DNA of 36,487 bases. Origin: a virus. This document shows positions 1 through 36,487 of this stretch, piece by piece. The stretch is from the IMG/VR virus record IMGVR_UViG_3300044675_000797, positions 1-36,487 of that record; one strand, 5' to 3'. Position 1 is the first letter of the stretch; each line of letters begins with the position of its first letter. The translations under genes were made by a program, and so were the position numbers. The notes under the pieces are model-generated. The model saw nothing but the letters and a program-made list of their open reading frames with translations. It did not search any database and was not told where the DNA came from.

Positions 1-127
1 ACTGCGCGGGCAGCCATGTCAACACCTTGGGGCAACAGCAAGTCAGCAGTTGCAAAGGTGATGGCGTCCTTGTGATAGACCAAGTTCTGAGCGTACTGAG
101 TAGAAGCAGCGCCGACAAAGGTCACAG
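1..127. repeat. Terminal direct repeat, left copy (contig closure overlap)
   Basis: This stretch is identical to 36361-36487 at the other end of the window. It lies inside the coat-protein reading frame, which continues correctly only if the two ends are joined. That makes it an assembly overlap of a circular map rather than a physical terminal repeat. The length of 127 equals a common maximum assembler k-mer, which is an inference from the length alone. Unit genome length is 36,360 bp. Confidence 0.95.
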
Positions 128-1082
128 TTGCACCAGTTGCAGGCAGCGCGTCCATAGTAGCCAGTGCGTTTGCAGCGGAGTACATAGGAGCCACAGTCAC
201 AGTCCAAGTGCCGGATGAAGCGGTTGCATCAGCCAAAGCAACGAACTGGAACAACGAACCAGTGGATTCACGGGTTTGTGGGTTGACAGCATTGCAAGCA
301 CTGATTGTGAACACGTCGCCAGCTTTGATGGTTGTGGACACAGAGCCTTGCTCCAACAAAATGGAAGTTGCACCTTCGGCAGTAACGCCGGGGGTCTTAA
401 CCAATGTAGAAGCTGATGCACTGCGTGAGCCAGTGGTGTGCTGCTTGATTGACTGAGACATGTTGATCTCGTCAAAGCCCAACACGCCAGTGCCCATCAT
501 GCCGTTCTTGAATTGTTTGCTGATAGTGTCTGTAGGATTGAACAGACCTTTCATGCCTTCAACCAAGCCAGCGTTAGCAGCAGGGTTCACGGTAGCGTAA
601 CGTGGTGACATCACGGCTGCGTTTTCGTTCAGCTTCTGCTGGGCTTGGAGCAAGACCAAAGAAGTAGAAGGAGTGGTGCCAGGTGTACCAACGGTGTTAC
701 CGATGGTTTTGTACGCATTGGCCACGTCTGCATCAATGGAAGATGCCAACTGGCTGATACGAGGCTTCAACACACGCTCTGCGAAGTCATCCAATTGCAT
801 GGTCAATTCAGCAGATGTGAAGTTGACACCGATGTGCTTTTGGCTGGCAACGGTCAAAGTGGTGAACTGTTCGTTGTCGTCCTGAACTTGCAGGGCGGCG
901 CCGTCAGTTACCAAAGCGCGGTCGGGTAAGCGAATACGCAGTGTAGAACCAATCTTAGCACCTTCAACAGCAAAGCTGTCGTCGTACTGGCGGTTCACGT
1001 TACGGGTGAGCACAAGGTTGTTCTCGAGAATTTCGAGAGCTTTTCTTGTGATCATATCAATCGTCAGAATACTGTTTGACAT
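1..1082 (-). CDS. Major capsid protein, P22 coat-like (N-terminal and central part; continues across the circle junction)
   Basis: Forms the icosahedral head shell. Reading minus from ATG at 1082, the frame opens MSNSILTIDMITRKALEILE and stays open to base 1. Joined at the circle junction it continues in the 36360-36231 stretch and ends ...RPQMACRIWG. The joined length is 1212 nt, 403 aa, close to the usual P22-type coat length of about 430 aa. The start has a good ribosome site (AAAGGA, 8 nt upstream). The N-terminal helix followed by a 'TRNVNRQYDDSF' segment and the 'LYGF...RP' C-terminus fit the P22 coat family. It lies just after the scaffold gene, as in P22. The family call is from recognition of sequence pattern, not a search. 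Confidence 0.9.
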   Translation of the reverse strand, partial: MSNSILTIDMITRKALEILENNLVLTRNVNRQYDDSFAVEGAKIGSTLRIRLPDRALVTDGAALQVQDDNEQFTTLTVASQKHIGVNFTSAELTMQLDDFAERVLKPRISQLASSIDADVANAYKTIGNTVGTPGTTPSTSLVLLQAQQKLNENAAVMSPRYATVNPAANAGLVEGMKGLFNPTDTISKQFKNGMMGTGVLGFDEINMSQSIKQHTTGSRSASASTLVKTPGVTAEGATSILLEQGSVSTTIKAGDVFTISACNAVNPQTRESTGSLFQFVALADATASSGTWTVTVAPMYSAANALATMDALPATGATVTFVGAASTQYAQNLVYHKDAITFATADLLLPQGVDMAARA

Positions 1083-1103
1083 TTTAAAAGTCCTTTAAAA
1101 AAA

Positions 1104-1892
1104 TTAGCGGTTCTGTGCTTGTAGCTTCTTAATCTGTCTTGCACGTTCAGCTTCAATCCACTGGGATGTTGTCATGCTCTTGATAGAGCGTGGATCCGTA
1201 GTGTCCAAAGTTGTTGCTCCTGCGGAGCGTGCAGTAACAGGAGAAATCGGCGCTGGCGCAGATGTCGTTTTTCTAACTGGGGGCGCTGAAACCAATTTGG
1301 CCTCAATTTTCCCAATTTCCTTCGCCTGGCTGAGTGGCGACATGCGTGAGATTCGATCTGCTTCTTTTGGATTAGAGCCGAGATAGTACGCTAACTCTGG
1401 CCCAACGTCCGAAGACTGGATCGTTTCTGCCATCACGTTTGTGATCGGAAGTTTAGGGTTGTAGGCGACTTGTTCAAAGTCGTCGTACTTAGTCCTAGCT
1501 TCTTCTTCCAAGTCGTGATAACTCTCAAGAACAGCCGATTGCTGCTTTGCCGCTTCACGTTTGGCGATCAGTTCTTCGGCTTTCTGATAAGCCAATGCTT
1601 CCGCATAGGCTTCAGGGCTTTCAAACTGGTCAACGGACGCAGTTGGTGCAGCTTTCACGATTTGCGATTCCGCAGACCGATTTGCTTGCTCTCTTTCCCA
1701 CTTACGTTGCTCTCTTGCGAGGCGTTTGCCGATCATCGCGTCAATTTCAGCCTGAGAGTATTTTTTCTCTTCGACTTGATCAACTTGGTTCTCAGCGACT
1801 TCCGGCGTACTTTCAGCAACTTCAGGTGTGGCCGTCACATCCGTGGTTGGCGCGGAGTCTACTTCCGCTAGGGCTTGGACTTCTTCAGTCAT
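1104..1892 (-). CDS. Scaffolding protein (capsid assembly)
   Basis: Probable internal scaffold that guides coat assembly and leaves the mature head. The 262-aa product has an acidic, Ala/Val/Glu/Pro-rich N-terminus (residues 1-45). A strongly charged helical segment follows (about 46-130, with KRLAREQRKWEREQ), and the end is basic (ERARQIKKLQAQNR). Low complexity, predicted helix and a basic C-terminus are typical of P22-type scaffolds, whose C-terminus binds coat. It lies immediately upstream of the coat gene in the same direction (21 nt gap), the normal position. There is no clear sequence signature, so the call depends mainly on composition and place. Confidence 0.8.
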   Translation of the reverse strand: MTEEVQALAEVDSAPTTDVTATPEVAESTPEVAENQVDQVEEKKYSQAEIDAMIGKRLAREQRKWEREQANRSAESQIVKAAPTASVDQFESPEAYAEALAYQKAEELIAKREAAKQQSAVLESYHDLEEEARTKYDDFEQVAYNPKLPITNVMAETIQSSDVGPELAYYLGSNPKEADRISRMSPLSQAKEIGKIEAKLVSAPPVRKTTSAPAPISPVTARSAGATTLDTTDPRSIKSMTTSQWIEAERARQIKKLQAQNR

Positions 1893-1969
1893 GTTTTCTG
1901 AATCCTAAGATTCCTCGGTCAACTGGGCCGATACAGTTTGTCAGCACATTATGCTGGAATTTTTTTCAG

Positions 1970-2263
1970 TTAGCAATCTTCAGCGCCATCAAATTCTGGC
2001 AATGTTTTTAAATGCTCGTAAACTTGAGCAATAAAATTTGACGCGCCATTTGCAACAGACACAGAAACTTGATACGGCTTGTTAAATTGTTGAGTTTCAC
2101 CTTTGAAATTGACAGTGGCAACAATTTGACTTTTATCACCATTAATTCCGATAACTTTAACGTAAGCAGAAAAAGACACTCGCTGAGTGCCATTTTCAAT
2201 GCTACCAATAGGTGTGTGAACTACAGATTTACCTTCAGCTTCAATAATTTTACGCAGGGCCAT
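1970..2263 (-). CDS. Conserved phage protein of unknown function, next to tailspike
   Basis: 97-aa soluble protein beginning MALRKIIEAEGKSVVHTP, with alternating hydrophobic residues suggesting a beta-rich fold (VSFSAYVKVIGI, SQIVATVNF, YQVSVSVANG) and a C-terminal helix. The ribosome site AAGGA lies 6 nt before the ATG. I recognise the type from other environmental phages, where it sits beside fibre genes, but I know no function. Its place between the pectate-lyase-fold spike and the scaffold suggests a minor structural or assembly role. No cysteine cluster, signal peptide or membrane segment is seen. Confidence 0.75.
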   Translation of the reverse strand: MALRKIIEAEGKSVVHTPIGSIENGTQRVSFSAYVKVIGINGDKSQIVATVNFKGETQQFNKPYQVSVSVANGASNFIAQVYEHLKTLPEFDGAEDC

Positions 2264-2283
2264 GATTGTTCCTTGTAGTTGAA

Positions 2284-3678
2284 TTAAGTTCCTTGAACAA
2301 ACAAGTTCATTGAACTTACGTTGTATGTATCGGCAGACATATTTACTAACAATGTTTGAAAGTTTGAAGTGCCAACTGTGTATGTTCTTGCCGCCGGTGA
2401 TCCTCGCGTTTGACTTGAAATAACTGTTGGGGCGTTACCACCTCCATACCACAAAACCAAATCGCTAAATTGTGTGTTTGAATCAGTGCTTTTTGCGCCA
2501 GCTACCAAAGTCAAGTATGCTGAATTGAATGTTCCCGCGCCCAACAAACCACCTTCTGCAACTACTGTTGCAACCCCGTTTACACAACTAGAAGAAGTTC
2601 TTTGGTTTAATCTTGCTGTTCCAAGATTGGTAAGACCTAAAGTCATGTAATCTGCGTTTAATATGGGTGTAGTTACATACTCATCTTGAATAATTATTGG
2701 GTATGCACCATTCAATGTGGTTGTGCCATTTGGTTTTGAATTGATAAACCTTGCATAAATGCCGCCAGCAGTTGTTTCAATGCTTGCGCTATTAGTCAAG
2801 TAAACATTTTGAATGGTGCAATTAGTAGCGCCAATTTTCACATTTCCTTTTGCTACCAAACCACCAAAAACAACACATTGTGTTCCGCTAGCAAAATCAA
2901 TTGCGTCTGTGATTGCACCGCTGTTTTCCATCCAAATGTTATAAAATTTATTTCCGTATGCGCTATTTAAAGTTCTAATCCCTTTGTTTATGCAATTTTG
3001 AATTAGACCGCCAAAAAATGAATTCCCTCTTGATTCATCAAGCAAAATAGCGTCAACAGTAGAAAACTGTACTTCGCAAGTATAAAATTCATTGTTGTTT
3101 GAATCGTTTTCACAAACAATTCCAGTATCACAACCACGAACAATTAAACGGGTGTGTGCGCTTTCAAAAATGTCTTGGGCTACATATCCAGTTTTAAAGT
3201 TAGCAACTATTACGTTTGTGACAATAGCGCCAACAGCACCCTCATTGCTTGCGTTGCCTATTTGAAGGCCGATTGAAGTGCCAGTGCCTGGGCCAAGAAT
3301 CATTATGTTTTCAATGCCCACACCACTTGCGAAACCGCCGTCAACGCCTATCTTTAAAGCAATGCCTGAAGTTGCTGTAAATTTCATTACAGTGCCGCCA
3401 TAATTGGCAGAATTCAACCATGCCGCGTTACCAAACACTGCGTTCGTCGAATACCAAAAACCTTGTCCTTGAAATCTGACATTTTTATTGGTGTATAGAC
3501 TTGAAATCAAATAAGTTTTGTTAGCGGCTAATACGATTGTGCCGCCATTTGGACAGGCAGTAATTGCCGCAGTAAAAGCCGCTGTGTCATCAGTAGTGCC
3601 ATCCCCAACAGCCCCATAATCTTGGACGTTAATCGGCGACCCATCTATCATTGAATACGAAACTTTTGTAAGGGCCAC
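2284..3678 (-). CDS. Tailspike-like protein with pectate-lyase superfamily beta-helix
   Basis: Probable receptor-binding spike that binds or cleaves host surface glycan. The 464-aa product starts at GTG with ribosome site GGAAAG. Residues about 15-45 carry the start signature of the Pectate_lyase_3 family (VQDYGAVGDGTTDDTAAF). A long right-handed beta-helix region follows, with repeating short strands and Asn/Gly turns (IENIMILGPG, TNVIVANFKTGY, NNNEFYTCEV, GNSFFGGLIQN, GNKFYNIWMEN). The C-terminal 130 residues are beta-rich and may be the trimer end. It lies directly downstream of the S74 fibre gene (2-nt gap). There is no head-binding domain in this chain; such a domain is encoded separately at 4883-5383. 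The catalytic residues are not identifiable by eye. Confidence 0.85.
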   Translation of the reverse strand: MALTKVSYSMIDGSPINVQDYGAVGDGTTDDTAAFTAAITACPNGGTIVLAANKTYLISSLYTNKNVRFQGQGFWYSTNAVFGNAAWLNSANYGGTVMKFTATSGIALKIGVDGGFASGVGIENIMILGPGTGTSIGLQIGNASNEGAVGAIVTNVIVANFKTGYVAQDIFESAHTRLIVRGCDTGIVCENDSNNNEFYTCEVQFSTVDAILLDESRGNSFFGGLIQNCINKGIRTLNSAYGNKFYNIWMENSGAITDAIDFASGTQCVVFGGLVAKGNVKIGATNCTIQNVYLTNSASIETTAGGIYARFINSKPNGTTTLNGAYPIIIQDEYVTTPILNADYMTLGLTNLGTARLNQRTSSSCVNGVATVVAEGGLLGAGTFNSAYLTLVAGAKSTDSNTQFSDLVLWYGGGNAPTVISSQTRGSPAARTYTVGTSNFQTLLVNMSADTYNVSSMNLFVQGT

Positions 3679-3680
3679 GA

Positions 3681-4871
3681 TTACTTTCCTTCCAACGCGC
3701 TAATGCGCTCGGTGAGTTGAGTGATTAAAACTTGTTGTTCTTGAATCGCTTTGGTTAAAAGCGCAATCATGTTTCCTTCAGCAATTCCAAAAAATTCTTC
3801 TGTAACTGCTTGTTTAGTGATATTGCCTTCGCTGTCTTTTTCTTCAGGCTCAATTACGCAATCATTTTTCTTAATGATGCTGTTTAAATATGGTTTATTT
3901 TTTAAGACTTCTTGAACTTCTTGAGCAATAAAACCAATAGTTGGGGTGTCAGTATCAAAATTATGAACTGGATGTTTTTTCCAAGAGAATTGAACAGGAT
4001 TTAAAGCACAAATATCATTTAACGATCCTGTAAGCGGAATAACATCTTGTTTGTATCTTCCGTCAGAAGTGGCAATCGTGCTACTTGTAGCAAAAATTTG
4101 GCTGTTAACTTGTAACTTATAAGCGCCATTGCTTGATGTATATCCAACTAATAGATAGCCATTTGCGTCAACCATCATTGGTTGGCTAAAAGTAATGGTG
4201 TTTCCCGCAGTGCCAGAAGCGGCTCGATACCATTTATGTTCACCAGTGTCTTGCACATACATTGTTGCAACATTGGTGATTTTATAAATGAAATTGCTTC
4301 CGTTAAAGGAAGCGTTAGTTCCAGTATAAAAAGCTGGAGTGGAATTGCCTTGTGCCGCAATAAACGACCCCGCACCGCCAATTTGTAAAGCTGGCGTTAC
4401 AGTAGCCCAAGTGCTTGGCGTTACGCCAATACCCAAATTTGCGCCATCAAATACTAAAGCAGAGCCAGTTGCTAAAGCGCTTGTGCTAGAAGCATAAACA
4501 ACACCATTTGTGGTAAACGACGTTAAATTTGTACCGCCATTAGCGGTTGGCAAAGTGCCACTTACATGAGTCGTAAGGCCAATTTTTCCGTAACTGGGGG
4601 CAACGCCAACGCCGCCAGAAATTAAAGCGCTGCCAGTAGCTACATCAGCAAGTTTTGACAATGCGGTAGTAGTTGACGCGTAAAGCAAATCACCCACGGC
4701 GTAAGACGTTTGGCCTGTGCCACCTTTGGTTGCGCTAATAGTGCTAAGACCTGGTGTTATGTCTGAAATAGCAAGTTTAACCGTAGCGCTGCTTTGAACA
4801 ATTGGTAATACTTCAGTCCCCGCAACGGGGGTGGTTGCTGAAGTTAGCGCGGAAATTTTTGTATTGGCCAT
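3681..4871 (-). CDS. Tail fibre with C-terminal peptidase S74 intramolecular chaperone
   Basis: 396-aa fibre. The N-terminal part (about 1-130) has GGTG-containing repeats (ISATKGGTGQTSYAVGDLLY and PTANGGTNLTSFTTNGVVYA), typical of fibre shafts. The middle is beta-rich. The C-terminal region (about 280-396) is the S74 chaperone-of-endosialidase domain: 'TSDGRYKQDV' with the Ser-Asp catalytic pair, 'GFIAQEVQEVL', and a final coiled coil (EQQVLITQLTERISALEG). In this family the domain trimerises the fibre and then cuts itself off after the Ser/Asp site, so the mature fibre probably lacks the last 115 or so residues. It sits between the head-binding-like protein and the pectate-lyase spike. Confidence 0.87.
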   Translation of the reverse strand: MANTKISALTSATTPVAGTEVLPIVQSSATVKLAISDITPGLSTISATKGGTGQTSYAVGDLLYASTTTALSKLADVATGSALISGGVGVAPSYGKIGLTTHVSGTLPTANGGTNLTSFTTNGVVYASSTSALATGSALVFDGANLGIGVTPSTWATVTPALQIGGAGSFIAAQGNSTPAFYTGTNASFNGSNFIYKITNVATMYVQDTGEHKWYRAASGTAGNTITFSQPMMVDANGYLLVGYTSSNGAYKLQVNSQIFATSSTIATSDGRYKQDVIPLTGSLNDICALNPVQFSWKKHPVHNFDTDTPTIGFIAQEVQEVLKNKPYLNSIIKKNDCVIEPEEKDSEGNITKQAVTEEFFGIAEGNMIALLTKAIQEQQVLITQLTERISALEGK

Positions 4872-4882
4872 GGTTGTCCCAC

Positions 4883-5383
4883 TTAGTTAAACATGACTTC
4901 AATTTTTGAAGTATATGGCGGCGCTTCAGAAAAAGTTAATGTAGTACCGCTAACAGAGTATGTGTTTTTATTTTGATAAACGCCGTTAATGTAAACAAAA
5001 CCATATTCTTCACCAAAAGACGCAGCGCTTAAAGTGAAAGTAAATGTTGTACCGTCGCCGGTAAAGTTCTGAATTTGATACGATGCCGCACCTAAGCCAT
5101 AAATATTGTCATAGGTTGCAATCAATACGTCAGTTGAATCTTTTAAAACAAATTTATATGGTGCTGCTGTAATCCATATTTCCCCACCATCAGGCACGCG
5201 GCCAGCCGCATCCAAAATAACTGGATTAGTACGGGCGACATTTCCCACGCTAGTTGTATAGCTAACTTGAGGAGTTGTTGTACCGGCCGCATAGGTGTAC
5301 AACTTACCGCCAGTCAGTACTGAGCCAGTGTTGGTAAAGAATTGGGCCGCAACGCCGCCCACAGGGGAGAGAAAGACGGCCAT
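4883..5383 (-). CDS. Tailspike head-binding-domain-like protein (stand-alone)
   Basis: 166-aa beta-rich protein. Residues 1-105 match the layout of the P22 tailspike N-terminal head-binding domain: a short strand, 'GGKLYTYAAGTTTPQ', 'NPVILDAAGRV', 'GGEIWI', then 'YKFVLKDSTDVLIATYDNI'. In P22 this domain plugs the enzymatic spike into the tail hub. Here the chain continues for only about 60 residues (NGVYQNKNTYSVSGTTLTF), which looks like a small adapter domain, and then stops. The receptor-binding parts follow as separate genes downstream. It probably acts as an adapter anchoring one or both spikes. Ribosome site AAAGG before the ATG. No frameshift is seen at its end. Confidence 0.75.
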   Translation of the reverse strand: MAVFLSPVGGVAAQFFTNTGSVLTGGKLYTYAAGTTTPQVSYTTSVGNVARTNPVILDAAGRVPDGGEIWITAAPYKFVLKDSTDVLIATYDNIYGLGAASYQIQNFTGDGTTFTFTLSAASFGEEYGFVYINGVYQNKNTYSVSGTTLTFSEAPPYTSKIEVMFN

Positions 5384-5392
5384 GATTAACCT

Positions 5393-5662
5393 TTATTCGT
5401 ATGCAACTGTAAACGCGGCAGAAGTACCCGCTAAAACAATGTACAGACCTTTATTGAAATACAGACCGGCTGGAATGTTCAAGTAGGTTGTGCCTGCGCT
5501 CACAGAAAACGTATCAGCAATCTTAGGATCGCTGGTGCTGTTAGCACCTGAGTCATAAATTGTCAAAGTGCCGCTTGAAGATGCTGTCACAAAGATGCCG
5601 AACAGCTTGCCAGCGCCAACTTTAACTTGTGTGGTTGCTGCGGTTTGGGTGTAATTAGCCAT
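5393..5662 (-). CDS. Small structural-type protein, unknown function
   Basis: 89-aa protein beginning MANYTQTAATTQVKVGAG. It is rich in Ser/Thr/Ala/Gly with alternating hydrophobic residues (FGIFVTASSSGTLTIYDSG, GLYIVLAGTSAAFTVAYE), as in small beta-sandwich virion proteins. AAGGAAG precedes the ATG. Similar small proteins are common in phage structural operons, where they may be decoration or fibre-adapter subunits; I cannot decide which. It lies 9 nt upstream of the head-binding-like gene, so it is likely co-translated with the spike cluster. Confidence 0.7.
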   Translation of the reverse strand: MANYTQTAATTQVKVGAGKLFGIFVTASSSGTLTIYDSGANSTSDPKIADTFSVSAGTTYLNIPAGLYFNKGLYIVLAGTSAAFTVAYE

Positions 5663-5671
5663 GGTGCTTCC

Positions 5672-6034
5672 TTATGCCAAGAATTTGAGCTTGTATAGCG
5701 TGCGAAGATAAATCTCAACGATATTATCTATCAATTGTTGCAGTGATGAATCAGATTTATCACATACATCGTAACGAGCCGCTTCGATTTCAGCAAGTGA
5801 ATCTTGCAAAAACTCAATGACGTTGGCCGTTTTCTTGGCCGAATTCAAGGTAATCGGGCCAATCAAACCGTACCGGCCTTGGTAGGCTTCGGCAAAGTCA
5901 TCAGCCGCGCCAATGATGCGGTTATAGAAGATGTTAAGCGCTTCGTGCTTGCTAAAGCTGCGAGTGTTCAAATGCACGGAATGTGCGACATCCCGCGCCA
6001 AGAACAGCAAGCCTAAAAATTCATTTGCTTTCAT
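5672..6034 (-). CDS. DUF5856-like protein
   Basis: 120-aa all-helical protein of unknown function. The pattern 'FLGLLFLARDVAHSVHLNTRSFSKHEAL...FY..I...AD.FAEAYQGRYGLIGP' is what I recognise as the DUF5856 family of phage proteins; the family number is from memory and not checked. The conserved His, Asp and Glu residues spaced along helices are reminiscent of ferritin-like four-helix proteins, but metal binding is only a guess. The start overlaps the portal stop by 4 nt (ATGA), so it is translationally coupled to portal. Confidence 0.75.
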   Translation of the reverse strand: MKANEFLGLLFLARDVAHSVHLNTRSFSKHEALNIFYNRIIGAADDFAEAYQGRYGLIGPITLNSAKKTANVIEFLQDSLAEIEAARYDVCDKSDSSLQQLIDNIVEIYLRTLYKLKFLA

Positions 6035-8229
6035 TGTGGCATTCCCATCTGTTGTTCTGGTGGCATTTCTTGCTGCGGAGGCATCATCTCCATAGGCATG
6101 GATTCCTCACGCATCTCAGGCATCTGGTTGACTGTGTTTTGCGACTCCATGGCCGCAGCAACAACACCCATGGCGATGTCTTGGATTTGTTCTTCGGTCA
6201 TGCCTGCCTGCACAGCGGCAATGCGCTTGGTTTCGGCGTCATAAAGTTTGATCTGAGCCTCAAAGTCTTTGCGCTCCATGTCTTGCATCTCAATAGATTT
6301 GCCGACATTTTCAATCATCTGGTGCATCTGCTCCATCTCAGCGCCCATGGCCTGAATTTGTTGCTGGGCCGCCTGCAATGCTGGATCGTCCTCGCCATCC
6401 GACAAGAACTTAGGATCAATGGTCTTGGCAAAGCGCTTGGACATTTCTTGGGCGCCAGGCCAGTCCATATTCTTAACAAACAAGTCACCGGCCACTTGCC
6501 ACAGTTGGGGATTACCCTGTAAGAGTTGAGCCATGGCTTCCAAAGCCTCTTGGCGCTTGGTTGCGTAGCCTGGGCCAGTCGTGGCCACCACATCGTACTT
6601 ACCAACGCCGGGGTTGTAAATCTTTTCGATCACAATGCCCTGCTCGTTCACAATCTTGTTGACGGGTTGAGGCTGGTCAGGGTTGATCTTGACCATCTTA
6701 GTCTCGCCATCTTCACCAATAATGCGGGCAATGCGCTGGGTGTCGTAAATCTTAGGGATCAAGTCCACCAACTGACGGGCCACATGGCGCACGGCACGGG
6801 TCAGGTTGTCACCATAATGGAAAGTACCTACATCACCCTCACGCTGGCGGGCCAAAATGGCTTTGCCAGAGCGCTCATTGCTTCCCATACCCAAAGAAGC
6901 ATTGTATTGACCAGTTGTGGACTTAATGTCCTCTGATGCACCCGCTTTGGCCTGCAATAGACCCGTAGAAGCCATTGGCGGCTGGGCACGCTGGGGTAGT
7001 GGCAACACCGCGCCTTGGCCGTCTGTAACGTCAGGATTTACTTCAAGATAAGGCCAATTGTTTGTGTTGGCTGTCTTCCATTTGTCCTCATAGCCCTCGA
7101 ATTGGCCACCATAGCCAATAAACGGAGCTTTGGGGGCCAGCGCCAGCATCTCAGCTTCCTGAGACACCCAGTAGTTGTACATGCGCTGGGCATCTTTGGC
7201 GTTACGCACCAAGCCAGAAATGTAGATACGGCCATCAACCTCGAATTCGTTACCAACAACACGGATTACTGGAATCCATTTGCCAGCCCACTCTTTTTGT
7301 TCAAGGATTTCGTAGCCGTTGATCTTGCAGTACATCACCCGTGGGCGCTCAGACATGCGTGATTTGACAGGCTTGCCAAACATGTCCTTGAGCATCTTGT
7401 CTTCAGGCGTGCCTTCAAAGGCCGACTGGTTGCCAGGGTACAAATTCAGTTTGGTTTTGTCGTAGTCAATGTAGTAATAACTAGCAATACGCACTGTGTC
7501 TTCATTAAGCCAGTTGCTGATCGACTGATCGCCTACACCAAGGGACTGGAGCGTAGAGATAGGCGCAGCATCAGGGTACTGGCGCTCATATTCTGCTTTT
7601 GTTAGGTCTTCGGTAATAAAACAATACTTGGCATCTGCACCCGTTGGGTCTTGGATCAGGGGATCCATGTAAACCGAAAAGGAGTTGCGAATACGGCCAA
7701 TTTTGATGTCTTGATCGAATGTGTTTTCGTCGCAGTACTCGGTCATTAGGGTGATGTAACCCTCGCCGTAAGACACTTGGTTCTCGCAAGCGGTGTCGTA
7801 AGCCACGTCAGCGTCAGAGATGTACTCGATGTGACGGATCATGCCGTTAAAAATGTCCGCGACTTCCACGTCGGCGTTGTCATCGACTGGAATGACCTTC
7901 GCGCCTGGGCGGTTCTGACGCATGTCATTCGTCACTTGACGAACGTGCTGCGGCAGTTTGTTAATTGTCAGGGTTGGGCGGGCGTTGATCGTCTGACCTT
8001 GCACCGCGCCACGGGTGGCCAGCACGTCAGCAGGCCACTGCCAATGATTGTCGGGTGATCCGGCATAAAAGCGCAGATCGTCAATTTCATCCTCACGGCT
8101 TTCAGCCAGTGCAGAGACAGCCATGTCCAACCGAGCGCGGGCGGTTGTCAGAATGTCTGAATCAGACTTTGGTGGTTTGCCGCCAGCAGCTACGTTAGCG
8201 GCTGCGACTATTCCGGTTGGATCATTCAT
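6031..8229 (-). CDS. Portal protein, P22 gp1-like
   Basis: Forms the dodecameric ring at the unique head vertex through which DNA is packaged and ejected. At 732 aa it matches P22 gp1 (725 aa) in length. The N-terminal region contains 'DDLRFYAGSPDNHWQW', 'RPTLTINKLPQHVRQVTND' and 'NRPGAKVIPVDD', a pattern I associate with the P22 portal family. The C-terminal 120 residues form a long helical, Gln/Met-rich tail (QQQIQAMGAEMEQMHQMIEN and MPMEMMPPQQEMPPEQQMG), like the helical barrel and disordered end of P22-type portals. The ATG overlaps the stop of the GroES-like gene (ATGA). It is followed by the DUF5856-like gene in the same arrangement. Confidence 0.92.
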   Translation of the reverse strand: MNDPTGIVAAANVAAGGKPPKSDSDILTTARARLDMAVSALAESREDEIDDLRFYAGSPDNHWQWPADVLATRGAVQGQTINARPTLTINKLPQHVRQVTNDMRQNRPGAKVIPVDDNADVEVADIFNGMIRHIEYISDADVAYDTACENQVSYGEGYITLMTEYCDENTFDQDIKIGRIRNSFSVYMDPLIQDPTGADAKYCFITEDLTKAEYERQYPDAAPISTLQSLGVGDQSISNWLNEDTVRIASYYYIDYDKTKLNLYPGNQSAFEGTPEDKMLKDMFGKPVKSRMSERPRVMYCKINGYEILEQKEWAGKWIPVIRVVGNEFEVDGRIYISGLVRNAKDAQRMYNYWVSQEAEMLALAPKAPFIGYGGQFEGYEDKWKTANTNNWPYLEVNPDVTDGQGAVLPLPQRAQPPMASTGLLQAKAGASEDIKSTTGQYNASLGMGSNERSGKAILARQREGDVGTFHYGDNLTRAVRHVARQLVDLIPKIYDTQRIARIIGEDGETKMVKINPDQPQPVNKIVNEQGIVIEKIYNPGVGKYDVVATTGPGYATKRQEALEAMAQLLQGNPQLWQVAGDLFVKNMDWPGAQEMSKRFAKTIDPKFLSDGEDDPALQAAQQQIQAMGAEMEQMHQMIENVGKSIEMQDMERKDFEAQIKLYDAETKRIAAVQAGMTEEQIQDIAMGVVAAAMESQNTVNQMPEMREESMPMEMMPPQQEMPPEQQMGMPQ

Positions 8230-8459
8230 TCCAAAACCCCTAAAATATGAGGCTCACGCATCACGACGTACATCTTGCCGTCTTGTTTAAATTCTTGCCC
8301 TACACCAAAGTATACGTGATCTCCAACCTTGATGTCTAAACATTTTGCGCCGACGGCTACTGCAATGCCGGTTTCAGTTTGTGAGTTCAGAGGCAATACA
8401 AACAAGGGATGCTTTTCAACATCTCGCTCAATGATGACGCAATCTTGGAGTGCTTTCAT
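8226..8459 (-). CDS. GroES-like co-chaperonin (Cpn10 fold)
   Basis: 77-aa protein aligning along most of the GroES domain. It opens '[18 protein letters not shown]', equivalent to 'RPLHDRVIVKRKEVE' of GroES. It continues with '[21 protein letters not shown]', equivalent to the 'GEVLAVG...DVKVGDIVIF' core, and ends '[13 protein letters not shown]', equivalent to 'LIMSESDILAIVE'. The segment in the mobile-loop position is short (about residues 17-30, [13 protein letters not shown]). It probably pairs with host GroEL to fold phage coat or another virion protein, as T4 gp31 does; that role is inferred. It overlaps both neighbours by 4 nt (ATGA), immediately before portal. Confidence 0.83.
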
Positions 8460-8593
8460 TTTTTCTTCTTTTCGGCTTCGCGCTTGACACTATAAGCAAT
8501 TGCCACGGCTTGCTTGACTGGCTTGCCAGCTTTGACTTCAGCTTTGACGTTCTTGCGGAAGGCTTCGGGTGATTTAGATTTAACTAGTGGCAT
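8456..8593 (-). CDS. Small basic protein, 45 aa
   Basis: Short frame starting ATG at 8593 ([20 protein letters not shown]) and ending in a lysine run at TGA 8456. About one third of residues are Lys or Arg, mainly one helix followed by a basic tail. Small basic proteins of this kind are common between terminase and portal genes of environmental podoviruses, with unknown function; DNA binding is possible. Its stop overlaps the GroES-like start by 4 nt (ATGA), which supports it being real. Confidence 0.72.
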
Positions 8594-9022
8594 TTAAGTC
8601 TCCGTGTGAAGAATAGCGTAGTTTAATTTAATCGCTTCAGAGTAAGCGTTGTTGGTCACATTCTTGAGTTCTACCGTGAATGAGCCATCTGCAACCGCCG
8701 CAATGAACGCATTGTACGCACCCAAAGTGCCGCCAGATGCTACGCTGATTACCACCACATCTTTGATGCTACAAGCAGAGCAAGTCACCACAAACACCGC
8801 GTTGGCGCTAGGCGCCATCTGCGCGTTGGCCGTGGTAATCTGGCCAGACGGCGTGTTGAGTGTCACACCAGTGGTTTTGTTGTTGGTTTGGGTTACGGTG
8901 CCAAAAGCAGCGCCAGAGTAGCCAATTGTGCCAGTGGTAACAATGTCAGTAGCTTGAACAATGTCAGCACCAATGATGTTTTGGTCTTCGTACGCAACGC
9001 CGATTGGTTTGGTGTTTGCCAT
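8594..9022 (-). CDS. Beta-rich head/fibre-type structural protein
   Basis: 142-aa protein opening MANTKPIGVAYEDQNIIGAD, followed by Thr/Gly/Ala-rich beta segments (TTGTIGYSGAAFGTVTQTNN, DVVVISVASGG, GSFTVELKNVTN). The N-terminal motif 'NTK.[IV]GVA[YF].D' recurs in the gene at 35406-35726, suggesting two paralogous virion proteins with a shared attachment peptide. Such proteins are often labelled head fibre or decoration; I cannot verify this. It is packed directly against the 45-aa basic gene (adjacent bases 8593/8594). Confidence 0.72.
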   Translation of the reverse strand: MANTKPIGVAYEDQNIIGADIVQATDIVTTGTIGYSGAAFGTVTQTNNKTTGVTLNTPSGQITTANAQMAPSANAVFVVTCSACSIKDVVVISVASGGTLGAYNAFIAAVADGSFTVELKNVTNNAYSEAIKLNYAILHTET

Positions 9023-9024
9023 GA

Positions 9025-9177
9025 TTATTTCTTCTTAGCAGTTTTAGCAGATTCTTTGAACGCCTTGGCGGTCGGTGCGCCTTTGTCGCCTGGCTGGCGC
9101 ATTTTCTCTTTGCTGCCAGCGGCTATGCGCTCACGTTTGGCTGCAATATTTGCATAGAGTCCGGGTTTGGTAGCCAT
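9025..9177 (-). CDS. Small basic conserved phage protein, 50 aa
   Basis: MATKPGLYANIAAKRERIAA... ending in KTAKKK. I place the start at ATG 9177, one base after the stop of the preceding gene (TGATATG), with GGAAG 9 nt upstream. A longer frame from 9222 exists but its ATG has no good ribosome site and lies deep inside the upstream gene. The phrase 'KPGLYANI.AKR.RIA.GS.EKMR.PG.KGAPTA.AF' is widespread in phages, always near terminase or portal. Function unknown; basic and probably unstructured. Confidence 0.78.
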   Translation of the reverse strand: MATKPGLYANIAAKRERIAAGSKEKMRQPGDKGAPTAKAFKESAKTAKKK

Positions 9178-9178
9178 A

Positions 9179-9436
9179 TCAACACTTCCATCGTTTAAGA
9201 GCCGCTTTAGCGCGTTCGCCATCCTTGGCGTTGGCCGCTACTGCGCCCATCCTTGCACAAAATGAATCCTTGCGGCCTTGGTCTGCCTTGGTCTTGGGGT
9301 TGGGTGCTGGCGCTTTTAAGTTGCTACCAGTCGCGGCGTTGTACTTCTCACGCCCTTTGGCTGTGAGGCCAGCGCCTTTGCTGGTGGGCAATTTTTCGCC
9401 GCGTCCTACGCTTAGAGATACGCCTTTTTTAGCCAT
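9179..9436 (-). CDS. DUF6321-like small basic protein
   Basis: 85-aa protein opening MAKKGVSLSVGRGEKLPTSK, followed by 'GAGLTAKGREKYNAATGSNL' and a C-terminal 'RKDSFCARMGAVAA'. I recognise this as the DUF6321 type of phage protein (family number from memory). The start ATG at 9436 overlaps the large-terminase stop by one base (TAATG); a longer frame from 9451 is less likely. Function is unknown. The steady place next to terminase suggests a packaging or head role. Confidence 0.8.
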   Translation of the reverse strand: MAKKGVSLSVGRGEKLPTSKGAGLTAKGREKYNAATGSNLKAPAPNPKTKADQGRKDSFCARMGAVAANAKDGERAKAALKRWKC

Positions 9437-10962
9437 TACGACCCCATCCAAGATGTTGCAACCACGCCTCTGTCACTGTACGTGCGGCGCTGCGTGGATT
9501 CACGCGCCTCACGGTGGGCCACGGCAAAGGCAAAAGTCACGCAGATCGCGTCAGCCGCGTCTGGTGACGCCAAACCGCGCGCCTTCATGTCTTTTTTCGA
9601 CTCCAAGAAAATAGTACCCTTGGAGTCGGGCTTCATCATAGGCGAAATTAAATCAGTTTTAAGAAACCTGTCAAGCGGGATTGAAGCAGTTTTCAGCCAA
9701 TCCTTCATTTTGCCCCACATTTCGGCCCTTTTGTTGCCATACATGACCGGATTTGTCGATTTATTGCCAAAGTTGACACCTTTGACTTTGTACCTTTGCT
9801 CTTTCAAACGGTCAACAATGCCAGCCCCAAGGCCGCCTTCGTCAATCACAACTAAAGTAGGCTTGTATTCTTCAATCGCTTCGATCACATGGCCAACCAC
9901 GGTCATGGTGTCGTCGCCCCGATGGCGCTGGATAGAGATAATGTCCCGCCCCTGCCGCACAGCGATGACTGTTGCATCCGCGCCAAAGCGGGCGGGGTCT
10001 ACGCCGATCACAATTGGGGCACTTTGGTCTTGGTACTTAGGCCGTTTCATCGCGTCGTCTACCAAACTGACCGATATGAACTGATCGTCGCCTTCGGACG
10101 GGAACTGGCCATAGACCTCGACGTGCGCTTGGCTGGATTCGGGGCCGTACTCGTCGATGATCTGCTGATAGACCTGCTTGTCCGTCCCTTCAACCGTGCG
10201 GGCGTCAACTACTTTTGTAGTCCAGAACTCACGTTTGCTGTTGAAACACTCGTAAAAGTACCCCGTGTTGCGGCGCGGGTTGCTAAACGCCATCCAGAAT
10301 CTGTTGGGCGTGTTTTCTGTAAAGAAGCCCGAGGTCACCGCCCAGATGCTGTCGTCAATACCAGACGCCTCGTCAAACACGACCAGCACACCGTCGAAGT
10401 TGTGAACACCCGCGTAGGCGTCAGGATTCTCCGCTGACCAAAGCCTGCCCTCGACGCCCCAGTAGCGCGTGCCTTTCTTAAGATCGCGCTCGACCAACTC
10501 CGTGAGCCACTTGGCTGGCATGACTCTTGTTGCGCTAACTTCAAACCAATGGCTGTTGATGGCAGTGGCCAACCATTTGGTAATCTCGGCCCATGTGACT
10601 GAGCGTAGCTGAGACTCACTGTTGGCTGAGATGATGGTCGTCGAGCCAATGCGCGTTGTGAGCATCCAAATCGTGATCCATGACACTAACGCTGACTTAC
10701 CAATACCACGGCCAGAGCTAACCGCGCTTCTCAAGGTATTGAAGTCAACTAGGCCGTTGTTCTGTTTGATGTGGTCAGCGATCTCAGTTAAGACCTCACG
10801 CTGCCATTTGCGTGGGCCTTTGAAATGCTCTAGCGGCGTGCCAGGCTGACCCCAAGGAAACGCAAACATTACAAACGCCAGTGGGTTGTCCTTGATCGCT
10901 GGCGCCCACAGACGCGCCATGAGTTCCTGTTCGTCTTCAGCGCTGTATATGGTCGATTGCAT
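9436..10962 (-). CDS. Terminase large subunit (packaging ATPase-nuclease)
   Basis: Motor that pumps DNA through the portal and cuts it to length. At 508 aa it has a normal length. The ATPase domain has Walker A 'SSGRGIGKS' (residues 82-90) and Walker B 'VLVVFDEAS' with Asp197/Glu198. The RNase H-like nuclease domain has Asp322 in 'VIGVDPARFGADA', Asp374 in 'VVIDEGG' and Asp468/Asp471 in 'SPDAADAICVTFA'. All key acidic residues are present. The start overlaps the small subunit's end by 26 nt. A P22-type portal suggests headful packaging, consistent with a circular, permuted map, but the terminase type cannot be fixed by eye. Confidence 0.95.
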   Translation of the reverse strand: MQSTIYSAEDEQELMARLWAPAIKDNPLAFVMFAFPWGQPGTPLEHFKGPRKWQREVLTEIADHIKQNNGLVDFNTLRSAVSSGRGIGKSALVSWITIWMLTTRIGSTTIISANSESQLRSVTWAEITKWLATAINSHWFEVSATRVMPAKWLTELVERDLKKGTRYWGVEGRLWSAENPDAYAGVHNFDGVLVVFDEASGIDDSIWAVTSGFFTENTPNRFWMAFSNPRRNTGYFYECFNSKREFWTTKVVDARTVEGTDKQVYQQIIDEYGPESSQAHVEVYGQFPSEGDDQFISVSLVDDAMKRPKYQDQSAPIVIGVDPARFGADATVIAVRQGRDIISIQRHRGDDTMTVVGHVIEAIEEYKPTLVVIDEGGLGAGIVDRLKEQRYKVKGVNFGNKSTNPVMYGNKRAEMWGKMKDWLKTASIPLDRFLKTDLISPMMKPDSKGTIFLESKKDMKARGLASPDAADAICVTFAFAVAHREARESTQRRTYSDRGVVATSWMGS

Positions 10963-11374
10963 GCTGGGTGTTCTCTATGATTACGGCATCTTCTACAGTT
11001 AGCGCTCGCTTAGTTGCCTCGGCCAGCGCGCCAGTGATGGAGATGCGCTGATCCACTTCAACCGAGATAGCCTGCTTGGCCACCCAGCCGTGTTGATGTT
11101 TGAGGATTTCTAACGCTGCCTTGGCGTCGCCGTCTAGGGCTGCGGCGTGCATGACCTTGGACAGTTCAATCTCGCCATCCGCTTTGCCTTTTTGCGCGGC
11201 AAGTTCCACTACGGGGTCAAGTTGCGTGAGTTGCCGGTATTCAATAGGCAGCATGCCTGCGGCAAGCGCCAGTGCGTCGCCTTTGAGGCCCAGCTTGGCC
11301 GCGTCATATACCGCTTTCAAGCGCGACTCTGTCGCTTCGACCTTGCGCGGTGTAAATGGAATCGAATGGAACAT
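10937..11374 (-). CDS. Terminase small subunit (probable)
   Basis: 145-aa helical protein first in the late block. Residues about 15-60 resemble a helix-turn-helix DNA-recognition region (KAVYDAAKLGLKGDALALAA). The central part has 'HAAALDGDAKAALEILKHQH' followed by GW, a motif I associate with small terminase proteins. The start ATG at 11374 has GGAG 6-7 nt upstream. Its position directly before the large terminase, with a 26-nt overlap, is the standard arrangement. It would recognise the packaging site and load the motor on the concatemer. Confidence 0.85.
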   Translation of the reverse strand: MFHSIPFTPRKVEATESRLKAVYDAAKLGLKGDALALAAGMLPIEYRQLTQLDPVVELAAQKGKADGEIELSKVMHAAALDGDAKAALEILKHQHGWVAKQAISVEVDQRISITGALAEATKRALTVEDAVIIENTQHAIDHIQR

Positions 11375-11547
11375 GTGTTCTCCATGCTGTTTGCACGTAG
11401 TTGGGAGTTTACAACAAAAAAAATTTTAGCAAAGAAAAAAATTGTTCACGACCCGTACGTTTTCGCTGGCCCTTTGCGCTCGGCCCTACCCCCTCCCCCT
11501 CGGATCTTTTTTGCTTTTTTGCCCTGGTGCTGCGCGGCCGCATGGCT
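11375..11547. other. Non-coding leader between late genes and the octamer array
   Basis: No gene supported. Bases 11412-11443 are rich in A on the plus strand (T runs on the minus strand), followed by a pyrimidine-rich stretch around 11490-11520. The late (minus) transcript must begin here or further upstream. Weak promoter-like pairs can be drawn on the minus strand (for example TTGCTA with TAAACT at 15 bp), but none is convincing. Confidence 0.5.
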
Positions 11548-11752
11548 TTGGGTCACTTGGGTCATGTTGCACCAGGTCATTTGGTCCGCATGGCTGGCGC
11601 CAGCATGGCCGGTGGCCTTGGGTCATTTGGGTCATTTGGGTCATGGTTTTAAATTGCAAGCATGGCCATGCATGCCGGTAGATCTTGGGTCATTTGGGTC
11701 ATAGTTTTTTAATGACCCAAATGACCTAAAAGGTCATGGCCATGCGCGCGCG

Positions 11753-11766
11753 AAGCTTTAAAGCTT
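11753..11766. repeat. 14-bp perfect palindrome inside the octamer array
   Basis: AAGCTTTAAAGCTT reads the same on both strands. It sits directly before the octamer pair at 11766/11775 and shares its last base with the first of them. It could be a protein-binding site or a small cruciform; nothing more can be said. Confidence 0.6.
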
Positions 11767-11810
11767 TGGGTCATTTGGGTCATTTTGTCATCGAATAAAA
11801 ATCGGCGCCG

Positions 11811-11827
11811 GTAGACGCGTTGTCTAC
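11811..11827. repeat. Inverted repeat GTAGAC-n5-GTCTAC
   Basis: Perfect 6-bp arms with a 5-bp centre (gcgtt), at the edge of the AT-rich tract 11828-11887 within the octamer region. It has the size of a dimeric repressor or initiator site. No function is proven. Confidence 0.55.
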
Positions 11828-11887
11828 AATGCATGGTTTTATAGGTATTAACCCTTATATCAAAATCTTTTATTTTCTTAATTGGAA
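11828..11887. other. AT-rich tract (possible DNA unwinding element)
   Basis: About 60 bp dominated by A and T (including TTTTATAGGTATTAA and CTTTTATTTTCTTAATT), clearly more AT-rich than the GC-rich flanks. It is bounded by octamer pairs at 11766/11775 and 11892/11901. AT-rich stretches beside repeated initiator sites are the usual form of unwinding elements, so this supports an origin here, by inference. Confidence 0.5.
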
Positions 11888-12029
11888 ACCATGACCCAAA
11901 TGACCCAAAGCATATTGCAAGTGAGTATCTGCGCCGTTTTGCGCTTAGGTCAATCGACGCGCCAGCATGGCCAAAGCATGACCTAAAAAACCCAAAACCC
12001 TACAATGTTGAAGGTCATTAAAATAAATG

Positions 12030-12059
12030 TTGTGTAGTGTATATACGCTATGCTAATAT
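12030..12059 (+). promoter_or_regulatory. Sigma70-like promoter for the early small-gene cassette
   Basis: TTGTGT at 12030-12035 and TAATAT at 12054-12059 with an 18-bp spacer, about 50 bp upstream of the first early gene at 12112. The -10 hexamer is excellent and the -35 moderate. It is read away from the octamer array. An inverted repeat overlaps the -10. Confidence 0.65.
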
Positions 12060-12063
12060 AGCG
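12046..12063. promoter_or_regulatory. Inverted repeat over the early -10 (candidate operator)
   Basis: CGCTAT-gctaat-ATAGCG: perfect 6-bp arms with a 6-bp centre covering the -10 hexamer TAATAT. A protein bound here would block RNA polymerase at the early promoter. The binding protein is unknown. Confidence 0.5.
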
Positions 12064-12111
12064 TCACTGGCGTAAAAAACCGGTAAACACTAAACTAAAT
12101 TAAGGACCAAA

Positions 12112-12300
12112 ATGACAAAATCTGAAACACGCGAACTAGTCAAAATCATTGGCTATCTTGATGAATCTAATCTGCGCGGCATGGCTGCGCGCTCGCTGGC
12201 CACATTGATTCGCAGCACACGCGGCCGAAACACACGCGCAGAATTATTAGATTTTGCGCGCATCAATCGCTTGAATGAGCGCATCGAATTCAAAATCTAA
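12112..12300 (+). CDS. Small early protein, unknown function
   Basis: 62-aa basic, helical protein opening MTKSETRELVKIIGYLDESN, with many Arg residues (AARSLATLIRSTRGRNTRAE). AAGGA lies 6 nt before the ATG. It is the first gene after the early promoter and is followed by a terminator-like hairpin, so it may be transcribed in excess over the rest of the cassette. Size, charge and position would suit a small regulator or host-takeover protein, but I recognise no family. Confidence 0.75.
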   Translation: MTKSETRELVKIIGYLDESNLRGMAARSLATLIRSTRGRNTRAELLDFARINRLNERIEFKI

Positions 12301-12309
12301 AGCAAACCC

Positions 12310-12338
12310 GGCCAGCTTCGCGCTGGCCTTCATTTAAT
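12310..12338 (+). terminator. Hairpin after the first early gene (attenuator-like)
   Basis: GGCCAGC (12310-12316), loop TTCGC, GCTGGCC (12322-12328), followed by TTCATTTAAT. A 7-bp perfect GC stem with a weak T tract only 10 nt after the stop codon. Likely a partial terminator or an mRNA end-stabiliser, since genes continue downstream in the same direction. Confidence 0.6.
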
Positions 12339-12357
12339 AAACTAAAGGCAAAACAAC

Positions 12358-12456
12358 ATGAAAAAAGCATTATTTTTAGATCTACTGGCCGTGATCATCA
12401 TCGCGGCTGCGTTGACAATCGGCGCGCTGGCCTATTTTGACATTCTCACAAAATAA
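12358..12456 (+). CDS. Single-pass membrane microprotein, 32 aa
   Basis: Frame opening MKKALFLDLLAVIIIAALTI and ending ...ALAYFDILTK. A two-lysine N-terminus is followed by about 22 hydrophobic residues, so one membrane helix with the N-terminus inside. AAAGG lies 8 nt before the ATG. It has good ribosome-site spacing and early-operon context, but the very small size keeps confidence moderate. It could alter the host membrane early in infection; no family recognised. Confidence 0.6.
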   Translation: MKKALFLDLLAVIIIAAALTIGALAYFDILTK

Positions 12457-12466
12457 GGGGCCGACC

Positions 12467-13219
12467 ATGAAAAAACCCCTAGGATATATTTTGTACGAAG
12501 GCCCTTCTATGATCGACGGTTCGCCGATTGTCGTTATCGTCAACAAAATCGACGGATCCGACAATGCCAAAACCGGCGCCATGGTCCAAACTTTTATTAT
12601 TCGGTCGGATATCGCGCCGGTGGCTGCGCTTCATTCTGGCGCCGATTATGCAATATGCGGCGATTGTGAGCACCGACCGATTTTGGCCAAAGATACTGGC
12701 GCGGCGCCATGCTATGTAAATGTGGGCCGTTCGGTCCGGTCGGTTTACGAAGCATACAAGCGCGGCCGGTATGAGCGCGCCGACACTGACACTATCGCGC
12801 GCGCCGTGGCCGGTTTACTCTTGAGAATCGGAACTTATGGGGACCCGTTCGCTGCGCCGGTCAAATACTGGCGCGCTTTGGTGCGATATGTGGCCGGACA
12901 TTCTGGCTATTCGCATGCATGGAAAAACCCAAATTTTGACCATGCAGCATGGGCGCCCTTGCTCATGGCCAGCGCCGATTCTATCGACGACGCGGCGCAT
13001 GCCAATTTATTAGGCATGCGGGTTTTTAGGGTTTCAATCGGCATTGACAAGCAAGCCGGGGAAACGACGTGCCCGGCCAGCGCCGAAGGTGGCAAGCGCG
13101 CCACATGCGCCACATGTTTATTATGCGCCGGGACAAGCAAGCAAGCGCGCGATATCGTTATTGCGGACCATGCGGCCGGTCATAAGCGCCGGGTTATTTC
13201 CATAGGGGTAGCAGCATGA
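12467..13219 (+). CDS. Cysteine-rich conserved phage protein (DUF7227/Gp88-like pattern), unknown function
   Basis: 250-aa protein opening MKKPLGYILYEGPSMIDGSP. The start at 12467 has AAGGGG 6 nt upstream; a longer frame to 12437 has no site. Two cysteine groups are seen: 'CGDCEHR' with Cys64, Cys67 and His69 plus Cys82 in 'CYVNVG'; and 'TCPAS' (Cys202) with 'CATCLLCAG' (Cys214, Cys217, Cys220). Between them lie conserved-looking 'RIGTYGDP' and 'GHSGYSHAWK'. I recognise the overall pattern as a common phage family that I believe is DUF7227, loosely like mycobacteriophage Gp88; this is from memory. Four-cysteine sets suggest bound zinc or an iron-sulphur cluster. No function is known to me. 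Confidence 0.8.
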   Translation: MKKPLGYILYEGPSMIDGSPIVVIVNKIDGSDNAKTGAMVQTFIIRSDIAPVAALHSGADYAICGDCEHRPILAKDTGAAPCYVNVGRSVRSVYEAYKRGRYERADTDTIARAVAGLLLRIGTYGDPFAAPVKYWRALVRYVAGHSGYSHAWKNPNFDHAAWAPLLMASADSIDDAAHANLLGMRVFRVSIGIDKQAGETTCPASAEGGKRATCATCLLCAGTSKQARDIVIADHAAGHKRRVISIGVAA

Positions 13220-13398
13220 ATAAATTATTCCCTATTATTCCAGCCGGCCAGCCGGTCCCTTGTTTCATGTGCAGCCGGCCACTGGCTGGCCAGCCGGAAC
13301 CGGTGGAAAACCCGCCAAAGCGCGGCCAGTGGCGCGCGTATTGCAGCGCGTGCGATATGTTTACATTTTTTGATAAAGGGGCCACAAATGACCATTAA
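13216..13398 (+). CDS. Zinc-ribbon-like small protein
   Basis: 60-aa protein with two CxxC knuckles, 'PCFMCSRP' (about residues 16-21) and 'YCSACDMF' (about 43-48), about 25 residues apart. This is the standard zinc-ribbon layout. The ATG overlaps the stop of the preceding gene by 4 nt (ATGA), showing coupling. Zinc ribbons of this size often bind nucleic acid or RNA polymerase, so it may be a transcription-modifying early protein; that is inference. No closer family recognised. Confidence 0.72.
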   Translation: MNKLFPIIPAGQPVPCFMCSRPLAGQPEPVENPPKRGQWRAYCSACDMFTFFDKGATNDH

Positions 13399-13618
13399 AA
13401 GCATGCGCGCAAAATTCCCCGGCTATTGCAGCCGGTCCGGCGCCCGGATAAACCCGGGCGATGATATTAAATTTGACACTGTCGCGCGCCGGGCATGGCT
13501 GGAAGAACCCGGCGATACCCGCGTCATTTTCTACGGTGAACACGGCGCCAGCGTATTCCACCGGAACCCACGCGGCCGGTGCATCGATGCGCCGTGTTGT
13601 GGCTGCTGCACTATTTAA
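13388..13618 (+). CDS. Cysteine-rich small protein (zinc-finger-like)
   Basis: 76-aa protein opening MTIKSMRAKFPGYCSRSGAR. The phrase 'FPG.CS.SGARINPGDDIKFD' resembles the short zinc-binding segment ('G.C..CG..I..G..I') found in many phage proteins. The C-terminus is unusually cysteine-rich (CIDAPCCGCC). I chose ATG 13388 because AAAGGGG lies 7 nt upstream; it overlaps the previous gene by 11 nt. Metal binding is likely, function unknown. Confidence 0.7.
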   Translation: MTIKSMRAKFPGYCSRSGARINPGDDIKFDTVARRAWLEEPGDTRVIFYGEHGASVFHRNPRGRCIDAPCCGCCTI

Positions 13619-13627
13619 GGGGACCGT

Positions 13628-13807
13628 ATGACATATGAGATACAAACCCGCATGCTGCACGGCTGGGAAAGCGCCGGGGATCAATTCGACACGCGCGACG
13701 CGGCGGCGGCCGATTTGGCCGATTTGCTGGCCGATTTGGCCCACGCCGTAGAGCATGGCCACATGGCCGATTTTAAACCTTCTGACTATAGGATCAAAAA
13801 AACATGA
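13628..13807 (+). CDS. Small acidic helical protein
   Basis: 59-aa protein MTYEIQTRMLHGWESAGDQF..., with a repetitive amphipathic helix (DAAAADLADLLADLAHAVEH). AAGGGG lies 5-6 nt before the ATG. Its stop overlaps the next start (ATGA at 13804). 'MTYEIQT....GWE' is a pattern seen in small phage proteins of unknown function; no domain recognised. Confidence 0.65.
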   Translation: MTYEIQTRMLHGWESAGDQFDTRDAAAADLADLLADLAHAVEHGHMADFKPSDYRIKKT

Positions 13808-14019
13808 AATATATACAAAACGTGAAAATGACGTTTCACTACGGTAACGCGTTCGAGCTGGCCGGGATTGACGCGCAGCCCTTCGCGACGTTCACCCATG
13901 CCGGGATTGTGGACCGGGTCCTAATCGACAAGCTGGCGCGCGTCATGCGCGAACACGTCAACAAGCACGATAAAGACTTTTGCAACATCAAATTATCAAC
14001 CGAAGACTGGGATTGTTAA
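13804..14019 (+). CDS. Small early protein, unknown function
   Basis: 71-aa protein opening MKYIQNVKMTFHYGNAFELA and ending in NIKLSTEDWDC. Mixed alpha/beta composition with a basic central helix (DKLARVMREHVNKHDKDF). It is coupled to the upstream gene by an ATGA overlap, with only 2 nt before the next ATG. I recognise no family, and no metal or membrane motif is present. Confidence 0.65.
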   Translation: MKYIQNVKMTFHYGNAFELAGIDAQPFATFTHAGIVDRVLIDKLARVMREHVNKHDKDFCNIKLSTEDWDC

Positions 14020-14021
14020 CC

Positions 14022-14348
14022 ATGCAACATGTAACCATTGGCCGGACGGCCTACAAAGTAAATGACGCGCGCGACATTTTCGCGGAGCACGCCAAGTGCA
14101 CCGGCAAGCATAGGACCGTAAAAAGTAAGGGCGCGGAGCTGCGCCGTTTTCCTAATTATTGGGACGGCATGAGCACGGCCGATTATGTGGCCATGTACTA
14201 CGGTTTAAATAGCAGCGGGCGCAGCTTTCCGACGGCTAAGGGCGCACCCTATGGCACCGGGAACACGTTGACCGGGTTTTATGAGAATCTAAACACGGCG
14301 CCAGCCGCCACTTACACCGAAGGGGATATATATGAAAACGAAGGATAA
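14022..14348 (+). CDS. Early protein, unknown function
   Basis: 108-aa basic protein. I place the start at ATG 14022 (MQHVTIGRTAYKVNDARDIF), two bases after the previous stop, rather than at an in-frame upstream start inside that gene. The C-terminal third is Gly/Thr/Asn/Tyr-rich with 'YYGLNSSGRSFPTAKGAPYG'. No known domain seen. Its end overlaps the next gene by 17 nt. Confidence 0.65.
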   Translation: MQHVTIGRTAYKVNDARDIFAEHAKCTGKHRTVKSKGAELRRFPNYWDGMSTADYVAMYYGLNSSGRSFPTAKGAPYGTGNTLTGFYENLNTAPAATYTEGDIYENEG

Positions 14349-14547
14349 TTTGCACCCGCTCATGCGCGAGATAATCGCGCCCATGCGGCCATTGACCTAT
14401 ACGGACCATTACTACGTCGACCTAGGTTATCGGCATGAGCTGGGCCGGGTATCTGAGCATGAATACCGCATGGCGCTGGCGGAGGGGCCCGAGGCCCGGC
14501 GCCTAATGGAGCGCGGCGCCATGGAAGCGATGCAGAGGGCCTACTAG
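14332..14547 (+). CDS. Early protein, unknown function
   Basis: 71-aa helical protein opening MKTKDNLHPLMREIIAPMRP, with 'ELGRVSEHEYRMALAEGPEA' and a C-terminal helix rich in Met and Arg. AAGGGG lies 6 nt before the ATG. It is the last clear gene of the early cassette, before the strong terminator at 14625. No family recognised. Confidence 0.65.
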   Translation: MKTKDNLHPLMREIIAPMRPLTYTDHYYVDLGYRHELGRVSEHEYRMALAEGPEARRLMERGAMEAMQRAY

Positions 14548-14548
14548 C

Positions 14549-14608
14549 ATGGTCCTACTAATCGCGCTTATACTGGGCGCGCTGCTGGCCGTTCTCCTCG
14601 ACCTGTAG
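14549..14608 (+). CDS. Possible hydrophobic micropeptide, 19 aa
   Basis: MVLLIALILGALLAVLLDL followed by TAG. It starts one base after the previous stop (TAGC-ATG), so coupling is possible. Nearly all residues are aliphatic, giving one short membrane helix. No independent ribosome site is clear, and a frame this short can arise by chance; it is listed because of its position and strong hydrophobic bias. Confidence 0.3.
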   Translation: MVLLIALILGALLAVLLDL

Positions 14609-14624
14609 CGGTTGCCAAACCTTT

Positions 14625-14653
14625 AAGGCCCCTATCACTAGGGGCCTTTTTTT
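14625..14653 (+). terminator. Strong intrinsic terminator ending the early cassette
   Basis: AAGGCCCC (14625-14632), 8-nt loop, GGGGCCTT (14641-14648), then a T run to 14653. It has a perfect 8-bp stem and seven T in a row. It sits between the last early gene and the 3' end of the convergent primase-helicase gene. The A residues on the left also give a weak T tract on the minus strand, so it may work in both directions. Confidence 0.92.
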
Positions 14654-14654
14654 A

Positions 14655-16949
14655 TCACTTCACAAGGCGCACGGCCATGGGGGCCGGTAGATCCTCGACC
14701 ATGCGGCGAAGGTCCGATTTGCTCATGTTGGCCATGTCAGGCGCGCAAAATAGGTGTTTTTTACTTTGGAAATCACCCGAGGCCACGCGGCCAAGGTCGA
14801 CCCAGCCAGCTTCTTTCAGGGCATGCAATAGCGCAGGCTGGGGGACCTTCACGCCACTAGGCGCAGCGCCAGCCACGCGGTCACACAGTGCATGGAAGGG
14901 GGACGCCACCACGCCCTTAGAAAACTCGCCCAAACGTCCGCGCATCAATTCGACAAGGTAGGACTCGGCCATGCTCATACCATGCTCGACAAGGTTTAGC
15001 TTAAATTCGGTCATCATGGGCGCAGCGCCAGGATTAAAGGCGGACACGTCGCGGGCCTGCAGCCACGCGCCCACGGCGGCGAACCCGCCGGTTTTGTACC
15101 ACGCCCACATTTTGGCGGCGGCGTCGGCGGCCATGCGCGGGGCATGGGACCAGATGCACATCCAGCGGCGGTCTTGAGAATCTAAGCTAATCGGCACGGG
15201 GTCATTTGAGAATGCCAGCACAAACACGCGGTTGGCCATTTGATAGGGGTGCAGGCCCTTGCGGTTCACGGTCAGCATCTCAGGGGGCGCGGCGATGATG
15301 GGCTTCAGTTTATTTGCTAAGGCCCTTCTTTCCTTCGCGTCGGGTTCTTTCAACTCATTCAAGATCAGGATCTCGGACTCGAGGGCATAGCCAAATTGGC
15401 TGCTCATTGTGTCGTTGTCCAGCAGGCCACGGTTTTTAAGGTGCGGGCCACACACGGCCCAAATGAACGGCGCCCACATGGTATCTTTGCCGGACCCCTG
15501 GTCACCGCCATGCAGCACAGCGTGATTGATTTTAATGTTGGGGTGTTGCAGTTTGAAGGCCATCACGTTCAGGATGTGGTCCAACTCACGGGCGTCGGGC
15601 ACCAGTGTTTTGCAGTGATCCATCCAAGGCCCCACGTCACCAGCGGCCACGGTTGGCCGGGCATCGCGCCAGCGGTTGCCGTAAAGGTCACCGTCACGGG
15701 CCACAATGACCGACTCGCCTGCGGCGTAGGTGATGCCGACAAGGGCCTTGGCGCCCATGGTCTGGCGGTTCTCATCAAAGCACACGGACGCCTCGACCTT
15801 GGGGTTTTTGCCATGGATCGACTTGCAGGGGATGTGACGGAACAAAGCATTAAAGGTCTGGCGGGAGATCTCGCGGCGATCTTGCATGTCAAAGTAGGAT
15901 TCGTCGTCCTGAATGTACGCAAAGCGCTCATACCACTGCGCCTTCTCGACACGGCCCAACTCTTTGCGCTCGACCTCGGCGATCACGGCGGACGCGTCAT
16001 CGGTGAACATGTCGGACGGCGTCAACTTGGCCAGCGCCTGGTCCATGGCCATTGTCAGCAATTCTTCGCGCAGGCCCGGCGCATGCTTGGGTCCGCCATT
16101 GTCGGACACCCACTTGAGGAACACGTTCGAGTCAAGGTCGACGCAGTGGCTATGCAGACAGCGGTAGGCACGGTTGGCGGGCATGTAACGGCCCTCGGGG
16201 TTGCCGTCGGTGTGGTTGGCTGAATTGGGGCAGATGATGCCAGCCCAGCCTTCTTGGTTGGGGTGCGACAGCAGTAGACCTTGGCCACTGAGCCACGCCA
16301 TAACGTCATCAGCGCCGTCGTCCGACAAGCGAATTGGACGCACGCCGATAGAGTCGGCAGGCGCGGGCACCACGTCCAAGGCGGTGCAGATCTGCTCAAG
16401 GGTGAAGTCACGTTCGGGGTGGAATTCCACCAACTTGGCGGCGAAGTTTTCACGACCTGGCTTCAAGTTGATTGAGCCGGGCAGGCGGAAGTTACGCACG
16501 GCGTTGATGGCGCCCTTATCGGTGTAACCGGCGTCGGCAATGGACTTGATGGCCGCCGCGAAGTCGGCCTTGGTGGGCTGCTCTGAGAATGCATAGCCCC
16601 ACTGGAAGGAACCCGGCGACGTCTCAATTTTCCATGTCGGCTCGATGGGTGGGACCTTGGCCTTGGTGCCCACGTCGTCCAGCACCATGACAAGCACATA
16701 CTCGCAACACGCCACGCCAGCACTTGGGTGGCCGTCTTTAAATCGGTCGATGATAAAGCTGGCGGTGTTGCCGTAGATCGCCCAGTCTTTTTTGATGTTG
16801 GCCGTTGGCAGCATGGCGGGCCATGTGCATTTGATTGCGCCGTCTGCATGGAATTGCATCTCGCCATCTTTGAGCATGGGCTTTTGGCGCACGACCAAAG
16901 CAGTCTCACCCTCGGGCGCTAAAGAAATTAAAAATTCAAGAAAGTTCAT
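14655..16949 (-). CDS. Primase-helicase (AEP/RepB-like primase, DUF5906-type SF3 helicase)
   Basis: 764-aa replication protein. The N-terminal region holds an archaeo-eukaryotic-type primase pattern: 'YGNTASFIIDRF', the acidic pair in 'VMVLDDVG' (Asp91/Asp92), and 'RNFRLPGSINLKP' (about 152-164). A likely zinc-binding segment follows (Cys240, His246, Cys264, Cys269). The C-terminal helicase has Walker A 'GGDQGSGKDT' (481-490), Walker B-like 'ILILNE' (Glu532), and 'NRVFVLAFSND' as the sensor Asn. I associate this order with DUF5906-containing primase-helicases. It should open the fork and make primers for the polymerase encoded just upstream; the genes overlap by 4 nt (ATGA). Confidence 0.88.
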   Translation of the reverse strand: MNFLEFLISLAPEGETALVVRQKPMLKDGEMQFHADGAIKCTWPAMLPTANIKKDWAIYGNTASFIIDRFKDGHPSAGVACCEYVLVMVLDDVGTKAKVPPIEPTWKIETSPGSFQWGYAFSEQPTKADFAAAIKSIADAGYTDKGAINAVRNFRLPGSINLKPGRENFAAKLVEFHPERDFTLEQICTALDVVPAPADSIGVRPIRLSDDGADDVMAWLSGQGLLLSHPNQEGWAGIICPNSANHTDGNPEGRYMPANRAYRCLHSHCVDLDSNVFLKWVSDNGGPKHAPGLREELLTMAMDQALAKLTPSDMFTDDASAVIAEVERKELGRVEKAQWYERFAYIQDDESYFDMQDRREISRQTFNALFRHIPCKSIHGKNPKVEASVCFDENRQTMGAKALVGITYAAGESVIVARDGDLYGNRWRDARPTVAAGDVGPWMDHCKTLVPDARELDHILNVMAFKLQHPNIKINHAVLHGGDQGSGKDTMWAPFIWAVCGPHLKNRGLLDNDTMSSQFGYALESEILILNELKEPDAKERRALANKLKPIIAAPPEMLTVNRKGLHPYQMANRVFVLAFSNDPVPISLDSQDRRWMCIWSHAPRMAADAAAKMWAWYKTGGFAAVGAWLQARDVSAFNPGAAPMMTEFKLNLVEHGMSMAESYLVELMRGRLGEFSKGVVASPFHALCDRVAGAAPSGVKVPQPALLHALKEAGWVDLGRVASGDFQSKKHLFCAPDMANMSKSDLRRMVEDLPAPMAVRLVK

Positions 16950-18847
16950 TTGCCATACCTTTTCATAGTTTCAACTTCAGCGTTCAAGGGCAGGCCATCT
17001 GCCCATGCTGGCGCTGTACACATCACACGTTTTAATTTTTCTGCTGCATCGGGGTCGGCAGTCTCGACAACAATTTCGTCATGCACATGAAGCACGACAT
17101 CATCAAGTTGTCTAAGGGAATGTCTAAGTAGATCATTGGCGACCGCCTGAGTCACATTTTCACATGCCAAGCCTTTCCAAAGGCGGGCACGCGGCCATTC
17201 TTTTGCATCTTGCGCGGGCTTCCATGCCGCCTTGGCATAACTGACGCCCTCCGATTCCAATTTGGCATAGGGGTAGCACAAAATGCGGCCAGATGGTAGG
17301 GCATACCATAGGTGCAGGCCATCGTACAAATATGTTATACGGCCAGCCTTAAATTCACGCCCCTTGTTTCTCATTGCTCGGGTGTACGATTCCTCAAGCG
17401 CCGCCCAATAAGGTACGCTCCAAGGATTAGCACGGCGCCAGCCATCGACCATGCGCTTGGCCACAGGCTCAGGCAAAGAAATGCCGTAAGCGCGGCCCAT
17501 GGCAGCAAAAGCTCCCACACCACCAGCAAAGCCGCAGGCCAACTCTTGAACCTTGCCAATCTGGCGTTGGTCTTTGGTGACGTCTGCCACGCGAATACCA
17601 AATGTTGCGGCCGCGTTGACTTTGTAAACGTCCTCGCCCGTTCTAAAAAGCTCAAGTTTGTTGTCCCCACGGCCAGACAGCCACGGGTTAACGCGGGCCT
17701 CGATGGCCGCCCAGTCTGCGACGACGAAGTGTTTGCCTGTTGCAGGGATGAGCGCGGGTCTGAGCATTCCTTTGAGTACATCGGTAACGCGCTTTCCATA
17801 CCGAGGCACGATTGCGTGTCCCCTGACCATAGCGTTGCGTACGGCTGTGGGTTCTTCAGCGCATTTGCGTGTGAAGTTGTGGACTTGGGCGCCATACGAA
17901 CTTGATCGACCAGTTGCTGAGCCTCCCGCAAATACGAACGCTCCGCGTACCCTCTGATCCTCCTCGTCCGCCAGACAGCTAAGTCGGTTGAACTTCGCCA
18001 CAGACGACGCCCAGAGGTCGTCGGCGCATTGGATAACTTCTTGGACATCGGCAGGGACTTCATCGGGATTCTCCATTGCTAGTAAATTTGCACGCACCGT
18101 TTTGTCGATGGAATACTTGCCGTCTTTTTCCATCAATTTTTTTGCTTCATCACCCACGCGCTCAAGCACCCACTCACGCATGCGAGGGGAACGAACGGAA
18201 GTGATTGCGCCGCCCGTGACTTCTTTGACAATCTGCTCGATCTCAACAAGTTCATCGGAGGCAAACTTAACAGCCGCGTGACACAGCGGCACATCGACCA
18301 ACACGCCGCGATCATTGATGCGCTCGTTGACGTGGTAATCTTCTAATTCTTCTGCGCTTAAGTCACGCATGGCCTGACTGATTGCACGCATGGCGCGCAC
18401 GTCTTGCTCACAGTACTGGATCATCTCGGCCATCAATTCAGGCGAGTCTTTGAACGGCGGCACGCACATCAAACGAATCAGTTGCGCGCCTCTGTGGTCT
18501 TTCTTCATGGACGCGCCAGCAAAGCGGCCAACGTCTTCCAGACTGCCAGGCGCGCAGTTGGCGCGGGCTTGTGTGGCCGTGCAGTAGAACTGTTCCAACT
18601 TAAAATTTATTTGTAAGACGTACCAAAAGATCAAGCGCTCAAACGCCGCGTTATGCGCCCTGATCTGGCCGGTGTAGTTGCGAACGCGCTCGGGGAATGG
18701 CTGGGCAGGCATCCATGTCACCACGTCTTCATCGTCAAACGCATACGACATGCACAGCACTTCGGTACTTGCGTCTTGCGCGTAGTTGTACACGCCCTTG
18801 GCGCGTAGGTCGCACGTACTGCGCGTCTCAAAATCTAACCAAAGCAT
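16946..18847 (-). CDS. Family A DNA polymerase with 3'-5' exonuclease
   Basis: Phage replicative polymerase, 633 aa from ATG 18847. I prefer this start (MLWLDFETRST) because GGAG lies 6 nt upstream; ATG 18853 is too close to it and GTG 18877 has no site. The proofreading domain has Exo I Asp5/Glu7 (DFET), Exo II 'HNAAFE' (65-70) and Exo III Tyr145/Asp149. The polymerase domain has motif A 'VVADWAAIEAR' (Asp378), motif B Arg428/Lys432, and motif C 'HVHDEIVVE' (His589, Asp590). All catalytic residues are present. The residue four after Lys432, aligning with E. coli Pol I Phe762, is Leu436. Confidence 0.94.
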   Translation of the reverse strand: MLWLDFETRSTCDLRAKGVYNYAQDASTEVLCMSYAFDDEDVVTWMPAQPFPERVRNYTGQIRAHNAAFERLIFWYVLQINFKLEQFYCTATQARANCAPGSLEDVGRFAGASMKKDHRGAQLIRLMCVPPFKDSPELMAEMIQYCEQDVRAMRAISQAMRDLSAEELEDYHVNERINDRGVLVDVPLCHAAVKFASDELVEIEQIVKEVTGGAITSVRSPRMREWVLERVGDEAKKLMEKDGKYSIDKTVRANLLAMENPDEVPADVQEVIQCADDLWASSVAKFNRLSCLADEEDQRVRGAFVFAGGSATGRSSSYGAQVHNFTRKCAEEPTAVRNAMVRGHAIVPRYGKRVTDVLKGMLRPALIPATGKHFVVADWAAIEARVNPWLSGRGDNKLELFRTGEDVYKVNAAATFGIRVADVTKDQRQIGKVQELACGFAGGVGAFAAMGRAYGISLPEPVAKRMVDGWRRANPWSVPYWAALEESYTRAMRNKGREFKAGRITYLYDGLHLWYALPSGRILCYPYAKLESEGVSYAKAAWKPAQDAKEWPRARLWKGLACENVTQAVANDLLRHSLRQLDDVVLHVHDEIVVETADPDAAEKLKRVMCTAPAWADGLPLNAEVETMKRYGK

Positions 18848-18891
18848 TGGCATCTCCTTTCCAAAGCCCCCTGTCACGAGGCTTCAGAAAG

Positions 18892-19533
18892 TTAGACGCT
18901 ACGGCGGCGGCGTGCTGGTGTTGAGGGCTTTTCTTCCTCAGCAGCTTCAACAGCAGGCGCCTCACCATCCATGCTGACCCACTCGACAATCTCAAAGACT
19001 GGCGTGTAAATCTTGCCGTAGGACTTGTGGGCGTAGTGGTCTTTCTTCAGACGCACGACTGGCACTGGCTTAGTTTGGTCTTTCTCGACTTGCTCGGCCA
19101 AGGCCACAGCCAAGGTTTGAACTGCGCGCTTACCGCCCACTGACGTGGTGGTAAAGCGTGCTTCCATTCCCTTGTCTTCGCCGCTGATGCACTTCAAAGA
19201 CATACCAACTTGCGTCTCCCAACCCTTTTTGGCTGAAGGCGGTGCCTCATCCAATTCAGGCAGTGGGTTGCTGACGCTGGTCATTTTCTCGCCCAACACT
19301 TCGCCATCACCCCAAGCAATAAAGCCGTGGACAAAAGAGAAAGGATTGACCGCCCAAACAGCACCGTCTTCCACTTCGGTTTGATCTGCACCAAAGACCC
19401 AGTGGCCAGTCTTGTCCATCTTAAGGATGACAACACCGGATGGGCCAACTTCGGCTTGGATTGAACGCAAAGCGCTAGACAAGGTTGAAACGGCAGGGAG
19501 ATTTGCTTGAGAGAAGGTTACTAGACTAGACAT
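18892..19533 (-). CDS. Replication-block protein, possibly ssDNA-binding
   Basis: 213-aa protein opening MSSLVTFSQANLPAVSTLSS. It has beta-rich segments (GVVILKMDKTGHWVFGADQT, GAVWAVNPFSFVHGFIAWGD), a basic central part, then an acidic stretch (about 185-205) and a basic tip (PARRRRSV). Lying between the nuclease and polymerase genes, it is in the usual place for a phage single-strand-binding protein. The basic end is unlike the acidic C-terminal tip of known SSBs, so that call is tentative. AAAGG precedes the ATG with good spacing. 45 nt separate it from the polymerase. Confidence 0.6.
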   Translation of the reverse strand: MSSLVTFSQANLPAVSTLSSALRSIQAEVGPSGVVILKMDKTGHWVFGADQTEVEDGAVWAVNPFSFVHGFIAWGDGEVLGEKMTSVSNPLPELDEAPPSAKKGWETQVGMSLKCISGEDKGMEARFTTTSVGGKRAVQTLAVALAEQVEKDQTKPVPVVRLKKDHYAHKSYGKIYTPVFEIVEWVSMDGEAPAVEAAEEEKPSTPARRRRSV

Positions 19534-19542
19534 GATTTTCCT

Positions 19543-20670
19543 TTACTGGATTTTAGAAAGGGCAGCAGATAACTGTTTGCCCAAGAGCATCACTTCGGGG
19601 CGCGGGTCATCCGCGCTGGCCAAAGTGTTACCTGACGAGATGGCGACCACGAGGTCTTCTGGTAGGCCGAGCTTGCGTTTCTTCAACGCCTTCTCGGCCT
19701 TCGCAGGGGAGACGACAGAAGTCTCCATCACTTCAGATTCTGTGAGGCCGTATGCGAAAAGGGCGACTTTGGCCTTCTCCTCATCCGTCCATGACCTGAT
19801 GGCACGCTTTGCCACCAGTTTGTATTCGGGCAACTTGGCGCCAGACTCAAGCATTTGCATGGCAAGGGCGCGAAGGTCTGTGATCCAACTCTCAAGCATG
19901 TCAGCGTTCTTAAGGTAGGTGCTGATTTGCTCGGCAGGCAAGGCGTCGATTTGCACCTTCAATGCGCGATCAACTGCGCCAGTCATCTTGGGGCAAATTG
20001 GCTTGGCCGCGCACCAACGGCAGTGGTCACCGACGGCCAACTTGGCGTCAGGCTTCTCAGCTTGCTTGACGGCCTGCACCAACTGCAATTCAAACTCTGC
20101 AATGCGCTCAGGTGTTGTCACCCAGCGGCGCACTTCAGGCGGCTGGACAATGACCATTTCAATCTCAGTCACGCCCTCAAACGCCCACTGCGCTTCCGGT
20201 GTACGCATAGCGGCGGCGGCATAGAACATCAACTGGGGGTTTTCTTCCACCTCAACCATGACACCATCACCGAATTTCCAATCCAAAACGACGGCGCGAT
20301 TACCAAGGCGGCCAATAAGATCAGTGGAACCAAACACACCAGGCAGCAGATCACCAAAGCCAACTCTAGTCTCTGCTTCAATTTCCATGACTCGCTTTGA
20401 ATCAATAGCATCTAGCGCCTCCAGCGCTGGTTTGATTTTGTTGTCGATCAATTCTTGCGTGAGAATTTGGTCTTCATAACGCGCGCCAAGGTAATGCTCG
20501 GGGGCTTCGTCACCCATGATGAGTTCGGCCATGACGTTGTGAAGAAGTGTGCCTTCATCAGCGTATTTGCTGGATGGCCTTGGCGGCATCTTCTGCACTA
20601 GCGCCACACTGCCGGGGCAGTTGATAACGCGCTTTGCTGTTGAGCCGCCGACGATATTTGAATGTTGCAC
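19543..20670 (-). CDS. PD-(D/E)XK nuclease, RecB/Cas4-like (DUF2800 type) with probable Fe-S cluster
   Basis: 375-aa nuclease, GTG start at 20670 with AAAGGA 8 nt upstream. Motif I 'DEGTLLHNVM' (Glu39, His44) and the core 'GSTDLIGRLGN...VVLDWKFG' (Asp117, Asp130, Lys132) are followed by 'NPQLMFYA' (Gln146). These are the RecB-family catalytic residues. Cys18 near the N-terminus together with Cys217, Cys220 and Cys226 (HCRWCAAKPIC) gives the four-cysteine layout of AddB/Cas4-type iron-sulphur nucleases. I associate the sequence with DUF2800. It is the first gene of the replication block, after a strong minus-strand promoter, and likely processes DNA ends during replication or recombination, or degrades host DNA. 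Confidence 0.85.
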   Translation of the reverse strand: MQHSNIVGGSTAKRVINCPGSVALVQKMPPRPSSKYADEGTLLHNVMAELIMGDEAPEHYLGARYEDQILTQELIDNKIKPALEALDAIDSKRVMEIEAETRVGFGDLLPGVFGSTDLIGRLGNRAVVLDWKFGDGVMVEVEENPQLMFYAAAAMRTPEAQWAFEGVTEIEMVIVQPPEVRRWVTTPERIAEFELQLVQAVKQAEKPDAKLAVGDHCRWCAAKPICPKMTGAVDRALKVQIDALPAEQISTYLKNADMLESWITDLRALAMQMLESGAKLPEYKLVAKRAIRSWTDEEKAKVALFAYGLTESEVMETSVVSPAKAEKALKKRKLGLPEDLVVAISSGNTLASADDPRPEVMLLGKQLSAALSKIQ

Positions 20671-20698
20671 TTTACTGTCCTTTAGTTATTGAACCTGA

Positions 20699-20727
20699 AT
20701 ATTAGCACAGAAATAATTGTTGTGCAA
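20699..20727 (-). promoter_or_regulatory. Sigma70 promoter of the replication block
   Basis: On the minus strand: TTGCAC (20727-20722), 17-bp spacer, TAATAT (20704-20699). Near-consensus with ideal spacing, giving a start of transcription about 20692, some 22 nt before the GTG of the nuclease gene. The -35 overlaps that of the plus-strand promoter. Confidence 0.78.
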
Positions 20728-20747
20728 ATCTTTTTTACATGTATACT
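20720..20747 (+). promoter_or_regulatory. Divergent promoter for the VRR-NUC/helicase block
   Basis: TTGTGC (20720-20725), 16-bp spacer, TATACT (20742-20747). The expected transcription start (about 20754) falls at the ATG of the VRR-NUC gene (20755), predicting a leaderless mRNA. This fits the lack of a ribosome site there. It shares bases 20722-20725 with the opposing -35. Confidence 0.6.
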
Positions 20748-20754
20748 TTGCGGC

Positions 20755-21042
20755 ATGCGTGAAAAAGAAATTGAAATTTATTTTGACTGGGCGGTGCAGC
20801 GCATCGGCGGCAGGACTTGGAAGTTTACTTCGCCTGGACGCAAAGGTGTAGCAGATCGCATTGCGTGTTTACCCGATGGCCAGACATGGTTTGTCGAACT
20901 CAAAACTAAAAGTGGCCGGTTGTCAGAATTGCAAAAAATGTTTGCGACAGAGATGGCGCTGTTGCGTCAAAACTACGCATGTTTATGGACTAAGGAACAA
21001 GTTGATGGTTTCGTTACGACCGTATCAAGAGACAGCCGCTGA
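20755..21042 (+). CDS. VRR-NUC domain nuclease
   Basis: 95-aa stand-alone VRR-NUC enzyme of the Holliday-junction-resolvase-like PD-(D/E)XK group. 'SPGRKGVADRIACLPDG' carries Asp34 and 'WFVELKTKSG' carries Glu48 and Lys50, the full catalytic set. Length is normal for phage versions. I choose ATG 20755 (MREKEIEIYFDWAV); an upstream TTG at 20689 would add a hydrophobic leader lying over the promoter and is unlikely. No Shine-Dalgarno is seen. The 3' end overlaps the helicase gene by 38 nt; this nuclease-SNF2 helicase pairing is common in phages and points to joint processing of branched DNA. Confidence 0.9.
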   Translation: MREKEIEIYFDWAVQRIGGRTWKFTSPGRKGVADRIACLPDGQTWFVELKTKSGRLSELQKMFATEMALLRQNYACLWTKEQVDGFVTTVSRDSR

Positions 21043-22327
21043 CTTTCTCTATGAGCATGACCGCGCCATGATCTTGGCGCCAGTGGGTGCGGGTAAGACC
21101 GCCATCACGCTGACGGCCATGTGGGAGATGTTGCGTGATAACCACGTCAAGCGCTGGCTGGTGCTGGCGCCCAAGCGCGTCTGTACCGACGTGTGGCCAG
21201 TCGAGCGCCCTAAGTGGGCTGACCGTATCAGCATGGCTCTGTGCGTTGGCACACCTAAGCAGCGCTTGGCGGCTCTTAAAAGCAACGCCCAAGTGATCGT
21301 CACCAACTACGACAACTTGCAGTGGCTAGCCGAGCAGAAGCTGAACTTTGACGGCGTGGTGTTTGACGAACTGACACGGCTCAAGAACCCGTCCGGCACG
21401 CGCTTCAAAGCGTTTCTGAAAGTGGTTGACCCGATGACAACGCGCTGGGGCTTGACTGGCTCATTTACCAGCAATGGCCTAGAAGACGTCTTTGGCCAGT
21501 GCAAGATTGTTGACCAGTCCCTGCTTGGCCGGTCTAAGGGCGCGTTCATGCAGCAGTACTTCGTGCTGATCAACAAGGAGTTTGGCGAATGGGCGCCGCG
21601 TGTGGGTTCGCTTGAGAAGGTAATGAACGTAATTAAGCCTGCCACATTTGTCTTGGAGGCAGGTGAGTATAAGGACAAGTTGCCGCCTTTGCATACGGTC
21701 GAAGTCAAGTGCGACATGGATCTGGCGCCCTACAACACGATGAAAAAAGACTTTGTGTTGGAAGGCGTCACGGCGGTTAACGCGGCTGTTGTCACGGGCA
21801 AATTACAACAACTGGCGTCAGGCTTTGTGTACGACACGACAACCACGCCGTCCGAGTCGCCTGGTAGGTTTAAGTCTGAGCAAAAGCCTGTCTGGTACAG
21901 CCTGCACAAGTTTGAAAGGTTAGAGGAGTTATTAGATGAAAACCAACGTGCAAACACCATCGTTGTTTACAACTACCAAGAAGAACTCGCCGAACTCAAG
22001 CGGCGCTTTGGACACTTGCAGACTCTTGACGATCCAAAAGCCATCGAGCGATGGAATGCAGGCAAGATTCAATTATTGGCCGTGCACCCAAAATCAGCCG
22101 GTCACGGGCTTAACTTGCAACATGGGGGGTGTCACATGGTCTTTCTGTCCCTGCCGTGGAGTCTCGAACTTTACGAGCAAACCATCGGACGTCTGCACCG
22201 AAGCGGCCAGTCGCACCCTGTCTGGTGCTACGTGATGCTAACCAATAAAACGATTGACGAACGTATCTGGGCAGCGCTTCACGACAAGCGCGCCATCTCT
22301 GACATTGCCATGGAGGAACTTAAATAA
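21005..22327 (+). CDS. SNF2-like superfamily 2 helicase
   Basis: 440-aa DNA-dependent ATPase. The true start is probably ATG 21005 (MVSLRPYQETAADFLYEHDR), with AAGGA 8 nt upstream. It has a Q-motif-like 'LRPYQ', Walker A 'PVGAGKT' (26-32), motif II 'DELTRLKN' (from Asp121), motif III 'LTGSFTSN', and in the C-terminal lobe 'SAGHGLNLQHGG' and motif VI 'QTIGRLHRSGQ'. The compact size and 'R.GQ' ending match phage SNF2-type helicases. It likely remodels forks or branched DNA together with the VRR-NUC enzyme encoded just upstream. Confidence 0.92.
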   Translation: MVSLRPYQETAADFLYEHDRAMILAPVGAGKTAITLTAMWEMLRDNHVKRWLVLAPKRVCTDVWPVERPKWADRISMALCVGTPKQRLAALKSNAQVIVTNYDNLQWLAEQKLNFDGVVFDELTRLKNPSGTRFKAFLKVVDPMTTRWGLTGSFTSNGLEDVFGQCKIVDQSLLGRSKGAFMQQYFVLINKEFGEWAPRVGSLEKVMNVIKPATFVLEAGEYKDKLPPLHTVEVKCDMDLAPYNTMKKDFVLEGVTAVNAAVVTGKLQQLASGFVYDTTTTPSESPGRFKSEQKPVWYSLHKFERLEELLDENQRANTIVVYNYQEELAELKRRFGHLQTLDDPKAIERWNAGKIQLLAVHPKSAGHGLNLQHGGCHMVFLSLPWSLELYEQTIGRLHRSGQSHPVWCYVMLTNKTIDERIWAALHDKRAISDIAMEELK

Positions 22328-22419
22328 TGTGGCCATTCCCACCTTTCCCAAACCCCAAGGACACGGGTAACAAAGTGCCCAAGTTCAACCCCGATAACTT
22401 TGAGGACGCACCACTATGA
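22327..22419 (+). CDS. Proline-rich microprotein, 30 aa
   Basis: MWPFPPFPNPKDTGNKVPKF... ending DAPL. The ATG overlaps the helicase stop by one base (TAATG), and its stop overlaps the next ATG (ATGA). Such double coupling is hard to explain by chance and supports a real gene. It has seven prolines in 30 residues, is hydrophilic and probably unstructured. No function known. Confidence 0.6.
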   Translation: MWPFPPFPNPKDTGNKVPKFNPDNFEDAPL

Positions 22420-22682
22420 TCCGCACCGACGAAGATGACGAATTTGACCGCATCGCCATGGAAAACAATCTTAAAGGTCAACCCTACTACTGGAGCGCCA
22501 TGGAAGTGGTGATCCACACCAAGCGCCTATGCCCCAAATGCACGGAAGTTAAACAGCTTTTGAGGGCTAAGAACATTAACTACGTCGAGATGGACATGGA
22601 GCCTAGTCCTGACTTGCCCCACATTTTTATCAATGGCAAGCGCGTCGATGGCTTGGCCGGACTACAGGAAGCACTTAAATGA
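22416..22682 (+). CDS. Glutaredoxin-like protein
   Basis: 88-aa protein. Residues 31-88 form a thioredoxin-fold glutaredoxin: beta strand 'EVVIHTKRLCPKC' with the dithiol active site CPKC (39-42), strand 'YVEMDME', the cis-proline segment 'LPHIFINGKRVDG' (Pro68) and a final helix. The first 30 residues are an acidic extension not typical of the family. It probably supplies reducing power to ribonucleotide reductase or acts on another disulphide partner; no reductase gene is in this genome, so the partner would be host-encoded. It overlaps both neighbours by 4 nt. Confidence 0.85.
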   Translation: MIRTDEDDEFDRIAMENNLKGQPYYWSAMEVVIHTKRLCPKCTEVKQLLRAKNINYVEMDMEPSPDLPHIFINGKRVDGLAGLQEALK

Positions 22683-22840
22683 AACGCTTAGATTTATGGA
22701 AGGCCAAACTCAAGACGGCCAAGGCTGAATTGCGTATCAGGGAGCGCAACCTTAACGCCAGCACCCGCGCCTACGCTAATTGCAAAAAAGAAATCTACGA
22801 ACTGGAGAAAAAAATTGAACGACACCTGGCGCAGCCTTAA
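22679..22840 (+). CDS. Small coiled-coil protein, 53 aa
   Basis: MKRLDLWKAKLKTAKAELRI... ending IERHLAQP. Almost wholly a charged helix with heptad spacing, so probably a coiled coil, and strongly basic. The ATG overlaps the glutaredoxin stop (ATGA). It overlaps the next gene by 26 nt. No family recognised. Confidence 0.65.
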   Translation: MKRLDLWKAKLKTAKAELRIRERNLNASTRAYANCKKEIYELEKKIERHLAQP

Positions 22841-23006
22841 CAACAAATTAAGCAGCCTGAGCGAAGAAGAAGTCCTCAGACTGCTGACCGAAGAACGTGA
22901 AGGCGCCAAGCGCGTCTCCATGCTTCAGCGCCTTCACCAGCGCTACAACACCCTGCGCGTTGCGCGGGAGAGACTAGAACTACTCAAAGGAGCAATACAA
23001 CCATGA
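22815..23006 (+). CDS. Small helical protein, TTG start
   Basis: 63-aa protein MNDTWRSLNNKLSSLSEEEV..., using TTG at 22815 with GGAG about 8 nt upstream. Long charged helices (LRLLTEEREGAKRVSMLQRL, RYNTLRVARERLELL) suggest a helical hairpin or coiled coil, perhaps pairing with the 53-aa coiled-coil protein encoded just upstream. It overlaps the following ATG at 23003 by 4 nt. Function unknown. Confidence 0.65.
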   Translation: MNDTWRSLNNKLSSLSEEEVLRLLTEEREGAKRVSMLQRLHQRYNTLRVARERLELLKGAIQP

Positions 23007-23200
23007 TCAATTGGACACCCCCTGAAGGCACCAAAATAACTTATCCGAGCAAGAGCCTGCAAGACCGCACGTTTAATTACCAGCGCGGCTCAGACGTGCA
23101 GGCGCTCTGGCGTGAGCATGGTTGGACACCACCGTCCGAGAACATGTCGCCGCCCCCACCAGAGAAAGTTATTGAAGTACCTCTTAAAAGGATGCGATAA
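23003..23200 (+). CDS. Small phage protein, unknown function
   Basis: 65-aa protein MINWTPPEGTKITYPSKSLQ..., with 'ALWREHGWTPPSE' and a run of four prolines near residue 52, then a basic end. AAAGGAG lies 12 nt before the ATG. Coupled upstream by a 4-nt overlap and followed directly by the next gene. The two 'WTPP' phrases make a short internal repeat. Unknown role. Confidence 0.65.
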   Translation: MINWTPPEGTKITYPSKSLQDRTFNYQRGSDVQALWREHGWTPPSENMSPPPPEKVIEVPLKRMR

Positions 23201-23392
23201 GTGCCACGTCCAAAACCACCCGAACCCCTTAAAGGCCGCCAGATCAGGCTGACAGACCGCCACATGATGATCTTCAAAGAACTTGGCGGCATTGACTGGC
23301 TGCGAAAACAGTTAGACAAAAACGCCAAGATGCCCGCCAAGTATTACCGGCTTGAGCTAGACGCCCCATCAAAAAAGGAAACAAATGACTGA
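23201..23392 (+). CDS. Small basic protein, GTG start
   Basis: 63-aa protein MPRPKPPEPLKGRQIRLTDR..., starting at GTG directly after the previous stop, with AAAAGGA 10 nt upstream. 'GRQIRLTDRHMMIFKELGGI' followed by 'DWLRKQLD' looks like a short DNA-binding helix-turn-helix or ribbon-helix-helix segment, as seen in small phage proteins, but this is only suggestive. Lys/Arg-rich throughout. Confidence 0.65.
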   Translation: MPRPKPPEPLKGRQIRLTDRHMMIFKELGGIDWLRKQLDKNAKMPAKYYRLELDAPSKKETND

Positions 23393-23552
23393 TGATGATG
23401 ACATTCAAGACTATGTTCGCCCTTGGGTAGGGCTGACGTATGAAGACATGGTTGGTTTGCAAAAAGAATTGTTTGATAAACATGGCGAAATTGTTTTGCC
23501 AACAACACTTGCTATGGCAGTTGAAGCCAAACTCAAGGAGAAGAACACATGA
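23385..23552 (+). CDS. Small acidic protein, 55 aa
   Basis: MTDDDDIQDYVRPWVGLTYE... ending AKLKEKNT. An acidic N-terminus is followed by a helix (YEDMVGLQKELFDKHGE). The start overlaps the upstream gene by 8 nt and the stop overlaps the next ATG (ATGA). AAGGA lies 6 nt before the ATG (AAAAAAGGAAACAA). No domain recognised. Confidence 0.65.
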   Translation: MTDDDDIQDYVRPWVGLTYEDMVGLQKELFDKHGEIVLPTTLAMAVEAKLKEKNT

Positions 23553-24184
23553 GTTACATCGTGGCATCACTGCCGCCCATGAAATGCTTTGTTAAGAAAG
23601 AATTTCTATACAACGACCTCAAAGGTCACGGCGAACTTGAGCCTGCCATTTGGGTCAGCCTCAAAGCCCTGCGCGGTCAAGTGTTTCGCATTGAGTCGCT
23701 GTTGCCCGCGTATGGCGCCCTGTACGACAAGCTGCCGATCCACGCCTATGTTTGGCACGCAGACGCTGGCAATCTGCCCATTGACACGCTTCAATTGTGG
23801 GACTGCATGGGCTACCGTTTCACGATTATTGAAAAGATTGGCCTGCGTAACTTAGGCGTTAAGTTCCTTGGCAAAGACAAAGAATGGCATTTTGGGCGTT
23901 ATCTGTTCACGGTGGACTTTTGCGCTGACGGCATGGATTTAGATACAGGTTTTACCGAGCAGGCCGAGGAACACAAGTCATTTAATTGGATTGCGCTAGA
24001 CAACGGCCAGTTTGCCTGCCAGCCCAACAACCGATGCCTGTGGTACGACCAGTCTTTGATACCAGGCGAGACAAAGTTTCCCGACTTTCAGGCAGCACAG
24101 CGTCTGTGGACGGTAGACGGCACACGTAAGTGGTCTGCCGGTGATGATTGGTTTTATAGCATTAAGGAAAGAAGCAATGACTAA
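23549..24184 (+). CDS. Conserved phage protein of unknown function
   Basis: 211-aa soluble alpha/beta protein opening MSYIVASLPPMKCFVKKEFL, rich in Trp and Phe (about seven Trp). Notable segments are 'LPIDTLQLWDCMGYRF', 'WHFGRYLFTVDFC' and 'KSFNWIALDNGQFACQPNNR'. I recognise this kind of protein from marine and freshwater podoviruses, where it lies in the early or middle region, but no function is known to me. AAGGAG precedes the ATG. No catalytic motif can be assigned. Confidence 0.75.
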   Translation: MSYIVASLPPMKCFVKKEFLYNDLKGHGELEPAIWVSLKALRGQVFRIESLLPAYGALYDKLPIHAYVWHADAGNLPIDTLQLWDCMGYRFTIIEKIGLRNLGVKFLGKDKEWHFGRYLFTVDFCADGMDLDTGFTEQAEEHKSFNWIALDNGQFACQPNNRCLWYDQSLIPGETKFPDFQAAQRLWTVDGTRKWSAGDDWFYSIKERSND

Positions 24185-24362
24185 CCGACCAGACTTTGCA
24201 ACTTGGAGTCAAGCCAATCTGGCCAAGTTTGCCGATGATGCGTACGCCAAACTGTGCGAACAGGACGATTACATCCAGCAATTGCAGTGCGACCTCAAGA
24301 CTGCGATTGAGGCGTACCGCAACCTATCTAAGCAAATACCCGAGTCCCAGCCTTATCAATGA
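24177..24362 (+). CDS. Small helical protein at the end of the plus-strand block
   Basis: 61-aa protein MTNRPDFATWSQANLAKFAD..., one long charged helix (AYAKLCEQDDYIQQLQCDLK), probably coiled coil. I choose ATG 24177, preceded by AAGGAAAGAAGC. It overlaps the upstream gene by 8 nt. Its last 35 nt lie on top of the convergent endolysin gene's end. Phage proteins with this 'R.DF..WS..NLA.FA.DA' opening are common and uncharacterised. Confidence 0.7.
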   Translation: MTNRPDFATWSQANLAKFADDAYAKLCEQDDYIQQLQCDLKTAIEAYRNLSKQIPESQPYQ

Positions 24363-24759
24363 TCAGCGCTTGCTTGCGGGGTGCGGCCTCTGGCGTATTG
24401 GGTACGCTCAAATGCGTCCAGCGGTCGAACTCGCGGATCACTTGGTCATAGGGTAAACCCGAAGCAATGATTGCCCTGACCACTTGGTCTGGCGTCAGTC
24501 CAGGTACTCGGAAGTCCACAGCACAACCAACGCGATGCTGGCTGCTATCTTTAGAACCAACGGCGTCATTGACTTGCTTACCGCGATAACCCGAGCTAAC
24601 CATGATGGGCTTGCCGCCAAGCGCTTCCTTGACGTCTTCAAGGAACTCAGCCAAGCGTTGAAGGTTTGCCAGTTCTTGTTCATTGGGTGTGTTGTCCCAG
24701 CCGTTGCGCTCTGCGGTTTCTGAGGCTGTCAGTTCATCAAGTGTAAAATGCGGCGTCAT
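24328..24759 (-). CDS. Endolysin, peptidase M15 family
   Basis: 143-aa cell-wall peptidase of the Peptidase_M15_3 type, which cuts peptide cross-links of peptidoglycan. The zinc site is complete: 'SSQHRVGCAVDF' gives His75 and Asp82 of the SxHxxGxAxD motif, and 'WTHLS' gives His116. 'ELTASETAERNGWDNTP' is the common N-terminus of this phage family. No signal peptide, so release needs the holin encoded immediately upstream (4-nt overlap). It is the last gene of the late block. Confidence 0.93.
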   Translation of the reverse strand: MTPHFTLDELTASETAERNGWDNTPNEQELANLQRLAEFLEDVKEALGGKPIMVSSGYRGKQVNDAVGSKDSSQHRVGCAVDFRVPGLTPDQVVRAIIASGLPYDQVIREFDRWTHLSVPNTPEAAPRKQALIIDKAGTRVFA

Positions 24760-25163
24760 TTTTTAACCCTGTCTGCAATCTTTTCCATGGTGCGGCCACC
24801 AAAGTAGAACGACATCACAAGCATGCCCCACTGACCCAGCAACTCGACGTAGGCGCCGCGCGTCTCAAGATCAAAGATGGAAGCAATGGCAAAGCCTGAG
24901 TACGCCACCAAAAGGAATACAAGCGTCATAGGGCGAATATTTTTAGACAGCCAAGAGTCGCTGGCCATGTCGGCTTCAGCGCGTCTGGTGACGTTCTCTT
25001 GCTCGACTTCAAACAGTTTGGTTTCGTTGGCCATCTTTGCCAACTCACCGTCCTGCGCCATCTTGGCCAACTCAAATTGAGCCTTGGCCTTGGCTTCAGG
25101 ATCAGGAATCAGTTTGTCAATGAGCTTGCCGCCCACGTTTAGGAGTGCGTCTAATCCAATCAT
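24756..25163 (-). CDS. Holin, GTA_holin_3TM-like
   Basis: 135-aa membrane protein. The N-terminal half is a charged helix (AKAKAQFELAKMAQDGELAK and following). The motif 'SDSWLSKNIRPMTLVFLL' leads into a membrane helix ('LVFLLVAYSGFAIASIF'), and a second hydrophobic segment lies at 'GQWGMLVMSFYFGG'. I recognise this as the three-TM holin family of gene-transfer agents and phages (PF11351 from memory). It would form inner-membrane holes that free the M15 endolysin. It overlaps the endolysin start and the stop of the upstream membrane gene by 4 nt each. Confidence 0.85.
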   Translation of the reverse strand: MIGLDALLNVGGKLIDKLIPDPEAKAKAQFELAKMAQDGELAKMANETKLFEVEQENVTRRAEADMASDSWLSKNIRPMTLVFLLVAYSGFAIASIFDLETRGAYVELLGQWGMLVMSFYFGGRTMEKIADRVKK

Positions 25164-25408
25164 TTTTTGTCATCCTCATTCTGCATTAGTTTGATACCAG
25201 ACAGGAACCCAATCATGCCGCCGATAAGAGTAGAAAAAGCGGGTGAAATCATTTTGAAAATCTCTCCGTTGTCTACTTCCTTGGCCCACAAACCAAGGAT
25301 GAACGCCCCGACCATGGCCAGCACCGAGATGCACAATGTAGTGCTGACCATCAGCGTGACGTACAGCGTCAGTTTTTCCTTGGTGTCCGGTACAGGCTTC
25401 TTGGTCAT
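25160..25408 (-). CDS. Two-TM membrane protein (second holin or antiholin candidate)
   Basis: 82-aa protein from ATG 25408 (MTKKPVPDTKEKLTLYVTLM), overlapping the previous stop (ATGA); a longer frame to 25477 overlaps two genes and is less likely. Two membrane helices: 'LMVSTTLCISVLAMVGAFIL' and 'ISPAFSTLIGGMIGFLSGI', with a charged end (QNEDDKK). Directly before the holin gene, this is the place for an antiholin or an accessory holin. No sequence family recognised. Confidence 0.7.
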   Translation of the reverse strand: MTKKPVPDTKEKLTLYVTLMVSTTLCISVLAMVGAFILGLWAKEVDNGEIFKMISPAFSTLIGGMIGFLSGIKLMQNEDDKK

Positions 25409-25641
25409 ACATACATATCCAACGTGCGATTTTGGAATATCTCCATGCGTAGGCGTTCCTGAACAACTTTTCGGCAATAGATCTCAAACCCGATGTCTTG
25501 CAATTCAGTTTGCTTTTGCTTGGCCACTTCAACTGTCTTGTTGACGTCGTGTTGTTTTTCTAATTTTGCTTGGGCAAGGTCATGCTTGTCAGGATAACCG
25601 GACGGCTGGACTGTCGGAAATAGTCTAATGGTTTCAATCAT
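25405..25641 (-). CDS. Small protein in lysis cassette, unknown function
   Basis: 78-aa soluble protein opening MIETIRLFPTVQPSGYPDKH, with a long helix rich in Lys, Gln and Glu (LAQAKLEKQHDVNKTVEVAK) and a basic C-terminal helix. No signal peptide or membrane segment, so it is not a typical spanin. It overlaps both neighbours by 4 nt, which supports it as a gene. The predicted coiled coil could interact with a membrane partner. Confidence 0.65.
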   Translation of the reverse strand: MIETIRLFPTVQPSGYPDKHDLAQAKLEKQHDVNKTVEVAKQKQTELQDIGFEIYCRKVVQERLRMEIFQNRTLDMYV

Positions 25642-25922
25642 TTCTTTTCCCTCTCTATTGCTCTGGCGTAATAGAACAACACCTTACCTCTTAATTCACC
25701 GCTGTCAGCAGTCCCAGCCCACATGGCAAGATTGTTCCAGATCGCAAGCAATTGGTCTGTAGAACATGCGTTGCCGTTGATGGTTAGCCACTCAGACAGG
25801 CGCTGGTGGCGCTCACTCGGGTTTCCGAGCCAGCTTAGCCCATAAAAGTCGGAGACGAGACATGACTCTTTGGCTGTAGCCCCGGACAGTAGCAACAGCA
25901 GTAGAAATAAAAACGGACGCAT
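25638..25922 (-). CDS. Secreted protein in lysis cassette (signal peptide)
   Basis: 94-aa protein opening MRPFLFLLLLLLSGATAKES. It has a clear signal peptide, with likely cleavage after ATA. No lipobox cysteine is near the site, so it is probably soluble in the periplasm rather than a lipoprotein. The mature part has two cysteines (one in 'SCLVSDFYG', one in 'NACSTDQLL') that could form a disulphide, and is helical. It starts next to the upstream gene's end (25922/25923). The lysis position suggests a periplasmic helper such as an outer-membrane disrupter; not a recognised spanin. Confidence 0.68.
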   Translation of the reverse strand: MRPFLFLLLLLLSGATAKESCLVSDFYGLSWLGNPSERHQRLSEWLTINGNACSTDQLLAIWNNLAMWAGTADSGELRGKVLFYYARAIEREKK

Positions 25923-26144
25923 TCATTTGTCAACCTTACCATCAAGTTTGTCGAAGATCTTGCCAAGCATGTCTTTGACGTCACGCAAGTCTGCGCGGTA
26001 ATCGTCGCGGGTGACGTAGTTCAACGGCATGCCACGCACGTCGCCATCAAGCCGGTCAATGGCCTGATAGATGCGGTTCAATGTCCAGCCGCCGAAGAAT
26101 CCAGCAATGGCCACGGCGATGTTAAATAACACTTGGTAGTCCAT
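25923..26144 (-). CDS. Single-TM membrane protein in lysis cassette
   Basis: 73-aa protein MDYQVLFNIAVAIAGFFGGW..., with one N-terminal membrane helix and a charged cytoplasmic helix containing 'LDGDVRGMPLNYVTRDDYRAD' shortened motifs and 'DMLGKIFDKLDGK'. I have seen this pattern in many phage lysis regions, sometimes called putative holin or Rz-like, without proof. The ATG overlaps the stop of the large ejection-type gene by one base (TAATG). Confidence 0.7.
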   Translation of the reverse strand: MDYQVLFNIAVAIAGFFGGWTLNRIYQAIDRLDGDVRGMPLNYVTRDDYRADLRDVKDMLGKIFDKLDGKVDK

Positions 26145-28774
26145 TATTTGTTAGCCATTCCGGTTAAGTCAATTCTGGTAGCCAATGCGTTTTGAACTTC
26201 TTGTTCTGGCGCCAACCTATTGCGTTGAAAAGCACGGGTCTTGGGGCCTTGGCCACCGCGACTAACTGGGCGTGAACCCAAAGCGTCTTGCAATTGTTCG
26301 GCTAAGTCTAACATTTGCTCACGCTTCACTAACGCTGCTTGGCGTGCGCGGTCATTGGCCGCACGGGCGGCAATGTCTTCAAACGCTTTTGCTTTTTCAC
26401 GCGCTTTAACAAGCAATTCTTCCGAAATTTTTACGTCGGTCATACGACGCACAATTTCTTGATCAGATAGTTTGGCGTATTCAGGCGCGGCTTCAGCCAA
26501 ATTAGCCTTGGCTTTGTTCCAAGCAATTTTTTCCTCAGCCGTCATTGCAAATGCTTGGCCCTCACGGCCAAAAGTAGACTCGCCTTCACGTTTTGTAATG
26601 CGCGTGTAAGGCTTAGCGCCCGTTTTAGGCGAAATTGTTTGCGTTTTAAACGTAGTGCTTGGTTGCTCAATTACTTGGCCAGACATTTTGGCGACAGCAG
26701 ACTCCAATGCCGACGGCATAACTCCGCCAGCGCCAGCAACCGGCGCTTCTACTAAATTACCAGCCGTATCAAACACTAATTCAGCACCGCCACGGGCGGG
26801 CTGACGTGCGGCGGCTTCTGCGGCGGCGGCTTGTTGTTCTGCTTGCTGACCCAACGTGCGAGACATTGCAGCCGCGCGCGCCCTTTCGGTTGCTATGCCG
26901 CCCATAGTGCTTTCGGCAGATGGGCCTGCTAACGCGTTAACCATATTAGGCGCGTTAGGTGTAACTTGAGGGCCGTATTGATTTGGCTGAATTACAAAAT
27001 TAGGCGGGGTAAAAGTTTGTTGAGCAAAGTTATACGGCACCATTTGACCAGGCGCGTAATTGATGTCCGCAGGGTTTGCGCCTGATGGGACACGGCGATA
27101 ATCGGTAGGCATGGCGTTGGCACGTTGATACGCAGGCGTTGCCATACGACGTGCGGCAATCCCTGCGGCAACATTGCCCGCCGCAGCACCCGCACCGCCA
27201 CCAATAATTGCGCCTGGTAACCCAAACGGTGATCCAAGAATAGCGCCTGCGGTACCCGCCGCGCTAGACCGCGTAAGTTTTTCTCTAAATGTAGGCTCTC
27301 GTACCAAACCGCCTTGCATGTTCTCTGGAAAATTAGCCGCTACGTTTGCAACTTTTGCTAGTTTGCCAGATAAAGGTCGTCCTTCGGCAGCTAATTTTGC
27401 TAAGGCTTGCGGGTCAATTACACCTGTCGCCAAATTAGTGGCGCGTTCGTAATCATATGTGCGAGCCAACGCTGTGCGAGCCGCGCGAAAGTCTGTAACT
27501 AAACGTGGGTCGGTAATACTGTTTTCAATCGCTGTTTCAATTGCGCGAGCAATACCCATGTTTATATCTGCGCGGGCAATAGCTTCTGGTGACGGTGGGT
27601 TAATACCCGCTGTTTGTTGGTTATAAATTGCTTGCGCGTCGCGGCGCAATTGGCGAATACTGGTGACTGCCGTCGCGCCGTCTGTGCCACCTTGCAATTG
27701 ACTTTTTACAGTATCAAGAAAATTATTGATTGCTGCCGATTGTCCAGTGTCACCAATTGTCGGCGCAGCGCGCAGATTGTCTATGTCGGCCAAAACAGCA
27801 TCATCAGCAGCTATGCGGGGTAACGCCCGCACTTTGTCATATGCGCCGCTAATAGCGGGTGTGTTGCGTGCAGACTCATACGCCTTGCCATCAAGTTTTA
27901 TTGTTTCGGGTAAACCTAAATCGTCGCGTGCAATTTTTGCTACTTGCGGCAAGTTAATTTTTGACAAATTACCTTGCAAACTTGTGGTACCTACTGCACC
28001 CGTTTTTAACCTTGTTATTGCTTTTGGGTTAGACAAAGAAGGGTCAAGTGCAAGTCCAAGATCAAGCGCGTCTTTGGCAGCGTCAATGCGAGGCGCCGCC
28101 AGTTCGCTTTCTCTAATACGTGCCTGCTGTATTTTTTCTGCGCGGGCAGCGATAGGCGCGCGGGCGGTATCCGCAGTAGCACGCAAAGCAGGCGTTACAC
28201 CGCGCTGTAAATCACCCAATACATTTAAAGGCACACCTTGCAGGCCAGTACTGGCTAGCGCGTTAGAAATGCTTTCAACTTGGGCTTGGGCTGTTGGGCT
28301 TATGGCTGGCTGAAAGAATTGTTGGACTTTACGTCCTACGGCTTCGCCTGCTCTAATGCCTTCTTGCGTGCCGTACTTACCACTAAAAAGCGTACCGCCA
28401 ATTTTTGCGGCTTCAACAATAGGCGCGCTAATAAGGCCAGTGCCCAAAGTAACTGCCGTTTCGATAGGCGCCATCAGCGCTTCAGGCAACGGACCGCCAT
28501 ATCTTTTTGGAGGCGCTTCTGGCGCGGCGGGTATTGGTCTATCGTATCCAAGGATTTGATCAGCGCCTGTACGGCGCGCGCCAGGTATGCCGCTACTAAG
28601 TTTAGGCGCGGCGCCAACTACACCAAATCGTTGGCGTATGGCGTTTTGCGTATCTGCGTTTGCGCTAGTAAAGTTTGGGTCCTGTGCAGAAAACTTGTCA
28701 AAGATTGCCTGCTTAGTAGCTTCGTTGGCGTTGACGTAATTTGGATCATTCAAAATTGAGGATAGATCGGCCAT
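26144..28774 (-). CDS. Large internal virion (ejection) protein, probable
   Basis: 876-aa protein. The N-terminus has a tandem short repeat, 'DPNYVNANEATKQAIFDKFS' then 'DPNFTSANADTQNAIRQRFG'. The middle is helical with Ala/Arg-rich stretches. A Gly/Ala hydrophobic segment at about 505-540 ('GTAGAILGSPFGLPGAIIGG') resembles a membrane-insertion region. The C-terminal third is charged and helical. Large size, low complexity, glycine-zipper segments and the position after the fibre genes fit podoviral proteins ejected into the cell with DNA. No lysozyme or polymerase domain was recognised. Function is inferred from context. Confidence 0.72.
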   Translation of the reverse strand: MADLSSILNDPNYVNANEATKQAIFDKFSAQDPNFTSANADTQNAIRQRFGVVGAAPKLSSGIPGARRTGADQILGYDRPIPAAPEAPPKRYGGPLPEALMAPIETAVTLGTGLISAPIVEAAKIGGTLFSGKYGTQEGIRAGEAVGRKVQQFFQPAISPTAQAQVESISNALASTGLQGVPLNVLGDLQRGVTPALRATADTARAPIAARAEKIQQARIRESELAAPRIDAAKDALDLGLALDPSLSNPKAITRLKTGAVGTTSLQGNLSKINLPQVAKIARDDLGLPETIKLDGKAYESARNTPAISGAYDKVRALPRIAADDAVLADIDNLRAAPTIGDTGQSAAINNFLDTVKSQLQGGTDGATAVTSIRQLRRDAQAIYNQQTAGINPPSPEAIARADINMGIARAIETAIENSITDPRLVTDFRAARTALARTYDYERATNLATGVIDPQALAKLAAEGRPLSGKLAKVANVAANFPENMQGGLVREPTFREKLTRSSAAGTAGAILGSPFGLPGAIIGGGAGAAAGNVAAGIAARRMATPAYQRANAMPTDYRRVPSGANPADINYAPGQMVPYNFAQQTFTPPNFVIQPNQYGPQVTPNAPNMVNALAGPSAESTMGGIATERARAAAMSRTLGQQAEQQAAAAEAAARQPARGGAELVFDTAGNLVEAPVAGAGGVMPSALESAVAKMSGQVIEQPSTTFKTQTISPKTGAKPYTRITKREGESTFGREGQAFAMTAEEKIAWNKAKANLAEAAPEYAKLSDQEIVRRMTDVKISEELLVKAREKAKAFEDIAARAANDRARQAALVKREQMLDLAEQLQDALGSRPVSRGGQGPKTRAFQRNRLAPEQEVQNALATRIDLTGMANK

Positions 28775-28784
28775 ATACGCCCTT

Positions 28785-30224
28785 TTACTTTTTCAACAAC
28801 GGGTTGTTTGCGTCGACGCCCGATGCGCGGCCGCCAGCAGGCGCAGCAGACTTGTAGCTGTATGTATCATCAAACGCTTCTGTCATAAATTGCGTTGTGA
28901 GGTCAGCTTGCGTTTTTAATTTTTTTAACGCGGCTATTAAATCGTCTTTTGATTGCGACCGATCTAATGATGCTTTAAGATTTTCAAACCTATCGCCTTC
29001 TCGGTTAGTTACGTTACCAACCGCAGCTCCTGTTTTAGACGCCGCGCGAAGTTCAGTAATTCCTTGTATAAACGCCAAGTTCTTTAGTTGCTCAAGTTCA
29101 GCTTTTGCTTTTCGTGCGGAAGCAGTAATTGCAGGCGTAACGCCATATACAAGCCCAGTTATGCCATCAATACCTTCTGGATTAGCAAGCAAGCTGTCCA
29201 CTGTTTGACCAATAACTGACATAGTGTTTGAAACAGTTTTAACTGCTTGCTTTGCTTGGGGCAATGCGGCTTCACGTTTTTGAATTTCTTTTGGTGGCAG
29301 ACTTTCTATAGCGCTTGCAGGCGTCATGCCTTTGTTTATAGCGTCCTCGCGGCTGACATATTTTATTTTTCCATCTTCGCCCACCACGGCGACTGGCGCA
29401 GAAGGTTGCGCGGGCGTTGCTGGCGCGCGGCTAGCGTTGGCAATCCGAATACGCTGTTCTTCTTCGGCGGGGCTAAGCATACGCTCTTGACGCTGTGCAT
29501 CGCGGAATGCTTGATACCCAGCTTGTGTCAAAGGATAGCCAAGCCGTTGCATTACTTGCACATCTGCAGGCTCATTCGGGCCACGCTTTGAATACAACTC
29601 AAGTTGATCTTGCAAAATCCTAGCTTCGGACATTGCTTGTGCGGCCATTCGAGGATTTGTACGCGCAAAGTCAAGCAACTGTCTGATGCGCTGCTGTGTC
29701 GGTGCAATCAAATCTGCGCCAGGTTGTGCGGCCAAAGCATTTACGGGTGCGGCTGGCGCAGGCGCCATAGCGTTCACAGGTGCGGTTGGCTCCATACCAA
29801 ACGTACCCGAACCCAGTCTGTTTGTTGGCGCGGGGGCTTGCGGCAAACGAACAACGGACGCAGGTGTGGCGGGGGCTGGAGCGCCAGTAGGCATGGCAGG
29901 CGCCGCACCAACAGGCTCAATTGCACCCAGCTTGGCATACGCATCAAGATCTTTAATTTTTTGTTTGCCTTCAATCGCCATCTTGACGTAATCGGGTTTG
30001 CCAGTTTGAGCAAGCGTATCAAGGAATTTACCAACGTCGGGGTCTTGCCCAAGACCTTTTAACTTTTCTTGAAGCTGGATCATTTCGTCGCGGTCGCGCT
30101 TAAGTTCGTCCAGTTTAATCTGATTAGTTTCCCGCACAATTCTTTGATCTTGACCTTGTTCAAAGCCTTGGTAAAAGCCGCGAGGGCCTTGAGGGATTAG
30201 CGCATTAAAGTTTAATTCAGCCAT
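28785..30224 (-). CDS. Internal virion (ejection) protein, probable
   Basis: 479-aa protein. The N-terminal helix has 'QGFEQGQDQRIVRETNQIKL', followed by a Pro/Ala-rich linker (about 100-170). The C-terminal helical region includes 'AELEQLKNLAFIQGITELRA' and 'NREGDRFENLKASLDRSQSK'. I know the C-terminal pattern from podoviral internal proteins, including ejectosome and DNA-transfer proteins. It sits second of three genes in the usual place of the P22 gp7/gp20/gp16 set, though sequence identity to those is not evident. AAGGA before the ATG. Confidence 0.72.
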   Translation of the reverse strand: MAELNFNALIPQGPRGFYQGFEQGQDQRIVRETNQIKLDELKRDRDEMIQLQEKLKGLGQDPDVGKFLDTLAQTGKPDYVKMAIEGKQKIKDLDAYAKLGAIEPVGAAPAMPTGAPAPATPASVVRLPQAPAPTNRLGSGTFGMEPTAPVNAMAPAPAAPVNALAAQPGADLIAPTQQRIRQLLDFARTNPRMAAQAMSEARILQDQLELYSKRGPNEPADVQVMQRLGYPLTQAGYQAFRDAQRQERMLSPAEEEQRIRIANASRAPATPAQPSAPVAVVGEDGKIKYVSREDAINKGMTPASAIESLPPKEIQKREAALPQAKQAVKTVSNTMSVIGQTVDSLLANPEGIDGITGLVYGVTPAITASARKAKAELEQLKNLAFIQGITELRAASKTGAAVGNVTNREGDRFENLKASLDRSQSKDDLIAALKKLKTQADLTTQFMTEAFDDTYSYKSAAPAGGRASGVDANNPLLKK

Positions 30225-30234
30225 GATTTAGTCC

Positions 30235-31035
30235 TTATGCGCTGCCAAATTGGCCGCCTTGAACAGCGCCGTCATACATACCGTAACCCACAATACCAGT
30301 ACCACCACCAGTAGTACCAGCGTTGTATCCGGTTGACAGATATTTACTGAGTGCGCTGCCCAAATTACCGTATGACGACTCGCGGGCTTGATTGGCTGCA
30401 ATCAGCGCGTTGCCAGTGTTGACGCCTTGCTGATACATCTGCGGGCCTGCGCCGGTTGCGTAACTTTGTCCACTAGCCGCCATTGAGCCAGCAGCCGTTG
30501 GGGCAAATCCAACAACACCAGCAAGCGCGTTACGGCGCAAACCTTGTGTGTCTCTAAAACGATTGTAAGCGTTTGAAAATTCGTTTGACGCGGACTCTTG
30601 CGCGTAGTCTTGCATCCCTTTAAGTGTCTGTCCAGACACTAGACCGCCTCTTGCGCGTGCTTTAGATGTTAGTGCTTTGCGGCCTTCAGCTAAACGGAAA
30701 CCGTAACCTGGGTCAGCCGTGTAATCACCCATATTAAAACCGCGAACTAATTCACCACCCTCTTGAATGCCTGAAACGTAACCGGGCAACGCGTTAACGC
30801 CAGCTTCATAAAAAGGTTTACGCCTTGCAACGTCTTCCTCATACATCCGACGTCGCAAATTAATATCTTCCATCGCCGCAGCATTTGCCGCAGCGGCAGC
30901 GTCGCTTGCCGCACCACTGGCGCCGCCGCCCGATGATTCTTCAAGTGCACCGCCAAGAGCACTGCCAATAGAGCCGCCAGCAGGCCCACCAAAAAGAGAT
31001 CCAGCAACACCACCAAGTACGGAAAGAAGTCCCAT
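30235..31035 (-). CDS. DNA-transfer/ejection protein, probable
   Basis: 266-aa protein. The N-terminus is a glycine-zipper-like hydrophobic stretch (GLLSVLGGVAGSLFGGPAGG), suited to membrane insertion, then an Ala/Gly-rich linker. The core has 'RRRMYEEDVARRKPFYEAGV', 'DPGYGFRLAEGRKALTSKAR' and 'YAQESASNEFSNAYNRFRD'. The 'DPGY.FR..EG..AL...A...G' pattern is typical of proteins annotated as phage DNA transfer protein. It probably forms part of the conduit for genome delivery across the envelope. AAGGAAAATATC precedes the ATG. Confidence 0.78.
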   Translation of the reverse strand: MGLLSVLGGVAGSLFGGPAGGSIGSALGGALEESSGGGASGAASDAAAAANAAAMEDINLRRRMYEEDVARRKPFYEAGVNALPGYVSGIQEGGELVRGFNMGDYTADPGYGFRLAEGRKALTSKARARGGLVSGQTLKGMQDYAQESASNEFSNAYNRFRDTQGLRRNALAGVVGFAPTAAGSMAASGQSYATGAGPQMYQQGVNTGNALIAANQARESSYGNLGSALSKYLSTGYNAGTTGGGTGIVGYGMYDGAVQGGQFGSA

Positions 31036-31100
31036 GATATTTTCCTTAAGTCACTTCACGTCCAAAGACGCAAATGTTGATTGCAATTGTACTGATAAAG

Positions 31101-32906
31101 TCATTCCAATAGCAGATTGTTGTTCGAGATGTATTGCGTCATCAACCAATTAGTGCCGTCAGACACAAGTGTCGCAGAATCTCCAGAACTTGCCAAGAGA
31201 ATTGATGTGCCAGCAGCGCCACCAGTCAAAGGCACTACGTTACTAGATGCCGACACAAGCGCCTGTACTTGATAGTTCTGAAAGTACAAAACGCGCCCTG
31301 AATTGGTTGACGCTGTTGGCAAAGTCACTGTGCAAGTTGATCCTGACTTATTGTTGATTGACCAAATGTCAGTTGCCGCAACCGTAAAGTTAGCTGTTTG
31401 AGTAACTGGTGCTGACCCGCCGCCAGAACTTGTTGAGCTTAACGTGCCAGCAGCAAAAGACAAGCCCGAGCCAACGGTGACGTTGCTAAAGCCACCAGAG
31501 CCGTTGCCGTACAGGATCGACGTGCCGCTGGTGGCTGGCGCGTAGTCTGTACCTGACGTAGCGGCAGAAATTGCCGTTCCGTTGCCCTTGAGTAAACCAG
31601 TGATTGTGGTCGATAGCGTCAGCGCAGGCGTTGCCCCACCGCTTGACGTACCGGCAAGGCCATTGGCCGACACGACAGAGACAGCCGTGACATAAGTGCC
31701 TGCGGGCTGTTTGTTGTTAAACGTGTTCCAGTCTGTACTGGATAAATAACCATTGGTTGATGTTGTTGCCTGGGTGATGCTTAGTGTGCCAGCCGAATAG
31801 CCTAGCGGTGCGCTGATCGTAGCGGCGGCAAGCGCTGTGCCGTTGCCGTATATGATGCCCGAGATGCTGGTTGTTAGCGTCAGGGTAGGCGTAGCGCCGC
31901 CGCTTGATGTGCCTGCAAAGCCATTGCTTGAGGCAACTGCCACCGAGGTCACATAAGTGCCCGCAGGCTGCTTACTGTTAAACGTGTTCCAGTCGGTTGA
32001 CGTCAAGTAACCGTCTGTCGATGTATTAGCCGCTGCCATCGAAATGGCCGGTGTTAGACCGCCAGACGACACAACAGGCGCAGTGCCGGTAACCGAAGTA
32101 ACATAACTAAGCGATGGAATATCGCCCGACACCAAAGCCCTGAATGTGGGCGCTGCCGCCGCGCCGGTTGTGGGGCCAGCCAACACATAGTTGGCCGTTT
32201 GGTTATTCCAAGAACCAGTTAACGTGCCAGAACTCGTAACAGGTGAATTGGTGACTGTAAATTGTGAAGGTAGGGACAACCCTACGCTTGTGACTGTACC
32301 GACTGTTGGCGTTGTCCATGTAGGCGTTCCTGCGCCTGCCGAAGTTAAAACTTGACCGCTTGACCCTGCGGATGTAAACGCATAGGCCGAACCTGAGCCG
32401 TAAGCTATAGCGCCAGCCGTGGGTATTGCTGTGCTGTTTGTGCCACCATTGGCAACCACCAACGTGCCAGCCAAAGTAACTGTGCCAGTTGTTGCGGCTG
32501 CCGGTGTCAGACCAGTTGTGCCACCAGACCAACTCCGCACGCCTGTATTGGTGATTGTGACGTTGCCAGTTGTGCCGGACACTGAAATACCAGCGCCTGC
32601 AATGTTTGACAACACGCCAGTGTTGGCCACGGTAATTGTGCCCGAACCATTTGTAACCGATATGCCTGCGCCATATCCAAGTGTATTAAGGGTATACCCT
32701 GTACCATTGCCAATAAGCAATTCCCCGTTAGTGGGGATTTGGCTTAAACCAGTGCCGCCGCCGGTTACTGGAACAACACCCGTACCCGAGCCAACAACGG
32801 TGTACAAATTGTAAAAAAACATGTACCACTCACGCGAGATTTTTCCTGTACGCGCATCAATAAGATCGACGCGCGGCGCGGTGATTTGGGTAATGTTAGT
32901 TGCCAT
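31101..32906 (-). CDS. Tail fibre protein with GTG/GGTG repeats
   Basis: 601-aa fibre. The N-terminal 45 residues ('PRVDLIDARTGKISREWYMF' then 'FYNLYTVVG') look like a short virion-attachment segment, a phrase I know from many proteobacterial phages. The rest is Gly/Thr/Ser-rich repeat fibre with 'GGGTGLSQIPTNG', 'VVANGGTNSTAIPTAG' and two 'STDWNTF' blocks at 87-residue spacing. The C-terminus (about 500-601) is a compact beta domain. No S74 chaperone is present. It is coupled to the gp10-like gene by TAATG, suggesting attachment to the tail hub. Confidence 0.85.
   Translation of the reverse strand: MATNITQITAPRVDLIDARTGKISREWYMFFYNLYTVVGSGTGVVPVTGGGTGLSQIPTNGELLIGNGTGYTLNTLGYGAGISVTNGSGTITVANTGVLSNIAGAGISVSGTTGNVTITNTGVRSWSGGTTGLTPAAATTGTVTLAGTLVVANGGTNSTAIPTAGAIAYGSGSAYAFTSAGSSGQVLTSAGAGTPTWTTPTVGTVTSVGLSLPSQFTVTNSPVTSSGTLTGSWNNQTANYVLAGPTTGAAAAPTFRALVSGDIPSLSYVTSVTGTAPVVSSGGLTPAISMAAANTSTDGYLTSTDWNTFNSKQPAGTYVTSVAVASSNGFAGTSSGGATPTLTLTTSISGIIYGNGTALAAATISAPLGYSAGTLSITQATTSTNGYLSSTDWNTFNNKQPAGTYVTAVSVVSANGLAGTSSGGATPALTLSTTITGLLKGNGTAISAATSGTDYAPATSGTSILYGNGSGGFSNVTVGSGLSFAAGTLSSTSSGGGSAPVTQTANFTVAATDIWSINNKSGSTCTVTLPTASTNSGRVLYFQNYQVQALVSASSNVVPLTGGAAGTSILLASSGDSATLVSDGTNWLMTQYISNNNLLLE
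31615..31770 (-). repeat. Fibre-gene internal duplication, copy 1
   Basis: 156-bp segment similar to 31876-32031, offset exactly 261 bp (87 codons), so in frame. It encodes the 'STNGYLSSTDWNTFNNKQPA' type block and the following 'GTYVTAVSVVSANGLAGTSS'. Divergence at third positions shows the duplication is not recent. Confidence 0.75.
31876..32031 (-). repeat. Fibre-gene internal duplication, copy 2
   Basis: Partner of the segment at 31615-31770, encoding 'STDGYLTSTDWNTFNSKQPA' and 'GTYVTSVAVASSNGFAGTSS'. The two copies share a long identical stretch around the 'NTF' codons (aaacgtgttccagt on the plus strand). Confidence 0.75.
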
Positions 32907-34471
32907 TACGCGTTCGTAGGCGAAGCTATAAGCTCTGCGCCCATGATGTCAATTTTAATGGGATCAGTGCCTGAAATCTCATACACGCGGTCACGCAGCT
33001 TTAGTGTCATGCCCAAACGACGCCAGAACACTCGGCGGTAATATTGGCCAATCTTGCCCATGGATGACCAATGCTCACTTGACCATGTGTGACCGCCATC
33101 GTCTGACCAACGCAACATAACTTGCGGATCAGCGCCTTGGGTTGCAGTTGTCATTTGATCGGCAATTAAAAATTCATCATTTTCTGTAACCAAATAATTA
33201 CCAAGTTCAGTTTCAAGATAAATTATTTCAGGAAGGACAAACCCATTTAAACCCATGCCAGCTTCACACTCAAGTTGCAGGCTATGCTGGGCAGTACGCT
33301 TAAGAGTATTTGTCCCTTGGGGCAGGGCACGCCATGAGCGCAGCCACTTTTGAATTTGGCCATTGTCAGCGTAAACCTCAAGATCAAACGTGTAAATGTT
33401 GCCGTTTTGAAAATCGCCCACAATAATGTTGCCGCCAAAATTGCATTGACAATTACTGCGATGACGAATAAATGAACCATTCTCCCAGCCTGCACGCTCG
33501 TGCCAGGCTTGCGTAGCCACGTCGTAAACCCAAGTGGCGTTGGCCGATGGAAAAGTCAGCACGTAGAAGGAGTGGCCTTCTTGCTGATATGTGTAGGCTA
33601 GCGCGTCCGAGATGTTGCCGTACTGTGCGATAGCGTACTCAATGGCGTGTGTAGACACGCGCGCAGCGCCATAGCCATTAGCGCGATAAACAATGCCTTG
33701 ACCACGGGCGTCTGTGCCTAGCCAGAATAAAGTGTTGTCTAGTTTAGCAACAGAAAATGTGGCCACACAGCCAATTTCATTAAACGCGCCTTGAATGGGC
33801 GACAATGGGAAATTGGGCAACCCCGCGTTGTACCAAACTTCAGTCGAGTCAGTACCAAACACCCACAGTTGGCGGTGATCCACGTTGATGGCCACCACTC
33901 CGTCAGGCGATCCATCAGCGCTAGAGAAAGTTAAAGGGTCAAACACCAACGGATAAATGTATTCGCCGTTTGCTGGATTGATAGTGTCTACGCTCCAAAG
34001 ACGCTGGCTGTTAGGCTCATTAAAAATGAATTGCGTGTCCAGATAACCCACAGTCAAAGCGCCGGGGAAGTTATTATCCGTAATCTGATTAAACTCGCCT
34101 GTAGGTTCGTAATATGTGTAGCTGGGGCCGTTGCAGGCAAAGAACAGCACTGCGCCATTGTCGGCAATTGACACGGGGCCAGTCCCTGACACATTGCCAA
34201 TCTTGACTGGCGTGGCTGTCAGGCCAGTCAGTTTGTAGACCTCAGTACCTGATACAACATAGAAATCCGCGCCGTTGGTTTGATGTGCCCACAGCCCACG
34301 AATAGGGCCAGTGCCAACAGTTTGAAGGAAATTTAGACCGGGGGCACGGTTTAGGAAAGCCGGTTCTGTGCCACCTTCAGGAACAATCTCGGGAAAAAGA
34401 TTGACCATCCGAGCGTCTGCCGCATTGACAGACCGCGCCACGTAGGCCGAGCCAAGAATAGGCGTCTTCAT
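32906..34471 (-). CDS. Packaged-DNA stabilisation protein, P22 gp10-like
   Basis: 521-aa tail-hub protein that plugs the portal channel after packaging. The start 'MKTPILGSAYVARSVNAADA' with 'RMVNLFPEIVPEGG' and 'RAPGL' is the usual N-terminus of this family. Beta-propeller-like repeats follow ('GLWAHQTNGADFYVVSGTEV', 'GVVAINVDHRQLWVFGTDST', 'TFSVAKLDNTLFWLGTDARG', 'ATWVYDVATQAW'). The length is close to P22 gp10 (472 aa) plus a C-terminal extension with 'LRWSDDGGHTWSSEHW'. Overlaps by one base both the gp4-like gene upstream and the fibre gene downstream (TAATG). Confidence 0.88.
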   Translation of the reverse strand: MKTPILGSAYVARSVNAADARMVNLFPEIVPEGGTEPAFLNRAPGLNFLQTVGTGPIRGLWAHQTNGADFYVVSGTEVYKLTGLTATPVKIGNVSGTGPVSIADNGAVLFFACNGPSYTYYEPTGEFNQITDNNFPGALTVGYLDTQFIFNEPNSQRLWSVDTINPANGEYIYPLVFDPLTFSSADGSPDGVVAINVDHRQLWVFGTDSTEVWYNAGLPNFPLSPIQGAFNEIGCVATFSVAKLDNTLFWLGTDARGQGIVYRANGYGAARVSTHAIEYAIAQYGNISDALAYTYQQEGHSFYVLTFPSANATWVYDVATQAWHERAGWENGSFIRHRSNCQCNFGGNIIVGDFQNGNIYTFDLEVYADNGQIQKWLRSWRALPQGTNTLKRTAQHSLQLECEAGMGLNGFVLPEIIYLETELGNYLVTENDEFLIADQMTTATQGADPQVMLRWSDDGGHTWSSEHWSSMGKIGQYYRRVFWRRLGMTLKLRDRVYEISGTDPIKIDIMGAELIASPTNA

Positions 34472-35184
34472 TAGTAGTTACCGGCATAGATGTTGAAACG
34501 CTGGCGGTTTGCCACCAATGCGTAAGGCAGTGCCATCACATCATCAGGGTTGTTGATGCGCTTAAGATCGCGCTTAGAAGTCATGGCAACGCGTTGCACT
34601 TGGGGGCTTGGCTCAACACCAAACTCAGGGGCAAACTCCATGGCCAAGTTGTATGTAAACGCACGCAAATAGCCTGGTGGGTAATACAGCACTGTTGACA
34701 AGTCAGCAGGGCGGTTTAATTCTTCAACCGACACAAAGTGAAATTCCAAGTCCTGTGTAGGCCTTGGATAGACGTACATTTCAATATCAGGAAACGTCAT
34801 GTTGACCCACATCACTTGTGGGTAAGTAGATGTTACGGTCTTAACAGCAATACCGTTGTACTGCTGTTGATTGATAAACTTAATGCCATACGACACATTG
34901 TTAGGCGCTCTGAAGTATGTAGAGTCGTCAAGCAAAACGGGGCGAAGACCTACAAAGTCACCAGTTGGGCCAAGGGTTCGACTAATAAGACTTGCAGGCC
35001 ATGTAAAGATTTGATCTTGCGTGGAAAATACAGCCAGACGCTCTGTGTTCCAACTATCAATCATTTGATTTAACGCCATCAAGGCGTCTTGTGACGTAGC
35101 CGCAGAGGGCGTCTCACCTTCAGCAAGCACACCGAGAAGTCTAAGCGCCCGTTCGATTTGTTGGCCAGCGGTGTACGTTGTCAT
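34471..35184 (-). CDS. Tail accessory factor, P22 gp4-like
   Basis: 237-aa head-to-tail connector protein that binds the portal after packaging and extends the tube. Helical N-terminus 'AGQQIERALRLLGVLAEGET' and 'ALMALNQMIDSWNTERL', followed by the typical 'VFSTQDQIFTWPAS' and the C-terminal 'YPPGYLRAFTYNLAMEFAPE' and 'ALPYALVANRQRFNIYAG'. This pattern is the gp4 (P22_Tail-4) family in my judgement. P22 gp4 is 166 aa and also has weak lysozyme activity, which I cannot assess here. It precedes the gp10-like gene as in P22. Confidence 0.85.
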   Translation of the reverse strand: MTTYTAGQQIERALRLLGVLAEGETPSAATSQDALMALNQMIDSWNTERLAVFSTQDQIFTWPASLISRTLGPTGDFVGLRPVLLDDSTYFRAPNNVSYGIKFINQQQYNGIAVKTVTSTYPQVMWVNMTFPDIEMYVYPRPTQDLEFHFVSVEELNRPADLSTVLYYPPGYLRAFTYNLAMEFAPEFGVEPSPQVQRVAMTSKRDLKRINNPDDVMALPYALVANRQRFNIYAGNY

Positions 35185-35186
35185 GT

Positions 35187-35372
35187 TTAGACCTCTTCAG
35201 TAGTCACTTTTCTACGGCGCTTAACTTCCAGCACGTTCACGGGAGCCGCTTCAGGTTCAGAAGACGTGTCTGGATTGTAGCGTGTCCAGCCATTTTTTTC
35301 ATCAGCTTCTGCTTCTAAATCCATGGTCGCCACTTTAGCGCCATGAACAGGGTGAGAAAGGTAAATGATCAT
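35187..35372 (-). CDS. Small head-region protein with 'NGW' motif
   Basis: 61-aa protein MIIYLSHPVHGAKVATMDLE..., with 'HPVHG.KVA...EAEADEKNGWTRY'. Short proteins with 'HP.HG' and 'A...NGW' are common near phage head genes; role unknown. The start at 35372 keeps the conserved motif but has no Shine-Dalgarno. A stable hairpin ends 6 nt upstream (35378-35402), so translation may depend on coupling or on hairpin state. The C-terminus is basic (LEVKRRRKVTTEEV). Confidence 0.7.
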   Translation of the reverse strand: MIIYLSHPVHGAKVATMDLEAEADEKNGWTRYNPDTSSEPEAAPVNVLEVKRRRKVTTEEV

Positions 35373-35377
35373 ATTAA

Positions 35378-35402
35378 AAATGGGGGTGATTAGCCCCCAT
35401 TT
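35378..35402 (-). terminator. Hairpin between two late genes (third in series)
   Basis: On the minus strand AAATGGGGG, loop CTAATCA, CCCCCATTT: a perfect 9-bp stem followed by TTAATATG. It lies 4 nt after the stop of the 106-aa gene and directly before the 61-aa gene. It could be a leaky terminator in the late block. Confidence 0.65.
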
Positions 35403-35405
35403 AAT

Positions 35406-35726
35406 TTAAGACAACAAGCCAAGGGCCTGAAGTTTAGTTTCCAATTGTGCTACTCGGGCTTGCAAGTTTGCAACTACCGACAGCACTGAGTTACCCTCAT
35501 CTTTGGTAACAAAACCAAAGGGGGTTGTTTGAGTCAAGTCTTGAATTGCATAGTCCGGTGTACCGGGTGCAGTAGACGTGATTGTAGTTAAGGCAGCAGT
35601 GTTAGCCGCAGGCTTAGTTGTCGGAGTAGTACCAAAGAACCCCGCAGTGCCACCTGTTGCGCCCATAACAGCGCCGTCAAGGGCTGGATCGCTAAAAGCA
35701 ACGCCAACTGATTTTGTATTAGGCAT
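35406..35726 (-). CDS. Small structural protein (head-fibre/decoration type)
   Basis: 106-aa protein. I choose ATG 35726 (MPNTKSVGVAFSDPALDGAV) because AAAGGA lies 6 nt upstream. A longer frame to 35762 would start inside the upstream hairpin. The middle is Thr/Ala/Gly-rich, and the C-terminal helix has heptad spacing (VLSVVANLQARVAQLETKLQ), probably a trimeric coiled coil. The N-terminal 'NTK.[IV]GVA[YF].D' is shared with the protein encoded at 8594-9022. Likely a virion surface protein; unproven. Confidence 0.72.
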   Translation of the reverse strand: MPNTKSVGVAFSDPALDGAVMGATGGTAGFFGTTPTTKPAANTAALTTITSTAPGTPDYAIQDLTQTTPFGFVTKDEGNSVLSVVANLQARVAQLETKLQALGLLS

Positions 35727-35742
35727 AATTGTTCCTTTAAAA

Positions 35743-35762
35743 ATGAGGGCCGAAGCCCCCAT
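35743..35762 (-). terminator. UUCG-loop hairpin between late genes (second in series)
   Basis: On the minus strand ATGGGGGC, loop TTCG, GCCCTCAT: 8 bp with one G-U pair and a very stable UUCG loop, then a run of five T. It sits between the 135-aa gene and the 106-aa gene. Terminator-like, probably leaky because further late genes follow. Confidence 0.7.
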
Positions 35763-35768
35763 TTAGGT

Positions 35769-36176
35769 TTAGCCAAGGCGATACACAACGTAAGTACCGT
35801 CGCCGGTCTTACGGAAACGGAACAATTGGCTGGTTGTCACAGCAATAGCAACCAAAGCGTTGCCGCCATCGGTCACACCAGTGTTAACAGCCAAAGTCAC
35901 CGCGCCGGAGCTGGTGCCAATATTGACAATTGCCAAGTCAAAAGTGCTACCAACGATAGCGTTAGGAACTGCTGCGTCAATTGCTGTGCCCAAAGGCAGC
36001 GTATAAGTTGCAGCAGAAGTGGAGGGGTTAGCCACCAACATTTGATTGCAAATTTGTGCTGCCGTTAGGGTTGCTGTAGCCGTAGCTGTCTGAGGGGCGG
36101 CCATTGCGCCCATGATAGTTTCTTGACGGTTGCCTGCACCAACTTGGTAACCGCCTGCGCCATTAGGTAATGCCAT
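35769..36176 (-). CDS. Small structural protein after the coat gene (decoration candidate)
   Basis: 135-aa protein opening MALPNGAGGYQVGAGNRQET, then an Ala/Thr-rich beta protein ('AAPQTATATATLTAAQICNQ', 'STFDLAIVNIGTSSGAVTLA', 'LFRFRKTGDGTYVVYRLG'). The ribosome site AAGGAAATTATC is good. Being first after the coat gene, and flanked on both sides by hairpins, suggests it is made in bulk, like a capsid decoration protein. No family recognised with confidence. Confidence 0.72.
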   Translation of the reverse strand: MALPNGAGGYQVGAGNRQETIMGAMAAPQTATATATLTAAQICNQMLVANPSTSAATYTLPLGTAIDAAVPNAIVGSTFDLAIVNIGTSSGAVTLAVNTGVTDGGNALVAIAVTTSQLFRFRKTGDGTYVVYRLG

Positions 36177-36209
36177 GATAATTTCCTTAAAAAAATGTTA
36201 CAAAATGAA

Positions 36210-36223
36210 ACCCCCGAAGGGGT
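36210..36223 (-). terminator. UUCG-loop hairpin after the coat gene (first in series)
   Basis: On the minus strand ACCCC, loop TTCG, GGGGT: a 5-bp stem followed by a T-rich stretch with TTTTTTT at about 36196-36190. It lies 8 nt after the coat stop codon (36231). May end part of the transcripts after coat or protect the coat mRNA's 3' end. Confidence 0.65.
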
Positions 36224-36230
36224 ATTCAGA

Positions 36231-36487
36231 TTAGCCCCAGATGCGGCAAGCCATTTGTGGACGGATCGTATTGAAACCGTACAAAACGTCAATACGGCAA
36301 GGCATACGGTCATTGTTAATATCGTACTGACGCACGATACGCAAGGAAATGCCGTTATGGACTGCGCGGGCAGCCATGTCAACACCTTGGGGCAACAGCA
36401 AGTCAGCAGTTGCAAAGGTGATGGCGTCCTTGTGATAGACCAAGTTCTGAGCGTACTGAGTAGAAGCAGCGCCGACAAAGGTCACAG
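36231..36487 (-). CDS. Major capsid protein, C-terminal part (start lies across the circle junction)
   Basis: Last part of the P22-like coat gene. The segment reads ...GAASTQYAQNLVYHKDAITF and ends ...RIDVLYGFNTIRPQMACRIW plus Gly, with TAA at 36231. Bases 36361-36487 duplicate 1-127, so only 36231-36360 add new sequence to the part annotated at 1-1082. The joined protein is 403 aa. The C-terminal 'YHKDAI.FA..DL' and 'RI.VLYG....RP..ACRI' pattern is common in P22-type coats. It is followed by the first of three hairpins. Confidence 0.9.
   Translation of the reverse strand, partial: VTFVGAASTQYAQNLVYHKDAITFATADLLLPQGVDMAARAVHNGISLRIVRQYDINNDRMPCRIDVLYGFNTIRPQMACRIWG
36361..36487. repeat. Terminal direct repeat, right copy
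   Basis: Exact copy of bases 1-127. It should be removed once when the genome is closed. Confidence 0.95.

Follow-up and report, generated by a model that had tools for sequence, protein, structure and literature searches.

What is the function of a dense array of short repeats at the boundary between the late and the early genes of an uncultivated phage? The window, by which is meant the whole 36,487-base stretch analysed here, is a complete circular phage genome: 127 identical bases are common to both ends of the IMG/VR record and are an assembler overlap. It encodes a P22-like head and portal, lysis functions, a family-B polymerase, an exonuclease and a primase-helicase. Among named phages, DSL-LC05 from Dishui Lake is the closest in DNA, with 76% identity across 14% of the first 25 kb. 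The array occupies a 737-bp gap (11375-12111), the proposed origin, which is bordered on one side by the leftward terS (10937-11374, minus strand, start at 11374) and on the other by the rightward early genes (ORF62, start at 12112). The region is the non-coding divide between late and early transcripts that had been noted in a preliminary description of this DNA. Its position is syntenic in more than 100 relatives. Rfam and tRNA searches returned no match, and no clear turning point was found in the GC skew. A promoter-like sequence, TTGTGTAGTGTATATACGCTATGCTAATAT, is present at 12027-12060, ahead of the rightward early genes, and similar sequences occur in two relatives (L025 and L029).

Twelve exact copies of the octamer TTGGGTCA are located between 11548 and 11908, nine on the plus strand and three on the minus strand. 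In the whole window there are 14 exact copies against 1.07 expected, a number reached in 0 of 100 shuffles. No other 8-mer of the window is as dense locally: it has 12 copies in 470 bp, against at most five for any 8-mer in 40 third-order Markov nulls. Only two isolated exact copies lie beyond the gap, and the array stands as a local feature. Neighbouring exact copies are separated by exactly 9 bp in six pairs. The twelve octamers, their tandem 9-bp spacing and the presence of both orientations thus agree with the preliminary description. Of the near-copies that it also mentions, three, with the spelling TTAGGTCA (at 11722, 11945 and 11979), have a single mismatch, and further ones differ at two or more bases. 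The unit is better given as the 9-mer TTTGGGTCA, since the units of relatives align across nine positions.

The left arm of the array comprises, on the plus strand, a tandem pair of TTGGGTCA with a 9-bp period (11548-11564), a tandem triplet (11618-11643), a further pair (11685-11701) and a last pair (11766-11782). An inverted pair, TTGGGTCA / TTAGGTCA (11713-11729, minus strand), faces the 11685-11701 pair over an 11-bp spacer. An AT-rich tract at about 11823-11882, which is a candidate DNA unwinding element, divides the array into two arms, as in the preliminary description; it is the lowest-GC 60 bp of the array (23% GC). In the right arm the orientation is reversed, with a tandem pair on the minus strand (11892-11908) followed by two variant iterons TTAGGTCA, at 11945-11952 (plus) and 11979-11986 (minus). 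GCATGGC / CATGGCCATGC motifs are also repeated among the iteron pairs, at 11538-11972.

Relatives, 273 loci in all, were gathered with TerL, ORF260 and the array pattern as queries and with DSL-LC05 included; terS was located in about 150 of them. The array is usually present in the gap of these phages, and similar arrays were found in about 95 non-redundant gaps, although their letters vary. Among held-out loci with enough flank, 32 of 89 have fewer than two tandem pairs. Unit spellings include TTTGGGTCA, TGTGGACAA, TGTGAGTCA/TGTGGGTCA, TGTAGGCAA, TGTGGGCWA and TGTTGGCWA, with additional ones in more distant phages; in all, there are at least 10 spellings and, on the TerL tree, about 20 switches between them. 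The copies inside one phage vary in concert. Phages with a TerL 91-97% identical to that of the window nevertheless fall into three unit classes (TTTGGGTCA, TGTGGACAA and TGTGAGTCA/TGTGGGTCA), the last with a period of 10 bp instead of 9. No such array was found in Manatee Spring phage ctNMl277, whose primase-helicase is 53% identical, and the early regions of DSL-LC05 and Rhodoferax phage P26218 differ from that of the window. In three loci (L063, L060 and L075), a second repeat family, consisting of GTTAGTGNNCACTAAC-form palindromes, lies by the array within the first 450 bases past terS.

The arrangement of the units is retained together with the array. In the 95 non-redundant gaps, 514 units are on the plus strand and 109 on the minus strand to the left of the AT-rich tract (514/623), and 271 of 315 are on the minus strand to its right (44 on plus). 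The lowest-GC 60 bp has a mean of 24% GC in the 95 relatives against 34% in shuffles, and a core similar to that of the window's tract, TAGGTATTAACCCTTATATCAAAATCTTT, can be read in L007 and L091. Inward-facing units around a central AT-rich tract are the layout of an iteron origin.

Which protein follows the unit was assessed by nearest-neighbour concordance with unit class among near relatives (TerL at least 91% identical). The primase-helicase (14655-16949, minus strand; 764 aa, with PF19263 DUF5906 at 479-595 and a primase-like N-terminus), the proposed initiator, reaches a concordance of 1.00 (p = 0.0002). The corresponding values are 0.49 for TerL (p = 0.17), 0.53 for TerS (p = 0.27) and 0.44 for PolB (p = 0.94); TerL and PolB were rejected as partners of the array for lack of covariation, and TerS, which adjoins it, was rejected as well. 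Within the primase-helicase, the association is weak for residues 1-280 (0.72, p = 0.006) and complete (1.00 each) for the segments from residue 281 onward. TGTGGACAA-type and TTTGGGTCA-type primase-helicases differ mainly at 441-480, 601-640 and 721-760 and are nearly identical over most of the intervening stretches. The array lies about 2.7 kb past the stop codon of the primase-helicase gene (median of 2.8 kb in relatives).

A scan of all 764 columns of the primase-helicase against each base of the unit places residue 725 (codon 14775-14777, minus strand) at the top for base 2. This base is G with Arg725 and T or A with Gly, Ala or Ser725. Three further searches for divergent primase-helicases gave 160 new proteins, 77 of them with a clean array, and the rule holds in 77 of 77 held-out loci and in 140 of 140 overall. 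Five training units were set manually, and 11 held-out rows were left out because automatic calling had chosen palindromes or other non-unit words there instead of a clean unit. Independent switches of base 2 agree with residue 725 in 7 of 7 cases on a primase-helicase tree built from residues 1-660, without the C-terminus, and in 8 of 8 on both the TerL and TerS trees. When near-duplicates are merged, 57 rows remain, in which residue 725 scores 0.74 and the next column 0.27, while the largest of 200 permutations for base 2 reaches 0.21. A natural variant is provided by L075, in which Ser725, set in a wing that otherwise resembles the TGTGGACAA type, accompanies the unit TATGGACAA, altered at base 2. 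Residue 728 (codon 14766-14768, minus strand) is the top column for bases 6, 7 and 8, and the rule that Asp or Glu728 goes with AC at bases 6-7 holds for 11 of 12 independent pairs. Its association with bases 6-7 is suggestive only, because there are five exceptions in 140 and the permutations are not exceeded after the collapse of near-duplicates.

Both residues map to a C-terminal domain (residues 641-764; 14658-15029, minus strand) that AlphaFold2 predicts to be a winged helix. The model, from 49 sequences, has a mean pLDDT of 83, with most of the core above 90, and comprises a helix, a strand, two helices, a strand, a loop (83-90), a strand and a helix. This is the predicted order of a winged helix (H-beta-H-H-beta-wing-beta) with residues 723-730 (14760-14783, minus strand) as the wing loop, the proposed specificity determinant from covariation; a model of the whole protein concurs on this loop. 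The fold assignment follows the topology of the model, since searching PDB structures with the isolated C-terminal domain gave nothing significant in Foldseek and only weak, generic winged-helix-like rows otherwise; P4 alpha was absent among the matches listed. The wing loop appears to read DNA, because unit spelling and loop change together in more than 100 related phages. In L297, L300, L303 and their relatives, another unit spelling, TGTGTGYCA, occurs with a GL[IV]HSR[DE][FY]N wing (Leu721, His723, Asn728).

The best PDB sequence match is the NrS-1 polymerase (E 2.8e-10), and in structure, too, the helicase part comes closest to the C-terminal region of this polymerase (Z 20.9, rmsd 8.8). 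The helicase part aligns in addition with the SaPI5 primase-helicase (7ola; Z 15.9, rmsd 4.5, 221 aligned). A D5/SF3-type helicase fold is common to SaPI5 Rep and the window protein, the likeness being one of fold only.

Taken with the predicted domain, the covariation points to an iteron origin read by the wing domain of the primase-helicase, a reading to which a probability of about 0.83 is assigned. An iteron-type origin was among the readings offered in the preliminary description, as was the primase-helicase as a possible binder; inward-pointing units at an AT-rich tract argue for the first, and the second is favoured by covariation of the unit with the primase-helicase and, within it, a single wing residue. 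We infer from these features binding by the primase-helicase, melting of the AT-rich tract, origin activity and replicon orthogonality. The gap at 11375-12111 would be the replication origin of the phage and the 9-mer TTTGGGTCA its iteron, bound in double-stranded form by the C-terminal winged-helix domain. The inward-pointing arms would load helicase subunits about the AT-rich tract (~11823-11882), which would melt; the helicase would then unwind the DNA, the N-terminal domain of the primase-helicase would prime and the family-B polymerase of the phage would extend. Reading would be shared between a near-invariant recognition helix, for the constant letters of the unit, and the wing (723-730), for the variable ones, with Arg725 matched to G at position 2 and Gly, Ala or Ser725 to T or A. 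Since origin and wing switch jointly, the replicons of related phages would be mutually mismatched and are probably orthogonal.

The covariation could also arise if the early region were inherited as one recombining block, with the real reader elsewhere in that block. The array and the C-terminus of the primase-helicase are within about 3.5 kb of each other, and linkage is a real caveat because orf71b, which adjoins the primase-helicase stop codon, also follows the unit in near relatives (0.95). Another small gene, orf82, is present in the TTTGGGTCA group and absent from the other two near groups. Both were considered as partners on the basis of this association in near relatives but were rejected, orf71b not being found in many distant array-bearing phages. 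The fit of one wing residue to one base, in 140 of 140 sequences and through many independent switches that include distant phages in which orf71b was not found, makes inheritance as a block very unlikely. Moreover, L091 has a breakpoint inside the gap itself: a relic TGTGGACMA array lies by terS and a TTTGGGTCA array by the AT tract, and it is the latter that its primase-helicase matches. A 4.6-kb contig (L172, 1-4635) joins a TTTGGGTCA array to a primase-helicase C-terminus of C/D type (GLLKSRAHTTKKH) and breaks the residue 725 rule, while its orf82 and orf71b are of the type that matches its TTTGGGTCA array; this contig may have arisen by chimeric assembly or by genuine recombination.

The divergent promoters at this boundary offer another role, that of an operator array for late and early transcription bound by an early regulator. 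The array is indeed upstream of the promoter-like sequence that precedes the rightward early genes, and orf82 and orf71b are associated with it in near relatives. However, the early genes that adjoin the array are not kept across array-bearing phages, orf71b was not found in distant ones and it is the primase-helicase that tracks the unit, so that an operator is less probable still than block inheritance. The primase-helicase may also repress early transcription as a secondary role.

The resemblance to NrS-1 suggests a third possibility, in which the units are primase template sites read in single-stranded form by the N-terminal prim-pol. NrS-1 polymerase recognises 5'-TTTGGTTA-3' and 5'-GTG-3' (PMC8718748), which resemble TTTGGGTCA and TGTGGACAA in their letters, and its C-terminal region gives the structural match described above. 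However, residues 1-280 covary weakly with the unit and the C-terminal parts completely, and the top-ranked column belongs to the predicted wing, so that template sites have a slighter chance again of being the explanation. Template reading by the N-terminus and iteron recognition by the C-terminus are compatible and can coexist. Least probable of all is a pac- or cosB-like packaging start bound by the adjoining TerS: the array is directly upstream of terS and terL, where lambda-type cosB sites are located, but TerS does not track the unit (its distance is 0.126 between unit classes and 0.123 within them), and on the TerS tree 17 changes of base 2 are required.

An iteron origin read by the primase-helicase finds its closest parallels in the P4 alpha/ori and SaPI Rep/ori systems, and by this analogy the best reading is that the origin works in a similar way. 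P4 alpha, a primase-helicase, binds repeats at the origin through a winged-helix domain (PMC4234260). The type 1 repeats of P4 are octamers, mostly TGTTCACC, with a spacing of 9 bp in crr (4314/4323 and 4494/4503) and of 10-11 bp in ori; octamer repeats, both orientations and the 9-bp tandem spacing of crr are thus shared with the window. However, P4 has a Toprim-type primase (PMC4234260) and the N-terminus here is RepB-primase/AEP-like, and P4 is a satellite with a crr whereas the phages described here have one array per genome and no crr, the two outside copies in the window being isolated. Comparison with a single P4 alpha sequence gave no significant hhalign match. In SaPI Rep and SCCmec Cch2, which are D5-type self-loading helicases, a C-terminal domain recognises short repeats at the origin (PMC7581432). 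A C-terminal domain would likewise be the reader of the repeats here, as the winged-helix model and the covariation suggest. In those elements the origin follows immediately on the helicase gene, whereas here about 2.7 kb with several ORFs would separate the two, the origin lying by terS. The passages used for this comparison describe no iteron/wing code for these proteins (PMC7581432).

Other systems share single features. Iterons adjoin an AT-rich region at the origin bound by the lambdoid O protein (PMC7466680), as they do here; however, that protein is unrelated and the lambdoid iterons are located within the O gene itself. The 8-nt site of NrS-1 is a primase template site that occurs just twice in its genome (PMC7102993) and, unlike the window's repeats, is not an array. 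In the PLE satellites of Vibrio cholerae, the iterons of the origin vary together with the part of RepA that binds DNA, and the two have been exchanged as modules on more than one occasion, probably under pressure from the ICP1 nuclease Odn (PMC8263062). PLEs use a RepA_N initiator and semi-palindromic iterons of about 30 bp and form two replicon classes, whereas the elements described here are phages with at least 10 unit spellings and a single-residue correlate. A profile search of six-frame translations of the fetched loci and flanks found no copy of the wing domain on another protein such as an Odn-like nuclease; the hits in the fetched flanks were short, mostly at contig ends, and consisted of primase-helicase sequence only.

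The balance tips slightly towards a multi-allele code, in which a clade of environmental podoviruses would repeatedly switch iteron and wing, near-identical phages would carry orthogonal replicons and specificity would be set by the wing, not by the recognition helix. Set against the likeness to P4 alpha/ori and SaPI Rep/ori, the best reading is that paired specificity switching is unusually fast in these phages. The driver is plausibly selection exerted by satellites, by nucleases that target origins or by relatives in the same cell. The origin, the initiator and the specificity residue of a large and largely freshwater group of uncultivated phages can in this way be given probable identities from sequence alone. 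The group also provides a natural series of matched protein-DNA pairs, in which one residue goes with one base through many independent switches. It raises the question of why phages with near-identical packaging and polymerase genes keep altering their origin code, like satellites under nuclease attack.

Several other genes of the window deserve mention. The early protein ORF260 (phrog_2554; 12437-13219) has counterparts in about 70 viral loci, with identities of 38-100%. A GroES-like (Cpn10) gene at 8226-8459 adjoins the portal gene, a glutaredoxin-like gene is present at 22416-22682 and a gene at 23549-24184 matches phrog_3704, annotated in PHROG as a ferredoxin.
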